This document shows, piece after piece, positions 1 to 36,601 of a stretch of 36,601 nt of DNA (position 1 is its first letter; the number at the start of each line of letters is the position of its first letter). The translations under genes and the position numbers were made by a program. The stretch is taken from positions 1 through 36,601 of the forward strand of contig NZ_SGUC01000032.1 in NCBI RefSeq assembly GCF_005435165.1, read 5' to 3'. Source of the stretch: Halorubrum sp. GN11_10-6_MGM (lineage in GTDB: Archaea > Halobacteriota > Halobacteria > Halobacteriales > Haloferacaceae). The notes below the pieces were generated by a model. It was not told the DNA's origin and searched no databases. It saw nothing but the letters and a program-made list of their open reading frames with translations.

Positions 1-596
1 ACGAAGAAGTGGTCCGACTCGAACGGCACCGTCTCGACGCCCAGTTCCCCCGCCCGCTCGACCACGGGGCTCCACTCCGCGGTCGAGTCCCGAGTCCCGT
101 AGATCACCCGCGTCGGTACGCCGAGCGCGACGAGGTCGTCGAGCGCGGCGACCGCGTCCGCGTCGGGGTTCAGGCGCGCCGTCGGCGCGAGCGCGCAGAC
201 GGCCGCGAGGTCGGGACGGGACGCGGCCGCGACGAGCGCGACCGTCCCCCCGAACGAGAAGCCGAACAGTCCGACGCGGTCGTAGCGCTCGCGCGCCCAC
301 TCCACCGCCGCGTCAGCGTCCGTCGTCTCCCCGTACCCCTCGTCCCAGTCGCCGTAGTCGAACCGGAGGCAGTCGACGCCGCGTTCGGTCAGGGCGTCGC
401 TCACCGCGACCAGCCGCTCGTCGCCGCGGTGGCCGCGCTGCTGCGGGTGGGGCGGACAGGCGACGACGACCGCGTCGGCGCGGGGCGCGCCGCCGGAGCC
501 CTCTCCTTCGCTCTCGGCCCCCGCGCCGTCGCTCGCAGCCGAGTCGAGCGTGGCGCGCACGTCGCGGCCGCCGGGGATCAGGACGGTGTCGCTCAC
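1..596 (-). CDS. alpha/beta hydrolase, 3' end cut by window edge
   Basis: Serine hydrolase of the alpha/beta fold, dienelactone-hydrolase or COG2945-like, probably cytoplasmic; substrate unknown. The reading frame begins at a GTG (VSDTVLIPGG) and runs off the left edge. It contains the nucleophile elbow GFSFGG (Ser near residue 114), a likely acid residue in IYGTRDS and the catalytic histidine in SDHFF just before the edge, so the whole triad is present and only a short C-terminus is missing. A stretch rich in Gly, Ala and acidic residues near residues 18-40 looks like a halophilic insertion. It follows the 631-1029 gene on the same strand, 34 nt away, so the two may be co-transcribed. The fold assignment is firm, the substrate is not known. 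Confidence 0.8.
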   Translation of the reverse strand, partial: MSDTVLIPGGRDVRATLDSAASDGAGAESEGEGSGGAPRADAVVVACPPHPQQRGHRGDERLVAVSDALTERGVDCLRFDYGDWDEGYGETTDADAAVEWARERYDRVGLFGFSFGGTVALVAAASRPDLAAVCALAPTARLNPDADAVAALDDLVALGVPTRVIYGTRDSTAEWSPVVERAGELGVETVPFESDHFF

Positions 597-630
597 GGGT
601 GTCGGATCTGGTCGTCGTCGTCGCTCCCGC

Positions 631-1029
631 TCAGGGAACCTGCGTCACGCGCTCGACGCCGTCGAGCTCCGAGAGATCGGCGGCGAGCGCCTCCTGATCG
701 ACGGTCGCCTCGTAGTAGAACACGATGTCGAAGGCGCCGTCGCGGAGCAGCTGTTGACACTCCCAGACGAACTCCTCGCCGTCAAGCGTCAGCCCCTGAA
801 ACTGGTTCGACGAGAAGTCCGTGTCGTCGTTGCCCGCCTCGATGTACGTCTCGCCTTTGCCCGCGTGGTCGGCGATGACTTCGTTGGCGGCGACCGTCAG
901 TTCGTGCATCTCCAAGTCCTGTTGCCCGTCGAGGTCCGTGTGGACGATACAGCCCAGCAGCTCGATGTCGCCGGGCTCTAAGAGGGCCTTCGTCCGGGCG
1001 TACAGGTCCGCGTCGACGGTCTCGCTCAT
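631..1029 (-). CDS. conserved haloarchaeal protein (DUF5778-like)
   Basis: A 132-residue acidic soluble protein without signal peptide or membrane segment. It resembles a family known to me only from haloarchaea, which I believe is DUF5778; that label is from memory. Visible features are a mixed alpha/beta pattern, single cysteines at CIVHTD and WECQQLL, and a C-terminal section (FDIVFYYEATVDQEALAADL) with the alternating character of a small ferredoxin-like domain. Function is unknown. The ATG start has good halophilic coding character immediately after it. The gene lies between mutY and the hydrolase on the same strand with short gaps, so the three may form a loose transcription unit. Confidence 0.75.
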   Translation of the reverse strand: MSETVDADLYARTKALLEPGDIELLGCIVHTDLDGQQDLEMHELTVAANEVIADHAGKGETYIEAGNDDTDFSSNQFQGLTLDGEEFVWECQQLLRDGAFDIVFYYEATVDQEALAADLSELDGVERVTQVP

Positions 1030-1105
1030 GGTCGACCCTTCCCGCTCCCGTAATAAACGGGTGACGGTTCCCGCGGCGATCCGGGCGGCCGCAGAACCCG
1101 CGTTT

Positions 1106-2035
1106 TCAGCGCCGCAGCGACACGACCGCGTCGTCGCCGTCCCTCTCGGTTTCGACCAGCCCGTCGTCAGCGAGGTCGTCGACGAGCCCGCGGAGCCACT
1201 CTCGGCCGTGTTCGCCGTCCGGCGCGTAGTCCACCCGGATCCGGTGGCCGAGCGTGTCTAGGTCCATCTCGTCGTGTTCGCCGAGCAGCCGGACGATCCG
1301 CCCGCGGAACTGCCGGCGGCTCCCCTCGAAGCTCGGCTGCTCGGGCACGTCGGGCGCGGTGAAATCGCCAGTCTGGTAGGCGTGACACCACTCGCGCCAT
1401 GGACAGCCCGCCTCGTCACAGCGGGGCTTCTTCCCACAGGCGACACCACCCAGTTCCATGATGGCGTTGTTCCAGACGCGGGATTCTCCGGGCGGCATAA
1501 GAGCGCTCGCAACGGTTTCGTAGTCTGGTTCATCAGCATCATGTATTTCCGAAAATGCGCGGTACAGCACCCGCTTCACGTTGGTGTCGACGACGGCGTC
1601 GCCGTTGTCGAACGCGAACGACGCCACCGCGTTGGCGGTGTACGGGCCGACGCCCATCAGTTCGGAGAGTCCGTCCGGGTCCTCCGGGAACGACCCGTCG
1701 AACTTCCCTTCGACCTGTCCGGCCGCCTCGTGGAGGTACTTCGCTCGGTTGTTGTAGCCGAGCGAGTGGTCCGACCAGAAGGCGACCACGTCGGCGCGGT
1801 CGGCCGCGTCGAGGTCGGCGGTCGTCGGCCACTCGTCGAGGAAGTCCTCCCACGCGGGCACGACCCGATCGAGCTGGGTCTGCTGGCTCATCACCTCGCT
1901 GACGAGGATCTCGTAGGGGTCGTCGGTGCGGCGCCACGGGAACTCGCGGTGGTCGGTCTCGTACCAGTCGACGAGCGCGTCGCGGACCGCGTCGAGGTCG
2001 GCCGGGAGTTCGGGGACGCTCTCCGCGTCGGTCAT
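1106..2035 (-). CDS. mutY: A/G-specific adenine DNA glycosylase MutY
   Basis: Removes adenine mispaired with 8-oxoguanine or G in base-excision repair. The HhH-GPD core shows FPWRR, SEVMSQQTQ with the catalytic Glu near residue 47, the helix-hairpin-helix LMGVGPYTANAV (126-137), and VVDTNVKR with the catalytic Asp at 150. Four cysteines at 200, 206, 211 and 217 should hold the 4Fe-4S cluster; their spacing C-x5-C-x4-C-x5-C differs from the usual C-x6-C-x2-C-x5-C. At 309 residues it is shorter than typical bacterial MutY, and instead of a NUDIX-like domain the C-terminus (about 245-309) looks like a small winged helix. A TATA-like box overlapping the stop of the upstream gene supports this start and an independent leaderless transcript. 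Confidence 0.95.
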   Translation of the reverse strand: MTDAESVPELPADLDAVRDALVDWYETDHREFPWRRTDDPYEILVSEVMSQQTQLDRVVPAWEDFLDEWPTTADLDAADRADVVAFWSDHSLGYNNRAKYLHEAAGQVEGKFDGSFPEDPDGLSELMGVGPYTANAVASFAFDNGDAVVDTNVKRVLYRAFSEIHDADEPDYETVASALMPPGESRVWNNAIMELGGVACGKKPRCDEAGCPWREWCHAYQTGDFTAPDVPEQPSFEGSRRQFRGRIVRLLGEHDEMDLDTLGHRIRVDYAPDGEHGREWLRGLVDDLADDGLVETERDGDDAVVSLRR

Positions 2036-2057
2036 ATCTCCGGTCCGGGCGGGGGCG

Positions 2058-2064
2058 GTTTATC
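2058..2064 (-). promoter_or_regulatory. TATA-like box of mutY inside the upstream stop region
   Basis: On the minus strand the sequence GATAAAC lies about 26 nt before the mutY ATG, the spacing of a leaderless haloarchaeal promoter. Its TAA is also the stop codon of the upstream 2060-2719 gene, so promoter and stop codon share bases. Confidence 0.5.
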
Positions 2065-2719
2065 GGTGCTGGTCCCCGTCGGCGCGGACCGGGGCCATCG
2101 TCCGCGGGTCGCGGTCGGGTCCCGGGTACTCCCCGCTGACGGCGTCCGGGTACAGCTTCGCCGGATCGAACACCGCCGCGAACGCCCGCGGCTCTCTGAC
2201 GCTCACGGGGAGGCGGTCGCGCAGCCCGGCCGCGGCCCGCGGCCCGGTCAGCGAGGGATCGAGGCTCACCACCTGCATCGCGCCGCCGCGGTAGGCGGAC
2301 GCCAGCGCGGGGTGATCGCCCGGCGGCTGCGCCACTGGCTCGCGCCACGACTCGGCCGCCGCGCGCCAGTCGGCCGCCAGCTCTGGGTCCGAGAGCGACG
2401 CGATCACGGCCTCGGCGTCGTCAAGGAGCGGGTCGCTGGCGACGAGCGCCGTCCACGCGTGCGACCGGAGCGCGTCGAGCGCCTCGCGCGCGTCGCCGCC
2501 GACGAGGAGGTCCGCCGCGAGCGCGTCGGCGTCGGCGACGACGCGGGCCGGACTCGGATCGAGGGGCTCGGCGGCGACGTCTCCGCGGTCCGATGCGTCG
2601 TCGCCGTCAGCGGCCCGGTCCGCTCCCGACCGCACGTCGCCGAGCGCGCGCCGCACGTCCGCCTCGTCGAGGTCGCCGCCGGTCGCGGCCGCGCGGTCGA
2701 ACAGGTCGGCGAAGGTCAT
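2060..2719 (-). CDS. PIN-like domain protein, haloarchaeal
   Basis: 219 residues. The central part begins with VVADADALAADLL, a beta strand ending in acidic residues as in the first motif of PIN-domain ribonucleases, followed by helices and LVASDPLLDDAEAVIASL, which fits a second acidic motif. The N-terminal 55 residues are helical, and the C-terminus ends in a proline- and aspartate-rich segment around YPGPDRDP. No signal peptide or membrane helix is seen. The family assignment rests on this pattern alone; it could instead be a degenerate, non-catalytic PIN relative. It lies directly upstream of mutY on the same strand with its stop 24 nt before the mutY start, which suggests but does not prove a link to DNA or RNA maintenance. 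Confidence 0.7.
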   Translation of the reverse strand: MTFADLFDRAAATGGDLDEADVRRALGDVRSGADRAADGDDASDRGDVAAEPLDPSPARVVADADALAADLLVGGDAREALDALRSHAWTALVASDPLLDDAEAVIASLSDPELAADWRAAAESWREPVAQPPGDHPALASAYRGGAMQVVSLDPSLTGPRAAAGLRDRLPVSVREPRAFAAVFDPAKLYPDAVSGEYPGPDRDPRTMAPVRADGDQHR

Positions 2720-2833
2720 GCCACGTCGTCGTCGCCGCGGGCGTATCGTCCTTGCGGCCGCGGTCGGGAGACCGAGGCGCGCCGCCGTCCCCCGAGCCCG
2801 GACTTATTGCTCCCCCGGACCGAAATCGCCGGC

Positions 2834-3664
2834 GTGAGCGACCGATCCGCCGACGGTCCGACCGTCGCCGTCCCGCAGGTAGCCGTCGACGACCTCCGCG
2901 TCGACGCGAACGTCGACCGGTTCCGGCGCCGAGCGGCCGACCTCCCGGACGGGATCGACCTAGTCGTGTTCCCCGAGTACGCGCTCACGGGGTTCGCGGC
3001 CGACGAGCGGCTCCGGGAGGCCGCGCTGCGCCGGGAAGTCGCGCGCGAGCGGCTCGAATCCGTTTCGGAGGCGGCCGACGCCGCCGTCGTCGCGGGCTAC
3101 GCCGAGCGCGACGCGGGGACAGTCTACAACGCGACCGCGTACGTACTGCCGCCGGACCGCGCCGCGGACGAGGGCTCTGCCGCGACCGCCGACCGCGGCG
3201 GCCACGCAGTCTACCGCAAACGCCACCTCTGGGCCGACGAGGCCGACTGGGTCGCCCCCGGTGGCGAGCGCGTCGTCGTCGAGACGCCGGCCGGACCGAC
3301 CGGTCTGCTGACCTGCTACGACCTCAACTTCGTCGCGGAGAGCGCGTGGTTCGCGGAGCGCGCCGTCGACGCGCTCGTGGTCGTCGGCGCGTGGCCGGCG
3401 GACCACGTTGCGAACTGGCGGCTCCTCTGTCGCGCCCGCGCGCTCGACGGCGTCAGGTGGGTCGTCGGCGCCGGCCGCACCGGGAGTTCCGGCGGCGGGC
3501 GCGGGACCGACGAGGCGACGTACGCCGGCAACTCCCTCGTCGTGCGCCCCGACGGCGCGGTCGCAGCCGAACTCGACCGCACGCGGGCGACGTTGACGGC
3601 CACCCTCGACCGCGAGACGCTCTCTGCGCAGCGGGAATTGGTCGGCGCTGTCGACGGAGGATAG
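2834..3664 (+). CDS. carbon-nitrogen (nitrilase superfamily) hydrolase
   Basis: Cytosolic amidase-type hydrolase acting on a non-peptide C-N bond; substrate not predictable. The nitrilase triad is complete: Glu48 in FPEYALTG, Lys129 in YRKRHLW and Cys161 in LTCYDLNF. Length is 276 residues, normal for the superfamily. The GTG start is chosen because the acidic coding sequence begins there and a TATA-like GACTTATTG lies about 30 nt upstream (2801-2809); the frame stays open far upstream but that part is arginine-rich shadow sequence. Residues 109-124 form a short halophilic insertion. The stop is 80 nt before dpsA. Family membership is clear; I cannot tell omega-amidase from other classes by eye. 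Confidence 0.9.
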   Translation: MSDRSADGPTVAVPQVAVDDLRVDANVDRFRRRAADLPDGIDLVVFPEYALTGFAADERLREAALRREVARERLESVSEAADAAVVAGYAERDAGTVYNATAYVLPPDRAADEGSAATADRGGHAVYRKRHLWADEADWVAPGGERVVVETPAGPTGLLTCYDLNFVAESAWFAERAVDALVVVGAWPADHVANWRLLCRARALDGVRWVVGAGRTGSSGGGRGTDEATYAGNSLVVRPDGAVAAELDRTRATLTATLDRETLSAQRELVGAVDGG

Positions 3665-3671
3665 AAAATAA

Positions 3672-3717
3672 TCTTTTCAATCCTGAAAGAGTAGTTTTCT
3701 CAGTAGCAACTATTAAG
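3672..3717 (+). promoter_or_regulatory. dpsA promoter with inverted-repeat candidate operator
   Basis: TATTAA at 3711-3716 lies about 30 nt before the dpsA ATG, giving a leaderless or nearly leaderless transcript. Upstream of the BRE position is an imperfect inverted repeat, TCTTTTCA (3672-3679) and TGAAAGA (3684-3690), inside an AT-rich block with outer AGAAAA and TTTTCT. A metal- or redox-responsive regulator binding here is inference. Confidence 0.5.
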
Positions 3718-3744
3718 TGGGTCGCGCGCGTACGTGAAGCTGAA

Positions 3745-4293
3745 ATGAGTACCCAGAAGCAGGCCCGTCAGCGATACGGCGACGTTCACGAGAGCGAAGC
3801 GCTCCGCGTCCCCGAGGAGAAGGCCGAGCAGCTCGTCGACGCGCTCAACAGCGACCTCGCGGCGACGTACGTCCTCTACCACCAGATCAAAAAGCACCAC
3901 TGGCTCGTCGAGGGCGCCGAGTTCCTCGACATTCACGAGTACCTCGGCGAGGTCGCGGCCGACCTCGAGGAGGGCGCCGACGTGCTCGCCGAACGCGCGC
4001 AGGCGCTCGGCGGCGTGCCGCTCTCCGGCGGCGCGAACTACGAGGAGCACGCGCCGGTGACCCCCGAGGACGCCGACGCCTACGACATCCGGACGTCGCT
4101 CGAACACGACCTCGAGATGTTCGGCGACATCACCGAGCAGCTCCGCGAGCACATCCAGCTCGCCAACAACCTCGGCGACTACAACACGGAAGAGCAGCTC
4201 CGCGACATCCTCGAAGATGTCGAGGAACACGGCCACCACATCGAGCACTACCTCGAAGACGACACGCTCGTCACGAGCGAGACGCTCGAATAA
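3745..4293 (+). CDS. dpsA: DNA-protecting ferritin-like protein DpsA
   Basis: Dps-family mini-ferritin that oxidises and stores iron and protects DNA in oxidative stress; the family assembles as a cytoplasmic dodecamer. At 182 residues it matches the length I know for halobacterial DpsA. The Dps signature is visible: KKHHW with His52 and Trp53, then DIHEYLGE with His64 and nearby acidic residues of the inter-subunit ferroxidase site, then ADVLAERAQALGG. A further histidine cluster, EEHGHHIEHY, lies near the C-terminus. The ATG is supported by the TATA box about 30 nt upstream; the open frame extends much further 5' only as arginine-rich shadow sequence. Expression is probably iron- or peroxide-responsive through the inverted repeat upstream. 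Confidence 0.97.
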   Translation: MSTQKQARQRYGDVHESEALRVPEEKAEQLVDALNSDLAATYVLYHQIKKHHWLVEGAEFLDIHEYLGEVAADLEEGADVLAERAQALGGVPLSGGANYEEHAPVTPEDADAYDIRTSLEHDLEMFGDITEQLREHIQLANNLGDYNTEEQLRDILEDVEEHGHHIEHYLEDDTLVTSETLE

Positions 4294-4407
4294 ATCGGCC
4301 GCGGCGGACCGCTTCCGGGGCGTTCCGGACCCCGATTCTTCGAATTTTCAGACCCCTGAGCGGCGCCGCCGTCGCGGGCGACCGCCCCCTCAGTCAGTCC
4401 GGATCGG

Positions 4408-4953
4408 TCAGTCGAGGTCGGGCGCCCGCTCGCCGGCCGGAATTACGATCTCCAGCCAGTTCTCCTCGGGCGGGAGCGGACAGGAGAACGTCTCGCTGTA
4501 CGCGCAGAACGGGCTGTACGCGAGGTTGAAGTCGACGGTGACGCGGTCCCCGTCGGCGAGTTCACTCTCCGGCTCCAGTTCCATGTACCGACCCTGGTGG
4601 TACGTCTGCTGACCGGTCGTCTTGTCGCGGAACGGGACGAAGACGGCGCCGTCGTCGCCCTCCTGTCGGTAGCCCGCGAGCGCGTGTTCCTCGCCGTCGA
4701 TCTCGAACTCGAACGTGACGATCCGGAGGTACCGAACCGGGTTGCTCGCGGTCGTCTCCATCTCGACCGGCTCGGGGTCGTCGTGGACCGTGACGGTCGA
4801 CTCGACGCGGTAGTCGGGATCAGGCGGGAAGTAGTCGAGTCCGTCGAACTCGTCGCGGTGTTCCGGCGGGATCGGCGACTGCGGGTGGTCGGCGAAGAAG
4901 TCGTCCTTCTCCCGGCGGTTCGCGCGGAGCCGCTCGGCGTAGTCGTCGCTCAT
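4408..4953 (-). CDS. DUF1684 family protein
   Basis: 181-residue soluble protein matching DUF1684 from start to end: an N-terminal RRxKDxFF-like segment (RREKDDFFADHPQSPIP), a central beta-rich part (LAGYRQEGDDGAVFVPFRDKTTG) and the characteristic C-terminal run FNLAYSPFCAYSETFSCPLPP with two conserved cysteines and the NPYC-like Tyr-Ser-Pro-Phe-Cys. The biochemical role of the family is unknown to me. Length agrees with stand-alone members. It is convergent with dpsA, and the 114 nt between them hold only short T-rich tracts that could terminate dpsA. Confidence 0.88.
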   Translation of the reverse strand: MSDDYAERLRANRREKDDFFADHPQSPIPPEHRDEFDGLDYFPPDPDYRVESTVTVHDDPEPVEMETTASNPVRYLRIVTFEFEIDGEEHALAGYRQEGDDGAVFVPFRDKTTGQQTYHQGRYMELEPESELADGDRVTVDFNLAYSPFCAYSETFSCPLPPEENWLEIVIPAGERAPDLD

Positions 4954-5020
4954 ACCCGGGCCGACGGGCGCCGGCGGTTTCAGACCCGCGGTTCGCTCGG
5001 CTTCCGGATCTGCGGCGGTC

Positions 5021-5722
5021 TCACAGCGCCTGGAGATCCGCGAGGCAGTCGTCGAGGTCCCGGTTCGACGTCGCTAGCGAGACGCCGTCGACGCGGGCGA
5101 GGTCGGCGGCGTGGTCCCAGAGGTCGCCGTCCTCGATCCCGTGGAGGACGACCGCGTTGGGGGTCGGGCTCACGACCCGGAGCGCGACGAGCGGCGACTC
5201 GCCGCGGGTCACCCGCGTGAACACGAGCGCGCGGTTGGTCGACTGGCCGTACAGCCGGTAGAAATCCTCGCTGGAGAGCCGCGTGATGGCTTGGATCGAG
5301 TCGATGACGGTGTGGCCGTTCACGTGGTCGTGGTCGCCGCGGACGACCTCCGTCGCGCCCATCGCCTCGTAGAACTCGTCGAGGGGGACCGCCGTCGAGT
5401 ACTCGCGGAGGTCGTGGACGATGTCGCTCTCGAACCCGGCAGAGAGCACCCGGGCGTGCTGCCGGATGCGCCCGCCGCCGCGACGCTCGTCGATGTTGAG
5501 CAGCCCCTCGACGGTGCGACGGACGACGCCGATCCCGGGGCTCTCGCGGCGACCGCTCTCGTAGTCGGAGACGACCGACGAGGAGACGCCGAGCTGGTCG
5601 GCCAGCTCCGTCTGCGAGACGTCGAAGTCCGTCCGCCACTTCCGGAGGGTCGCTCCGGGGTCGTCGCTCAGCGCAATTTCGCCGGCGATCCGGCGGGAGA
5701 GCTCCTCGCGTGCGTCGCTCAT
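5021..5722 (-). CDS. XRE-type helix-turn-helix regulator (archaeal COG1709-like)
   Basis: DNA-binding transcription regulator of 233 residues. Residues about 25-75 form an XRE/Cro HTH (DFDVSQTELADQLGVSSSVVSDYESGRRESPG), preceded by a short N-terminal helix. The rest is a separate domain (about 90-233) carrying DHDHVNGHTVIDSIQAI and NRALVFTRVTRGESPLVALRVVSPTP. This architecture matches archaeal predicted regulators that I associate with COG1709. No metal-binding cysteines and no membrane segment are seen. It is monocistronic, between the DUF1684 gene and a small regulator/membrane pair. The ligand and targets are unknown. Confidence 0.85.
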   Translation of the reverse strand: MSDAREELSRRIAGEIALSDDPGATLRKWRTDFDVSQTELADQLGVSSSVVSDYESGRRESPGIGVVRRTVEGLLNIDERRGGGRIRQHARVLSAGFESDIVHDLREYSTAVPLDEFYEAMGATEVVRGDHDHVNGHTVIDSIQAITRLSSEDFYRLYGQSTNRALVFTRVTRGESPLVALRVVSPTPNAVVLHGIEDGDLWDHAADLARVDGVSLATSNRDLDDCLADLQAL

Positions 5723-5810
5723 GCCGTGAACGGACGACCGAGCGCCGCAAAAGGGTACCGTTCGTCGCGCGTCGAAAGTCCGCGGGCTCGCCCCACGAAC
5801 GCCCGCTCGC

Positions 5811-6089
5811 TCACTCTAGGTACAGCGAGTAGACGATGACGGCGAACCCGACCGCCGTGAGGAGGCCGTCGATGGCGATACCGACCGCGAGGTCGGCGCC
5901 GATGATCTGGTGGGAGACGCCGCCCAGCAGCGCCCCGACGGTGACGATACCGAAGCCGACACCGAGCTCCCGCAGCGACCGGTCGCCGGTCCGGTCGTAC
6001 GCGCGGAGGGCGTAGTAGGTGATGCTGCCACCGAGTACCAGGATGGCGGTCTTTGCGACGATGATGCTCAGGTCGATGTAGGGGGTCAT
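5811..6089 (-). CDS. small three-helix membrane protein paired with a winged-helix regulator
   Basis: 92 residues with three predicted transmembrane segments: IIVAKTAILVLGGSITYYAL, VGFGIVTVGALLGGVSHQII, and VGIAIDGLLTAVGFAVIVYS. A basic loop after helix 1 (RAYDRTGDRSLRELG) suggests a cytoplasmic side there. I recall such proteins in haloarchaea next to ArsR-like regulators (possibly DUF7521); that label is uncertain. Its ATG overlaps the upstream regulator stop by four bases (ATGA), so translation is coupled and the two likely work together, perhaps as a membrane sensor or anti-regulator. That role is inference from position only. Confidence 0.8.
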   Translation of the reverse strand: MTPYIDLSIIVAKTAILVLGGSITYYALRAYDRTGDRSLRELGVGFGIVTVGALLGGVSHQIIGADLAVGIAIDGLLTAVGFAVIVYSLYLE

Positions 6090-6484
6090 GTTTCCTCTCG
6101 TAGCTCCGACCACAGGTCGGCCAGTCGCTCGTCTCGGGTCCGTTCGGGCCGAGAGAACTCCACGTCGAACTCGCGGCGGTCCGAGTCGCCCCCGTCTCCG
6201 TCGCCGACCGAGACGGTAACGGCGTCGAACGACACCGAGTACCGCGTCGTGTGCTGCCCGTCCCGCCGGATGTCCGTCGACTCCGACAGCAGCGAGGCGT
6301 CGGTGAGCTTCTCCAGCTTCCGGTAGGTCGTCGACAGGGGGATGTCGCACTCCTCCGAGAGCTCGCTCGCGGTCTTCGGCTCGGTGAGCGCCGCGACGAT
6401 CCGACGGGCCGCGTCGTCGGCCAGCGCGTCGAGCACCTCGTCGACCGACGGCGGTTCCGGCTCTCGCGACGGGTCCCGCACCAT
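6086..6484 (-). CDS. winged-helix (ArsR-like) transcription regulator
   Basis: 132 residues from the ATG giving MVRDPSREPEPP. The winged HTH spans about residues 15-80: VDEVLDALADDAARRIVAAL, then TASELSEECDIPLSTTYRKLEKL as the recognition unit and a wing with RRDGQHTTRYSV. The C-terminus is acidic then mixed (FSRPERTRDERLADLW). An in-frame ATG 21 nt upstream is rejected because the minus-strand box TTTAAG (6509-6514) lies only a few bases before it but about 27 nt before the chosen ATG, as expected for a leaderless transcript. It overlaps the small membrane-protein gene by ATGA. Target genes are unknown; autoregulation is plausible. Confidence 0.88.
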   Translation of the reverse strand: MVRDPSREPEPPSVDEVLDALADDAARRIVAALTEPKTASELSEECDIPLSTTYRKLEKLTDASLLSESTDIRRDGQHTTRYSVSFDAVTVSVGDGDGGDSDRREFDVEFSRPERTRDERLADLWSELREET

Positions 6485-6508
6485 GCGTGACGGTTCGGCC
6501 CCCACAAC

Positions 6509-6514
6509 TTAAAC
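6509..6514 (-). promoter_or_regulatory. TATA-like box deciding the regulator start
   Basis: TTTAAG on the minus strand, about 27 nt before the second in-frame ATG of the winged-helix gene. This excludes the upstream ATG, which would lie before the predicted transcription start. Confidence 0.5.
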
Positions 6515-6679
6515 CATCGAACTTCCGTCCGACGCGACCCAAGTCGGTTCCGTCGATGGCCGGCCGACGAGTCGAAAGCGTCGAAGCGTAGAGGAGCCGA
6601 AAGCGCCGGTGCCCGGACGGGACGGACCGCGTCGAACGAGTCCGCCCGTTTTTGTACGGCCGCGGCGTATCGCGGGTCG

Positions 6680-8317
6680 ATGGACACGTGGAAGCGGCGG
6701 GTCGTGTCGTACACGGTCTTTCTCGGCGTCGTGCTCACGTTCACCGCCGTGGCGTACCGGTGGGGGATGCGCGTCTACGAGAGCGACCCCCGGACCCTGA
6801 TCGAGTCGTTCCAGTTCGCGATCGAGATGTTCACCACGACCGGGTTCGGCGGCGACGCGTCGTCGTGGCAGAGCCAGCAGATGCACGCGTTCGTCGCCGT
6901 GATGGACCTCGTCGGGATGATGCTGCTCATCGGTGCGCTCCCCGTCGTCGCGACCCCGGTCCTCGAATCGGCGTTCTCGACGACCGTCCCCCGGTCGCTG
7001 GACGAGGAGCTGTCGGGACACGTCGTGGTCTGTTCCGACACCACGCGCTCGGACGCGCTCTTAGACGAGTTCGAGTCGGAGGACGTCCGATACGCGGTCG
7101 TCGAACCCGACCCCGATCGGGCGCTGGCGCTGTACGAGGCGGGCCACAGGGTGGTCCGCGCCGACCCCGAGACGACCGCCGGGCTCGAAAGCGCGCGCCT
7201 CGGTGCGGCCCGCGCCCTCGTCACCGACGTCTCCGACCGGGTCGACGCGAGCATCGTCCTCGCCGCGAAGGAGCTCTCGACCGACGTCCGCGCGATCAGC
7301 GTCGTCGAGGACCCGACCCGCGAGCGCTACCACCGGCTCGCCGGCGCGGACGAGGTGCTCTCCCCGCGGTCGCTGCTCGGCGAGCGCCTCGCCTCGAAGG
7401 TGACGACGGCGGTGCGGACCGACCTCGACGAGGCGGTCGAGATCGGCGACTCGCTCCGGATCGCGGAGGTGTCGATCCACCACGGGAGCGGCCTCGCCGG
7501 CTCGACGCTGGCGGGCAGTCGGATCGGCGAACGCACCGGGGTCGACGTGATCGGCGCGTGGTTCGACGGCTCGTTCGAGGCGGCGCCCCCGCCGGACGCG
7601 ACGCTGTCGGCCGGCACGGTCCTCCTCGTTTCGGGGACCGAACCGCAGGTCGAGGCGCTCGTCGACCTGACCAACTCGGCGGCCCGCCGGTTCGCCGCGG
7701 GCGAGACGGTCGTCGTCGGCCACGGACAGGTCGGGACGACCGTCGCGGATGCCCTCGAGGCGGCCGACATCCCGGTGACCGTCGTCGACCGCGAGGACGG
7801 CGAGGAGATCGACGTGGTCGGCGACGCGACGGACCCGGAGACGCTGCTGGACGCCGGCATTGCCGACGCGAGCACCGTCGTCCTCGCGCTCCCCGACGAC
7901 ACGACGACCGAGTTCGCGACGCTCGTGGCCCGGGACTCGGCGCCGAACGTGGAGATTCTCGCGCGGGTCGAAGACCCCGAGAGCGTGCCGAAGATGCACC
8001 GGGCCGGCGCCGACTACGTCCTCTCCCTCTCGACGGTGACCGGACGGATGTCCGCGTCGGCCGTGTTCACGGACCGGGACGTGATCTCGCTCGACACACA
8101 CGTCGAGGTCGTCCGGAGCGAGGCGCCGAAGCTGGTCGGTCGGACCGTCGGCGGGGCCGCGGTCCGCCGGACCACCGGCTGTTCCGTCATCGCCGTCGAG
8201 CGGGGCGACGAGCTCGTCACCGACGTGGGTCCGGAGACGCGGATCGAGCGGGGCGACGAACTCGTCGTCGCCGGCACCGACGAGGGGGTCCGCGCGTTCG
8301 AGCGCGCGTTCGCCTAG
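6680..8317 (+). CDS. two-helix potassium channel with tandem RCK (TrkA-N/TrkA-C) domains
   Basis: Likely ligand-gated K+ channel in the cytoplasmic membrane. Residues about 9-27 form TM1, then a pore helix and the filter-like TTTGFGGD (about 51-58), then TM2 at about 68-93. The cytoplasmic part holds two RCK units, each Rossmann-like plus TrkA-C. The second keeps a nucleotide-binding GHGQVGTTVADAL (about 345), while the first begins HVVVCSDTTRSDALL and lacks the glycine motif. Ligand could be NAD(H), ATP/ADP or an ion. Total 545 residues fits one TM pair plus two RCK units. A T-rich box (GTTTTTGTAC, about 6647-6656) precedes the ATG by about 25-30 nt. K+ handling is central to salt-in osmoadaptation. 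Confidence 0.9.
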   Translation: MDTWKRRVVSYTVFLGVVLTFTAVAYRWGMRVYESDPRTLIESFQFAIEMFTTTGFGGDASSWQSQQMHAFVAVMDLVGMMLLIGALPVVATPVLESAFSTTVPRSLDEELSGHVVVCSDTTRSDALLDEFESEDVRYAVVEPDPDRALALYEAGHRVVRADPETTAGLESARLGAARALVTDVSDRVDASIVLAAKELSTDVRAISVVEDPTRERYHRLAGADEVLSPRSLLGERLASKVTTAVRTDLDEAVEIGDSLRIAEVSIHHGSGLAGSTLAGSRIGERTGVDVIGAWFDGSFEAAPPPDATLSAGTVLLVSGTEPQVEALVDLTNSAARRFAAGETVVVGHGQVGTTVADALEAADIPVTVVDREDGEEIDVVGDATDPETLLDAGIADASTVVLALPDDTTTEFATLVARDSAPNVEILARVEDPESVPKMHRAGADYVLSLSTVTGRMSASAVFTDRDVISLDTHVEVVRSEAPKLVGRTVGGAAVRRTTGCSVIAVERGDELVTDVGPETRIERGDELVVAGTDEGVRAFERAFA

Positions 8318-8401
8318 AACCGGCTCGCGGCGCCGCTCCCGCCGCCGCGACCGCCGGGACGAGTCGAACGCTTCAAGTATTCGCTGGCTGTTCATACCCG
8401 T

Positions 8402-8773
8402 ATGAAAGACCAGGGACGCTCCGCGCGCAAGCGGACCGGCGGCCGACTCAAGCACGCCTCGAACAAGAAGCGCCACCAGCTTGGCCGCGAGCCCGCCGAG
8501 ACCACGGTCGGCGAAACGCGACTCCAGTACATCGACTCCCGCGGCACGGACCAGAAGGTCCGCGCGCTCTCGACGAACGTCGCGCAGGTCGCCGACGACG
8601 GCGAGGTCAGCGAGGCGGAGATAGAGAACGTCGTCGACAACCCCGCGAACGTCAACTACGCCCGACGGAACATCGTCACCAAGGGCGCCATCATCGAGAC
8701 GTCCGCCGGTCGCGCCCGGGTCACCTCCCGTCCCGGCCAGACCGGGCAGGTCAGCGCGGTCCTGCTCGACTGA
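8402..8773 (+). CDS. rps8e: 30S ribosomal protein S8e
   Basis: Archaeal/eukaryotic-type small-subunit protein of 123 residues. The N-terminus MKDQGRSARKRTGGRLKHAS and the later NPANVNYARRNIVTKGAIIET are diagnostic of S8e. The C-terminal TSRPGQTGQVSAVLLD matches the short archaeal form without the eukaryotic insertion. A TATA-like TTCAAGTATT (about 8372-8381) stands 25-30 nt before the ATG, so the mRNA is probably leaderless or nearly so. It is followed 50 nt later by rnhB on the same strand. Confidence 0.97.
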   Translation: MKDQGRSARKRTGGRLKHASNKKRHQLGREPAETTVGETRLQYIDSRGTDQKVRALSTNVAQVADDGEVSEAEIENVVDNPANVNYARRNIVTKGAIIETSAGRARVTSRPGQTGQVSAVLLD

Positions 8774-8823
8774 GGTCGCGCCTTTTCTGAAGCTATTTCC
8801 GCTCGCACGCCCACCAGCCACGC

Positions 8824-9609
8824 GTGTATCTCGGCGTCGACGAAGCAGGCAAGGGGCCCGCGCTCGGCCCGATGGTCGCGGCGGCGGTGATCGCCGATCC
8901 GGCGACGCTCCCCGCCGACGTGGACGATTCGAAGCGGGTCGCGCCGGCCAGACGCGAGGAGCTGGCCGGCGCCCTCAGCGGCGACCCGGACGTCGCCGTC
9001 GGCGTCGCCTTCGTCGAACCCGCCGAGATCGACCGGCCCGACACGGACATGAACACACTCACCGTCCGCGGACAGGCGCGTGCGGTGCGGATCGCACTTT
9101 CCGGGAGCGTCGCGGCGGGTATCGACGAGCCGATCCGCGTCGTCGCGGACGCGGGCGACACCAGCGAGGAGCGCTTCGCGCGGCGCCTCCGCGAGTTCGT
9201 CGAGACCGACGCCGGGAACGGGAACGACGCCGGGAACGGGAACGACGCCGGGAACGGGAACGACGCCGGGAACGGGAACGACGCCGGGAACGAGCCCCCG
9301 GAAAACGGCGAGCCGCTCCCGTCGATCGACGTGACGGCCGCCCACGGCGCCGATGAGGACGACCCCGTCGTCGGTGCCGCGAGCGTCGTCGCCAAGGTGG
9401 CCCGCGACGCCGCGATGGCCGAGATCGACGCGGAGTACACCGCGTACGACGAGCTCGGGAGCGGCTATCCGAGCGACCCGGTAACCCGGGCGTTCCTCCG
9501 CGAGTACGTCGCCGAGACGGGAGATCTCCCCGACTGTGCCCGCCGGTCGTGGGCGACCTGCGACGACGTCCTCGCGGCCGCCGAGCAGTCGGCGTTAGAC
9601 GAGTTCTGA
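8824..9609 (+). CDS. rnhB: ribonuclease HII
   Basis: Endonuclease that cuts RNA in RNA-DNA hybrids and removes misincorporated ribonucleotides, using two metal ions. The GTG start gives MYLGVDEAGKGPALGPM with catalytic Asp6 and Glu7; VDDSKRV, the third acidic region at RVVADAGD, and VVGAASVVAKVARD with further conserved residues follow. The C-terminus SGYPSDPVTRAFLREY is typical. At 261 residues it is longer than the archaeal norm of about 210-220, because an in-frame block of Asp-Ala-Gly-Asn-Gly-Asn repeats (residues 129-156) sits in a surface region between core motifs. The core motifs are intact so the enzyme should be active. It follows rps8e and may share its transcript. Confidence 0.95.
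   Translation: MYLGVDEAGKGPALGPMVAAAVIADPATLPADVDDSKRVAPARREELAGALSGDPDVAVGVAFVEPAEIDRPDTDMNTLTVRGQARAVRIALSGSVAAGIDEPIRVVADAGDTSEERFARRLREFVETDAGNGNDAGNGNDAGNGNDAGNGNDAGNEPPENGEPLPSIDVTAAHGADEDDPVVGAASVVAKVARDAAMAEIDAEYTAYDELGSGYPSDPVTRAFLREYVAETGDLPDCARRSWATCDDVLAAAEQSALDEF
9208..9291 (+). repeat. 18-nt tandem repeat inside rnhB
   Basis: Four exact copies of GACGCCGGGAACGGGAAC plus a 12-nt partial fifth copy. Each unit adds six residues (DAGNGN) in frame, so copy-number change would alter only linker length. Confidence 0.95.
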
Positions 9610-9643
9610 CCCCGGACAGAGGGCGGTACGCGGAACGTCGCCC

Positions 9644-10342
9644 TCAGAACAGCCCGGCGGCGAGACCGCCGACCGCGCCGACGAACGTCTCCCACACCGA
9701 GAAGCCGGTCGCGATCGCCAACACGGTGTCGGCGCCGAAGAAGGCGAAAAGCAGCGCGGAGCCGAGATGCGCGAGCCGCATGTCGACCCGCCCGGCGAAC
9801 GTGTGGAAAAAGTACGCGTTCGCGAGGCTCACCGGGATGATCGCGAGCATCTCGCCGAGCCAGATCGCGGAGGTCGCGCCGTACTGGACCGCCAGCCCGA
9901 TGGTGACGAGCTGGGTCTTGTCGCCGAACTCGCCGGTCGCGGTGAGCAGAAAAATCGGCAGGAAGCCGCCGAGCGACCCCGAGTAGCGGTCGAGCGCCCC
10001 CGGAAGCGAGAGCTCCTCGAACGCGGCGGACCCGTCGTCGCTCTCGGTCTCGGGGCTCGCTCCGCGCGGCGGTGCGGAGCGATACAGGGCCACCGCGAAG
10101 GCGAAGAACAGCGCCGCGGTCACGGCGTCGAGCGCGACCGGCGGGAGCGCCGACTGGAGCGCCCGCCCGAACGCGATCTCGACGGCGGTCCATCCGGCGA
10201 ACGCGGAGCCCGCGGCGGCGACGACGACCTTGGGGTCGTATCGCGTCGCGAGCCCGGCGATCATCAGTTGGACCTTCTCGCCGGGCAGCACCGCGAGCTG
10301 CGCCGCGAACGCGACGACGACGATCTCGGCGTAGCCGGTCAT
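9644..10342 (-). CDS. GDT1/TMEM165 (UPF0016) family cation transporter
   Basis: Integral membrane protein of 232 residues with two three-helix halves joined by an acidic loop (about 88-115). Family members exchange Ca2+ or Mn2+ and carry an E-x-G-D-[KR]-[ST] motif in each half. The second half has the canonical ATGEFGDKTQL (about 130-140), while the first has VLPGEKVQL, in which the leading Glu and the Asp are replaced. The substrate is most likely Mn2+, by family analogy. The gene is on the minus strand, 35 nt from the convergent rnhB stop. Confidence 0.9.
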   Translation of the reverse strand: MTGYAEIVVVAFAAQLAVLPGEKVQLMIAGLATRYDPKVVVAAAGSAFAGWTAVEIAFGRALQSALPPVALDAVTAALFFAFAVALYRSAPPRGASPETESDDGSAAFEELSLPGALDRYSGSLGGFLPIFLLTATGEFGDKTQLVTIGLAVQYGATSAIWLGEMLAIIPVSLANAYFFHTFAGRVDMRLAHLGSALLFAFFGADTVLAIATGFSVWETFVGAVGGLAAGLF

Positions 10343-10406
10343 GCGTCACTCACCTCCCGTCGTTCGTCCGGACGGTGCCGGAGTTCCCCGACGGCGCCGA
10401 CTCGGT

Positions 10407-12011
10407 TCACCTGACCGTCAGCAGCCGCCGCAGGATGTCGCCGTACGCGGGGCGGGTGATCAGCACGCCGATCAGCACGCCGAGGATGGTGAAGATGGCG
10501 AACCCGGAGAGGTCGCCGAGCGAGAGCACCATCAGCGGCGACATCGCGATGATCGTCGTGGCCGCGGCGGCGCCGATGACCCAGAACGCCTGCCGGAACC
10601 GGGAGTCGAACACCGTCTGGGAGTTCACCTCGCCCTCGCTCATCACCTGATCGGCGATGATGACGAGGTCGTCGACGCCGGTCCCGACGACCGCGATGAA
10701 GCCCGCGATCACCGCCAGCTCGAGGGGATACCCGAGCAGCGCCGCGAACCCGAGCAGGGCGTACACCTCCGCCAGCGCCGTGACGATCATCGGGAGGGCG
10801 ACGCGCGGTTCGCGGTACCGGAGGAACACCATCCCGGCGACGGCGAACACGGACAGCACTCCGATGACGAGCGAGTACGTCCGGAAGTTCTCCCCCTGCG
10901 AGGCCGAGATGGAGGAGGAGGTCCCCTCGCCGCTGATGTCGAGGTCGGCGGGGAGCGCGCCGGCGCGGAGGTTCAGCGAGATGGTCTGCGCCTCGGCGAA
11001 CTCCCCGGTCGTGAGCCGGAAGTTCCCGGTGTCGGCCCACGAGCCGGCCGCCATGCTGTCGGCGAGACCGGGGTCCATCCCGAAGGAGTTGACGACCTCG
11101 CCGTCGACGACGAGCAGGAGACACGGGTTCCGATCCCCGTTCACCGTCTCTATCTCGCCGGTCTCCGGGTTGTACCCGCACCGGTCCGCCTGCGTCTGGT
11201 ACGCGTCGGCGAAGCCGCGCTGCGCGACGGCGTCTTGGAACGCGTGTGCCGGCGACTGACCGCTCTCGGCGGTGTTACGGACGGTGACCGGGACGTACGC
11301 GCCGGTGCCGCGGTCGCTCTGTGCCGCGGTCCCGATCTCCTCGAAGTCGTCCTGGATCAGCGCGCCCTCCTGAACGGCGGTGCCGTTTCCGTCGGGGTAC
11401 GCGACGTCGATCCGGACGGTTCCGCGCTCTTCGAGGAGGTCGATTACCTCCTGACGACCCTGTCCGGGGACCTCGACGAGGATGAAGTACTCGCCGGTGA
11501 TCGACTGGACCTGCTGGACGCTCCCGCCGGAGAGGCCCGCCTCGTTGATCTTCCCTTGGATGACGCTCATCGTCTCGTCGCGCGTCTCCTGCGTGACGCC
11601 GGATCGGATCGACTCGTACTCGTACCCGCTCGCGTCCATCGCCGCGCGGAACTGCGATTCGGTCACGGACGGCTCCGTCACCTCGACCGCGCTCTCCTCG
11701 GGCACGACGCCGACGTTGCGGACGGAGGCGTTCTCCAGCTCGGCCGCGACCGCCTCCGCGACCGTCCCCGGCGTGTCACCCCCGAACGCGACGTCGGTGG
11801 CGGTGTACCCCGACAGCGGCGCGCGGACGCGCGTCCCGCCCGCCAGATCGAGCCCGTACTGGAGGTTCGTGACCCCCTGTTGGGCCTCGCTGGCGCTCTC
11901 GCCGGGCGCCGGCTCCGGCCCGAACCCGGGGGCGAACAGCGCCACCGAGGAGCCGATCACGACGACGACGAGCAGCAGGATGCGCCAGTTCTCCTTGATC
12001 GGTTCGAGCAT
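10407..12011 (-). CDS. secD: protein translocase subunit SecD
   Basis: Membrane accessory of the Sec channel that uses the ion gradient to help release translocated proteins. 534 residues with TM1 (about 9-28), a large extracytoplasmic region beginning at QYGLDLAGGTRVRAPLSG, and five C-terminal helices from about residue 365. The RND-type signature appears in VIAGFIAVVGTGVDDLVIIADQ. The long P1 region is acidic as expected for a halophile. The gene starts at an ATG that shares its A with the secF stop (TAATG), giving translational coupling. Gene order is secF then secD, the reverse of the usual bacterial order. Confidence 0.97.
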   Translation of the reverse strand: MLEPIKENWRILLLVVVVIGSSVALFAPGFGPEPAPGESASEAQQGVTNLQYGLDLAGGTRVRAPLSGYTATDVAFGGDTPGTVAEAVAAELENASVRNVGVVPEESAVEVTEPSVTESQFRAAMDASGYEYESIRSGVTQETRDETMSVIQGKINEAGLSGGSVQQVQSITGEYFILVEVPGQGRQEVIDLLEERGTVRIDVAYPDGNGTAVQEGALIQDDFEEIGTAAQSDRGTGAYVPVTVRNTAESGQSPAHAFQDAVAQRGFADAYQTQADRCGYNPETGEIETVNGDRNPCLLLVVDGEVVNSFGMDPGLADSMAAGSWADTGNFRLTTGEFAEAQTISLNLRAGALPADLDISGEGTSSSISASQGENFRTYSLVIGVLSVFAVAGMVFLRYREPRVALPMIVTALAEVYALLGFAALLGYPLELAVIAGFIAVVGTGVDDLVIIADQVMSEGEVNSQTVFDSRFRQAFWVIGAAAATTIIAMSPLMVLSLGDLSGFAIFTILGVLIGVLITRPAYGDILRRLLTVR

Positions 12012-12892
12012 TACCGGGCCACCCCCTCGAACTTGTACCAGCGAAGCAGCGAGACGTTCAGCAGGTACGTGTTCATCAGGTCGGCGCAGAGCCCGACCGA
12101 GAGGATGATACCGATGTCACGCAGGAGGCCGATCCCGAACAGCGAGGCGACGACCGCCATCACGACCATCGCGGCGATGGAGGTGAGCGTCATCGTCACC
12201 CCGGTCCGCATCGCGCGGCTGACCGACTCGTAGAACTCGCCCGTGCGGCGCAGCACGGAGTCGTTCAACAGGATGTCCGAGTCGACGCTGTACCCGATGA
12301 TCATCAGAAGCGCCGCGATCGTCCCGAGTGTCATCTGGATTCCGAGCAGGTTCATCGCCGCGATCGGAATCACGAGGTCGGAGAACGCGGACGCGACGAC
12401 CGCCAGCGAGGGGACGAACGTCCGGAACAGCGCGAACACCAGCACGCTCATCCCGAGGAACGCGAGCGCGACGCCGAACAGCGCGGTCCGTGCGGTGTCG
12501 CTCGCGAAGCTCGGCGACACCTGATCGACCGCGGTCGTGGTCAACCCCGCCGCCTCCGCCTGATCTTGGAGGTCGTTCGCGAGTCCCTCCGGGTCGTCTT
12601 CGGCCGCCTGGAACGTGACGACGATCACGTCGTCGCCGGCGATCGTCCGGACCGAGTCGGGCTGCCGCTCGAAGGCCGTCTGGATCTGTTGTTCGGCGTT
12701 GCCCCCGTCGTCCGCGACTCGCAGCTCGACGCCGCCGGTGAACTCCAGTCCGAGGTTCGCCGGCGCACCGGTGGCGACGACCCAGCCGCCGATGATCGCC
12801 AACGCGAGGACCAGAAACGCGAGCGGCACCGCCGCGAGCTGCCGGTTCGAGTAGTCGGTGTAGTTGACTTCCGGCACCTCGATCGCTACCAT
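12011..12892 (-). CDS. secF: protein translocase subunit SecF
   Basis: Partner of SecD, 293 residues with six membrane segments: TM1 about 20-40, a short extracytoplasmic domain, then five helices from about 155. Signatures are NLGLEFTGGVELRV after TM1, YSVDSDILLNDSVLRR in the RND-like core, and SIAAMVVMAVVASLFG. A minus-strand TATA-like GCTTATTC (about 12916-12923) precedes the ATG by about 27 nt, so it heads a leaderless secFD transcript. It is divergent from the zinc-ribbon membrane protein at 13040. Confidence 0.97.
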   Translation of the reverse strand: MVAIEVPEVNYTDYSNRQLAAVPLAFLVLALAIIGGWVVATGAPANLGLEFTGGVELRVADDGGNAEQQIQTAFERQPDSVRTIAGDDVIVVTFQAAEDDPEGLANDLQDQAEAAGLTTTAVDQVSPSFASDTARTALFGVALAFLGMSVLVFALFRTFVPSLAVVASAFSDLVIPIAAMNLLGIQMTLGTIAALLMIIGYSVDSDILLNDSVLRRTGEFYESVSRAMRTGVTMTLTSIAAMVVMAVVASLFGIGLLRDIGIILSVGLCADLMNTYLLNVSLLRWYKFEGVAR

Positions 12893-13039
12893 AAATACCG
12901 GTTCCCCCGCGGGCGCGAATAAGCCTTCTTATCTGGGTGGCTGCGGCCGGTCAGTCCACGGTCCACGGCCTCGCCGACACGGCCGCTCGGCGTCCGCGAC
13001 CGGTTCTCCCGCTCGGCGGTAACAGTTATCACGCCGCAC

Positions 13040-13699
13040 GTGCTCTCCCGACGTATAGTCGACGAGGCGACCGTACGAGCAACCGCCATCGAGTACGCGG
13101 AACTCGAGCTGTACGACCCCGTCGAGGTCACGTTCGTCGGGATGACGGACGCCCCGAACGGCACCCGGGTGGGCCTCGAAGTCCAACTGAAAGAGGGCAG
13201 CCTCTTCGGCGGTTTCCTCGGGTCGCTCCTCGGCCTGGTCTTAGGGCTCATCGTGAGCCTCCCCTTCGTGTTCATCTTCCCCCCGTTGGTGGCACTCCTC
13301 GCGCCGGCCGGACTCCTCGGCGGCGCGTACGTCGCGTACTACGGGACGGCACCCACGGAGTACGCGACGGTCACCGTCGACGACGCCGGCGACGTGGTCA
13401 TGTCGAACCAGGACTACGCGGAGGGGGACTTCGACGACGCGCTGGGTCGGAGCGTCTCGGCGCACGGCGCCCAAGCGCGCCTTGAGGCCGACGCGCGGCG
13501 CCGCGCCTCGGCCGGACCGTCGCCATCCGAGGTGATGGACCTGTTCTTCGGCTCCGACAGCGAGTTCTCCGAACCCGACAGCTGCCCGGAGTGCGGCGCG
13601 AAGAACACGCTGCTGTCCCCGCAGTTCGCCGAGCTCGGCCCGGGGCGGTATCAGTGCGAGAACTGCGGGAACATCGTCAACCTCGCCGGCAGCGACTGA
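13040..13699 (+). CDS. membrane protein with C-terminal zinc ribbon
   Basis: 219 residues from a GTG start. An N-terminal basic/acidic domain (1-50) is followed by a hydrophobic block (about 58-103, two closely spaced membrane segments around LGLVLGLIVSLPFVFIFPPLVALLAP), then an acidic region and a C-terminal zinc ribbon with CPECG (about 182-186) and CENCG (about 207-211). The arrangement suggests an inner-membrane anchor with a cytoplasmic metal-binding domain; function unknown. TATA-like AGTTATC (about 13023-13029) is only some 14 nt before the GTG, so the exact start is less certain than for neighbours. It is divergent from secF. Confidence 0.75.
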   Translation: MLSRRIVDEATVRATAIEYAELELYDPVEVTFVGMTDAPNGTRVGLEVQLKEGSLFGGFLGSLLGLVLGLIVSLPFVFIFPPLVALLAPAGLLGGAYVAYYGTAPTEYATVTVDDAGDVVMSNQDYAEGDFDDALGRSVSAHGAQARLEADARRRASAGPSPSEVMDLFFGSDSEFSEPDSCPECGAKNTLLSPQFAELGPGRYQCENCGNIVNLAGSD

Positions 13700-13722
13700 G
13701 CGCCCGCCGCCGTCGCCGGCGC

Positions 13723-14214
13723 TTACGGCAGGTACCGCACGGCGACGACGCCCGGCTCCGACCGGATCTCGACGCGGTTCACGCCGAGCCGAGCCGCGCG
13801 CGCGAGCGTCCCCTCGCGGTCGTCGATCACGTCCGCGACCGCGTCTTCGGTCTCCGACTCCGGCGGCGTCAACACGTGGACCTCGCCGACGCCCGCGCGC
13901 TCCTCCCGGGAGAGCTCTCCCGTCGGCGTCTCCGCGGCGAGCTCGCGCTCGTGGACGGTCGGCGGCTCCGGGCTCTCCGCTATCGACAGCGAGCGGCGCT
14001 CCGCGACCTCGATCACCTGATAGGTGACCTCCATCGGGGGATCGGGGGCGACCGTCGCCTCGACGGCGTCGTCGACGTCGAGCCCGGGGTTCGAACTCAG
14101 CGTGTGGACCTGTCCGTCGTGGACGTCTTTCAGCACGGCCGAGTCGCTCTCGACGTGGGTGACGAGGAACGTACTCTCCTTCCCGTCGGTCACTGCGTCC
14201 GTCTCGTCGGTCAT
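13723..14214 (-). CDS. conserved haloarchaeal protein (DUF5812-like)
   Basis: 163-residue acidic soluble protein. The N-terminus STFLVTHVESDSAVLKDVHDGQVHTLSSNPGLDVDDAVEA reads like an OB or beta-barrel fold, and the C-terminus ends in two strands (VNRVEIRS, GVVAVRYLP). I associate the pattern with DUF5812, a haloarchaeal family of unknown function; that label is from memory. No catalytic motif is visible. The gene is convergent with the zinc-ribbon gene (24 nt gap) and follows a membrane-protein gene on its own strand. Confidence 0.75.
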   Translation of the reverse strand: MTDETDAVTDGKESTFLVTHVESDSAVLKDVHDGQVHTLSSNPGLDVDDAVEATVAPDPPMEVTYQVIEVAERRSLSIAESPEPPTVHERELAAETPTGELSREERAGVGEVHVLTPPESETEDAVADVIDDREGTLARAARLGVNRVEIRSEPGVVAVRYLP

Positions 14215-14275
14215 TGGGTTCGGATACTCGCTCGGGCGACTTCCCGCTTTCGAGCCGGGACCGCCGGGACGCCGC

Positions 14276-14884
14276 TCACGTCGAGCCGTCGGCGTCGGTC
14301 GGCTCGCCGGCGTCGGTCGACCCGCCGGCGTCGGCTCCCGCGCCGTTCGGCTCGCCGTCGACAGCCGCGCCGTCCTCCGACCCGCCGCGGAGCCGGAAGT
14401 GCGTCGCGAAGACGCCGAGCGCGGCCGCCGCGGGGGGGACGAATCCGGCCGGCTGCGGGAGCGCGTACAGCGTGTTGATCACGGGGGAGTCGCTCGGGTC
14501 TCGGAGCCCCTCCGGCGCCGAAATCACCAGTCCGAGGTACAGAGAGAGCAGGAACAGGAAGCCGGCGACCCCCATCCACCGATCGTAGGTGGCCGCGACT
14601 CGGTCGCCGCGGCGGTGTCTGCGGGCGACGAACAGGATCGGCGCCAGCAGCGGCCCGACGGCGCCGAGCCCGGCGACCACGAACAGCGACCGCGAGAAGA
14701 GAAACGTCCCCCCCTGCGCCGAGACGGTCTCGCCCATCCAGACGACTAAACCGAGCGTGACGACGAGCGCGACGAACCCGGCCGCCAGCGCGCCGAGCGC
14801 GGCGTACGCGCGCATCGTCAGCGACTCGGTCGCGCGGAACGCGTAGGGGATCGCGCCGAACACCCCGCGGTAGCTGTCTGCCAT
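14276..14884 (-). CDS. haloarchaeal membrane protein, four predicted helices
   Basis: 202 residues. Predicted membrane segments are near 27-50 (YAALGALAAGFVALVVTLGL), 63-88 (LFVVAGLGAVGPLLAPILFV), 103-122 (VAGFLFLLSLYLGLVI) and 147-163 (FVPPAAAALGVFATHF). The last 35 residues are a low-complexity acidic Gly/Ala/Asp/Thr tail. I recognise no family function. A minus-strand TTTAAT box (about 14908-14914) lies about 27 nt before the ATG and fits a leaderless transcript, with a divergent promoter for the next gene right beside it. Confidence 0.75.
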   Translation of the reverse strand: MADSYRGVFGAIPYAFRATESLTMRAYAALGALAAGFVALVVTLGLVVWMGETVSAQGGTFLFSRSLFVVAGLGAVGPLLAPILFVARRHRRGDRVAATYDRWMGVAGFLFLLSLYLGLVISAPEGLRDPSDSPVINTLYALPQPAGFVPPAAAALGVFATHFRLRGGSEDGAAVDGEPNGAGADAGGSTDAGEPTDADGST

Positions 14885-14907
14885 CGCCGTAAGTAGGGCC
14901 GTCGGCG

Positions 14908-14942
14908 AATTAAACCCCTCGTCGGCGGGAAGCCATTTATAC
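14908..14942. promoter_or_regulatory. back-to-back TATA boxes
   Basis: The minus-strand TTTAAT at about 14908-14914 serves the gene starting at 14884, and the plus-strand ATTTATAC at 14935-14942 serves the GTG at 14964. Each is about 26-27 nt from its start codon. Confidence 0.5.
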
Positions 14943-14963
14943 GCCCGACCGGATCGCTGTGAC

Positions 14964-15629
14964 GTGGGTCTCTACGACGCGTACCTCGCGACGCGCCACC
15001 GCCTCCACGACGCCGAGCCGCCGGCACACGTCGCGCTGGTCCTCACCGAGCGCGACCTCCTCGCCGACGGGGCGTTCGACACGCTGTCGTCGGCGATCGG
15101 CTGGGCGTTCGAGTACGGCGCGGAGCGCGTCACCGTCTCCGTCTCCGTCCTCGACCGAGCGGTCGCACCGACGCTGGTCCGGGAGCTGCGCCGACTCGAC
15201 GCCCCCGCGGAGACCGCGGTCCGCGGTCCGGAGACGGACACCGCGTCCGATCCGCCGGCCGACGCCGCGTCCGATTCGCCAGCCGCCGCCGAGTCCGATT
15301 CGGACGACGCGCCGGTCCGAATCCTCGTCGGGCTCGGCGGCAAAGCGGAGTTCGCCGGGGCGGTCCGCGAACTCGCGAGCGACGTCGCGGCCGGCGAGCT
15401 GACGCCCGAGGCCATCGACGAGAGCGACGTCGCGGAGCGGCTGCTGTTCCCCGAGGAACCCGATCTGGTCATCAAGACCGGCGCCGAGCGGCTCTCCGAC
15501 TTCGCCATCTGGCAGTCGGTGTACGCCGAGCTCTACTTCACGGACGTGAACTGGCGCGACTTCCGCAGGCGAGAGTACCTCCGCGCGGTGCTGGACTTTC
15601 AGGACCGTCAGCGTCGGTTCGGCAGGTGA
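14964..15629 (+). CDS. cis-prenyltransferase (UppS)-like protein lacking the catalytic motif
   Basis: 221 residues. The C-terminus is clearly of the undecaprenyl/polyprenyl diphosphate synthase family: DLVIKTGAERLSDFAIWQ, then SVYAELYFTDVNWRDF, then AVLDFQDRQRRFG. The N-terminus aligns in pattern (AEPPAHVALVLTERDLL, residues 17-33), but the invariant HVAxIMDGNxRWA with its catalytic Asp is replaced by HVALVLTERD. Residues about 88-117 are an acidic Ala/Ser/Asp insertion. It may be a non-catalytic partner of an active enzyme, as Nogo-B receptor is in eukaryotes; that is inference. The GTG start is set by the ATTTATAC box 26 nt upstream. Confidence 0.82.
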   Translation: MGLYDAYLATRHRLHDAEPPAHVALVLTERDLLADGAFDTLSSAIGWAFEYGAERVTVSVSVLDRAVAPTLVRELRRLDAPAETAVRGPETDTASDPPADAASDSPAAAESDSDDAPVRILVGLGGKAEFAGAVRELASDVAAGELTPEAIDESDVAERLLFPEEPDLVIKTGAERLSDFAIWQSVYAELYFTDVNWRDFRRREYLRAVLDFQDRQRRFGR

Positions 15630-15656
15630 CCGGCGCCGCGATCGGTCGCGGGCAGG

Positions 15657-16823
15657 CTACCAGACGAACGTGAAGAGCACGGTGAACGTCACCAGCGCGC
15701 CCACCGTCGAGAGGATCGGGACGACGTTCTGCATCAACACGACGCGCGCGCTCGTTCCCGGATTGAACAGGTCGGCGGCGGAGGGGACGTCGCTCGCGTC
15801 CCCCTCGCCGATCGGCGGCATCTCGTCGGCGGCCAACGCGCCGACGGAGACCGTCGGCTCCTTCTCGCCGCTAATCCCCTGTCGCACCGTCACCGTCCGC
15901 GTCGCGCGCCCCCACCCGAGCCCGACGATCGACATGGTCGCGATGATGACGAACGAGGCGGGGATGCCGACCGCCGAGAGGCTGATGACGATCCCGGAGG
16001 AGACGACCGCGACGACGATGGCGGCCGTCAGCGGGAGGTCGGTGATGTCGTTGCCGAGCGTGTCGAGGGTCCGGCGGGCGATCGTGAACGCGCCGACCGC
16101 GACCGCGGCGCTGCCGAGGAGGATCATCGGTGTCATCTCCACGCCGTCGAGCGCGACGAGCGGCGCGATCGCGTTCGCGATGTTCGACGTGCCCGAGGAG
16201 AACGCCATCAGACAGCCGATGGCGATGACGACGATCCCGCCCGTCAGTTCGCGCCGCGTCGTGTTCGGTCCGAGGACCGGTCGCGGGACGACGCCCGAGC
16301 GGTCGAACTCGAACAGCGCGCCCTCGGTGCTTTCGATCGCCACCCAGCGGTCGATCGCCGAGTAGAAGTAGCGACCGACGACGCCGGACACCCAGAACCC
16401 GATGATCGGCGCGACGAGCCACCAGATCGCTATCTCGCCCATCACCGCCCAGTCGAGGGTGTTCGTCGCGATACCCAGCCCGGCGATGGCGCCGACCGCC
16501 GTCATCGACGTCGACGCCGGCACGCCGGCGAAGTTCCCGACGAACAGCGCGCCCCCGATGAAAAAGAGGACGATGATGCTCGTCTCCAGCGTGAACACGC
16601 TCGCGCCGGTGACGAGGTCCTCGCCTAGCGTCGTCACCACGCGCTGGCCCAAGGTTCCCGCCCCGATGAAGAAGAACACCGACATCAGCGCCGCCGCGCC
16701 CGACTTCGACAGCACGTCCGCGCCGACCGCCGGCCCGAACGCCGGCCCCGTCGTCGCCCCCCCGATGTTGTATCCCACGAACGCCGCCACCGCGATCCCG
16801 ACCAGAAGAAGAATTTCGACCAT
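15657..16823 (-). CDS. PiT-family inorganic phosphate transporter-like protein
   Basis: 388 residues from the ATG giving MVEILLL, about ten membrane segments in two inverted halves with a cytoplasmic loop at about 165-195 and an acidic loop near 310-355. Family members are Na+- or H+-coupled phosphate carriers with GxNDxANA-type signatures in each half. Here these read FVGYNIGGATTGP near the N-terminus and SSGTSNIANAIAPLVAL in the middle, so the usual Asp is missing in both. A substrate other than phosphate is possible. An ATG 21 nt further upstream is rejected: TTTAAC at about 16849-16854 (minus strand) would be too close to it but fits the chosen start. Confidence 0.85.
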   Translation of the reverse strand: MVEILLLVGIAVAAFVGYNIGGATTGPAFGPAVGADVLSKSGAAALMSVFFFIGAGTLGQRVVTTLGEDLVTGASVFTLETSIIVLFFIGGALFVGNFAGVPASTSMTAVGAIAGLGIATNTLDWAVMGEIAIWWLVAPIIGFWVSGVVGRYFYSAIDRWVAIESTEGALFEFDRSGVVPRPVLGPNTTRRELTGGIVVIAIGCLMAFSSGTSNIANAIAPLVALDGVEMTPMILLGSAAVAVGAFTIARRTLDTLGNDITDLPLTAAIVVAVVSSGIVISLSAVGIPASFVIIATMSIVGLGWGRATRTVTVRQGISGEKEPTVSVGALAADEMPPIGEGDASDVPSAADLFNPGTSARVVLMQNVVPILSTVGALVTFTVLFTFVW

Positions 16824-16854
16824 ATGAATAAATAGAGGGCGCACGCGCTGTTAA

Positions 16855-17364
16855 ACGGACGGGGTCCGTCCGCGTCGGCGCCTCCCGTTCGCCCCCCACC
16901 CTCGGTCACGGTGAGACGGACGCGAACGCGACACGGCACGTAGCTGACGACGAGAGCCCGCTGAGTCATTTATGACTTATTTATACCTGAACGAGGCGAT
17001 GGCGCGTGCCTGCGAGCGGCCGCCCCCGGCGGCCGCGAGGAGCACGCGCGAGGTCGCCGGCGCGTGGCGCCGGCTGCCAGAGAATCTTCGATTCTCGCTG
17101 GAGTCGGGGGTCCGAAGCGAAGCGGAGGACCGCCGACGAGGCTGGGGAGGCGTGAGGTGCGGTGCTGCGAGAGAAAGCGGATTTATGGGGCCACTCCGGC
17201 CGAGAGGAATTCCTCTCCGGTTCGACTCATGTAGTTGGGAAACGCACCGGCCGAGACTCCCGCGAGCAGCGAGGGACTGAAAGTCCCTCTGGCAGCCGGC
17301 GCGTAGCGCCGGCGACGGAGCGAGCGGGAGTCAGGCCGGTGGATCTTCGAGCGTAGCGAGAAAA
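16855..17364. repeat. intergenic tract rich in short palindromes beside tRNA-Gly
   Basis: About 500 nt with no convincing gene; a 102-codon plus-strand frame from 16972 is arginine-rich and built from palindromes, so I reject it. Visible hairpins are GCCGGCGC-GTG-GCGCCGGC (17056-17074), AGAATC-TTC-GATTCT with CCAG/CTGG flanks (17077-17101), the perfect palindrome GAGAGGAATTCCTCTC (17202-17217) and the structured unit at 17245-17341. A TATA-like TTATTTATAC lies at about 16977-16986. Such tracts look like multicopy haloarchaeal repeat material, which needs the rest of the genome to confirm. Confidence 0.6.
17245..17341. repeat. 97-nt nested inverted-repeat element next to tRNA-Gly
   Basis: Outer arms CACCGGCC + GACTCCCGC (17245-17263) and GCGGGAGTC + GGCCGGTG (17324-17341) pair with a small bulge. 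Inside are two hairpins, GAGGGACT-GAA-AGTCCCTC (17271-17289) and GCCGGCGC-GTA-GCGCCGGC (17295-17313). The left end GCACCGGCCGAGA (17244-17256) is identical to the 3' end of the tRNA-Gly gene (17366-17378, read on the plus strand). Confidence 0.8.
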
Positions 17365-17435
17365 TGCACCGGCCGAGATTTGAACTCGGGTTGCAACCAT
17401 GGCAAGGTTGCGTGATACCACTACACTACCGGTGC
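17365..17435 (-). tRNA. tRNA-Gly (anticodon GCC)
   Basis: 71 nt on the minus strand. Acceptor arms GCACCGG (5') and CCGGTGC (3') pair perfectly, with discriminator A at 17365. The anticodon arm is CAACC-TTGCCAT-GGTTG giving anticodon GCC; the T arm contains GAGTTCAAATCTC. No intron and no encoded CCA. The D arm TAGTGTAGTGGTA is normal. Confidence 0.96.
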
Positions 17436-17526
17436 GTGCTTCGCATTCCCCGGTTAGCCGGAGACTCACTTAAACCTGTCACATCGGGACTGCGGACCGC
17501 CGGTGTCGTCTTCGCCGCTGTGCCGC

Positions 17527-18233
17527 TCACTCTCTCCGCCCTCGGGCGATCTCGTCGGCGTGCGCGTCGTGGAGATCCGCGAACGCCGCGGCCTCCGCAT
17601 CCTCCTGTGTCTCGTCGTCGCCGCGGTCGCGGAGCCGGCGCTTGATCGCCGCGAGCGCGTCCGGTTCGCCCGACGCGATCTCGTCGGCCACCGCACGGGG
17701 GTCGTCCGCGACGCGCGAGACGAGGCCGGTCCGGAGCGCCGCCGCCGCGTCGAGGGTCCGTCCCGAGAGCGCGAAGTCGAGCGCGTCGCCTTCGCGCATG
17801 ACGCGCGGGAGCCTGACCGTCCCGCCCCACGCGCCGAACAGCCCGAAGGAGACGCCCGGCTCGGCGAACGTCGCCCGCGGCGTCGCGACGCGCACGTCCG
17901 CCGCGAGCGCCAGCTCGACGCCGCCGCCGCGGGCCGGCCCGTCGACTCCGCAGACGACGACCGACGGGTGCTCCTCGATCGCGGCGGCGACGCGCTGGCC
18001 TCGCCGCGCGAACGCCTCGGAATCGTCGAGCGCCGCGACCGCGTCGAGGTCGGCGCCGGCGCAGAAGGCGTCGCCCGCGCCGCGGAGGTACGTCACCGAC
18101 GGGCGGTCTCGCCCTCCGGCGCTTCGAACGCCTCGCGCAGGGCGGTCAGGTCCGCGGGTCGGAGTGCGTTGCGCGCCTCGGGACGGTCGAGCGTGACGAC
18201 GCGCACGTCGCCGTCGGTTCGGGTTCGGATCAC
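17527..18233 (-). pseudogene. enoyl-CoA hydratase/isomerase family gene with a frameshift
   Basis: Crotonase-superfamily enzyme split between two frames. The 5' part starts at a GTG (VIRTRTDGDVRVVTLDRPEARNAL) and reads TLDRPEARNALRPADLTALREAF before a TGA at 18093-18095. The rest continues in another frame as SVTYLRGAGDAFCAGADLDAV, then VCGVDGPARGGGVELALAADVR, the two segments forming the oxyanion hole and active site, and ends with GRRE and a stop at 17527. The shift must lie at about 18096-18116; losing one base or gaining two explains it. The N-terminal segment is exactly the one the 3' part lacks, so this is one broken gene and not two genes. It may be a real mutation, a recent pseudogene or a sequencing error. 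Confidence 0.85.
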
Positions 18234-18292
18234 GGGACGGAATCCCGTTCGTTTCCAAAGGTCTTTGCCCTTCGCTCGTCTATCAAACGGCA

Positions 18293-18955
18293 ATGGACGA
18301 TGCCGCGCGAGCGCGTGACGCAGCGCGCGAGGCGCTCGCGGACGTCGAACCCGAACAGCTCCGCGAGGCACTCGACGCCCGGATCGGCGACGCGGCGGTG
18401 ACCCCCGGCGTGCTGGCGCTGGTCACCGCTCGCGCGCTCGACCCCGACGTCGACCTCGGCGACGTCGCCGACCGCGCCGCCGGCGTACAGCTCATCTACG
18501 AGGGGTTACGACTCACCCGTACGGTCGCCCGCGACGAGCCGTGGGTGACCGCGCCCACCGCCGCCGACATCGAGGCCGACATGGACGTGCTCGCCGCCGA
18601 CGTGCTCGTCTCGCGCGGCTTCTCGCTACTGGCGTGTACCGACGCCGCCCGTCCCGCCGTCGACGTGGTTCGCGCGTTCGGGCGCGACCAGACGCTCCGC
18701 GACCGGGAGGACCCCGACGGAGCGGCGGCGGCCGCGCTCGACCGGAACTTGGAGGTGGACGCCCTCGAACTAGCGGTCGTCGCCGGCACCACCGCCGTCG
18801 GCGGCGACCCGCCGGAGGAACTGCTCGCGTACGCCCGCGACCTCGCGGCCGACTGCGACGGCGAGTTCCCGCCCGCCGGGCGGGCGCTGCCGGAGGCGAC
18901 CGCCGACCGAATCGCCGACATCTCCGAGCGCGCCGTCAGCGCGACCGATCGGTGA
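18293..18955 (+). CDS. conserved haloarchaeal all-helical protein (DUF7114-like)
   Basis: 220 residues, almost entirely helical, no signal or membrane helix. Segments such as GVQLIYEGLRLTRTVAR, MDVLAADVLVSRGFSLLACTDAA and VDVVRAFGRDQTLR resemble the helical scaffold of isoprenoid diphosphate synthases (adding, keeping a head like LADYLLARGF), but the Asp-rich DDxxD metal motifs are absent. I associate it with a haloarchaeal family I recall as DUF7114; the label is uncertain. It may be a non-catalytic relative of polyprenyl synthases, which is inference. It is divergent from the crotonase-like gene with 59 nt between starts and ends about 90 nt before tRNA-Thr. Confidence 0.75.
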   Translation: MDDAARARDAAREALADVEPEQLREALDARIGDAAVTPGVLALVTARALDPDVDLGDVADRAAGVQLIYEGLRLTRTVARDEPWVTAPTAADIEADMDVLAADVLVSRGFSLLACTDAARPAVDVVRAFGRDQTLRDREDPDGAAAAALDRNLEVDALELAVVAGTTAVGGDPPEELLAYARDLAADCDGEFPPAGRALPEATADRIADISERAVSATDR

Positions 18956-19048
18956 GCCGACGCGGGCGACGGAGCAGGGTCGATCCCCCGACGCGGCGCC
19001 GCCGAATCGAAACCCCTAAAGTCGAATCCGGTCAACGACAGTTTGCGT

Positions 19049-19120
19049 GCCTGGGTAGCTTAGCGGTAAAGCGCGTCCTTGGTAAGGACGAGACCGGGGG
19101 TTCAAATCCCCCCTCAGGCT
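19049..19120 (+). tRNA. tRNA-Thr (anticodon GGT)
   Basis: 72 nt. Acceptor GCCTGGG pairs with CTCAGGC (one G-T pair), discriminator T at 19120. The anticodon arm CGTCC-TTGGTAA-GGACG gives anticodon GGT. The T arm is GGGGG-TTCAAAT-CCCCC. No intron, no CCA. A T-rich CTTTCTTTC immediately follows and probably terminates transcription. Confidence 0.96.
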
Positions 19121-19477
19121 CTTTCTTTCGTACACTCCTTGTACGCATACTTTTCTGGCTACACTCGTTTGAACGAAACTTGCTCAAGATTCGCTTCTCT
19201 CGCTAAACAGGACACCCCTCGCCGTAATGCGATTCGTTAAACTGTCAGGACACACAAAATAATTCACAGACAGCGGCGGGATAGACCAGAAATCGACCGG
19301 GGATGCGTCCCCTCAAGTGACACCCCGGATTTCGCTAATCCACACTCACAGGACGGACGATGAACCGTAGTCAGGAATGTGATAGAACTGTTCCTCGATG
19401 TGGCTATTCACGTCGGTTACGCGGTGAGTGAGCCTCCGCCGAAACGACTATTGGTAAGACCAGCGTATTACGTCTAT
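19121..19477 (+). other. gene-free stretch between tRNA-Thr and a toxin-antitoxin pair
   Basis: About 357 nt that read visibly richer in A and T than the neighbours, with runs such as CACAAAATAATTCAC and no credible start-to-stop gene. A small hairpin GGGGA-TGCG-TCCCC lies at 19299-19312. A frame open from 19379 belongs to the upstream side of the antitoxin and lacks halophilic coding character. The composition and the tRNA neighbour suggest acquired DNA; I found no copy of the tRNA 3' end downstream. Confidence 0.5.
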
Positions 19478-19759
19478 ATGTCTGAAGCGGCCACAAACGA
19501 CGGCAGCGGGGACGACATCGCCACGGTCAACTTCAAACTCACCGAGTCGTTCCTCGAACAGATAGACGACACGTGGCAGGGGCGCGGGTTCAACAGCCGG
19601 AGCGAGTTCATCCGGTACACGCTTCGGGATGCCGTTGAGTTCCCGACGTTCGACCGCGACGAACTCGTCGCCCTGCTCGAAGCCGAGGAAGACATCCGTG
19701 AGGGACGGACGACGAGCGCCGAGGAGGCCCGCGAGCGGTTCGGCACGAGCGATGAGTGA
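19478..19759 (+). CDS. ribbon-helix-helix antitoxin
   Basis: 93-residue CopG/RHH-type DNA-binding protein. Residues about 16-50 form the RHH fold: strand TVNFKLTESFLEQIDDTWQ followed by NSRSEFIRYTLRDAVEF. The acidic C-terminus (LLEAEEDIREGRTTSAEEARERFG) likely wraps the toxin. The ATG is chosen because halophilic coding begins there; a TATA-like GACTATTG (about 19447-19454) is about 27 nt upstream. Its last codons overlap the toxin start by 8 nt, so the two are translationally coupled. Autorepression by the complex is expected from the family. Confidence 0.88.
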   Translation: MSEAATNDGSGDDIATVNFKLTESFLEQIDDTWQGRGFNSRSEFIRYTLRDAVEFPTFDRDELVALLEAEEDIREGRTTSAEEARERFGTSDE

Positions 19760-20036
19760 CGACGGGTGGACGTGGGAACTCTCCTCGACGGCCGAAGACG
19801 ACCTCGACGGACTGTCCCCCGCCGACCAAGACCGGATACTCGACAAGCTCGATGAAATCGTCTCCTCGCCGTGGCGCGACCCGCCGGACTACGGTGAGCC
19901 GCTCCAGAACAGCCCGCACAAGAAAATACGCATCGGAGAGTTCCGGCTCTCCGTGACGTTCCGTCAGGACGATGAGCGACTTGTCGTCGCACGTATCAAG
20001 CGTCTGGGCGGCGCGTACCCCGCTGACGACGACTGA
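19752..20036 (+). CDS. RelE/ParE-family toxin
   Basis: 94 residues of the RelE/ParE fold: STAEDDLDGLSPADQDRILDKLDEIVSSPW gives the two N-terminal helices, and HKKIRIGEFRLSVTFRQDDERLVVARIKRLGGAYP gives the beta sheet with the basic residues that in RelE proteins contact mRNA on the ribosome. It could act as an mRNA interferase (RelE) or gyrase inhibitor (ParE); sequence alone does not decide. The ATG overlaps the antitoxin stop, in the usual antitoxin-first order. The module sits 3' of tRNA-Thr. Confidence 0.88.
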   Translation: MSDDGWTWELSSTAEDDLDGLSPADQDRILDKLDEIVSSPWRDPPDYGEPLQNSPHKKIRIGEFRLSVTFRQDDERLVVARIKRLGGAYPADDD

Positions 20037-20093
20037 GTGCGGACGAGTCCCCGGACCGAGTCGCGGCGGGTGTTCGTCCTACGGCACCCTCCC

Positions 20094-20510
20094 CTACTCG
20101 CGATCCCGGGTCGCGAACTTGGCGGCCTGCCGGACCAGCGCGTCGTGAGGGTCGACCGCCGCCCGCCGCCCGAGCACCCGCTCGAACGCCTCGCCGAGGT
20201 CCCGGTCCGTCAGGCGCGTCATCGCCGCGGCGGCGACCGCCGGGCTGCGAGAGGCGCCGGCCGAACAGTGGACCAGGACGCGCCGCCCGGCCTCGCGCCG
20301 CTCCACGACCGCCTCCGCGGCGTCGGCGAACGCCCCGTACTCGTTCCGCGGTCCGTCCAGCATCGGGATATCGACGCGAGCGACGGCTCCGGTGTTCGGG
20401 TCGTCGTGCGTCAGCGAAACGACGACGTCGACGCCGCGGTTCCGGAGCAGCGACTCGTCTTCGGCGTCCGACGCCGTCCCGACGAAGAGTCCCTCGGCTA
20501 CCTCGTCCAT
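20094..20510 (-). CDS. dual-specificity protein phosphatase
   Basis: 138-residue cysteine phosphatase. The P-loop HCSAGASRS has the catalytic Cys82 and Arg88 of the H-C-x5-R signature. The general acid is probably the Asp in VDIPMLDGP (about 47-53), and the N-terminal VAEGLFVGTASDAEDESLL is the typical DSP opening. It likely dephosphorylates Ser/Thr/Tyr phosphoproteins in the cytosol; substrate unknown. No extra domains. It is convergent with the RelE-type toxin gene (57 nt gap). Confidence 0.93.
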   Translation of the reverse strand: MDEVAEGLFVGTASDAEDESLLRNRGVDVVVSLTHDDPNTGAVARVDIPMLDGPRNEYGAFADAAEAVVERREAGRRVLVHCSAGASRSPAVAAAAMTRLTDRDLGEAFERVLGRRAAVDPHDALVRQAAKFATRDRE

Positions 20511-20632
20511 CGTGAGACGCTCCCTTGTTCCGACTACGGACGACGCGGGGGTAAATGCTTCCGCCCGCCGACGCGCTCTCCGGCCCCACCGCCGTACGCC
20601 GTTTTTATCTCGCTCGCCGAACGAGATCGAAC

Positions 20633-21634
20633 ATGGGCAAACACGAGCGCGGCTGGGTCGAGGCCACGGAGCAGCTGACGGCGCAGCTCGCGAACGGCAC
20701 GGAACCCGACCCCGACCTCGAAGAGCGGGGGAGACCCGACCTCGCGGCGGCGCTCGCCGAGCGGATCGAGGCCGACTTCCCGGACCGGACCGCGGTGCGT
20801 CACGCCGGCAACTCCTACGACTCGCTCGGCGATCTCATCGTCGAGACCGGCGACGGAGAGACGTTCCTCGAAGCGAAGTTCGTCGCCAGCGGCGGCACGC
20901 GGGCGAACCTCGGGCAGGACACGCTGACGCAGTTCGAACTCTTCGAGGACGCGACGGCGTGGAGCGACTTCCGGGCGGAGATCGGGTTCCCCGAGGACCG
21001 CGAGGCGCTGCTCCGGGAGTTTGACGACTACCCGGACGACGTCCGCGACTGGTCGTACAAGTCGGCGGTGTACGACCGCGCGAAACACCTCAAAAACGTC
21101 CTCGACGTCTCTCGGGGACAGAACACGGGCTCGCGGGCGGACGAGGTGCTCGCCGACCCGGAGGCGACGGAGACGCAGCGGGAGGCGGCGCGGATCGTCA
21201 ACGCGATCCTCGACCTCGACCGAGAGGAGAAACTGGCGTACTTCGATCACCTTCGCGACGCCGACCAGAACCCTCGCAACGTCGAGACGTTCGCGCACCT
21301 GATCGTCTGCGGCTACCACACCGCCGACGCGCTCGAAGAGCACTTCGACTCCGACCTCGACGAGATCAAGCGCCTGCTGGAGACGGACGCCTACCGCCTC
21401 TACGAGGTGAACAAAAACAGCGGGACGGTGACGGTCGAGAACCCCGCGGAGCTGCTCGCGGGGTTCGAGTGGGCGGACACGCGCGTCGAGATTCCGGAGG
21501 ACGGCACCTCCGTGAGCGTGGTGACGGGGGCGCCCGGGAACCGGCGGCGCGTGCTGAACATCGCGTACAACTGGAAGAACAAGTTCCAGGGGATCCAGAC
21601 GCCGTCGATGAACGTCTTCGTGCCGGAGGCGTAG
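20633..21634 (+). CDS. unassigned protein with a PD-(D/E)XK-like nuclease motif
   Basis: 333 residues, no family recognised. Residues 58-90 read HAGNSYDSLGDLIVETGDGETFLEAKFVASGG: Asp67 followed twelve residues later by Glu80-x-Lys82 on predicted strands is the pattern of PD-(D/E)XK nucleases, including type II restriction enzymes. The following NLGQDTLTQFELF could be the helix after the core. The C-terminal region ends with VLNIAYNWKNKFQGIQTPSMNVF, rich in aromatic and basic residues and plausible for DNA binding. No methyltransferase gene is in the window. Start ATG supported by a TTTTTAT box at about 20602-20608. Alternatives are a repair nuclease or a defence effector. Confidence 0.7.
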   Translation: MGKHERGWVEATEQLTAQLANGTEPDPDLEERGRPDLAAALAERIEADFPDRTAVRHAGNSYDSLGDLIVETGDGETFLEAKFVASGGTRANLGQDTLTQFELFEDATAWSDFRAEIGFPEDREALLREFDDYPDDVRDWSYKSAVYDRAKHLKNVLDVSRGQNTGSRADEVLADPEATETQREAARIVNAILDLDREEKLAYFDHLRDADQNPRNVETFAHLIVCGYHTADALEEHFDSDLDEIKRLLETDAYRLYEVNKNSGTVTVENPAELLAGFEWADTRVEIPEDGTSVSVVTGAPGNRRRVLNIAYNWKNKFQGIQTPSMNVFVPEA

Positions 21635-21705
21635 GCCGCCGAGGGAGGACCGGAAGCGACCCCGCCGACCCGCACCCTTTTGCGGTCGGACGCCAAGGGT
21701 CGACC

Positions 21706-22644
21706 ATGCAACGCGGCCGCCGGAAGCCGGACTGGCTGAAGTCTCGCCCGCCGTCCGGGAGTCGGTTCACCGAGATCAAGTCCACCCTCCGTGACCGCGA
21801 CCTCCACACGGTCTGCGAGGAGGCGAACTGCCCGAACATGGGCGAGTGTTGGTCGGGAGACGACGGCCCGGGCACGGCGACGTTCATGCTGCTTGGCGAC
21901 CGCTGCTCGCGCGGCTGTAACTTCTGTGACGTCGAGACGGGCGGGATGGAGCCGCTCGACCCGGACGAGCCGGCGAACGTCGCGGACGCGGTCGCGGAGA
22001 TCGGGCTCGACTACGTCGTCTTAACCTCCGTCGACCGCGACGACCTCGCGGACGGCGGGTCGGCGCAGTTCGCGGAGACGATCCGCGCGATCAAGCGGCG
22101 TGACCCGGAGATCCTCGTCGAGACACTTATCCCGGACTTCGGGGGCGACCCGGAGGCGATCGACCGGATCGTCGACGCGGGACCGGACGTGATCGCGCAC
22201 AACGTCGAGACGGTCGAGCGCCTCCAGTGGCCGGTCCGGGACCGCCGCGCGAACTACGAGCAGTCGCTCGCGGTCCTCGACCGGGTCGACCGCGAGTCGG
22301 ATATCCACACGAAGACGAGCCTCATGCTCGGCGTCGGCGAGTACGACCACGAGGTGTACCGGACGCTCGGCGACCTCCGCGAGGTCGGCGTCGACGTCGT
22401 CACCTTCGGCCAGTACCTCCAGCCCTCGCGCTCGCACCTCGACGTGTTCGAGTACGTCCACCCGGACGTCTTCGAGACGTGGCGGCGGGTCGCCGAGGAG
22501 GAGTTCGACTTCCTCTACTGCGCGTCCGGCGCCATGGTCCGGTCGTCGTACAAGGCCGGCGAACTGTTCGTTGAGGCGCTGCTCCGCGAGGGGCGCGCGC
22601 CCGAGGACGCCCGGAGACAGGCGCGGGCCGCCGGCGGCGACTGA
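21706..22644 (+). CDS. lipA: lipoyl synthase
   Basis: Radical-SAM enzyme that inserts two sulfurs into octanoyl groups on lipoyl carrier domains. 312 residues. It has the auxiliary cluster motif CEEANCPNMGEC (Cys37, 42, 48) and the radical-SAM motif CSRGCNFC (Cys67, 71, 74), plus the C-terminal RSSYKAGE with the conserved serine ligand. Conserved TSVDRDDLADGG and HNVETVERL are also present. The ATG is well placed and earlier frame is shadow. Lipoyl synthase in haloarchaea serves 2-oxoacid dehydrogenase and glycine-cleavage complexes. It follows the nuclease-like gene by 71 nt on the same strand but has no evident link to it. Confidence 0.97.
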   Translation: MQRGRRKPDWLKSRPPSGSRFTEIKSTLRDRDLHTVCEEANCPNMGECWSGDDGPGTATFMLLGDRCSRGCNFCDVETGGMEPLDPDEPANVADAVAEIGLDYVVLTSVDRDDLADGGSAQFAETIRAIKRRDPEILVETLIPDFGGDPEAIDRIVDAGPDVIAHNVETVERLQWPVRDRRANYEQSLAVLDRVDRESDIHTKTSLMLGVGEYDHEVYRTLGDLREVGVDVVTFGQYLQPSRSHLDVFEYVHPDVFETWRRVAEEEFDFLYCASGAMVRSSYKAGELFVEALLREGRAPEDARRQARAAGGD

Positions 22645-22833
22645 CGGGGCACCCCGGTCGACCTGGGGCGACGAACCCTCTCGGAGCTGACCTTTCTCGG
22701 CGGCTCGAAGTCGCCGGCTCGATCACGCACGGAAACGGGTACGACGGCCGTAGAAACCGCCTCGGATTCCCGATCGAAGTTATATACCTTATATGAGAGT
22801 TATTGACAGGAAATGTGGAGCAGCTGACAGGGA

Positions 22834-22843
22834 TATACTTATC
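22834..22843 (+). promoter_or_regulatory. promoter of the substrate-binding protein gene
   Basis: ATACTTATCA lies about 28 nt before the ATG at 22868. A second AT-rich block, TATATACCTTATATGAG, lies about 50 nt further upstream and may carry a regulator site. Confidence 0.5.
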
Positions 22844-22867
22844 AAAGTGGGGTCTATATGAGTGGGT

Positions 22868-24262
22868 ATGTCATACCACAAACGACGGCGTGACGTGTTG
22901 AAGACTGTCGGTGTCGCTGGCGCGATCGGACTCGCCGGCTGTTCAGGAAACGGTGGCGACGGCGGGGACGGTGGCGACGGAGGAGACGGCGGGGACGGTG
23001 GCGACGGCGGCGATGGCGGCGATGGCGGCGATGGCGGCGACGGCGGGTCCGGCGGCGGCGGTCCGGATCTGCTCACCGTCATCGGCTACCCCGAGAGCGG
23101 GATCCAGCTGTTCCGCGACTACTACGCCGCGTCGGACGGCGCGGAGGACATCCTCATTCCCGACGGCCTTCAGGACCCCTCGTTACCCGGACAGGTCGGC
23201 AACGCGATGGACAACGTCACCGGGACCGCTCCGGCGGCGGGCGGGCCGAACCAGGAGGCGTTCGCGACCCTGTATCAGGACGCCTACGACGAGACACCGG
23301 GCGTGTTCACCTCGCAGTCGTACGACTCCGCGGCGGCGCTGATCCTGGCGAACGTCGCGGCGGGCGAGAACAACGGGACCGCGATCCGCGACCAGCTCCG
23401 GCGCATCGCGAACCCCGACGGCACCTCGTACGGGCCCGGGGAGTTCATCGAGGCCGTCGAGGCGGCCGCCAACGGCGAAAACATCAACTACCAGGGCGCG
23501 TCGAGCGCCGTCAACTTCGACCAGAACGGCGACCCGGCGTCGGCGGCCTACCAGATCTGGGAGTTCGCGGGACAGGACGCCGACTCGGTCAGCGTCCAGG
23601 AGACGCAGAACTTCGAGGGCGCGAACCCCGACGGCGCCGGCCCCTCGGCCGACTCGTCGCCCGGCGGATTCGGCCGCGAGGTGAGCCTCGGGATCCTGCT
23701 GCCGGAGACCGGTGACCTCGCGTCGACGGGTCAGCCGATGATCCGCGCGGCGGAGATCCCGGCCCAGCAGGTCAACGACTCCGACCTCGACCTGACGGTG
23801 AACGCCCAGTTCGAGGACACGAACACCTCGCCCGACCAGGGGGTCAGCGGCGCCGAGTCCCTGATCAGTTCGGGCGTCCCCGCCGTCTGCGGGACCGCCT
23901 CCTCCGGCGTGAACGTCCCGGTCTGTACGGAGGCGCTCATCCCGAACGAGGTCGTCGGCTGCTCGCCGTCCAGCACCGCGCTGTCGGTGACGAACCTCGA
24001 CGACGACGACTACATCTTCCGGACCGCCCCGAGCGACCAGCTTCAGGGCCGGGTCATGGCCCAGGTCGCCTCCGAGCGCCTCGGCGCCTCGACCGCCGCG
24101 ACGCTGTACGTGAACAACGACTACGGCCAGCAGCTCTCGAACCGGTTCAGCGAGGTCTTCGAGAACACGTTCGACGGCACGGTGTACGACCAGATCAGCT
24201 TCAACATCGGCTCGTCGTCGTACTCCAACGTCGTCGAACAGGCGCTCACGAGCGGGAACTGA
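22868..24262 (+). CDS. branched-chain-amino-acid-type ABC substrate-binding lipoprotein, apparently circularly permuted
   Basis: 464 residues, secreted and lipid-anchored. A Tat-like KRRRDVLK and lipobox LAGC (Cys25) are followed by a (GGD)10 linker (29-58). The family is type I periplasmic-binding (LivJ/AmiC-like), but the order is inverted. Residues 66 to about 250 (PDLLTVIGYPESGIQLF through YQIWEFAGQD) are normally the C-terminal half. After a Gly/Ser/Pro linker (about 251-269) comes VSLGILLPETGDLASTG and the rest of the normally N-terminal half, ending at YSNVVEQALTSGN and a stop. The break falls between segments that adjoin in canonical proteins, so the fold can be complete. The gene converges on livHMGF and should serve it; the ATG is set by the TATA box 28 nt upstream. 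Confidence 0.9.
   Translation: MSYHKRRRDVLKTVGVAGAIGLAGCSGNGGDGGDGGDGGDGGDGGDGGDGGDGGDGGDGGSGGGGPDLLTVIGYPESGIQLFRDYYAASDGAEDILIPDGLQDPSLPGQVGNAMDNVTGTAPAAGGPNQEAFATLYQDAYDETPGVFTSQSYDSAAALILANVAAGENNGTAIRDQLRRIANPDGTSYGPGEFIEAVEAAANGENINYQGASSAVNFDQNGDPASAAYQIWEFAGQDADSVSVQETQNFEGANPDGAGPSADSSPGGFGREVSLGILLPETGDLASTGQPMIRAAEIPAQQVNDSDLDLTVNAQFEDTNTSPDQGVSGAESLISSGVPAVCGTASSGVNVPVCTEALIPNEVVGCSPSSTALSVTNLDDDDYIFRTAPSDQLQGRVMAQVASERLGASTAATLYVNNDYGQQLSNRFSEVFENTFDGTVYDQISFNIGSSSYSNVVEQALTSGN
22952..23041 (+). repeat. 9-nt tandem repeat encoding (Gly-Gly-Asp)10
   Basis: Ten near-identical 9-nt units (GGNGGNGAY), differing only at third codon positions. They form the flexible tether between the lipid-anchored cysteine and the binding domain. 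Slippage by whole units would keep the frame. Confidence 0.95.
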
Positions 24263-24301
24263 GCGCGCTCGGAGACCGAGGCGTCGACCGGAACTCCTTC
24301 G

Positions 24302-24307
24302 TTTTTT
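24302..24307 (+). terminator. oligo-T terminator after the binding-protein gene
   Basis: A run of six T bases (CGTTTTTTGCC) 40 nt after the stop, typical of archaeal intrinsic termination. The region to 24445 holds no other gene and separates the convergent livF end. Confidence 0.55.
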
Positions 24308-24445
24308 GCCGCGTTCCGAGCGACGAGCCCCGCGCACGCGCCCCTCGCGAGCGACGCCGTCGCTCCGGGGGCGTCTTTCACTTCCGCTCGCACGCGATCG
24401 GACCGAGAAACGGTCGCACCGCGGACCGACCGCCGACGCGACCGA

Positions 24446-25150
24446 CTATCCGCCGAGGAACTCCCGCCGGACCTCCTCGTCGTTCAGCAGGACGGTGCCC
24501 TCGTCCTCGAACCGGTTCTGCCCGTTCGCGAGCACGTAGCCGCGGTCACAGCGTCGCAGCGCCTCCTTCGCGTTCTGTTCGACCATCAGGATCGCCGTCC
24601 CCGTCTCGTTGATCTCGTCGATCTTGTCGAACATCTCGTCGACGAGGTCGGGCGCGAGCCCCGCGCTCGGCTCGTCGAGCAACAGGAGCTCTGGGTCGAG
24701 CATCAGCGCGCGGCCCATCGCGAGCATCTGCCGCTGGCCGCCGCTCAGCGTCCCCGCCTGCTGGTCCTTCCGCTCCTCGAGTATCGGGAACCGGTCGTAC
24801 ACCTTTCTGAGCTCCTCCTGCGGGACCTCGTCGAGGATGTACGCGCCCATCTCGAGGTTCTCTTCGACGTCGAGCTCCGCGAAGACGTTCTCGCTCTGGG
24901 GCACGTACCCCAACCCCTTGTGGATCACGTCCTCCGGCTTCGTCCCGCTGATGTCCTCGTCGTCGAACGTCACCGTGCCGCCCATGTGCGTCGTCAGTCC
25001 GAACACCGACTTCATCACGGTGGACTTGCCGGCCCCGTTCGGCCCGACGATGGTGACGTACTCCTCGTCGTCGACGTCGAGGTCGACGTCGGTGAGGATC
25101 TGTAGGTCCCCGTAGCCGGCGTCCAGGTCGCGGACTTCGAGGAGGCTCAT
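24446..25150 (-). CDS. livF: branched-chain amino acid ABC transporter ATPase LivF
   Basis: Nucleotide-binding subunit, 234 residues. Walker A GPNGAGKST (about 37-45), Q-loop, signature LSGGQRQML and Walker B LLLLDEPSAGLAP are all present, with the switch histidine region reading LMVEQN as is usual in LivF. It is the last gene of livH-livM-livG-livF and overlaps livG by ATGA. It probably pairs with LivG to power the LivHM channel. Substrate may be branched-chain or other amino acids; the sequence does not decide. Confidence 0.96.
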   Translation of the reverse strand: MSLLEVRDLDAGYGDLQILTDVDLDVDDEEYVTIVGPNGAGKSTVMKSVFGLTTHMGGTVTFDDEDISGTKPEDVIHKGLGYVPQSENVFAELDVEENLEMGAYILDEVPQEELRKVYDRFPILEERKDQQAGTLSGGQRQMLAMGRALMLDPELLLLDEPSAGLAPDLVDEMFDKIDEINETGTAILMVEQNAKEALRRCDRGYVLANGQNRFEDEGTVLLNDEEVRREFLGG

Positions 25151-26070
25151 ACCTCACCCCCGAGGTAGGCCTCGATGACCTCCTCGCTCTCTTTGATCTC
25201 CTCCGGCGTCCCGTCCTTCAGGATCCGGCCTTGGTGCATGACGATGACCCGCTCGCAGTTGTTCATGATGAGGTCCATGTCGTGTTCCACGATGAGGAAG
25301 GTGTACCCCCGCTCGCGCAGCTCGTGGATGTGTTCGAGCAGCCGCTTCTCCAGCGACGGGTTGACCCCCGCGAACGGCTCGTCGAGGAGCAGCACGTCGG
25401 GGTCGGTCAGGAGCGCCCGCGCCATCTCCAGCAGCTTCCGCTGGCCGCCGGAGAGGTTCCCCGCGTACTCGTCGGCGAGGTGGTCGATCTCGAAGAAGTC
25501 GAGCACCTCCCAGACGCGGTCGAGCTGTTCGGTCTCCTGCTCTTGGACGGACCGGCGGGTGACCGGCATGATCGACCGCCACAGGGACTCGCCGACCTGT
25601 CCCTTCGGCGCGAGCATCATGTTCTCGAGAACGGTCATCTCCTCCAGCTCGCGGGCGATCTGGAACGTCCGCGCGAGACCCCGATTGGCGATCTCGTGGG
25701 GCTGGAAGCCGGTGATGTCCTCGCCGTTGAACCGGACGGTCCCTTCCGTGGGATCGAGCATCCCGGTGATGAGGTTGAACGTGGTCGACTTCCCGGCCCC
25801 GTTCGGACCGATGAGCCCGGTGAGCGTCCCCTCCTCGACGTCGAAGCTCACGTCGTCGACGGCGGTGATCCCGCCGAACTCCTTCCGCAGTCCCTCGACC
25901 TCGAGGGGGGCGTACCGGGCGTCGTCGCCGGCCCGCGTCTCGGGGTCGTCCTCGACCAGTTCGGTCAGGTCGGTCGAGGCGTCGCTCGCGCTCGGTGGCG
26001 TATCCTCTCCGGTCGCCGCCCCTTCCGCCGGGGCCGACTCGCTCGCGGGGGAGTCGTCGGTCTCGCTCAC
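25147..26070 (-). CDS. livG: branched-chain amino acid ABC transporter ATPase LivG
   Basis: Partner ATPase of LivF, 307 residues. Walker A GPNGAGKST, LivG-type insertion with LARTFQIARELEEMTVLENMMLA, signature LSGGQRKLLEMA, Walker B LLLDEPFAGVNP and switch VEHDMDLIM. Residues 1 to about 58 form an acidic Ala/Ser/Asp extension absent from typical bacterial LivG (about 255 residues). Four-base overlaps with livM and livF show a tight operon. Confidence 0.96.
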   Translation of the reverse strand: MSETDDSPASESAPAEGAATGEDTPPSASDASTDLTELVEDDPETRAGDDARYAPLEVEGLRKEFGGITAVDDVSFDVEEGTLTGLIGPNGAGKSTTFNLITGMLDPTEGTVRFNGEDITGFQPHEIANRGLARTFQIARELEEMTVLENMMLAPKGQVGESLWRSIMPVTRRSVQEQETEQLDRVWEVLDFFEIDHLADEYAGNLSGGQRKLLEMARALLTDPDVLLLDEPFAGVNPSLEKRLLEHIHELRERGYTFLIVEHDMDLIMNNCERVIVMHQGRILKDGTPEEIKESEEVIEAYLGGEV

Positions 26071-27440
26071 CGTTCGTCACCTCCGTCGGCGGCGGCCGGG
26101 TTCCCGGTCGACCCGCCGCCTCCCGGCCGGGCGAGGTCGACGCTGGACGCCGTCTCCTTGCGGTGGCCGAGCAGCCCCTCCGGCCGATTGTGCATCAGCC
26201 AGATCAGCACCACGCCCATGATCACCAGCCGCAGCTGGCTGACGCTGTCGAGCGTGTACAGGACGAACGGCATCGGGTCGAGCGAGGCGAACCCGGCCAT
26301 CGCCTCGCCGAAGTTCCGCGGCGCGTCGCCCAGCTCGAAGGCCGTCTCGACGAGGTTCTTGAAGTACCGCGGCCCCTCGTACAACACCCCGGCGAAGATC
26401 GCGCCGCCGAGGAAGCTCCCGGTGTTCGACCCCGCGCCGCCGATGATCAGCGCGATCCAGATGAAGAAGGTGATGTTCGGCCGGAACGACGGCGGCGTGA
26501 TGCTCCCGCGGCCGGAGTACCAGAGGATACCGCCGAGCCCCATCAGCGCGGCGCCGAGCACGAACGCCGTGAGCTTGAACCGGTCGGTGTCCTTGCCGAG
26601 GGCGTTCGCGACGTCCTCGTCCTCGCGGATCGCCTTCAGCACGCGGCCGAACGGCGACTTTCCGGTCCGAGAGAGCAGCAGGTAGAACAGCCCGACGCCG
26701 ACGATCAGGACGACCCCGTAGAGGAGCCCGTCCAGCACCGGCTTGGGGTTGTTCGGGATGACGCTCGCCTCGACGAACGAGACGAACCCGAGGTACGGAT
26801 CCCAGAGGAACAGGGCCCGGAGCAGCGCCTCGAGCGGGTTCGTGTAGTTCAGGATGAGTCCGCCCCCGCCGCCGAGTCCGACCGTGTCCGCCGCCGGGTC
26901 GAAACTGACCACCCAGAGGTCGATCGTGTCCGGCACGGTGAACGTCTGGAAGGTCCGGGACATCATGGTGAACCGGACGATCTCGGAGAACGCCACCGTG
27001 ACGATCGCGAGGTAGTCCGCCCGGAGCCGGAGCGCGGGCAGCGCGACGAGCAGCCCGAACAGGCCCGCGATCACGACGCCGGCGATGACGCCGACGAAGA
27101 GCGGGAGGCCGAACCCGCCGACCTGCGCGGCGCCGTCGCCCACCGGCGGCTTCGAGACCAGCGCGGTCACGTAGATACCGATTCCCATGAAGCCGACGAT
27201 GCCGATGTTGAACAGCCCGGTGTACCCCCAGTGGAGGTTCAGCGCTAGCGCCATCATGCCGAACACGCCGACGTAGAACGTGAGGTTCGCGATCGAGTTC
27301 AGCTGCCCGCGGAGCCCGTATCCGAAGGCGACGCCGGCGAGGATGTACGCCAGATAGAGGGCGCCGAGGACGGCGAGCACGAGCGTCACGTCGCGCTCGA
27401 AGAGCCCCTCGAACCGCCCGCGAAGGTCGCTTGTACTCAT
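26067..27440 (-). CDS. livM: branched-chain amino acid ABC transporter permease LivM
   Basis: Polytopic permease, 457 residues. Conserved LivM segments include NLHWGYTGLFNIGIVGFMGIG, the later ALKAIREDEDVANALGKD coupling helix region and MGLGGILWYSG. The protein has about ten membrane helices and a large loop (about 165-225) containing a short glycine-rich tract. The C-terminal Gly/Pro-rich tail is probably disordered. It overlaps livH and livG by four bases each. Confidence 0.94.
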   Translation of the reverse strand: MSTSDLRGRFEGLFERDVTLVLAVLGALYLAYILAGVAFGYGLRGQLNSIANLTFYVGVFGMMALALNLHWGYTGLFNIGIVGFMGIGIYVTALVSKPPVGDGAAQVGGFGLPLFVGVIAGVVIAGLFGLLVALPALRLRADYLAIVTVAFSEIVRFTMMSRTFQTFTVPDTIDLWVVSFDPAADTVGLGGGGGLILNYTNPLEALLRALFLWDPYLGFVSFVEASVIPNNPKPVLDGLLYGVVLIVGVGLFYLLLSRTGKSPFGRVLKAIREDEDVANALGKDTDRFKLTAFVLGAALMGLGGILWYSGRGSITPPSFRPNITFFIWIALIIGGAGSNTGSFLGGAIFAGVLYEGPRYFKNLVETAFELGDAPRNFGEAMAGFASLDPMPFVLYTLDSVSQLRLVIMGVVLIWLMHNRPEGLLGHRKETASSVDLARPGGGGSTGNPAAADGGDER

Positions 27441-28549
27441 GCTGTGGTCCTCCCGCTGAAGATGCCTTCAGGCTTGAATAACAGAATCACGATCATCACC
27501 ATGAACGCGGCCGCGCGACCGAACTCCGATGGAATCCAGATCACGGAGACCGAGGCGGTGAGGCCGATGATGATCCCGCCGCCGATCGCGCCGTAGATCG
27601 ACCCGATCCCGCCGAGGATCACCGCGGCGAACACGAGCAGCAGCAGCAGCCACCCGTCGTTGAACCCGAGCGTTCCCTTCCAGAGGACGAACATGTAGCC
27701 CGCGACGCCCGTCAGGCCCGCGCCGACGATCCACGTCGTGCGGATGACCTGCTCGGTCGGGATTCCGGTGATCCGCGCGAGGTCCTCGTTGTCGGACATC
27801 GCGCGCATCGCCTTCCCGAGCTTCGTCCGCTGGAGCAGCAGGTGGACGCCGAGCATGAGCCCGGCCGCGACGACGATGAGACTGATGTCGTGGGCCGTCA
27901 CCCGGAACGTGCCGTCGATCGCGGGGACGTTTATCCGCGGGACCGACCCCGCCGCGGTCGTCCCCCGGACGCCGGCCCCGTAGACGAACTGGAGCAGGTA
28001 CCGGAGCGCGAACGCGACCCCGATACTGGTTATCAGCAGCGCGATACCGCTCTCGTCGCGGATCGGCCGGTAGACGAACCGGTCGATAGCCAGCGCCAAG
28101 ACGATCGCCGCGACGCCCGCCACGAGAGCCCCGAGGACGACGGCGATCGGCGCGGTCGTGACGCCGATACCGAGCGCGCCGCCGAACACCGACCCGCCCG
28201 CGCCGACGAGCAGGAGCGCCCCGACGCTGTTCTCGCCGATCCCGGCGATCAGGTAGCTCGCGCCCATCCCGGCGAACGCCCCGCTCGTGAGGTAGTCGCC
28301 GTGCGCGAAGTTCGCGAAATTGAGAATGCTGTACGTCATCGAGAGTCCGATCCCCGCCAGACCGATGATCAGCCCCCGGAGTAGACCGTCCCAGACGAGG
28401 GACGCGAGGCTGCTGATCTGAATCCCCCCGGACGCGAGCCCGGTCACGAGCGACCACACCATCCACAGGGCCACGAGTATGACCCCGATGGCGAGCGGTT
28501 CCTCGCTGAGGGTACGGCGGTATCGAACGAACGTTTCAGAGACACTCAC
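27437..28549 (-). CDS. livH: branched-chain amino acid ABC transporter permease LivH
   Basis: First gene of the operon, 370 residues with eight or so membrane segments. The LivH signature GIGLSMTYSILNFANFAHGDYLTSGAF is clear, and the coupling region reads KAMRAMSDNEDLARITGI. GTG start chosen on frame openness and on a TATA-like CTTATAC about 35 nt upstream. Residues 1-40 precede the first strong helix and are more variable than the rest. Confidence 0.95.
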   Translation of the reverse strand: MSVSETFVRYRRTLSEEPLAIGVILVALWMVWSLVTGLASGGIQISSLASLVWDGLLRGLIIGLAGIGLSMTYSILNFANFAHGDYLTSGAFAGMGASYLIAGIGENSVGALLLVGAGGSVFGGALGIGVTTAPIAVVLGALVAGVAAIVLALAIDRFVYRPIRDESGIALLITSIGVAFALRYLLQFVYGAGVRGTTAAGSVPRINVPAIDGTFRVTAHDISLIVVAAGLMLGVHLLLQRTKLGKAMRAMSDNEDLARITGIPTEQVIRTTWIVGAGLTGVAGYMFVLWKGTLGFNDGWLLLLLVFAAVILGGIGSIYGAIGGGIIIGLTASVSVIWIPSEFGRAAAFMVMIVILLFKPEGIFSGRTTA

Positions 28550-28582
28550 GTGATAACACTCCTCACAAAAGCCTATGAATCA

Positions 28583-28597
28583 ACGTATAAGACGTTT
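28583..28597 (-). promoter_or_regulatory. liv promoter box inside a short inverted repeat
   Basis: AACGT-ATAAG-ACGTT on the plus strand: the minus-strand TATA-like CTTATAC is framed by 5-bp inverted arms, about 35-40 nt before the livH GTG. A repressor binding over the box is plausible. A second box-like GTTTATATTCC (minus strand) lies at about 28658-28668 and could instead be the GGT terminator or another start. Confidence 0.4.
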
Positions 28598-28711
28598 TCT
28601 ACCTTCGATCTCCGAACGTGTCCGTCGTCCGTCGTATTTACTCACATAGGGTACTGTCTCAGGAATATAAACACGCCGCCCGTCCGACCCCGCCGGCCCC
28701 GTGGCGATCGG

Positions 28712-30370
28712 TCAGTACCCCTGCGCGTTCCCGTCTTTTCGCGGTTCGGTGGCAGCCGAGAGGACCCCGTCCCGGTTCCGCGCGATCTGCGCGCCGCCGA
28801 ACATGACCGGCGAGAGCGTCCGCACGTCGTGGTCCTTCCGGACCAGCTTGGCCGCGGCATCGTCGTCGAAGTGGGGTTCGAGCGCCAGCTCGCCGCTCTC
28901 GCGGTAGCGCCACCGCGGTTCGTCGAGCGCGCGCTGGAGGGGCATCCCGTAGTCGACGAGGTTCGAGATCACCTGGACGTGGCCCTGCGGCTGCATGTAG
29001 CCGCCCATCACGCCGAACGCCGCCCAGTCGTCCTCGTCGAACCGGACGACGCCCGGAATGAGCGTGTGGAACGGGCGCTTACCGGGTTCGAGGCTGTTCG
29101 GGTGGTCGGGGTCGAGCGAGAAGGACGCGCCGCGGTTCTGGAGGGCGATGCCGGTGTCGCCCGCGACGAGCCCGGAGCCGAAGCCGGCGAACCGGGAGTT
29201 GATGTAGGAGACGACGTTGCCGGCCTCGTCCGCGACCGTGAGGAGGACGGTGTCCGCGTCCTCGGCGTTCGCGTTCGGCACGCCGAAGGAGACGTCGTGC
29301 GACGCGGTCCCGCCGACGCCCGCGGCGCGCTCGGCGGCCCACTCGCTCGACGCGAGCGGCGGGACCTCCTCGTACTCGGGGTCGGTGATGTAGCGGTGGC
29401 CGTCGTGGAACGCCCGCTTCATCGCCTCCGCGAAGTAGTGGACGCGCTCCGGCGAGTCGTAGTCGTACTCGCCCGCGCCGAGCTCGTTCGCGACGTTGAG
29501 CGCTTCCAGCGCGATCAGCCCCTGATTGTTCGGCGGGAGCTCGTACACCTCGGCGCCGTTGTACGTCGTCGACACCGGCTCGGGCCACTCGACCTCGAAG
29601 TCCGCGAGGTCGTCGACGGTCATGAACCCGCCCTGCGACTGGACCTCGTCGGCGATCTTCTCCGCGATCTCGCCCTCGTAGACGACGTCCGCCCCCTCCT
29701 CGGCGATCTTCCGCATCGACGCGCCGAGCCGCGGGAGCGTCACCGTCTGCCCGACGCCCGGCGGCTCGCCGTCGAACAGGAACGCCTCGCGGGCGTGGTC
29801 GTCGGTGAACAGCTCGTCGGCGCTCGCCCAGTAGGAGGCGATCACCTCGGAGACGGGGTACCCCTCGGTCGCGTAGCGGATCGCGGGCGCGAGCGCGTCG
29901 GCGAGCGTGAGCCGGCCCAGCTCCTCGACGGTCGCCTCCCACCCCCGGGCCGTCCCGGGGACCGTGACCGCGTGCGGGCCGTAGAACGGCATCCCGGCCT
30001 CGCCCGCGTCGTCGACCGCGTAGCCGCCGTCGTCGGGGTAGTACGACTCCGCGTCGTCGTCCTCCGCGAGCGCCGCTTTGACGTTCTCGATCGTCGCGTC
30101 CGCCGGGGCGCCGCCGCACGAGCGCATCGCGCCGACCTCGCCGTCGGCGGTCCGGTACAGCGCGAACACGTCGCCGCCGAGCCCGGTCGACGTGGATTCG
30201 ACGACGTTGAGCGCGGCCGCGGTCGCGACCGCGGCGTCGAACGCGTTCCCCCCCTCCCTGAGGACCTCGACGCCCGCCTCGCTGGCGAGCGGCTGACTGG
30301 TCGCCACCACGCCGCGCTGGCCGTACACGGTGGATCGGCGCGACGTGAACCGGTCTAAGTCTGGCTCCAT
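28712..30370 (-). CDS. gamma-glutamyltransferase family protein
   Basis: Ntn-hydrolase superfamily, 552 residues, made as a precursor that self-cleaves before the nucleophile Thr. The large-subunit signature GNAFDAAVATAAALNVVESTSTGLGGDVFALY (residues 41-72) and the likely catalytic Thr374 in DADTVLLTV are visible. The small subunit carries FGVMGGYMQPQGHVQ, a variant of the GG-containing anion hole that I associate with non-canonical GGT and acylase-like members. No signal peptide is seen, so it may be cytoplasmic. It lies just downstream of the livH promoter region on the same strand as liv. The substrate might be gamma-glutamyl peptides; this is inference. Confidence 0.9.
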   Translation of the reverse strand: MEPDLDRFTSRRSTVYGQRGVVATSQPLASEAGVEVLREGGNAFDAAVATAAALNVVESTSTGLGGDVFALYRTADGEVGAMRSCGGAPADATIENVKAALAEDDDAESYYPDDGGYAVDDAGEAGMPFYGPHAVTVPGTARGWEATVEELGRLTLADALAPAIRYATEGYPVSEVIASYWASADELFTDDHAREAFLFDGEPPGVGQTVTLPRLGASMRKIAEEGADVVYEGEIAEKIADEVQSQGGFMTVDDLADFEVEWPEPVSTTYNGAEVYELPPNNQGLIALEALNVANELGAGEYDYDSPERVHYFAEAMKRAFHDGHRYITDPEYEEVPPLASSEWAAERAAGVGGTASHDVSFGVPNANAEDADTVLLTVADEAGNVVSYINSRFAGFGSGLVAGDTGIALQNRGASFSLDPDHPNSLEPGKRPFHTLIPGVVRFDEDDWAAFGVMGGYMQPQGHVQVISNLVDYGMPLQRALDEPRWRYRESGELALEPHFDDDAAAKLVRKDHDVRTLSPVMFGGAQIARNRDGVLSAATEPRKDGNAQGY

Positions 30371-30469
30371 ACGAACCCGTCCGGTGCGCGAGAGGATAAA
30401 GCTCCGACCGGAACTTTCCGGTGTCGGTCCGGCTCGGTCGGCGAGACGCTCGGGAGAACCCCCGACCGC

Positions 30470-30775
30470 TCAGGAGTGTTTCGCCGCCAGCACGTCGATC
30501 TCGTCGATCTGCGGGTTCTCGACGAGCAGCTCGTCGGCGCGGTCCATCAGTTCGGCGGCGATCTCGCCGTCGAGGTGCGCCTGCCGACCCGCCTCGTCCG
30601 GGAACGTGTCGAAGATCCCGAACGTGGTCTCGTCGAGGCGCAGCGCGAACCACGTCGTCGTCTGCTCCTCGGCCTCGGCCGCGGGCAGCGCGCCCTCGAG
30701 GAACTCGGCCACCTCGTCGGTCTTCTCGGGTTTGGCTTCGAGCCGTGCCTGAAGCGCGTACTCGGAGTCGGACAT
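30470..30775 (-). CDS. antibiotic biosynthesis monooxygenase (ABM) domain protein
   Basis: 101-residue dimeric alpha/beta-barrel protein of the ABM/YgiN family (LQARLEAKPEKTDEVAEFLEGALP, then TTTWFALRLDETTFGIFDTFPDEAGRQAHL, then a C-terminal strand). Members include quinol monooxygenases and heme or small-molecule enzymes, and the exact activity cannot be told. A minus-strand GTTAAAC (about 30800-30808) lies 27 nt before the ATG and gives a leaderless transcript. Confidence 0.88.
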   Translation of the reverse strand: MSDSEYALQARLEAKPEKTDEVAEFLEGALPAAEAEEQTTTWFALRLDETTFGIFDTFPDEAGRQAHLDGEIAAELMDRADELLVENPQIDEIDVLAAKHS

Positions 30776-30896
30776 TCCGTCGGATCGGAGGGCTGCGAGC
30801 CGTTTAACACCCGTGGCACCGGGGATACGGTCGGTCGCGCGACCGGTCGTCGGCCGCGAACGGAGCGCCTCGACGACCCGGGCACCGGCGGGCGCC

Positions 30897-31100
30897 TCAG
30901 TCCTCGAACTCGGCGTAGTGGCGCACCAGCCCGCACTCGGGGCACATCACCGTCGTCAGCTCCTTGCGCTCGTTCATCCCGAGCTTCCCGAGCAGCCCGG
31001 ACCGCTTCTCGCCGGTCTTGACGTGCGCGTTCCACGCGTCGCCCATGCTGAACTCCACTTCCTCCATCGTGACGCCGCAGTCCGGACAGCGGTGGTCCAT
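30897..31100 (-). CDS. small zinc-ribbon protein
   Basis: 67 residues starting MDHRCPDCGV. Two Cys pairs, CPDC near residue 5 and CPEC near residue 53, can hold one zinc. Between them lie EFSMGDAWNAHVKTGEKRSGLLGKLGMNERKELT, a mixed loop. The frame is open well upstream, but the minus-strand box GTTTTCAC at about 31122-31130 (about 27 nt before the ATG) and the loss of coding character favour this start. Function unknown. Confidence 0.82.
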   Translation of the reverse strand: MDHRCPDCGVTMEEVEFSMGDAWNAHVKTGEKRSGLLGKLGMNERKELTTVMCPECGLVRHYAEFED

Positions 31101-31310
31101 GTGACGCCGGACGCGCGGCGACGTGAAAACGGTTGGTTCGGTGGCGCCCCCCGACCAGACGCGGGCCCCTGTCGAGGCGCAGTTCTCCGTCGAGATGCGG
31201 GCCCCTGCCGAGACGTCGGCGTCCCGGCGAACGGTCCCGCTCCGTCGGCCTTCCCCACTTTGGTCGAAGTTTGAACAAGCGCTAAACGCTCTCACACCGT
31301 ACGTCGGGAC

Positions 31311-31979
31311 ATGAATCGACGACGCGTGCTGGCGCTCGCCGGCACGGCCGCGGTCGGCTCGCTAGCGGGATGTGCCGGCGGGTCCGACGGGTCCGGCGAC
31401 GAGAGCGGGCAGTCGCTGCGGGAGCATCCGGCCGCCGCGGGACTGGACGGACTGCCCCGCCGGGGGCCGCTGGACGGACACGCGATACTCACCTTCGAGG
31501 ATCCGTCCTGTACCCGGTGTCGGGCCTTCCACGAGGAGGTCGTCCCCCAGATACGGTCGAACGTCGTCGATCCCGGCGAGGGAGCGTACGTGCTCCGCAC
31601 CTATCCCGTCGTCTACCCATGGGGCGAGCCGGCGACGCAGGCGCTCGCGTCGACGCACGCCCGGAGCGATCCGGCCTTCTGGTCGCTGCTCGACCACTTC
31701 TTCGCCACTCAGGAGCAGTTCGACGCGGACAACGTCCTCGACCGGACCGAGTCGTTCCTCGACGCAGAGACCGACCTCGACGGCGGCGCGGTCGTCGCCG
31801 ACGCCGCAAACGAGGCCCACGACGAGGCAGTCCGGAACAACCTCGACGCCGCCGACGCCGCCGGTCTCGGGCGGACTACGCCGGTCGTCCTGCTCTTCCG
31901 GGACGGGGAGTACGTCACCTCGGCCAACGGGAGCGTGAGCTACGACCTCATCGCGGAGACGCTCGGGGTCGACGGCTGA
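31311..31979 (+). CDS. DsbA-like thioredoxin-fold Tat lipoprotein
   Basis: 222 residues, exported and lipid-anchored: MNRRRVLALAGTAAVGSLAGC has the twin-arginine and a lipobox with Cys21. The thioredoxin-like domain starts at about 58 with AILTFEDPSCTRCRAFHEE, giving a CxxC (Cys67, Cys70), and the helical insertion and cis-proline TTPVVLLF (about 195-202) match the DsbA family. It likely exchanges disulfides or delivers reductant outside the membrane. Its stop overlaps the next ATG by one base (TGATG). TATA-like CGCTAAACG (about 31278-31286) is about 27 nt before the ATG. Confidence 0.88.
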   Translation: MNRRRVLALAGTAAVGSLAGCAGGSDGSGDESGQSLREHPAAAGLDGLPRRGPLDGHAILTFEDPSCTRCRAFHEEVVPQIRSNVVDPGEGAYVLRTYPVVYPWGEPATQALASTHARSDPAFWSLLDHFFATQEQFDADNVLDRTESFLDAETDLDGGAVVADAANEAHDEAVRNNLDAADAAGLGRTTPVVLLFRDGEYVTSANGSVSYDLIAETLGVDG

Positions 31980-32581
31980 TGGGAATCCTCGGCCGCGGCG
32001 TCCGGCTTCCGACGGGGCGCGAGGACCTGCGGTTGATGGGTCGGACCGCGCGGCTGGTCCTGACGCTGCCGGCCTACGCCGCGGTCGCGGTCCTCGCGGC
32101 CGTCCTCTCGCTGACCGCGTTCGTGGTGTCGCTGAACGTCCGGTTCGTACTCGACGTCGTCGTGGGCGGGTCGCTCCCGCTCGGGAGCCGGCTGACGATC
32201 CTGACCGAACTCTACCCCTTCGTGGGCACCTCCTTCGGTCCCGGACAGGGGAGCCTGCTCGTCGTCGTGGCGCTGCTGACCGGCCTCGACGTCGCGATGG
32301 CGACGTACCACTTCCGCGAGCACGGGCTGGACCCCCAGCAGGGCGGAGCCGGGCTGGCGGGCGTCGTCCTCGGGACGCTGGGGGCGGGCTGTGCGGCCTG
32401 CGGGTCCGCGGTGCTGCTCGGGCTGCTCTCGCTTCTGGGCGTCTCGACCTCCCTGCTGTTCCTCCCACTGGACGGGCTGGAGTTCGCGCTGGGCGCGCTC
32501 GTCGCCTTGACCCTCTCGATCTACTGGCTCGCCGACGGGATGCGGGGCGGGGAGATCAACGGCTGTCCGGTCGACGTGTAA
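31979..32581 (+). CDS. multi-helix membrane protein with an intramembrane CAAC motif
   Basis: 200 residues with five or so membrane segments, first at about 24-50, others near 92-110, 126-150 and 152-185. A Cys-Ala-Ala-Cys-Gly (Cys138-Cys141) lies in helix 3 and fits a redox-active or metal-binding pair, as in CcdA/VKOR-type thiol carriers, though I do not recognise the family. It is coupled by a one-base overlap to the DsbA-like lipoprotein, so the two probably form one thiol-redox unit passing electrons across the membrane. Role is inference from the pairing. It ends NGCPVDV. Confidence 0.75.
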   Translation: MGILGRGVRLPTGREDLRLMGRTARLVLTLPAYAAVAVLAAVLSLTAFVVSLNVRFVLDVVVGGSLPLGSRLTILTELYPFVGTSFGPGQGSLLVVVALLTGLDVAMATYHFREHGLDPQQGGAGLAGVVLGTLGAGCAACGSAVLLGLLSLLGVSTSLLFLPLDGLEFALGALVALTLSIYWLADGMRGGEINGCPVDV

Positions 32582-32638
32582 TCGGGGGGATCGCTTGTCG
32601 CTCGGTCGCGCCGACCCGCGTCCGCGTGGAGTGAAAGA

Positions 32639-32652
32639 GGCCTCGGCACTCA
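32639..32652 (+). repeat. left direct repeat around the PIN toxin-antitoxin pair
   Basis: GGCCTCGGCACTCA, exact 14-nt match to 33558-33571. A leading AGAG also matches at the right copy, with a two-base gap. Confidence 0.6.
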
Positions 32653-32712
32653 CGACTCACAATCTATCCATAGGGGATGTAGTTAGCGCACCTATAGAGT
32701 CTGCTCTTCTCG

Positions 32713-33183
32713 TTACTGCTCGTCCAGCATCCGGATGCCGCGCTCCACAACTGCTTCGGTCACGAAGAGGCTCGTCTCACGCTGGAGCGCTCGCATACGC
32801 GATGCCGCTTCACTCCTGTCGAGCAATCCGCGGCCATAACCGAGCGCGATGACGCCGAGAGAACCGTGTACTTCGATATCCGCGTCAGACGCTGCCTCTC
32901 GGGCAGCGAGGTCATCGGTCAGGAGAACGGCTTCCAGCTCTTTTGCGACTGCGATCGCGGCGCGTTCTCCGGCGTCCAGTTCTTCGGCTCCGACTCGGCT
33001 CTCGTCGGCTTCGACGAGTTCGTACGAGAGATCGGACAACCCGTCAGGAGCACCACCGGCCTCGATTTCCTCGTACACCGTCTCTGGAACGAGTAATGTG
33101 TCAAACGTCGAGAACAGTTCGAGGGAATCGATCTCGGCGAGATGAATGAGGGGGCCAGCGTCCGAGGCGGCCGCGAGCGTCAC
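32713..33183 (-). CDS. PIN-domain toxin (DUF3368-like)
   Basis: 156-residue PIN ribonuclease of the VapC-like class. The acidic active site is visible: Asp8 in AASDAGPLIHL, a Glu in VPETVYEEI and the pair in VLLTDDLAAREAA. DAGERAAIAVAKEL is the conserved DUF3368 helix. It begins at a GTG overlapping the upstream antitoxin stop by four bases (GTGA), the antitoxin-first order of such pairs. It probably cleaves tRNA or mRNA. The region is bounded by direct repeats and its codon use looks slightly less GC-rich than neighbours. Confidence 0.85.
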   Translation of the reverse strand: MTLAAASDAGPLIHLAEIDSLELFSTFDTLLVPETVYEEIEAGGAPDGLSDLSYELVEADESRVGAEELDAGERAAIAVAKELEAVLLTDDLAAREAASDADIEVHGSLGVIALGYGRGLLDRSEAASRMRALQRETSLFVTEAVVERGIRMLDEQ

Positions 33184-33431
33184 GCGTTCAGGCCCCAGTC
33201 GACGTCTTCCTCGACGACATCACGCTCTCGCTCCGCTCGCTCGACTTTCGTCCGACCGACGTGTTCGATGGCTTCCTCCCGACCGAGTTCGCCGTCGAGG
33301 TACCGAGCAACCACGAGATCCTCCCACAGGTCCTCGAGACCGCGTTCGAGTGCCCGTTCGAACACTGCGGACTCTGGGAGATCCCGAGCCTCCGCGATTT
33401 CCCGAACGCGGTCGGAGATTTCGGCGGCCAT
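33180..33431 (-). CDS. antitoxin partner of the PIN toxin
   Basis: 83-residue helical acidic protein, MAAEISDRVREIAEARDLPESAVFERALERGLEDLW and ending with EEDVDWGLNA. This pattern is typical of haloarchaeal antitoxins next to PIN toxins; a ribbon-helix-helix-like N-terminus is possible. Two in-frame ATG codons lie further upstream, but the minus-strand TTTATG box at 33457-33462 is about 27 nt before this ATG and overlaps one of them, so this start is preferred. Expected to repress its own operon and neutralise the toxin. Confidence 0.8.
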   Translation of the reverse strand: MAAEISDRVREIAEARDLPESAVFERALERGLEDLWEDLVVARYLDGELGREEAIEHVGRTKVERAERERDVVEEDVDWGLNA

Positions 33432-33456
33432 ACGATCCGATCGCCCGGCAACGTTC

Positions 33457-33462
33457 ATAAAT
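33457..33462 (-). promoter_or_regulatory. TATA-like box of the PIN module
   Basis: TTTATG on the minus strand, about 27 nt before the antitoxin ATG. It overlaps one of the upstream in-frame ATG codons and thereby decides the start. Confidence 0.45.
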
Positions 33463-33557
33463 CTGCGTCTGCCCGCTTGACGCAAATCTGGTCGGAGTCC
33501 GTATCTACGGTGGTCTCACTCAGATGCCATCAGAGACGCCCTTTCCTCCAAGAGAGG

Positions 33558-33571
33558 GGCCTCGGCACTCA
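33558..33571 (+). repeat. right direct repeat around the PIN toxin-antitoxin pair
   Basis: Exact match to 32639-32652. Together they enclose about 900 bp holding only the toxin-antitoxin pair and its promoter. From here to 33675 I see no gene. Confidence 0.6.
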
Positions 33572-33675
33572 TAGGGCTCGTCGTCGCCGGGTGCCGAGTC
33601 CGGCTCGGAGCGGTGGTTCGTCATCGGCCGGTCGTCGGTAGTCGCGCCGTCGAATAAAAGGATCCGGCCGCGCCG

Positions 33676-33982
33676 TCAGTGCGACGAGCCGGTGTACTCG
33701 TTCCAGCGGTCGGTGCCGTTCGCGATCCGCCGGGTGTCCGACGGGTCGAACGTCGCCGCCGCGTTCGCGACCGCCTCGGCGGCGGTCGGAAGGTCGTCGG
33801 TGGCGTCGGTGGCGTCGTCCGCGTCCGGACTCGCGGACGGGCCCGACTGGTCGGTCGCCGGTTCGGTCTCGGTCGCCTCGCGCGTGCTCGGACCGCCGGG
33901 ACCGGCCGCCGTCCCCGCCGCCGAGCGTGCGTCAGTCGTGTACTACGGGTGGCACGACTCGACCCACGTGCGTATCCTTCAT
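33676..33982 (-). pseudogene. decayed or frameshifted small gene
   Basis: The minus-strand frame from 33942 to the TGA at 33676 is open for 88 codons with strong halophilic character (ATDQSGPSASPDADDATDAT, then DTRRIANGTDRWNEYTGSSH), but it has no start codon. In another frame an ATG at 33982 (MKDTHVGRVVPPVVHD) stops after 16 codons right where the open frame begins. Joining them needs one frameshift near 33935-33945. An AT-rich box (AACATAAAC on the minus strand, about 33988-33996) lies upstream. I do not recognise the product; it may be a tail of a lost gene or a sequencing artefact. Confidence 0.35.
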
Positions 33983-34059
33983 AATTGTTTATGTTGGTAC
34001 GAGGATCGCCGCCGAAAAAGCGGAGTCGGTGGAGCGCCGCCGTGCGGTGCCGAAGTGGC

Positions 34060-34716
34060 CTACCAGGCCGACCACGCGGTGAGCGTCTCGTCGCGGGCGT
34101 ACACCCGCTTGAGGTCCTTCGCGTACGCGAGGTCGCCGGGGTGGTCGAGCTTCTCGTGGCGGTACTCGGGGGCGTCCTCGCGGATGTGGAGCCCCTCGAC
34201 GGTGAACTCCTCCTCGCCGAACTCCACCGTCTCGTCGACGGTGAACTCGTAGTCGCCGGGGACGTTCACCCGCAGCGAGCGCGTCCGGTCCGCGTCCCCG
34301 TCCTTCGGGTGGAGCGTGACGGGGACCGCGACGTTGTCGACCGCGCGGGTCCACAGCGTCTCGACGTCGGTGATGTCCGCCTCCTCGACGCGGTTCTCCG
34401 GACCGAGTTCGATCCCCGTGATCCGCACCTGCATCAGGGCGTCGTCGGTGTCGACGACGAACTCCTCGCCGGTGCCGACGTCGCCGTCGGCGGGGACGTC
34501 CATCGTCGTCGTGAACGAGTCGCCGTCCTGCGAGACGACGATCGTCACGGCGACGGTCTCCTCCTCGGGGATCTCGGTCTTGTGGGTGTGGTCGCACTCG
34601 GTACAGCGCACGGTGGCCTGCCCGCCCGGGCTGAGGACCTCGTGGACGGTCGGCTCGGCGGGTGAACACGACGGACAGGGGAGTCCGACGCGCGCGCCGG
34701 CTTCGGTGTCGCTCAT
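34060..34716 (-). CDS. HVO_0476-family zinc-finger protein
   Basis: 218 residues of an archaeal family I know as the HVO_0476 zinc-finger type (COG1326). A ribbon at the N-terminus has CPSC (14-17) and CTEC (about 38-41). The rest is beta-rich and acidic: AVTIVVSQDGDSFTTTMDVP, then EFVVDTDDALMQVRITGIELG and a C-terminal EYRHEKLDHPGDLAYAKDLKRVYARDETLTAW. It may bind nucleic acid; function is not established. It is divergent from prs. Confidence 0.85.
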   Translation of the reverse strand: MSDTEAGARVGLPCPSCSPAEPTVHEVLSPGGQATVRCTECDHTHKTEIPEEETVAVTIVVSQDGDSFTTTMDVPADGDVGTGEEFVVDTDDALMQVRITGIELGPENRVEEADITDVETLWTRAVDNVAVPVTLHPKDGDADRTRSLRVNVPGDYEFTVDETVEFGEEEFTVEGLHIREDAPEYRHEKLDHPGDLAYAKDLKRVYARDETLTAWSAW

Positions 34717-34883
34717 TGGGCGCTCGTACCCGCCGCGCCCGTAAATATCCGCCCCTGTGGGGCCGGTGTGGGTCGCGCTCGCGTGGCGCGCGGCGGCGCG
34801 AGTGCGGTTCCGACGATCGGAGCGTCTCGCCGAGGCCGCGCGGTAAGGAAACTGGTTTACCGGTGTCCGCGGAACGGTCGCCC

Positions 34884-35744
34884 ATGATCGTACCCGGGTC
34901 CAGCTCGCAGCAGCTCGCGGCCGCGCTCGCCGACGAGACGGGCCGGGCGCTCGCCACCCCGACCTACGAACGCTTTCCGGACGGGGAGGGGCTCGCCGCG
35001 GTGCCCGACTTCGACGCCGACGAGGCCGTGATCGTCGCCGCGACCGACTCCGACGAGGCGTGGGTCGAACTGCTCCAGCTCCAGGACGCCGTCCGCGAGG
35101 CCGGCGCGACGGACGTGACCACCGTGATCCCGTACATGGGGTACGCCCGACAGGACGAGTCCTTCGGCGAGGGGCAGCCGGTCTCGGCCCGCGCGATGGC
35201 GAAAGCGATCTCGACCGGGACCGACCGCGTCCGACTCGTCAACCCCCACGAGGCGGCCGTCGCCGACTTCTTCGATGTCCCGGTCGAGGCGGTCGATGCC
35301 GCCGGCGTCCTCGCCGACCCGCTCCCCGCCGACCTCGACGACCCGCTCTTCCTCGCGCCCGACGAGGGGGCAATCGACGCGGCCGCCACCGTCCGGGACG
35401 CCTACGGCGCCGGCGAGACGGACTACTTCGAGAAGCACCGCGACCGCGAGACGGGCGCCGTCGCGGTCTCGCCCTCGGACGCCCCCGTTTCAGACCGCGA
35501 CGTGGTCGTCGTCGACGACATCATCGCCACCGGCTCCACGATGAGCGAGTCGGTCGCCGTGCTGGCCGACCGCGGCGCCGCGCGGGTGTTCGCCGCCTGC
35601 GTCCACCCCGTCCTCGCGGCCAACGCGGTGACGAAGCTCCGCGCCGCCGGCGTCGACCGGATCGTCGGCAGCGACACCGTGGAGCGCGGCTGTAGCGTCG
35701 TCAGCGTCGCACCCGCCGTGGCCGACGCGCTGGCGGGGCGCTGA
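34884..35744 (+). CDS. prs: ribose-phosphate diphosphokinase (PRPP synthetase)
   Basis: Makes PRPP from ribose 5-phosphate and ATP for nucleotide, His and Trp synthesis. 286 residues, archaeal-length. Landmarks are the catalytic/flexible region PYMGYARQDESFGEGQPVSARAMAKAI (83-109), LVNPHEAAVADFF and the PRPP-binding loop VVVVDDIIATGSTM (207-220, Asp211-Asp212). The ATG is set by a GTTTAC box (about 34854-34859) some 27 nt upstream. Monocistronic. Confidence 0.97.
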   Translation: MIVPGSSSQQLAAALADETGRALATPTYERFPDGEGLAAVPDFDADEAVIVAATDSDEAWVELLQLQDAVREAGATDVTTVIPYMGYARQDESFGEGQPVSARAMAKAISTGTDRVRLVNPHEAAVADFFDVPVEAVDAAGVLADPLPADLDDPLFLAPDEGAIDAAATVRDAYGAGETDYFEKHRDRETGAVAVSPSDAPVSDRDVVVVDDIIATGSTMSESVAVLADRGAARVFAACVHPVLAANAVTKLRAAGVDRIVGSDTVERGCSVVSVAPAVADALAGR

Positions 35745-35753
35745 GCGGGACGG

Positions 35754-36326
35754 CTAGGCGTCGGTCCCGCCGTCGACGTTCCGAATTTCTTCGGCCGGGT
35801 TGCCCCCGACCACCGTCCGCGCCGGCACGTCGTCGACCACGACGGCGCCGGCCGCGACGACCGCGCCGTCGCCGACCGAGACGCCCGGCGTGAGGACCGC
35901 CCGCCCGCCGATCCAGACGTCGTCGCCCACTGTCACCGGGTCGCCGAACTCGCGGCCGGTCGCGCGCCCGTCGGGATCGATCGGGTGCGTCGCGGTGTAG
36001 GCGTGGACGCCCGGCCCGAGCAGGCAGTTCTCGCCGAACGCGATCGGCGCCATGTCGAGGAAGACGCAGCCGTAGTTCGCGAAGAACCCGTCACCGACGC
36101 CGACGTTGTACCCGTAGTCGCAGCGGACCGGTGGCTCGACGGTCGCGTCGCCCCCGACCTCACCGAACAGCTCTCGGAGGAGTCGGTCGCGGCGGTCGGC
36201 CTCGGCCGGGGCGGTGGCGTTGTACCGGCGGCAGCGGTCGCTCGCGCGCCGGCGCTCGGCGACCAGCTCCGGGGCCGTCGGGTCGTACGCCTCGCCGGCG
36301 AGCATCCGCTCCTTCTCGCGTCCCAT
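35754..36326 (-). CDS. hexapeptide-repeat sugar O-acyltransferase
   Basis: 190-residue left-handed beta-helix acetyltransferase, maltose O-acetyltransferase-like. It has the N-terminal MLAGEAYDPTAPELVAER helix segment, then repeats ending with GDDVWIGGRAVLTPGVSVGDGAVVAAGAVV, and the catalytic His114 in YTATHPID. Trimeric by family. It probably transfers acetyl groups to a sugar or nucleotide-sugar. It converges on prs with a 9-nt gap. Confidence 0.93.
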   Translation of the reverse strand: MGREKERMLAGEAYDPTAPELVAERRRASDRCRRYNATAPAEADRRDRLLRELFGEVGGDATVEPPVRCDYGYNVGVGDGFFANYGCVFLDMAPIAFGENCLLGPGVHAYTATHPIDPDGRATGREFGDPVTVGDDVWIGGRAVLTPGVSVGDGAVVAAGAVVVDDVPARTVVGGNPAEEIRNVDGGTDA

Positions 36327-36385
36327 ACGACTCCCGGCGCGGCGTCCTACATAGGCCTGTCCGTTGGTGGCGTCGGCGGTCGGTG

Positions 36386-36499
36386 TTTATAAGTCGAGTC
36401 TGGCACCAGACCAGCGGAGAACGCCTCCAAAGCCCCAGCCGCTCGGTTATAAATCGTTGACTGCGTCTGGCCGGCGAACGCCTCCAAAGCCCTAGCCGC
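36386..36499 (+). repeat. two direct repeats, each behind a TATA-like box
   Basis: A 24-nt core starting GAACGCCTCCAAAGCCC occurs at 36419-36442 and 36476-36499 with one mismatch. Each is preceded by a TATA-like box, TTTATAAG (36386-36393) and TTATAAA (36447-36453), about 29-33 nt before the core. No coding frame uses this region. It lies just 3' of the acyltransferase start on the opposite side and continues to the window edge. Confidence 0.75.
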
Positions 36500-36584
36500 G
36501 AGGACGGCGCACGCTCGCTGCGGTCCTCAGTCGCTCGTGCTGCTCGCTCCTTGCGGTCCTTGCGTCGCCTGCGCCGTCCTCGCG
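36497..36584. repeat. 15-bp perfect inverted repeat at the window edge
   Basis: CGCGAGGACGGCGCA (36497-36511) and its exact complement TGCGCCGTCCTCGCG (36570-36584) enclose 58 nt of GC-rich sequence. CAAAG and CTTTG further out also pair. The structure joins directly to the second TATA-preceded repeat. Confidence 0.85.
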
Positions 36585-36601
36585 ACTGCCCCTTTGAGTC
36601 C

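Follow-up and report, generated by a model that had tools for sequence, protein, structure and literature searches.

A circularly permuted LivJ-like binding lipoprotein of haloarchaeal importers and its probable repeated origin

In Halorubrum sp. GN11_10-6_MGM, the Peripla_BP_6 domain of a solute-binding Tat lipoprotein is circularly permuted. Its gene was analysed in a 36,601-nucleotide stretch of DNA (contig NZ_SGUC01000032.1), referred to here as the window. The canonical C-terminal half of the domain comes first in the chain, the canonical N-terminal half comes last, and a new linker connects the old termini. Probably the product retains an intact bilobed type I fold and works in an importer in its permuted form, the permutation having arisen at least three times and one of the lineages (A, the window's own) having later been re-permuted to give a form designated type E.

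The reading frame is open and reads exactly as the original prediction had it, with a Tat/lipobox signal (RRR..GLAGC, read by eye), a (GGD) tether, and the two segments in the claimed order (Table 1). The domain opens with PDLLTVIGYPESGIQLF at residue 66, a Gly/Ser/Pro/Asp-rich stretch is found at about residues 253-270 where a Gly/Ser/Pro linker between the old termini had been proposed, VSLGILLPETG starts at residue 272, and the C-terminus is YSNVVEQALTSGN. Profile PF13458 (Peripla_BP_6) matches the protein above the curated cut-off (E=4.6e-30) in two stretches. The best stretch aligns residues 271-463 with profile positions 1-190, and the remainder of the profile precedes it; the matches thus run in swapped rather than uninterrupted canonical order, and the permuted reading stands. 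Aligned separately and pairwise with canonical relatives, the halves likewise match one by one in exchanged positions, and in the relative no more than 3-4 residues separate them. The canonical junction reads ...SYSSQLENAL-DDD-PDLLFVIGFPQSGIQLF..., and across the cut ...SYSSQLENAL-DDD-PDLLFVIGFPQSGIQLFRD...; the window's ends at the cut are ...SYSNVVEQALTSGN(stop) and GGGG-PDLLTVIGYPESGIQLFRD.... Because these junction sequences match up, the cut can be placed exactly, and the predicted junction of the two halves proved correct. No duplicated or missing homologous segment was evident in the comparison with canonical relatives. A natural, in-frame circular permutation that keeps the export signal is thereby confirmed, its order being conserved in relatives. 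The (GGD)n tether varies in length among relatives. A Tat/lipobox signal followed by this Gly-Asp-rich module is also carried by about 20 other ORFs of the same genome (e.g. G000:C135:53591-53815 and G000:C117:13134-13361).

Table 1. Coordinates of the permuted gene, its importer neighbours, and related genes in other genomes (window positions unless a locus is named)
Feature	Position	Strand	Basis or remark
Binding-protein ORF	22868-24262	+	open; 464 residues encoded
Tat-type signal peptide and lipobox (LAGC; lipid-attachment Cys25)	22868-22942	+	sequence, read by eye
(GGD)n Gly-rich tether, lipidated Cys to new N-terminus	22943-23062	+	sequence
Canonical C-terminal half, now first (residues 66-252)	23063-23623	+	alignments, profile, AF2 strand E4-8
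New linker, old C-terminus to old N-terminus (residues 253-270, ~18 aa)	23624-23677	+	relatives' alignments, model
Canonical N-terminal half, now last (residues 271-464 plus stop)	23678-24262	+	PF13458 profile 1-190
LivF-type ABC ATPase, convergent with binding-protein gene	24446-25150	-	PF00005; best NCBIfam LivF below curated cut-off; synteny
LivG-type ABC ATPase	25147-26070	-	PF00005 and PF12399
LivM-type permease	26067-27440	-	PF02653
LivH-type permease	27437-28549	-	PF02653
Type E genes	L225:7170-8501 (G392); L224:6726-8060 (G384); L226:7396-8841 (G325)		
Tandem permuted copies	L181:7380-8705 and 8813-10192 (G160); L262:2799-4205 and 4317-5630 (G340)		

An AlphaFold2 model built from 54 permuted sequences (pLDDT 90.7, pTM 0.86) replaced an earlier one built from 13 rows (pLDDT 73) and predicts that the permuted chain forms one well-packed single fold. 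In the model the new chain opens with a strand (E4-8) and closes with a helix (H389-397); it is therefore a helix-to-strand loop that has been cut. Judged from LivJ-type folds, this loop belongs to the second lobe and faces away from the ligand cleft. The linker is modelled as a coil between strands E177-186 and E206-214. In a Foldseek search with the model, LivJ, LivK and leucine-binding proteins came out on top with TM scores of 0.37-0.47 over only ~195 columns, the search being order-bound and the alignments spanning about half the chain; such short alignments are to be expected of a permuted topology if the solved structures listed all have another order. None of the solved structures among the PDB matches listed aligned full-length in order. 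In LivJ-type proteins the old N- and C-termini lie in different lobes. Joining them should add a fourth crossing between the lobes, as in the treponemal protein TpMglB-2 (PMC4990184), and would leave lobe II, rather than lobe I, attached to the membrane tether. Hinge order or docking may be altered as well.

The permuted protein is not a unique case: it is frequent within the genus and found widely across the class. The window's order, with the same cut loop, occurs in about 168 of the 391 sampled Halobacteria genomes (hand count of the search table). When Halorubrum relatives were surveyed, as had been proposed, nearly all genomes of the genus gave a single colinear match over both halves. 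Colinear permuted matches are also present in Haloferax, Halogeometricum, Halorussus, Haloglomus, Natrialba, Natronorubrum and others, and canonical and permuted copies coexist in some single genomes. The listed matches outside Halobacteria in the same phylum were all canonical, as were the bacterial matches listed, and a plasmid search found no close copy of the permuted gene. Within the genus, dN/dS is ~0.16-0.20 over the domain and similar in both halves (~0.14-0.26 for the halves themselves); the permuted gene is under purifying selection in both. Two irregular copies were encountered. An A-type gene (G030, L022:1489-3318) has a frame change near its end, overruns the usual stop and loses its last residues. 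A B-type permuted gene (G017, L106:7155-8551) is split by a ~1.4 kb insert, probably a mobile element, which has its own ORF and is followed by the remainder of the gene.

The importer genes beside the binding-protein gene are of livFGMH type, downstream of and convergent to it. The same convergent arrangement, facing LivF-LivG-LivM-LivH, is seen at most canonical loci and, a few rearranged loci excepted, at all loci of types A, B, C, D and E with enough flank. Since canonical and permuted forms, which are about 50% identical in each half, share this context, the permuted protein would do the job of its canonical relatives. We infer that the gene encodes a working extracytoplasmic binding lipoprotein that delivers solute to the adjacent LivHMGF-type importer, and that an amino-acid-like solute is bound by the ordinary Venus-flytrap mechanism. 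Importers of branched-chain amino acids and of urea give the best NCBIfam matches, none of which reaches its curated cut-off. A gamma-glutamyltransferase gene (TIGR00066; 28712-30370, minus strand) lies beside the importer in the window and recurs next to one B-type and one canonical locus; it is a possible hint at gamma-glutamyl or amino-acid substrates.

For the binding-protein tree, the halves were restored to canonical order before alignment. Permuted forms appear in four places (A; B; C; D) with four changes in all bootstraps, and each half alone likewise needs four changes. A single permuted clade was rejected on this tree (AU p=0.016), and so was a clade of A and B (AU p=0.041); taken from the binding-protein tree alone, these rejections are modest. 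Because the permuted sequence itself might bias that tree, an independent tree was computed for the adjacent LivF, LivG, LivM and LivH (70 rows and 1275 columns; quick search). It requires five changes, and in it B falls next to the same canonical clade, fully supported. A single clade uniting the permuted-type operons was rejected (p=4e-43), as were A with B (p=3e-48) and B with C (p=1e-9). Groups A, B and C, and with them the pairs tested, were named after the tree had been seen. Group D is one sequence and its placement is unsure. With the permuted forms polyphyletic in both trees, permutation at the same loop most likely arose independently in at least three lineages (A, B and C; possibly also D).

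A second permutation, type E, was revealed by a multi-segment ORF search of the fetched loci. Three of the 391 genomes (G325, G384 and G392) have it, the chain running N-half(36-192) - C-half - linker - N-half(1-34); G325 deviates slightly. The two halves meet again as they do in canonical proteins, and the A-type linker is kept (...FESDNPDGAGEMADEGPGGFDRT...). The new ends fall between the parts that correspond to model helix H221-239 and model strand E245-253; the cut is again in a helix-to-strand loop, this time of the other lobe (lobe I). Type E is nested inside clade A, in two places, on the binding-protein tree, and on the LivFGMH tree its operons adjoin SHRA6/G260-type and Haloglomus operons. 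Most likely, lineage A was later re-permuted by a cut in lobe I to give type E. Recurrent permutation at the same importer locus, with at least three events at a single loop in one lobe, plus one or two re-permutations at a second such loop in the other, is considered likely.

Permutation by duplication, a route described in PMC3320104, appears to fit these genes best. A tandem duplication followed by fusion would give signal-N1-C1-linker-N2-C2. An in-frame deletion would then remove the first part of copy 1 (N1), and an early stop would cut off the end of copy 2 (C2); with these parts trimmed from the fused pair, the signal peptide would be kept. The Tat/lipobox-tether module common in the genome could aid such in-frame fusions. 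Adjacent A-type copies ~110 bp apart in two genomes (G160 and G340) and the nested type E support the duplication route. No fused tandem intermediate (N-C-N-C) was detected in the loci examined by the multi-segment ORF search. Long open frames in G011, G050 and G161 were considered as tandem fusions and are unlikely to be such, each having only one full-length match. One copy of each tandem pair carries a Tat-like signal without the lipobox cysteine, and copies of this kind may be released instead of tethered.

Several other explanations were weighed against this reading. The window sits on a draft assembly of 200 contigs, and the swapped order might reflect a misjoin or two genes annotated as one. 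The chance of such an artefact is negligible: misassembly is excluded because dozens of independently assembled genomes from independently sequenced species, single-contig genomes included, show the identical order in single colinear full-length matches, and divergence across the junctions is synonymous-biased. It is also conceivable that the permuted protein has left transport and become a sensor or scavenging lipoprotein. Type I folds serve as sensors elsewhere, and the gene is convergent to the livHMGF operon and lies outside it. The canonical relatives, however, have the same convergent arrangement, and ~84 positions, spread over both halves, are identical across the permuted and canonical forms, making a departure from transport very unlikely.

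The number of events leaves more room for debate. Reversals, or an exchange of genes among operons, could give the false appearance of several origins, and there may have been one ancient permutation, with the canonical forms representing later reversals or with permuted genes carried from operon to operon through recombination or transfer. Groups A, B, C and D are all cut at the same loop, type E shows that re-permutation can restore the original N-C junction, and canonical and permuted copies share some genomes. Against this, a single gain would require seven (binding protein) or nine (Liv) exact reversals to identical ends in place of four or five gains. The binding-protein and transporter trees agree on separate places for A and B, so gene exchange alone is insufficient. 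The linkers also differ by group (A, ...GPSADSSPGGLGRE...; B, ...NATAADPVGVDEFEA...; C, ...IPQPEPSGSGSDAGRT...) and look unrelated by eye. One ancient event is thus rather unlikely. As for the route, the gene might have split into two ORFs that later fused the other way round, with no tandem duplication; two halves of almost the same size, divided at a single loop, would suit this. It is nonetheless quite improbable, as no paired half-genes occur in the fetched loci, full-length copies are known to lie next to each other in tandem, and retention of the signal peptide is explained by duplication.

Natural circular permutation is usually viewed as rare, ancient and one-off, and is known from structure comparison. 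In the haloarchaea, permuted, re-permuted and normal versions of one gene coexist at 40-70% identity, sharing one type of operon context, and tandem copies lie close by. Such coexistence makes the mechanism, the tolerated cut sites, and the effects of the predicted anchor shift and fourth hinge testable in culturable Haloferax and Halorubrum. If recurrent permutation is true, nature has in effect replicated an experiment in chain topology on a functioning binding protein. The case also carries a warning that profile-based annotation splits or truncates permuted proteins.

The closest known systems are the canonical haloarchaeal LivJ-like proteins (PF13458; e.g. P0002 from L096), which are ~40-60% identical to the window protein in each half, have conserved residues in common with it, and have convergent livFGMH neighbours at most loci. 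Unlike it, they keep the normal N-to-C order, and 3-4 residues join their halves at the point where the domain of the window protein starts and stops. The E. coli LivJ and leucine-binding protein (2lbp, 1z15) and the Brucella homologue 4n0q are the best matches by both structure and sequence, each over about half the chain. Among the binding proteins of ABC importers, a natural permutation family is known in the glycine betaine-binding proteins (PMC2395249), but these have another fold class and ligand, identity is below 24%, and the relation is visible only in structures. The original prediction knew of no natural example in haloarchaeal importers, and no prior report of one, or of a binding-protein gene permuted more than once, was found in the open-access literature. 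The type I fold does have a precedent in Treponema. Tp0684 (TpMglB-2) of T. pallidum is a naturally permuted, tethered type I binding protein in which a fourth lobe crossing is needed, and it has been proposed as 'type Ic / cluster Bc', found in treponemes and Gram-positive bacteria (PMC4990184). Both it and the window protein are natural permutations of a tethered type I binding protein. TpMglB-2, however, belongs to the sugar-binding MglB family and has both ends in the N lobe, whereas the window protein matches LivJ-like rather than MglB-type proteins and is cut, by comparison with LivJ-type folds, in the other lobe, at about position 190 of the PF13458 profile. Thus, natural permutation of a type I binding protein was already known; what appears to be new is the haloarchaeal variant, with its probable and unusual recurrence.

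What the first reader, a model, noticed from the sequence alone, without database searches (positions are those of the whole stretch)
36386..36601. TATA-preceded tandem repeats running into a long inverted repeat
Two copies of a 24-nt core each lie about 30 nt behind a TATA-like box, so each could be transcribed from a similar promoter. A 15-bp perfect inverted repeat with 58-nt loop follows, and an outer CAAAG/CTTTG pair extends it. The end of the window reads ...CCCCTTTGAGTCC, a motif I recall as common in Halorubrum intergenic repeats. It may be a multicopy element that forms a structured RNA.
Basis: partly seen in the sequence, partly recalled or inferred. Interest (0 to 1): 0.5.

Follow-up and report, generated by a model that had tools for sequence, protein, structure and literature searches.

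The report
Many-copy DNA hairpin repeat in Halorubrum
The end of this window is the first part of a roughly 400-base repeated DNA element, found about a hundred times between genes of a salt-loving archaeon (by inference Halorubrum), whose paired arms change together in a way that fits folding of the DNA itself better than a conserved RNA.

Summary
The window is a whole contig that ends inside the element. Other copies show the rest: TATA-started units, hairpins I, II and III, and usually a closing TATA-like octamer. The genome has at least 101 places matching hairpin I, 89 of them at 60 bits or more. In 391 genomes of the class the exact end motif is multicopy only in this genus (44 of 46 have it, up to 173 copies; 16 of 345 others have 1-2). 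Arms covary mostly by double changes. In strand-neutral counts wobbles do not favour the TATA-driven strand, though one structure-biased count does. Copies prefer convergent gene junctions. I read it as an archaeal interspersed palindromic mosaic repeat kept at DNA level, working like bacterial REP/BIME but not a member. 'Multicopy Halorubrum element' was right; a forward structured RNA is not supported, a reverse one is open.

The parts
36386..36393 (+). TATA-like octamer of the first unit (TTTATAAG)
36415..36442 (+). Unit 1 core CGGAGAACGCCTCCAAAGCCCCAGCCGC (with a small GGAG/CTCC hairpin, by eye)
36447..36454 (+). TATA-like octamer of the second unit (TTATAAAT)
36472..36499 (+). Unit 2 core; its last part is the base of the left arm of hairpin I
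36485..36596 (+). Hairpin I: arms 36485-36514 and 36567-36596, perfect 15 bp 36497-36511/36570-36584, CAAAG/CTTTG closing pair with a C-rich internal loop
   Evidence: model R1 match G000:C127:36474-36601 at 129.4 bits; covariation of 28 other copies
36588..36601 (+). End motif of hairpin I (GCCCCTTTGAGTCC); hairpins II, III and the right octamer lie beyond the contig end and were seen only in other copies
35754..36326 (-). Neighbouring gene, maltose/sugar O-acetyltransferase family (not part of the element)

Best explanation
One copy, cut by the contig end, of a compound interspersed palindromic repeat: TATA-started units, three hairpins, and usually a closing TATA-like octamer. Shown: copy number, multicopy state by exact motif only in this genus, modular anatomy, covariation, intergenic placement. 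Inferred: the arms are kept complementary as DNA. Hairpins or cruciforms form when the duplex opens (replication, supercoiling between convergent genes; the AT-rich octamers in a GC-rich genome would ease opening), and arm-to-arm template switching plus loss of broken hairpins keeps them paired, so that many substitutions appear in pairs. Also inferred: copies are old, mostly inherited in place, exchange hairpin modules in place, and survive where they do not sit in promoters. The agent that first spread them is unknown.
For: Copies: 105 rows = 101 places in the own genome, a lower bound since 150 of 6856 candidates were scored. End motif: 44 of 46 genus genomes versus 16 of 345 others with 1-2; reversed-pattern control 2 hits in 391 genomes. 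Covariation in 28 copies: 21 of 33 pairs with double changes, 110 double-change cells, 4 one-sided standard cells, score 0.349 against 0.122 shuffled and at most 0.063 slid. Strand-neutral wobbles: fixed stem of hairpin I GT 36 / AC 37; model-aligned GT 26 / AC 29; Watson-Crick-majority columns of hairpin I GT 63 / AC 73; SRP RNA folded in sense has 18 columns with GT and 2 with AC. Placement: 36 model-supported copies in 773 kb, 0 inside predicted genes; junctions occupied: convergent 16/138, codirectional 18/431, divergent 2/137 (convergent versus codirectional p=0.003); codirectional copies point both ways, 11 and 7 (11 weaker rows, under 59 bits, dropped). Right octamer: 28 of 38 copies with an end motif (convergent 16/16, codirectional 11/21, divergent 1/1) against 8 of 342 element-free intergenic windows. 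Loss of hairpin I alone in L211, remnant in L218, absence in seven relatives (by eye). Inverted loops: L362 and L056 by script, 2 of 131 cores; L263, L365, L366 by eye. No two of 46 own copies above 96% in hairpin I, median 81%.
Against: With RNAalifold structures hairpin I cells give GT 160 / AC 61 on the forward fold and 185 / 30 on the reverse fold; the method favours G-U on whichever strand is folded, but this does not look strand-neutral by itself. Hairpins II+III folded on the reverse strand have 12 columns with GT and 2 with AC (58 and 6 cells), and hairpin II has 0 GT and 17 AC cells, as a reverse-strand RNA would show. The SRP control is weaker (GT 48 / AC 30; or 11 / 2), so that form of the test has modest power. 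In 7 ortholog pairs one-sided stem changes (16) outnumber compensated double ones (9; 6 other doubles). 'Further pair types' did not exceed shuffles (60 of 500 reached it). Convergent preference is not significant in the own genome alone (6/62 versus 9/214, p=0.11), and G011 and G027 copies are partly orthologous. Model R1 also hits 214 of 345 genomes outside the genus at lower scores, of which I looked at none; another outside copy, L119, looks complete. Two inverted loops lie at contig ends of a draft, where palindromes can be mis-assembled. No clean empty site or target duplication was found, so movement is not shown.
Confidence: 0.58

Rival explanations
1. A family of structured non-coding RNA genes, each transcribed from its TATA box (forward strand), with tandem units as extra promoters.
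For: TATA-to-GAAC distance of 27-31 nt fits a haloarchaeal promoter (recalled knowledge). Strong covariation. RNA folding of one copy from inside hairpin I on: z -4.0. Forward fold of hairpin I: 160 GT versus 61 AC cells. Intergenic TATA repeats of halovirus HF2 are promoters (PMC8707807, passages), though unlike in motif and with no phage match to the window's units.
Against: Strand-neutral counts are even. By columns the forward fold has 15 with GT and 18 with AC in hairpin I, 1 and 6 in hairpins II+III, against 18 and 2 for SRP RNA. No Rfam family for the element itself. Hairpin content differs at the same site in some ortholog pairs.
Confidence: 0.12
2. A reverse-strand RNA or 3'-UTR element: mRNAs reading into the repeat carry hairpins that protect their 3' ends.
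For: Reverse fold of hairpins II+III: 12 columns with GT, 2 with AC; hairpin II 0 GT and 17 AC cells read forward; location at gene 3' ends.
Against: Hairpin I reverse fold gives 21 columns with GT and 13 with AC, close to SRP antisense (17 and 11). Codirectional copies point both ways, 11 and 7.
Confidence: 0.12
3. A chromosomal DNA function selected as such: a protein-binding site or supercoil buffer between convergent genes, like some roles proposed for BIMEs.
For: Convergent preference. On the two smaller contigs of G027 no hit of 59 bits or more in 241.5 kb (one weak hit, 37.6 bits) against 11 in 200 kb of its large contig. Shared flanks: 8 of 12 G011 and 10 of 15 G027 anchors have both flanks at 500-850 bp from each other in the other genome (my count).
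Against: Motif number runs from 0 to 173 among genomes of the genus and the element is absent at the focal site in seven relatives, so no fixed set is needed. Loss of copies that hit promoters could produce the placement alone.
Confidence: 0.13
4. A recently active MITE or PATE moved by a known IS200/IS605-type transposase.
For: Copy-number variation and presence/absence between species; palindrome-bearing PATEs exist in Haloquadratum (PMC3119063, passages).
Against: Y1 transposase does not track copy number: none in G006, G193, G009, G011 (83, 82, 90, 72 motif copies), present in G347 and G369 (0 motif copies, one R1 hit each). No R1 hit in the fetched flanks of 6 Y1 genes (of about 100 matches) or of 18 TnpB-like genes of the own genome. 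No near-identical copies among 46.
Confidence: 0.05

Closest known systems
REP / BIME elements of bacteria with REP-associated tyrosine transposases (PMC2817692, passages read)
   Same: About 100 or more copies per genome, extragenic, palindromic with complementary changes, composite modules.
   Different: Archaeal; hairpins of about 45-110 nt instead of 20-40 bp (that figure: abstract start of PMC3733652, listing); three different hairpins in fixed order plus TATA-started units; no link to Y1 transposases found.
PATEs, MITEs and SMRs of Haloquadratum walsbyi (PMC3119063, passages read)
   Same: Haloarchaeal transposase-free repeats, some with palindromes, high copy; core deletion between short repeats resembles the hairpin I loss in L211.
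   Different: PATE palindromes are near-terminal and related to IS605 ends; here no hairpin I hit around 24 sampled IS200/IS605-type loci and no near-identical copies among 46.
ERIC-type enterobacterial repeats (recalled, not tested)
   Same: Long intergenic imperfect palindrome of unknown agent.
   Different: Different taxon; single palindrome; no TATA units (all recalled).
Intergenic repeats of halovirus HF2 (PMC8707807, passages read)
   Same: 56-58-bp TATA-bearing intergenic repeats in the haloarchaeal world.
   Different: Viral; motifs quoted in the paper differ; no phage record matched the window's units at E up to 1.

Membership tests
REP/BIME (RAYT-associated) | High-copy extragenic palindromes | tested here: met
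REP/BIME (RAYT-associated) | REP number follows the presence of a cognate Y1 (RAYT) transposase flanked by inverted copies | tested here: not met
   Y1_Tnp absent from several high-copy genomes and present in zero-motif ones; no R1 hit in the flanks of 6 fetched Y1 loci. The three own-genome Y1 matches lie on contigs C49, C190, C125, where one search lists no R1 match; the other Y1 matches were not examined.
REP/BIME (RAYT-associated) | Palindromes of 20-40 bp | tested here: not met
   Hairpin I spans about 110 nt
REP/BIME (RAYT-associated) | GTAG- or CGTC-type head | not tested
   no search made
PATE (IS605-derived) | Near-terminal palindromes shared with IS605-type transposons | tested here: inconclusive
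   0 R1 hits around 18 own TnpB-like and 6 Y1 loci, but only hairpin I was modelled
MITE | Terminal inverted repeats and target duplication | tested here: inconclusive
   TATA-like octamers on both sides but no clean empty site seen
Structured RNA family (forward strand) | Covariation with G-U in excess of A-C on the transcribed strand | tested here: inconclusive
   No excess in strand-neutral counts or by columns, but 160 GT / 61 AC cells with the forward RNAalifold structure
Structured RNA family (reverse strand) | Covariation with G-U in excess of A-C on the transcribed strand | tested here: inconclusive
   Hairpins II+III favour it, hairpin I less clearly
Structured RNA family | A transcript | not testable with these tools
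   no RNA-seq available
Known Rfam family | Match at gathering score | tested here: not met
   2.6 kb of the window, E up to 1: two weak matches below gathering score; 4 loci with full copies: only a neighbouring SRP RNA

The most novel reading that the evidence does not exclude
These chromosomes carry an archaeal hairpin-repeat system in which DNA hairpins, primed by AT-rich octamers, extrude in the cell and are continually rewritten: loops flip, arms are copied onto each other, and whole hairpins are swapped in place by a dedicated processing machinery acting between convergent genes.
Probability: 0.12. Interest if true: 0.75.

Novelty: new variant of a known kind. Interest (0 to 1): 0.5.

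Why it matters
If right, archaea have their own version of bacterial interspersed mosaic repeats, with about 100 natural replicas per genome in which arms tend to change together. That would make DNA hairpin extrusion and arm-to-arm correction open to measurement in an archaeon. Practically, 8 of 30 examined copies of this draft genome lie at contig ends, and strong covariation here need not mean RNA.

Tried and rejected
Rfam on 2.6 kb of the window gave two weak matches below gathering score; on four loci with full copies only a neighbouring SRP RNA gene. A viral-contig search with the neighbouring PRPP synthetase-like protein found no relative. Model R1 hits in 259 of 391 class genomes at E up to 1e-8 (45 of 46 in the genus, 214 of 345 outside; at most 8 candidates scored per genome) were set aside as a measure of spread because the exact end motif is at 0-2 outside the genus; but one outside locus, Halobellus captivus L119 5590-5840, looks complete, so some may be true relatives. 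36 viral contigs with the 17-nt motif gave 0 model hits. Plasmids: 5 records, best coverage 48%, identity 72-75%, among them one Halorubrum salinarum plasmid (44%, 72.1%); how many Halorubrum plasmids the collection holds was not determined. Phages: no match.

Counts corrected later: gene context with a loose 10-nt anchor gave 25 convergent, 24 codirectional, 2 divergent of 51 (Fisher), but 7 anchors fell inside predicted genes, all classed convergent; the model-based count is, where 11 of 47 rows (under 59 bits) were dropped. A first measure of the right octamer gave 8 of 52 with a looser end finder and a 40-nt window; the second gave 28 of 38, with 13 of 51 anchors lacking an end motif. A tRNA control for wobbles was too small and partly out of register, so SRP RNA was used. 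A plus-strand-only comparison of two genomes missed an inverted block and was redone. Spacing of the 92 forward copies of G152: CV 0.86; the reverse copies were mostly not listed.

Literature searches in the held library; among the titles and abstract starts listed I saw none that describes this repeat. Read in passages only: PMC2817692, PMC3119063, PMC8707807. Most subscription papers are not held.

Full report
What is there. The window is one entire contig of a 3.32-Mb, 200-contig assembly, so the element is cut at the contig end.

Anatomy from other copies. Reading and aligning 29 own-genome copies gives this order: TTTATAA-started units of about 57 nt (sometimes longer) in variable number, each with GAACACC and AAAGCCCCAGYCGC; hairpin I, ending CTGCCCCTTYGAGTCCC; a linker rich in CCGCACCGCA; hairpin II (CCTCACGCCTCCCCAGCCTCG ... 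CTCCCTCGCGCG); hairpin III (CTCGCGGCCGCC ... GGCGGCCGCTCG); an end near GCCACCGC; then often a TATA-like octamer. Before the core, 54 of 111 copies have an octamer within one mismatch, 40 of them at one offset. After the end, 28 of 38 copies with a recognisable end have one: convergent 16 of 16, codirectional 11 of 21, divergent 1 of 1, against 8 of 342 windows of element-free intergenic DNA; a first, looser measurement gave 8 of 52.

Numbers and spread. Model R1 gives 105 rows in the own genome, which are 101 places because four re-match on the other strand; 89 places score 60 bits or more (my count; 150 of 6856 candidates scored). The 15-nt end motif is present 41+44 times there and 92+81 times in G152, reversed pattern 0 in both. 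Of 391 genomes of the class, 44 of 46 in the genus have it (six have fewer than ten copies, two of these none), and 16 of 345 outside have one or two; the reversed pattern has 2 hits in all. R1 at E up to 1e-8 finds something in 50 of 52 genus genomes and in 214 of 345 outside genomes of the class sample at lower scores; the only outside locus I read, in Halobellus captivus, looks like a complete copy. Hits of 59 bits or more: 0 in 241.5 of the 244.6 kb of two smaller contigs of G027 (one weak hit, 37.6 bits) and 11 in 200 kb of its large contig; that the small contigs are plasmids is inferred from size.

DNA or RNA. In 28 own copies 21 of 33 pairs have double changes, 110 cells, against 4 one-sided standard cells; shuffles and slid versions fall far below on most measures, not on 'further pair types' (60 of 500 shuffles reach it). 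If a forward RNA were kept, G-U intermediates should exceed A-C. Strand-neutral counts in hairpin I are even: 36 and 37, 26 and 29, 63 and 73. With RNAalifold structures the cells are 160 and 61 on the forward fold, 185 and 30 on the reverse fold; SRP RNA of 30 genomes gives 420 and 2 in sense, 270 and 18 in antisense. By columns the forward fold of hairpin I has 15 with GT and 18 with AC, SRP RNA in sense 18 and 2. Restricted to Watson-Crick-majority columns SRP gives 48 and 30, or 11 and 2 where both strands agree, so that form is weak. Hairpins II and III lean to A-C on the forward strand, that is G-U on the reverse: 12 columns against 2 on the reverse fold. So the forward RNA is disfavoured though not excluded, a reverse-strand RNA is open, and a DNA-level cause is the simplest common reading.

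Turnover. At the window's own site (26 of the 30 fetched loci read) the full element is in G103 and G152, hairpin I alone is missing in G169, a decayed copy by eye is in G176, and a short spacer without it is in G147, G006, G206, G284, G224, G201 and G306; the rest have other DNA or another neighbour there. Between G011 and G027, 8 of 12 and 10 of 15 anchors have both flanks at similar distance in the other genome. In 7 matched pairs hairpin I identity runs from 0.74 to 1.00; in two pairs it is 0.87 and 0.77 while the upstream flank is 0.94 and 0.91. Over these pairs 88 stem positions are unchanged, 16 changed on one side, 9 are compensated doubles and 6 other doubles; in one of them the hairpin content is replaced outright (by eye), which inflates the one-sided count. 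No two of 46 own copies exceed 96% in hairpin I. A script on 131 distinct cores called 105 normal loops, 2 inverted (L362, L056) and 24 undecided; L263, L365 and L366 look inverted by eye. In L362 the right arm has also become the exact complement of the left. L365 and L366 lie at contig ends, so assembly error must be excluded.

Placement. With a simple codon-based gene caller, 36 model-supported copies lie outside predicted genes, at 16 of 138 convergent, 18 of 431 codirectional and 2 of 137 divergent junctions. The own genome alone is not significant (p=0.11), and G011 and G027 share sites. This fits either a role at 3' ends or loss of copies that hit promoters.

Agent. Y1 transposases do not follow copy number, and no R1 hit lies in the fetched flanks of 6 Y1 genes or of the 18 TnpB-like genes of the own genome. 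The spreading agent is unknown.

Verdict. A real repeat, multicopy across one genus, whose kind (interspersed palindromic mosaic) is known from bacteria but whose build I did not find in the held papers searched.

Noticed in passing
L009 1057-1368 (G000:C41): The SRP RNA gene lies about 130 bp upstream of a repeat copy in the own genome; in G224 and G363 the listed coordinates also place a motif copy within about 300 bp of the SRP gene.
   Followed up: partly
L367 (G000:C134 23500-24181): The contig ends in an inverted copy of its own left arm and unit, which looks like a hairpin snap-back assembly artefact (by eye).
   Followed up: partly
L023, and G011/G027 pairs: An extra hairpin module occurs in the linker of some copies, so further modules exist (by eye).
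   Followed up: no
L209, L210, L212, L214, L218, beside the acetyltransferase gene: At the window's site several relatives have another gene, perhaps a LysE-type exporter (by eye only), instead of the repeat.
   Followed up: no
34884-35744: Ribose-phosphate pyrophosphokinase-like gene upstream (Pfam Pribosyltran_N).
   Followed up: no
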